A stretch of DNA of 6,525 nt. It comes from Candidatus Zixiibacteriota bacterium (GTDB lineage: Bacteria; SM23-81). Made by a program: the position numbers and the translations under genes. Each line of letters begins with the position of its first letter. Within the stretch, counting starts at the first letter, position 1. Positions 1 to 6,525 of the stretch are shown here, piece after piece. The notes under the pieces are model-generated. The model made no database searches. It saw only the letters and a list, made by a program, of their open reading frames with translations, and had not been told where the DNA came from. The DNA is taken from assembly GCA_030628225.1 (NCBI GenBank), contig DAOVRJ010000144.1:1-6525 (forward strand). The letters run 5' to 3'.

Positions 1-28
1 ACTTAGCAAGTATTAGCACAGTTTTAGA

Positions 29-57
29 TTGACAATAAGCTTTTCATGATCTACATT
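29..57 (+). promoter_or_regulatory. Predicted sigma70-type promoter of the HMGR-like gene
   Basis: A perfect -35 hexamer, TTGACA (29-34), is followed by a 17-base spacer and TACATT (52-57), which matches the TATAAT consensus at four of six positions. Spacing is optimal. Transcription would start near 64 and leave an untranslated leader of about 115 bases before the ATG at 179. A second TTGACA at 93-98 has no acceptable -10 at normal distance. The call rests on motif match only. Confidence 0.45.
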
Positions 58-85
58 AGCGAAGATATCGGTTGGACGCAAGCAC

Positions 86-135
86 CGGGTTATTGACAAA
101 TACCCGTTGTGGGCAAGCTGCATTTGCCGGGCTTG
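86..135 (+). repeat. Cluster of short inverted repeats in the 5' leader
   Basis: CGGGT (86-90) pairs with ACCCG (102-106) across 11 bases. GGCAA (112-116) pairs with TTGCC (124-128) across 7 bases. An overlapping alternative pairs CAAGC (114-118) with GCTTG (131-135). The last two are mutually exclusive, as in a switchable leader, but the stems are only 5 bp and could be chance. No T-run follows, so this is not an intrinsic terminator. I recognise no known riboswitch class. Confidence 0.2.
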
Positions 136-165
136 GGGACTCTAGTAAACTGTGGGAGAAAATAC

Positions 166-171
166 AGGGAG
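166..171 (+). promoter_or_regulatory. Ribosome binding site that decides the start of the HMGR-like gene
   Basis: AGGGAG lies 7 bases upstream of the ATG at 179. The open frame extends upstream to a GTG at 152, but that codon has only weak purine content ahead of it, and the Shine-Dalgarno site would then sit inside the coding region. The ATG at 179 is therefore preferred, giving 455 rather than 464 residues. Confidence 0.75.
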
Positions 172-178
172 TTTTTTC

Positions 179-1546
179 ATGAAAGACCCATCTAACCTTA
201 TCTCCGATCTACGCCGGGCCATGATCAAGGGAGATCTCCCTCCCTGGCGGGCGGAAGCTGCTCTTCTGGACAAAGGAGTGAAGAGCCCGATCCATTTTTA
301 TCTGGCTGCCCTGACTCGCAAGGCCTATATAGAGGAAATCTCCGGCGAGAAGTTCTGCCACCTCCACGTTATGGAAAGGCCCTATATACAGCCGTGGCGG
401 TGTCCCAAAGACGACATCATCTATAATCTGGAGGCACAGGAGAAGGACCTGACGTGCACTGTATGCAGATCGTCCCTTAAGCCATACAAGGGGTCTGAAC
501 TTAGCTATGCGCCTTTGGTTGCATCTTATGTGGCCGGGTTGGAGGACTATATTTCATACTGCGGCCAGGTAACTGTCAAGGGGGAGGTGAACAAGGATTT
601 CATCAACCTCACATCTATGGGGCCTGGCATGTCGGCCATCGGTCTGGCCAGGGGTTGTTTTCTGGTCAACCGCTGGGGTGGGGCAGAGGTTCAGGTGGAG
701 CCGCTGGCCACAACGGCGCGCTGCATGGGCCATATCTTCGCCGACCCCGGGGTGCGCCATAAAGCTCAAGAGATCATCCAAGCTAATTTGGATAAGCTGA
801 AAGCCATTGTCAACGAAGGTATGGCCAAGGTGGGGGCGCAGGTGGGTGAAGTCGTGTTCGATACGGGTGCCCTTGGTTCTGATCACTTTCTCTACGTCTG
901 TTTTTACGCCGACCTGCCCGAGTATCGCGGTCATGGTGAGATAAGCTGGTCCGTGGGCCAGGCCCGAGAGATGGCAGATTCTATTCTAAGGAAGGCAGGG
1001 GTGGATTTCAAACTGAGCGTCATCGCCCAGGGGTATGATGGTGATTACAAACCAAGCCCCTCCAACAAACGTGGCCGGCGAGCCAGCGCCCAGGTGCGTG
1101 TTCCGGTGAAGGAGATGGAGGATTTTCTGGGCAAGTCGGTGGATCGTTTTTTAGCCTTCAATGAGATGGATCGCCTGGGCGTGGAGAAGCTGGGTTGGTT
1201 CTACCACACCGGCATGGGGGCGGAGGTTATCTCCGGGTTGTACAAGGCCACCCGGGTGAATCCGCGCATGCCTATGACCACTTGCCTGGAACGCATCTAT
1301 GCACATGTCGAGGGGAACGATCTGGTCTACGGTGTGGAGCTGCCTACCGTAGAGGTTGGGGTGTGGTCCTCCATAGAAGGCGGGATCCCGCCCATCGGGC
1401 GGGAGGTGATGCGCATCATGGGTATCACCAATACCAGAGAGTTCTGTGCCAATTTAGCCGCCCAGGTGATGGCCGGGGAATTTAATCTAGCCTGTGAGAT
1501 CGTCAGGGGGAAGTTGTATACCAAAGGGGTGAAGAGGTTGTATTGA
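179..1546 (+). CDS. HMG-CoA reductase-like protein, atypical, with Cys-rich N-terminal region
   Basis: 455 residues; not recognised with certainty. From about residue 120 to the end it can be aligned by eye with class II HMG-CoA reductases: a segment around GPGMSAIGLARG (148-159) ending in an RWGG turn (165-168), a helix followed by the strand EVVFDTG (224-230), SNKRGRRASAQVRVP (295-309) in the place of the family's 'ARAQVRI' strand, VYGVELPTVEVG (383-394) in the place of 'GTLEMPMPVG', and VMRIMGIT (410-417) in the place of 'LRILGV'. Glu122 could match the catalytic Glu of the ENVIG motif. The catalytic Lys, Asp and C-terminal His do not appear to be conserved, the DAMGxN cofactor motif is absent, and the C-terminal flap domain is missing. 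The N-terminal 110 residues carry Cys60, Cys75 and a C93-x-x-C96 pair, suggesting a metal site. No signal peptide, so probably cytoplasmic. It stands alone between its own promoter and a terminator. The gene is secure; the family assignment is tentative, and true HMG-CoA reductase activity is doubtful. Confidence 0.85.
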   Translation: MKDPSNLISDLRRAMIKGDLPPWRAEAALLDKGVKSPIHFYLAALTRKAYIEEISGEKFCHLHVMERPYIQPWRCPKDDIIYNLEAQEKDLTCTVCRSSLKPYKGSELSYAPLVASYVAGLEDYISYCGQVTVKGEVNKDFINLTSMGPGMSAIGLARGCFLVNRWGGAEVQVEPLATTARCMGHIFADPGVRHKAQEIIQANLDKLKAIVNEGMAKVGAQVGEVVFDTGALGSDHFLYVCFYADLPEYRGHGEISWSVGQAREMADSILRKAGVDFKLSVIAQGYDGDYKPSPSNKRGRRASAQVRVPVKEMEDFLGKSVDRFLAFNEMDRLGVEKLGWFYHTGMGAEVISGLYKATRVNPRMPMTTCLERIYAHVEGNDLVYGVELPTVEVGVWSSIEGGIPPIGREVMRIMGITNTREFCANLAAQVMAGEFNLACEIVRGKLYTKGVKRLY

Positions 1547-1620
1547 GTTGATTGACTATAGTTAGGTTGATGATGTTATAAATTGCATCAGTTTTCTAGA
1601 TTTTCTGCCATACTTATATC

Positions 1621-1644
1621 CCACCTCCACCCAGGTGGTTTTTT
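1621..1644 (+). terminator. Intrinsic terminator after the HMGR-like gene
   Basis: CCACCT (1621-1626) and AGGTGG (1633-1638) form a perfect 6-bp stem with a 6-base loop, followed directly by six T residues (1639-1644). It lies 75 bases after the upstream stop codon and before the apgM promoter, so it separates the first gene from the downstream cluster. A weaker, AT-rich inverted repeat, TGATG/CATCA, lies at 1571-1590. Confidence 0.75.
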
Positions 1645-1664
1645 CATACCCGGTCATTTTCTGG

Positions 1665-1693
1665 TTGCTATTTTTTCGTTTTTTGGGTATACT
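1665..1693 (+). promoter_or_regulatory. Predicted sigma70-type promoter of the apgM-lnt-propeller cluster
   Basis: TTGCTA (1665-1670, four of six matches to TTGACA), a 17-base T-rich spacer and TATACT (1688-1693, five of six matches to TATAAT). The predicted start near 1700 gives a leader of about 33 bases to the TTG start of apgM. Its place just after the terminator supports it. Confidence 0.55.
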
Positions 1694-1717
1694 AACGTGA
1701 ATCTTGAGCAAAGGTTC

Positions 1718-1723
1718 AGGGGG
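1718..1723 (+). promoter_or_regulatory. Ribosome binding site for the TTG start of apgM
   Basis: AGGGGG lies 9 bases before the TTG at 1733. No ATG or GTG in frame lies closer to this site, and the protein from TTG begins about 15 residues before the first core strand, as is normal for the family. TTG is therefore the likely start. Confidence 0.6.
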
Positions 1724-1732
1724 TAGCAAGCA

Positions 1733-2938
1733 TTGGATTATTTGGAGCTTTTAAAAAGCCTGGCCATTCCGGCAAAAACGAAAATTGTCCTGCTGGTGCT
1801 GGATGGCGTGGGCGGACTTCCCCGAGAAAAGGATGGTAAGACGGAGCTGGAAGCAGCCATAACACCTCATCTGGATGCTCTGGCCAAGGAATCCTCCTGC
1901 GGATTGATGGATCCCATTGCCATGGGCATCACGCCGGGCAGCGGGCCCTCCCATCTGGCTCTTTTTGGCTACGATCCTTTGAAGTATCAAGTGGGACGAG
2001 GTGTGCTGGCTGCGTTGGGAATCGGGTTTGAGCTGCAAACAAGTGATGTGGCCGCCCGGATCAACTTCGCCACCGTCGATGAACAGGGTCTGGTGACCGA
2101 TAGGCGGGCGGGCAGAATTTCTACAGAGGAGAACGAAAGGCTCTGCGATCTGCTCAAGGATATCCGCATCCCGGGAGTGGAGATTTTCCTGCGGCCAGTC
2201 AAAGAACACCGGGCCATGGTCGTTTTTCGGGGAACAAACCTATCCGGAGCCTTAGCTGATACAGATCCGCAACAGCTGGGAGTATCTCCCAGGAGGGTCC
2301 AGCCATTGTCGCCAGAATCCCAGGGGACGGCCAAGATCGTCGAGGAATTCATCGCTCAGACCAGGAAATACCTGGTGGATCAGCGTCCAGCCAACATGAT
2401 TTTGATGCGCGGATTCGACCGGTATGAGCCTCTGCCATCTCTGGAGAAACTCTACGGTCTCCGATCGGCAGCCATCGCTCTGTACCCCATGTACAAAGGC
2501 GTGGCCAGGCTGGTGGGTATGGAGGTCATCGGCTCGGCGACAACCGTCGGCGAAGAGTTTACCGTCCTGACGGAGAACTTCCCCGATTACAGCTTTTTCT
2601 TCCTGCATGTAAAACAGACGGACAGCGCCGGTGAGGACGGGAATTTTGAGAGGAAGGTGGCCGTCATCGAAGAGGTGGACCGTCTTGTGCCCAAGCTGAG
2701 GGCTCTGGATCCGGACGTCATCGTGGTCACCTGCGATCATTCCACTCCGGCGGTGCTTTGTTCTCACAGCTGGCATGCGGCGCCCATGCTATTGTATTCC
2801 AAATATTGCCGGCCGGATTTTACAGGGGCTTTTACCGAGCTAGAGTGTGCCAGAGGTTGCTTGGGCCGATTTCCCACGAGGAAAATGATGGCTCTGGCCC
2901 TGGCAAATGCGCTCAGGCTAACTAAATATGGTGCCTAG
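1733..2938 (+). CDS. apgM: Archaeal-type cofactor-independent phosphoglycerate mutase
   Basis: 401 residues, normal length for the ApgM family of the alkaline phosphatase superfamily. It should interconvert 3-phosphoglycerate and 2-phosphoglycerate in the cytoplasm (glycolysis/gluconeogenesis) without 2,3-bisphosphoglycerate. Visible motifs: IVLLVLDGVGG (18-28) with metal-binding Asp24; GLMDPIAMGITPGSGPSHLALFGYDP (57-82 region) with the likely phosphorylated nucleophile Ser70; EHRAMVVFRG (158-167), substrate-binding His/Arg; RGFDR (226-230); HVKQTDSAGEDGN (292-304), metal-binding region; TCDHSTP (333-339) and HSWH (345-348), the C-terminal metal ligands. Glu301 and Asn304 stand where archaeal members usually read HDGD, probably lineage variation. 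The start is TTG with AGGGGG upstream. The stop overlaps lnt by 11 bp. The related 'proposed homoserine kinase' subfamily is less likely because the PGSGPSHLALFGYDP form is that of ApgM. Confidence 0.92.
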   Translation: MDYLELLKSLAIPAKTKIVLLVLDGVGGLPREKDGKTELEAAITPHLDALAKESSCGLMDPIAMGITPGSGPSHLALFGYDPLKYQVGRGVLAALGIGFELQTSDVAARINFATVDEQGLVTDRRAGRISTEENERLCDLLKDIRIPGVEIFLRPVKEHRAMVVFRGTNLSGALADTDPQQLGVSPRRVQPLSPESQGTAKIVEEFIAQTRKYLVDQRPANMILMRGFDRYEPLPSLEKLYGLRSAAIALYPMYKGVARLVGMEVIGSATTVGEEFTVLTENFPDYSFFFLHVKQTDSAGEDGNFERKVAVIEEVDRLVPKLRALDPDVIVVTCDHSTPAVLCSHSWHAAPMLLYSKYCRPDFTGAFTELECARGCLGRFPTRKMMALALANALRLTKYGA

Positions 2939-4442
2939 GTGGGTACATGCATTGCGCCGGCGCACTTTACTGCTATGTGTGATCTCCGGTCTCCTGTTCA
3001 GCTTATCCTTTCCCCCTTATCATCTGGGTTTTTTGGCCTATTTCTGCCTCGTTCCTCTCCTGTTCGCTCTCACGCAACAACATTCTGAGCCCTCCTTCGG
3101 CATCGGCCTGGTGATGGGGTTGACCCTTTACGGGAGCACCTTTTTCTGGATCGCCTGGGCGACTTTGCCCGGCGCCCTGGGAGCCATCGCCTTCCTGGCC
3201 CTGTATCTTGGCCTCTTTGCCCTGATCTTTCGCTTTGTCCTTCAAAGGTGGGGTTTGATTGTTCTTTGGGCCTTTCCTTTTTTCTGGACGGCCATGGAGT
3301 ATCTGCGGTCTCTGGGGCAGCTCGCCTTTCCCTGGACCTCCATATGCTATTCGCAGACGGAGTATCTGCCCCTGATTCAATTCGCCAGCCTCACCGGACC
3401 ATATGGCGTCTCGTTTTGGCTGGCAATCATCAACGTGGTGATCTTCTGGACCCTGTGTCGCTGGCGGCGAGGGAAGTACGTGCTTTTTTTCCTCGTTCCC
3501 CTATTTTTATTTCCTTATGCATACGGGAAAAGGGCCATTCCCGAGAATCCGTTGCCCGGTGATCTCAAGGTTACCATCATTCAGCCGAACATAGACCCCG
3601 ACGTCAAGTGGGATTCTCGATTCATCGAGCACAACTTTGATGTGCTCATCGACCGGACCCGAGAGATTGAACCGGAAAATACCGATCTGGTGATATGGCC
3701 GGAGACGGCTACGCCGTGTTATCTTGTACGCCAGAGAAACTATTATCAAAGAGTTCGCAATCTGGTGGACGAGTTGGGAGTGCCCCTGTTGACTGGGTCT
3801 CTGGACTATACTGATCTTGATAATGAGCAGAACAAATATTTTAACTCGGCCTTCTTTTTTGTTCCCGACCGCCCTGGAATTCAGCAGTATTCCAAGATGA
3901 AACTGGTTCCCTTCAGTGAGAAGATTCCTTACGACGAGAAGATTTCCTTTCTGCAGAAGATCAACATGGGCGAGGCCGATTTCACCCCGGGTCAGGATTG
4001 GACCATCTTTCACCACCCGCGGGGAAAGTTTGCTGCTCTGATCTGCTTCGAGTCGATTTTTCCTCAGTTGGCCAGAGAATTTTGCCGGAGGGGGGCGGAA
4101 TTTCTGGTGATCATCACCAACGACGGATGGTTCGGCAAAACCACAGCTCCTTTTCAGCATGCTCAGATCGCCGTCTTTCGAGCCATCGAGAATCGTATCG
4201 GCATTGCTCGCTGTGCCAATACCGGGGTATCCATGGTCATCGACCCCTTCGGGAGGGTCAGGAACAGGACGGCCATTTTCGTGGAGAGAACCGTCACAGC
4301 TGGGCTTTCCCTCCGCAGAGGGAGCACATTTTATAATCGCTACGGTGAATGGCTGAGTTGGGCCTGTGTTGGAGTAACCGCCGTGTTTCTTATCGTTGGG
4401 TCTTTTCGAAGGAAGAGATTGGAGCTTTTTCGAGGACCGTGA
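2928..4442 (+). CDS. lnt: Apolipoprotein N-acyltransferase
   Basis: 504 residues, close to the roughly 510 of E. coli Lnt. The enzyme works in the inner membrane and moves an acyl chain from phospholipid to the N-terminal Cys of diacylated apolipoproteins, the last step of lipoprotein maturation. About seven N-terminal membrane segments are visible (near 12-27, 33-50, 57-78, 84-103, 109-125, 160-177, 184-200), then a periplasmic nitrilase-fold domain (about 213-460) and a final membrane segment (476-493). The catalytic triad is present: Glu259 in VIWPET, Lys323 in YSKMKLVPFSE and Cys373 in LICFES. The supporting Glu331 and Glu375 and the NDGWFG motif (398-403) are also present. It should therefore be active. 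The ATG lies inside the 3' end of apgM, with only a weak CAGG upstream, so translational coupling is likely. GTG at 2931 is an alternative start. Confidence 0.97.
   Translation: MVPRWVHALRRRTLLLCVISGLLFSLSFPPYHLGFLAYFCLVPLLFALTQQHSEPSFGIGLVMGLTLYGSTFFWIAWATLPGALGAIAFLALYLGLFALIFRFVLQRWGLIVLWAFPFFWTAMEYLRSLGQLAFPWTSICYSQTEYLPLIQFASLTGPYGVSFWLAIINVVIFWTLCRWRRGKYVLFFLVPLFLFPYAYGKRAIPENPLPGDLKVTIIQPNIDPDVKWDSRFIEHNFDVLIDRTREIEPENTDLVIWPETATPCYLVRQRNYYQRVRNLVDELGVPLLTGSLDYTDLDNEQNKYFNSAFFFVPDRPGIQQYSKMKLVPFSEKIPYDEKISFLQKINMGEADFTPGQDWTIFHHPRGKFAALICFESIFPQLAREFCRRGAEFLVIITNDGWFGKTTAPFQHAQIAVFRAIENRIGIARCANTGVSMVIDPFGRVRNRTAIFVERTVTAGLSLRRGSTFYNRYGEWLSWACVGVTAVFLIVGSFRRKRLELFRGP
4432..4435 (+). 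promoter_or_regulatory. Ribosome binding site for the propeller gene inside lnt
   Basis: GAGG within the last codons of lnt lies 6 bases before the ATG at 4442. That ATG overlaps the lnt TGA stop as TGATG, which supports this start and stop-start coupling. Confidence 0.6.
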
Positions 4443-6525
4443 TGAAATCGCATAGTAGACAGAAATTTCAAGGTGATTCCAGAGTCAGGCTGTATTTCTG
4501 TGCGGGTCTCTTGTTTATCATGACCCGACTTGTTGGATTTATGATCCCATCAGGCTGCGCCGCCGTGGGAGACTGGACCACCTTTACCAATGCCAACTTC
4601 GTCCGGGACCTGCAGATCTTGGGGGATGATCTCTGGTGTTCCACCTCTGGAGGGGTCCTTAAATTGGGAGTGACTGAGGAGTCCATCCGAAAGTACACCA
4701 ACGTGGACGGGTTGGGGCATATCGATGTGTTAGCCCTGAGCGTCGATCGTCAGGGAAAGTTGTGGTTTGGGACCAACGGTGGGGGAGTGTCGACTTATGA
4801 CCCCTCAAAAGGTAGCTGGAGGATCTACACCGAGTTCGACGGCGTTGCCGGCAAGGTGATCGGTGCCATCCTGGCCAGCGGGGATAAAATTTGGGTGGGG
4901 ACGGAGAAGGGGATAAGCCTCTTCGTCTGGAACGAAGGCGAGGGCGATTTTTTCTGGAAGGAAAATTACCTTTCCGAAAAGGGTGTGCCGGTGAAAAATG
5001 TCCGCACCTTTTTGGACTGGGACGACGAGATCTGGGTTGGTATGGAGGAAGGCGTGGCCAGAGCTCGTTATCGTCATCCCACTATTGTGCCCAATCTGCA
5101 AGACTCAGCCAGCTGGATCAACTATGACGTCTCCCACGGGCTCACCGATAACCAGGTCAACTGTTTTGCTATGGTGGATTCGATGCTCTTGGCGGGCACC
5201 AACAGAGGCGTCAGCGCCTTTCAGGAGAGCATCTGGGTCTCGTGGAGCTTGGGGCTGCCGCTCAACACGACCGTGTACGACCTGTTGGTCAGTGGTTCCA
5301 AGATATGGGCAGGAACAGCGCTCGGTTTGTATATGTGCGATAGCCAGTGGGCGTCTCCCCCGGAGTGGGTGCCTGTCCTGCTGGGTGAGACCGTCACCGC
5401 CCTGGCCATGGACAGCTCGAGCACACTGTGGCTGGGAACCGATGGCGGTGGAATGATGGCTTCGGTGGGCGAGGATTGGGTTCGTTACAGCACCGATGGT
5501 CCCGCTCGAAACAACATCGAGCGCGTGGTCCTGGATCGTGACAAACATGTGTGGATTTCCACCATCGCCCCGGGCTGGGTAGCTAAGGCCTGTCGTTTAG
5601 CCGATAACCAATGGACCATCTTCGACGAGTCCGACGGGCTGGAGACTGGTCAAAGACTGTTGGGCTTGTTCGTCGATCACCTGGGCCGCAAGTGGTTCGG
5701 CTCCTGGGGTGATGGCGCCTGCGTTCTTGACGACGGTGGGACCTTAACCAAAGAGGACGATGTCTGGTTCCACCTTAACGAAGAGAACAGTGGTTTCAAA
5801 GGAATCATCCAGAATCCCAACTACGTGGTAGTCACGGACATCGCCCAGGACCAACATGGTAACTACTGGTTTTTGAACTATTTGGGAGTTGAGTCCGGCT
5901 TGGTGGTGTGCGATTCTACTCTCTCCCTATGGACCGCCTATTCTGTCAGGGATGGTTTGGTCTTTACCGAGGTTCAAACTTTAGCCATCGATGCCCAGCA
6001 GACAAAGTGGATTGGGGCTCGGCAGGAGGGCATGTCCCGCTTCGACGATGCCGGCACTCCCTTCGACAAATCAGATGACGATCCTCTGTTTGCATGGCTG
6101 ACGTACAGCGAGGACAGCCCTGATCCCTACCAGATCGTCAGCGACAATGTCTCCGCCATCTGTGTTGATAAGGAGGGGATGGTGTGGATCGGGACGGCGG
6201 CAGGTATCATGAAATTCAACGGTTTCTATTTTTCCAGTGTCAGCGGTTTGCTCAAAGAGTCGGTGAACGTGATCGCCGTCGATGCGCGTAACAACATATG
6301 GGTGGGCACCGATGGGGGAGTGAGCCGCTTGGCAGCGGATGGAGTTACTTGGACGCATTTCACCATGGTCAATAGCGGTCTAGTGTCGAACAAGGTGCAG
6401 GATATCGCCATTAACGAGCGCACGGGAGAGATCTGGCTGGCCACGGATATGGGTTTGAGTCGATGTGAGTCGGGGACTATCTCGCCCATTGAATCTATGG
6501 ATGCGGTCTTGGTCTATCCGAGTCC
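4442..6525 (+). CDS. Exported two-component-regulator-type beta-propeller protein, 3' end cut by the window
   Basis: Open from the ATG at 4442 to the window end: 694 complete codons plus two bases of a Pro codon, with no stop. Residues 1-41 look like a signal peptide: a basic N-region (K, R, R, K, R), a hydrophobic stretch from about 17 to 36 and a possible signal peptidase I site at CAA-VGDW (39-45). A lipobox is not convincing, because the residue three before Cys39 is Pro. From 42 to about 675 there are fourteen blades with the Reg_prop signature (W-[IV]-G-T-x-x-G-[VI]), consistent with two seven-bladed propellers. Reg_prop modules are known from periplasmic sensor parts of hybrid two-component systems and from secreted proteins. 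Here no YYY domain, membrane segment or kinase is reached. The last residues, DAVLVYPSP, look like the start of a FlgD-Ig or type-A sorting domain, which would suit a secreted protein better than a sensor kinase. Ligand and function are unknown. It is coupled to lnt by TGATG. Confidence 0.92.
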   Translation, partial: MKSHSRQKFQGDSRVRLYFCAGLLFIMTRLVGFMIPSGCAAVGDWTTFTNANFVRDLQILGDDLWCSTSGGVLKLGVTEESIRKYTNVDGLGHIDVLALSVDRQGKLWFGTNGGGVSTYDPSKGSWRIYTEFDGVAGKVIGAILASGDKIWVGTEKGISLFVWNEGEGDFFWKENYLSEKGVPVKNVRTFLDWDDEIWVGMEEGVARARYRHPTIVPNLQDSASWINYDVSHGLTDNQVNCFAMVDSMLLAGTNRGVSAFQESIWVSWSLGLPLNTTVYDLLVSGSKIWAGTALGLYMCDSQWASPPEWVPVLLGETVTALAMDSSSTLWLGTDGGGMMASVGEDWVRYSTDGPARNNIERVVLDRDKHVWISTIAPGWVAKACRLADNQWTIFDESDGLETGQRLLGLFVDHLGRKWFGSWGDGACVLDDGGTLTKEDDVWFHLNEENSGFKGIIQNPNYVVVTDIAQDQHGNYWFLNYLGVESGLVVCDSTLSLWTAYSVRDGLVFTEVQTLAIDAQQTKWIGARQEGMSRFDDAGTPFDKSDDDPLFAWLTYSEDSPDPYQIVSDNVSAICVDKEGMVWIGTAAGIMKFNGFYFSSVSGLLKESVNVIAVDARNNIWVGTDGGVSRLAADGVTWTHFTMVNSGLVSNKVQDIAINERTGEIWLATDMGLSRCESGTISPIESMDAVLVYPS
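4565..6466 (+). repeat. Fourteen Reg_prop-like blades, likely two seven-bladed beta-propellers
   Basis: Protein-level repeats inside the propeller gene. Signature positions (residues of the encoded protein): LWCSTSGG 64-71, LWFGTNGGG 107-115, IWVGTEKG 150-157, IWVGMEEG 197-204, LLAGTNRG 249-256, IWAGTALG 288-295, LWLGTDGGG 329-337, VWISTIAPG 370-378, KWFGSWGDG 417-425, YWFLNYLG 475-482, KWIGARQEG 522-530, VWIGTAAG 581-588, IWVGTDGG 619-626, IWLATDMG 664-671. Spacing is mostly 40-50 residues. Blades 8-11 are the most degenerate. Two sets of seven is the arrangement known for Reg_prop sensor regions; the split near residue 340 is inferred from the count. Confidence 0.75.

Follow-up and report, generated by a model that had tools for sequence, protein, structure and literature searches.

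The window analyzed here, the whole of a 6,525-bp contig (C148), comes from a 2.34-Mb assembly that is 92% complete, and all of its genes lie on the forward strand. The first open reading frame, at positions 179 to 1546 (stop codon at 1544 to 1546), was judged to be real and is preceded by a GGGAG at positions 167 to 171, which is a likely ribosome-binding site. It encodes a protein of 455 amino acids with a predicted class I HMG-CoA reductase (HMGR) fold and without the HMGR catalytic residues. A hairpin followed by a T-run at positions 1621 to 1646, resembling an intrinsic terminator, stands between this gene and the next, apgM (1733 to 2938), which is followed by lnt, encoding apolipoprotein N-acyltransferase (2928 to 4442), and by a gene for a beta-propeller protein, cut short by the end of the contig (4442 to 6525). 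By profile match, ApgM is the archaeal type of 2,3-bisphosphoglycerate-independent phosphoglycerate mutase, here present in a bacterial genome. The beta-propeller protein contains Reg_prop repeats, and its match to the T9SS protein PorZ is below the cut-off (160.7 bits versus 260); a full-length version in the related genome G001 (L045, 13393 to 15867) has a C-terminal segment that looks FlgD-like. As the preliminary description had observed, the window holds no other mevalonate-pathway gene.

The single sequence scores 27.7 bits against PF00368 (E = 1.7e-6), barely over the cut-off of 27 bits, and matches TIGR00533 with an E value of 8e-9; a phmmer search of the PDB with the same sequence retrieved no HMGR, only chance matches. 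Four orthologues were obtained from genome and contig searches, and all five members of the resulting family match PF00368 (best E value, 1.1e-10). Searched against the PDB, the family profile matched 6hr7, an archaeal class I HMGR, with an E value of 1.7e-13 and the human enzyme with one of 3.5e-4. Profile-profile comparison with hhalign aligned the family with class I HMGR over 357 columns (E = 1.5e-20; probability, 99.3%), whereas the match to class II was not significant (E = 0.011; probability, 3.8%). The alignable blocks are collinear across 300 residues, and a 45-sequence tree places the family within class I as a single clade (SH-aLRT, 100) that sits on a very long branch. On these profiles and the predicted structure, the protein is certainly a remote homologue of HMGR on the class I side, and by sequence and predicted fold it belongs to the HMGR-fold superfamily (PF00368); its sequence profile does not place it in class II. 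The searches thus led to HMGR and not to an unrelated family, the outcome that the preliminary description had set against its own reading. Its choice of class II as the template was nevertheless wrong, and the missing flap domain to which it drew attention is uninformative, because the class II flap domain is absent from class I HMGR.

The AlphaFold model of the protein has a pLDDT of 89.6 and a pTM of 0.89 when calculated from an alignment of the family with 28 HMGR-type sequences, whereas the family sequences alone gave a poor model (pLDDT, 47). The good model superimposes on the Methanothermococcus enzyme (6hr8) with a Z score of 32.1 and a deviation of 2.1 Å over 314 residues; the Z score is 30.9 for human HMGR (1dqa) and about 26 for class II enzymes. 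The overall fold is therefore also like that of the class II enzyme from P. mevalonii, which differs in giving no significant profile match and in having the catalytic residues that the family lacks. Both hhalign and the model place helices at the N terminus (amino acids 1 to 62; positions 179 to 364), of which the part from residue 38 onward aligns with the N-terminal helix of HMGR. An insertion of approximately 45 residues follows (amino acids 66 to 110; positions 374 to 508), which corresponds to a gap in HMGR. It carries the pattern C75-x2-D/N78 ... C93-x2-C96, with all three cysteines invariant in the family, and looks like a putative zinc ribbon with one non-Cys ligand. Searched alone against Pfam, the N-terminal 124 residues matched no named family. 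A LexA-like match at the N terminus (E = 0.01 to 0.03) was set aside, as these helices also align in part with the N-terminal helix of HMGR.

The catalytic residues of human HMGR are Lys691, Glu559, Asp767, and His866, and the HMG pocket is formed by Ser684, Asp690, Lys691, Lys692, Asp767, Glu559, Lys735, Asn755, Leu853, and His866 (PMC7503714). Each of the four catalytic residues is invariant in the 27 class I sequences that were compared and is kept in none of the five family members. The Glu559 column falls in the block equivalent to ATTEG...NRG of HMGR (amino acids 144 to 159; positions 608 to 655), where three members, including that of the window (P149), have proline and two orthologues have threonine; the earlier suggestion that Glu122 is the catalytic glutamate was therefore mistaken. 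The Lys691 column is occupied by tyrosine in three members (Y290 in the window) and by leucine in the other two. It lies in the GDYKP of the cis-loop (amino acids 283 to 300, AQGYDGDYKPSPSNKRGR; positions 1025 to 1078) and not at FYHTGMG (341 to 347), where the preliminary description, correct about the absence of the lysine, had placed it. The adjoining K291 is the equivalent of Lys692 and keeps its own spacing, and D289 preserves Asp690. In the stretch from amino acids 343 to 362 (HTGMGAEVISGLYKATRVNP; positions 1205 to 1264), the Asn755 column holds E349 and the Asp767 column holds N361, both family-invariant; the latter lies within KATRVNP, as had been proposed. The His866 column contains Gly, Gly, Gln, Pro, and Arg in the five members (G450 in the window; positions 1526 to 1528), and there is no histidine after residue 376, in agreement with the earlier observation.

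These columns were the same under four alignment settings, except that in one setting the His column was gapped in two members, and HMMER alignments to 6hr7 and human HMGR concur on the columns they cover. A shift in register cannot restore the catalytic set, since there is no other Glu, Lys, Asp, or His near enough in the sequence. The DAMGMN nicotinamide motif is replaced in the family by (E/N)(Y/F)R(G/A)HG, which reads EYRGHG in the window (amino acids 248 to 253; positions 920 to 937), inside the region from 248 to 259 to which the replacement had been assigned. Judged from the alignments, the family thus has neither the class I catalytic tetrad nor a DAMGMN-type motif, and the proposal that the protein has an HMGR fold but no reductase active site is borne out by the profile-profile comparison, the predicted structure, and the columns of all five members. 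Three of the ten HMG pocket residues are retained (Asp690, Lys692, and Leu853, the last as L437). Among the lost contacts, Ser684 is replaced by Ala or Pro, Lys735 by Met or Leu, and Asn755 by Glu. Arg568 and Arg590 are also preserved, as R158 and the family-invariant R181 (positions 719 to 721), respectively. What the family shares with class I HMGR (6hr7/6hr8 and human 1dqa) is therefore the fold, the order of the blocks, and the columns of Arg568, Arg590, Asp690, Lys692, Leu853, and Leu862, whereas the Cys-rich insertion has no counterpart in HMGR.

The four orthologues are 79, 76, 46, and 45% identical to the protein of the window. The nearest relatives come from a candidate division Zixibacteria SM23_81 genome (L005) and from a metagenome-assembled genome (MAG) labelled Deltaproteobacteria (L004); L005, L002, and L045 (G001) are one and the same contig. 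In a sample of 386 genomes taken around the lineage of the window and across bacteria, true members were found in four (the window's own, G001, G004, and G105), with L004 contributing the fifth; the family is therefore rare, and its hosts belong to rare uncultured lineages. A PF00368 match in a further genome (G345) was due to chance and falls inside a glucose-6-phosphate isomerase gene. No relatives were found in viral contigs, phages, or plasmids. The flanking genes are common to the window and G001 only and differ in the genomes of the other members, and no conserved partner or pathway neighbor was found beside the family genes. In L004, the HMGR-like gene has an 8-bp overlap with the preceding gene (2030 to 3046), a possible glycosyltransferase by a weak Pfam match. 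The dN/dS ratio of the HMGR-like gene, calculated from the copies in the window and G001, is about 0.083 (0.128/1.55), compared with 0.093 for apgM and 0.106 for lnt, values that are rough because synonymous sites are near saturation. Across the five members 142 positions are invariant, of which 33 are polar or aromatic residues hardly found at these positions in class I; they include E122, D123, R250, H252, Y286, R300, D331, W340, T344, E349, K356, N361, E387, E392, and R412. The gene is under strong purifying selection and encodes a working protein, not a relic.

A search of the literature found no earlier description of such an HMGR-fold family, the closest being FcrA, a fatty acyl-CoA reductase derived from class I HMGR that uses NADPH and retains the four catalytic residues (PMC11948995). 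Most class I sequences of the HMGR type in bacteria probably belong to FcrA (PMC11948995). The present family and FcrA are both class I offshoots, FcrA in bacteria that lack the mevalonate pathway and the family in bacteria that are probably without it, and both lack Lys735 and Ser684. Unlike FcrA, in which the Glu/Lys/Asp/His tetrad is intact, the family has lost it. Among the 27 class I sequences, the Leu862 column holds the FcrA-type Trp in 18 and the Ser684 column holds Glu in 19, whereas the family has Leu at the former and Ala or Pro at the latter; the beta-rich lipid-carrier domain of FcrA is also not seen in the family protein. Identity with FcrA was rejected because the tetrad, the bulky residue at the Leu862 column, and the Glu at the Ser684 column are all missing, and by its sequence the family is a third branch, neither HMGR nor FcrA. 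Three divergent bacterial sequences of the class I HMGR/FcrA type with an intact tetrad were also encountered (L027, 448 to 1683, forward strand; L036, 1498 to 2658, reverse strand; and L044, 1438 to 2613, forward strand), and among them are the odd cis-loop and cofactor motifs SSIKK, GEAAGQN, and HGQDLEKRPS.

PF00368 searches found no second HMGR in the genome of the window and no canonical HMGR in G001, G004 (just 59% complete), or G105. The genome of the window encodes a Dxr that is 45.6% identical to that of E. coli, and dxr, ispG, ispH, and uppS were found in the approximately half of G001 that was searched, indicating that isoprenoids are probably made by the MEP pathway. IspG was not found in the genome of the window, which probably reflects an assembly gap or MAG incompleteness; the mevalonate pathway that this absence first suggested is countered by dxr in the same assembly and by dxr, ispG, and ispH in G001. 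Another contig of the window's assembly (C172) carries a gene for an archaeal-type HMG-CoA synthase (L080, 1453 to 2499, reverse strand; TIGR00748, 554 bits versus a cut-off of 353), adjoining an open reading frame for a 932-residue acyl-CoA ligase. The synthase gene is unremarkable in composition but may come from contamination, and no archaeal-type HMG-CoA synthase was found in the searched half of G001.

The reading that we favor, with a probability of roughly 0.5, is that the family is a conserved branch of class I HMGR that has been repurposed in bacteria and would hold an anionic, perhaps CoA-linked ligand without reducing it with NADPH. The retained Arg158, Arg181, Asp289, and Lys291 suggest that the old pocket may still bind such a ligand, whereas HMG itself is disfavored by the loss of Lys735, Ser684, and Asn755, and hydride transfer by the loss of both the catalytic set and the nicotinamide motif. 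Around the old site, the residues that are invariant only in the family suggest an active site rebuilt for nonreductive chemistry, in which R250, H252, Y286, E349, K356, and N361 might act on the ligand by, for example, hydrolysis, elimination, or isomerization. A third, nonreductive enzymatic function of the HMGR fold in rare bacteria, combining this rebuilt site with a zinc-binding insertion, is advanced tentatively, at somewhat less than even odds. Several points weigh against the favored reading: no substrate, partner, or conserved pathway neighbor was found, and the flanks agree only in the two closest genomes; structural constraints may account for the retained anchors; the archaeal-type HMG-CoA synthase means that HMG-CoA or a similar compound may exist in the host cell; and the good structural model depends on HMGRs in its alignment.

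The main rival, which appears rather unlikely, is a noncatalytic pseudoenzyme, serving as a sensor or scaffold that would bind a metabolite in the HMGR pocket and contact a partner through the zinc-ribbon-like insertion. The replacement of every catalytic residue and the invariant Cys triad are consistent with such a role, but the old active-site loops contain many polar residues that are invariant in the family only, a pattern more to be expected of an active enzyme, and no conserved partner gene was found nearby. The preliminary description had offered either a repurposed fold or a nonenzymatic relative; purifying selection excludes decay but does not separate these two. Less probable still is a protein that continues to reduce HMG-CoA or another acyl-CoA at a rearranged site, in which residues such as K291, E349, H252, and N361 would stand in for those lost. 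The protein is the sole HMGR homologue in its genome, D289 and K291 are retained, and the assembly has an archaeal-type HMG-CoA synthase and no detected IspG; nevertheless, nothing is left of the tetrad or the DAMGMN motif, the MEP pathway is probable from the dxr, ispG, and ispH genes, and G001 likewise lacks a canonical HMGR. A decaying or misassembled HMGR gene, for which nothing speaks beyond the missing residues, is scarcely credible for a gene that is intact in five genomes of several lineages, has a dN/dS of about 0.08, and shows the same replacements or family-specific invariants in all members. Chance resemblance of an unrelated family, compatible with the marginal single-sequence results, is ruled out for practical purposes by the family-profile and profile-profile scores, the collinear blocks, and the structure match.

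HMGR is among the best-studied enzymes and is the target of the statins, and to our knowledge the only use known for its fold is the reduction of HMG-CoA or fatty acyl-CoA. Since the protein passes the Pfam cut-off, annotation based on PF00368 would wrongly assign an HMGR, and hence a step of the mevalonate pathway, to such genomes. A strongly conserved family in which the whole catalytic set has been exchanged would demonstrate that the HMGR fold can be used in a new way, and in these bacteria it probably serves another purpose.
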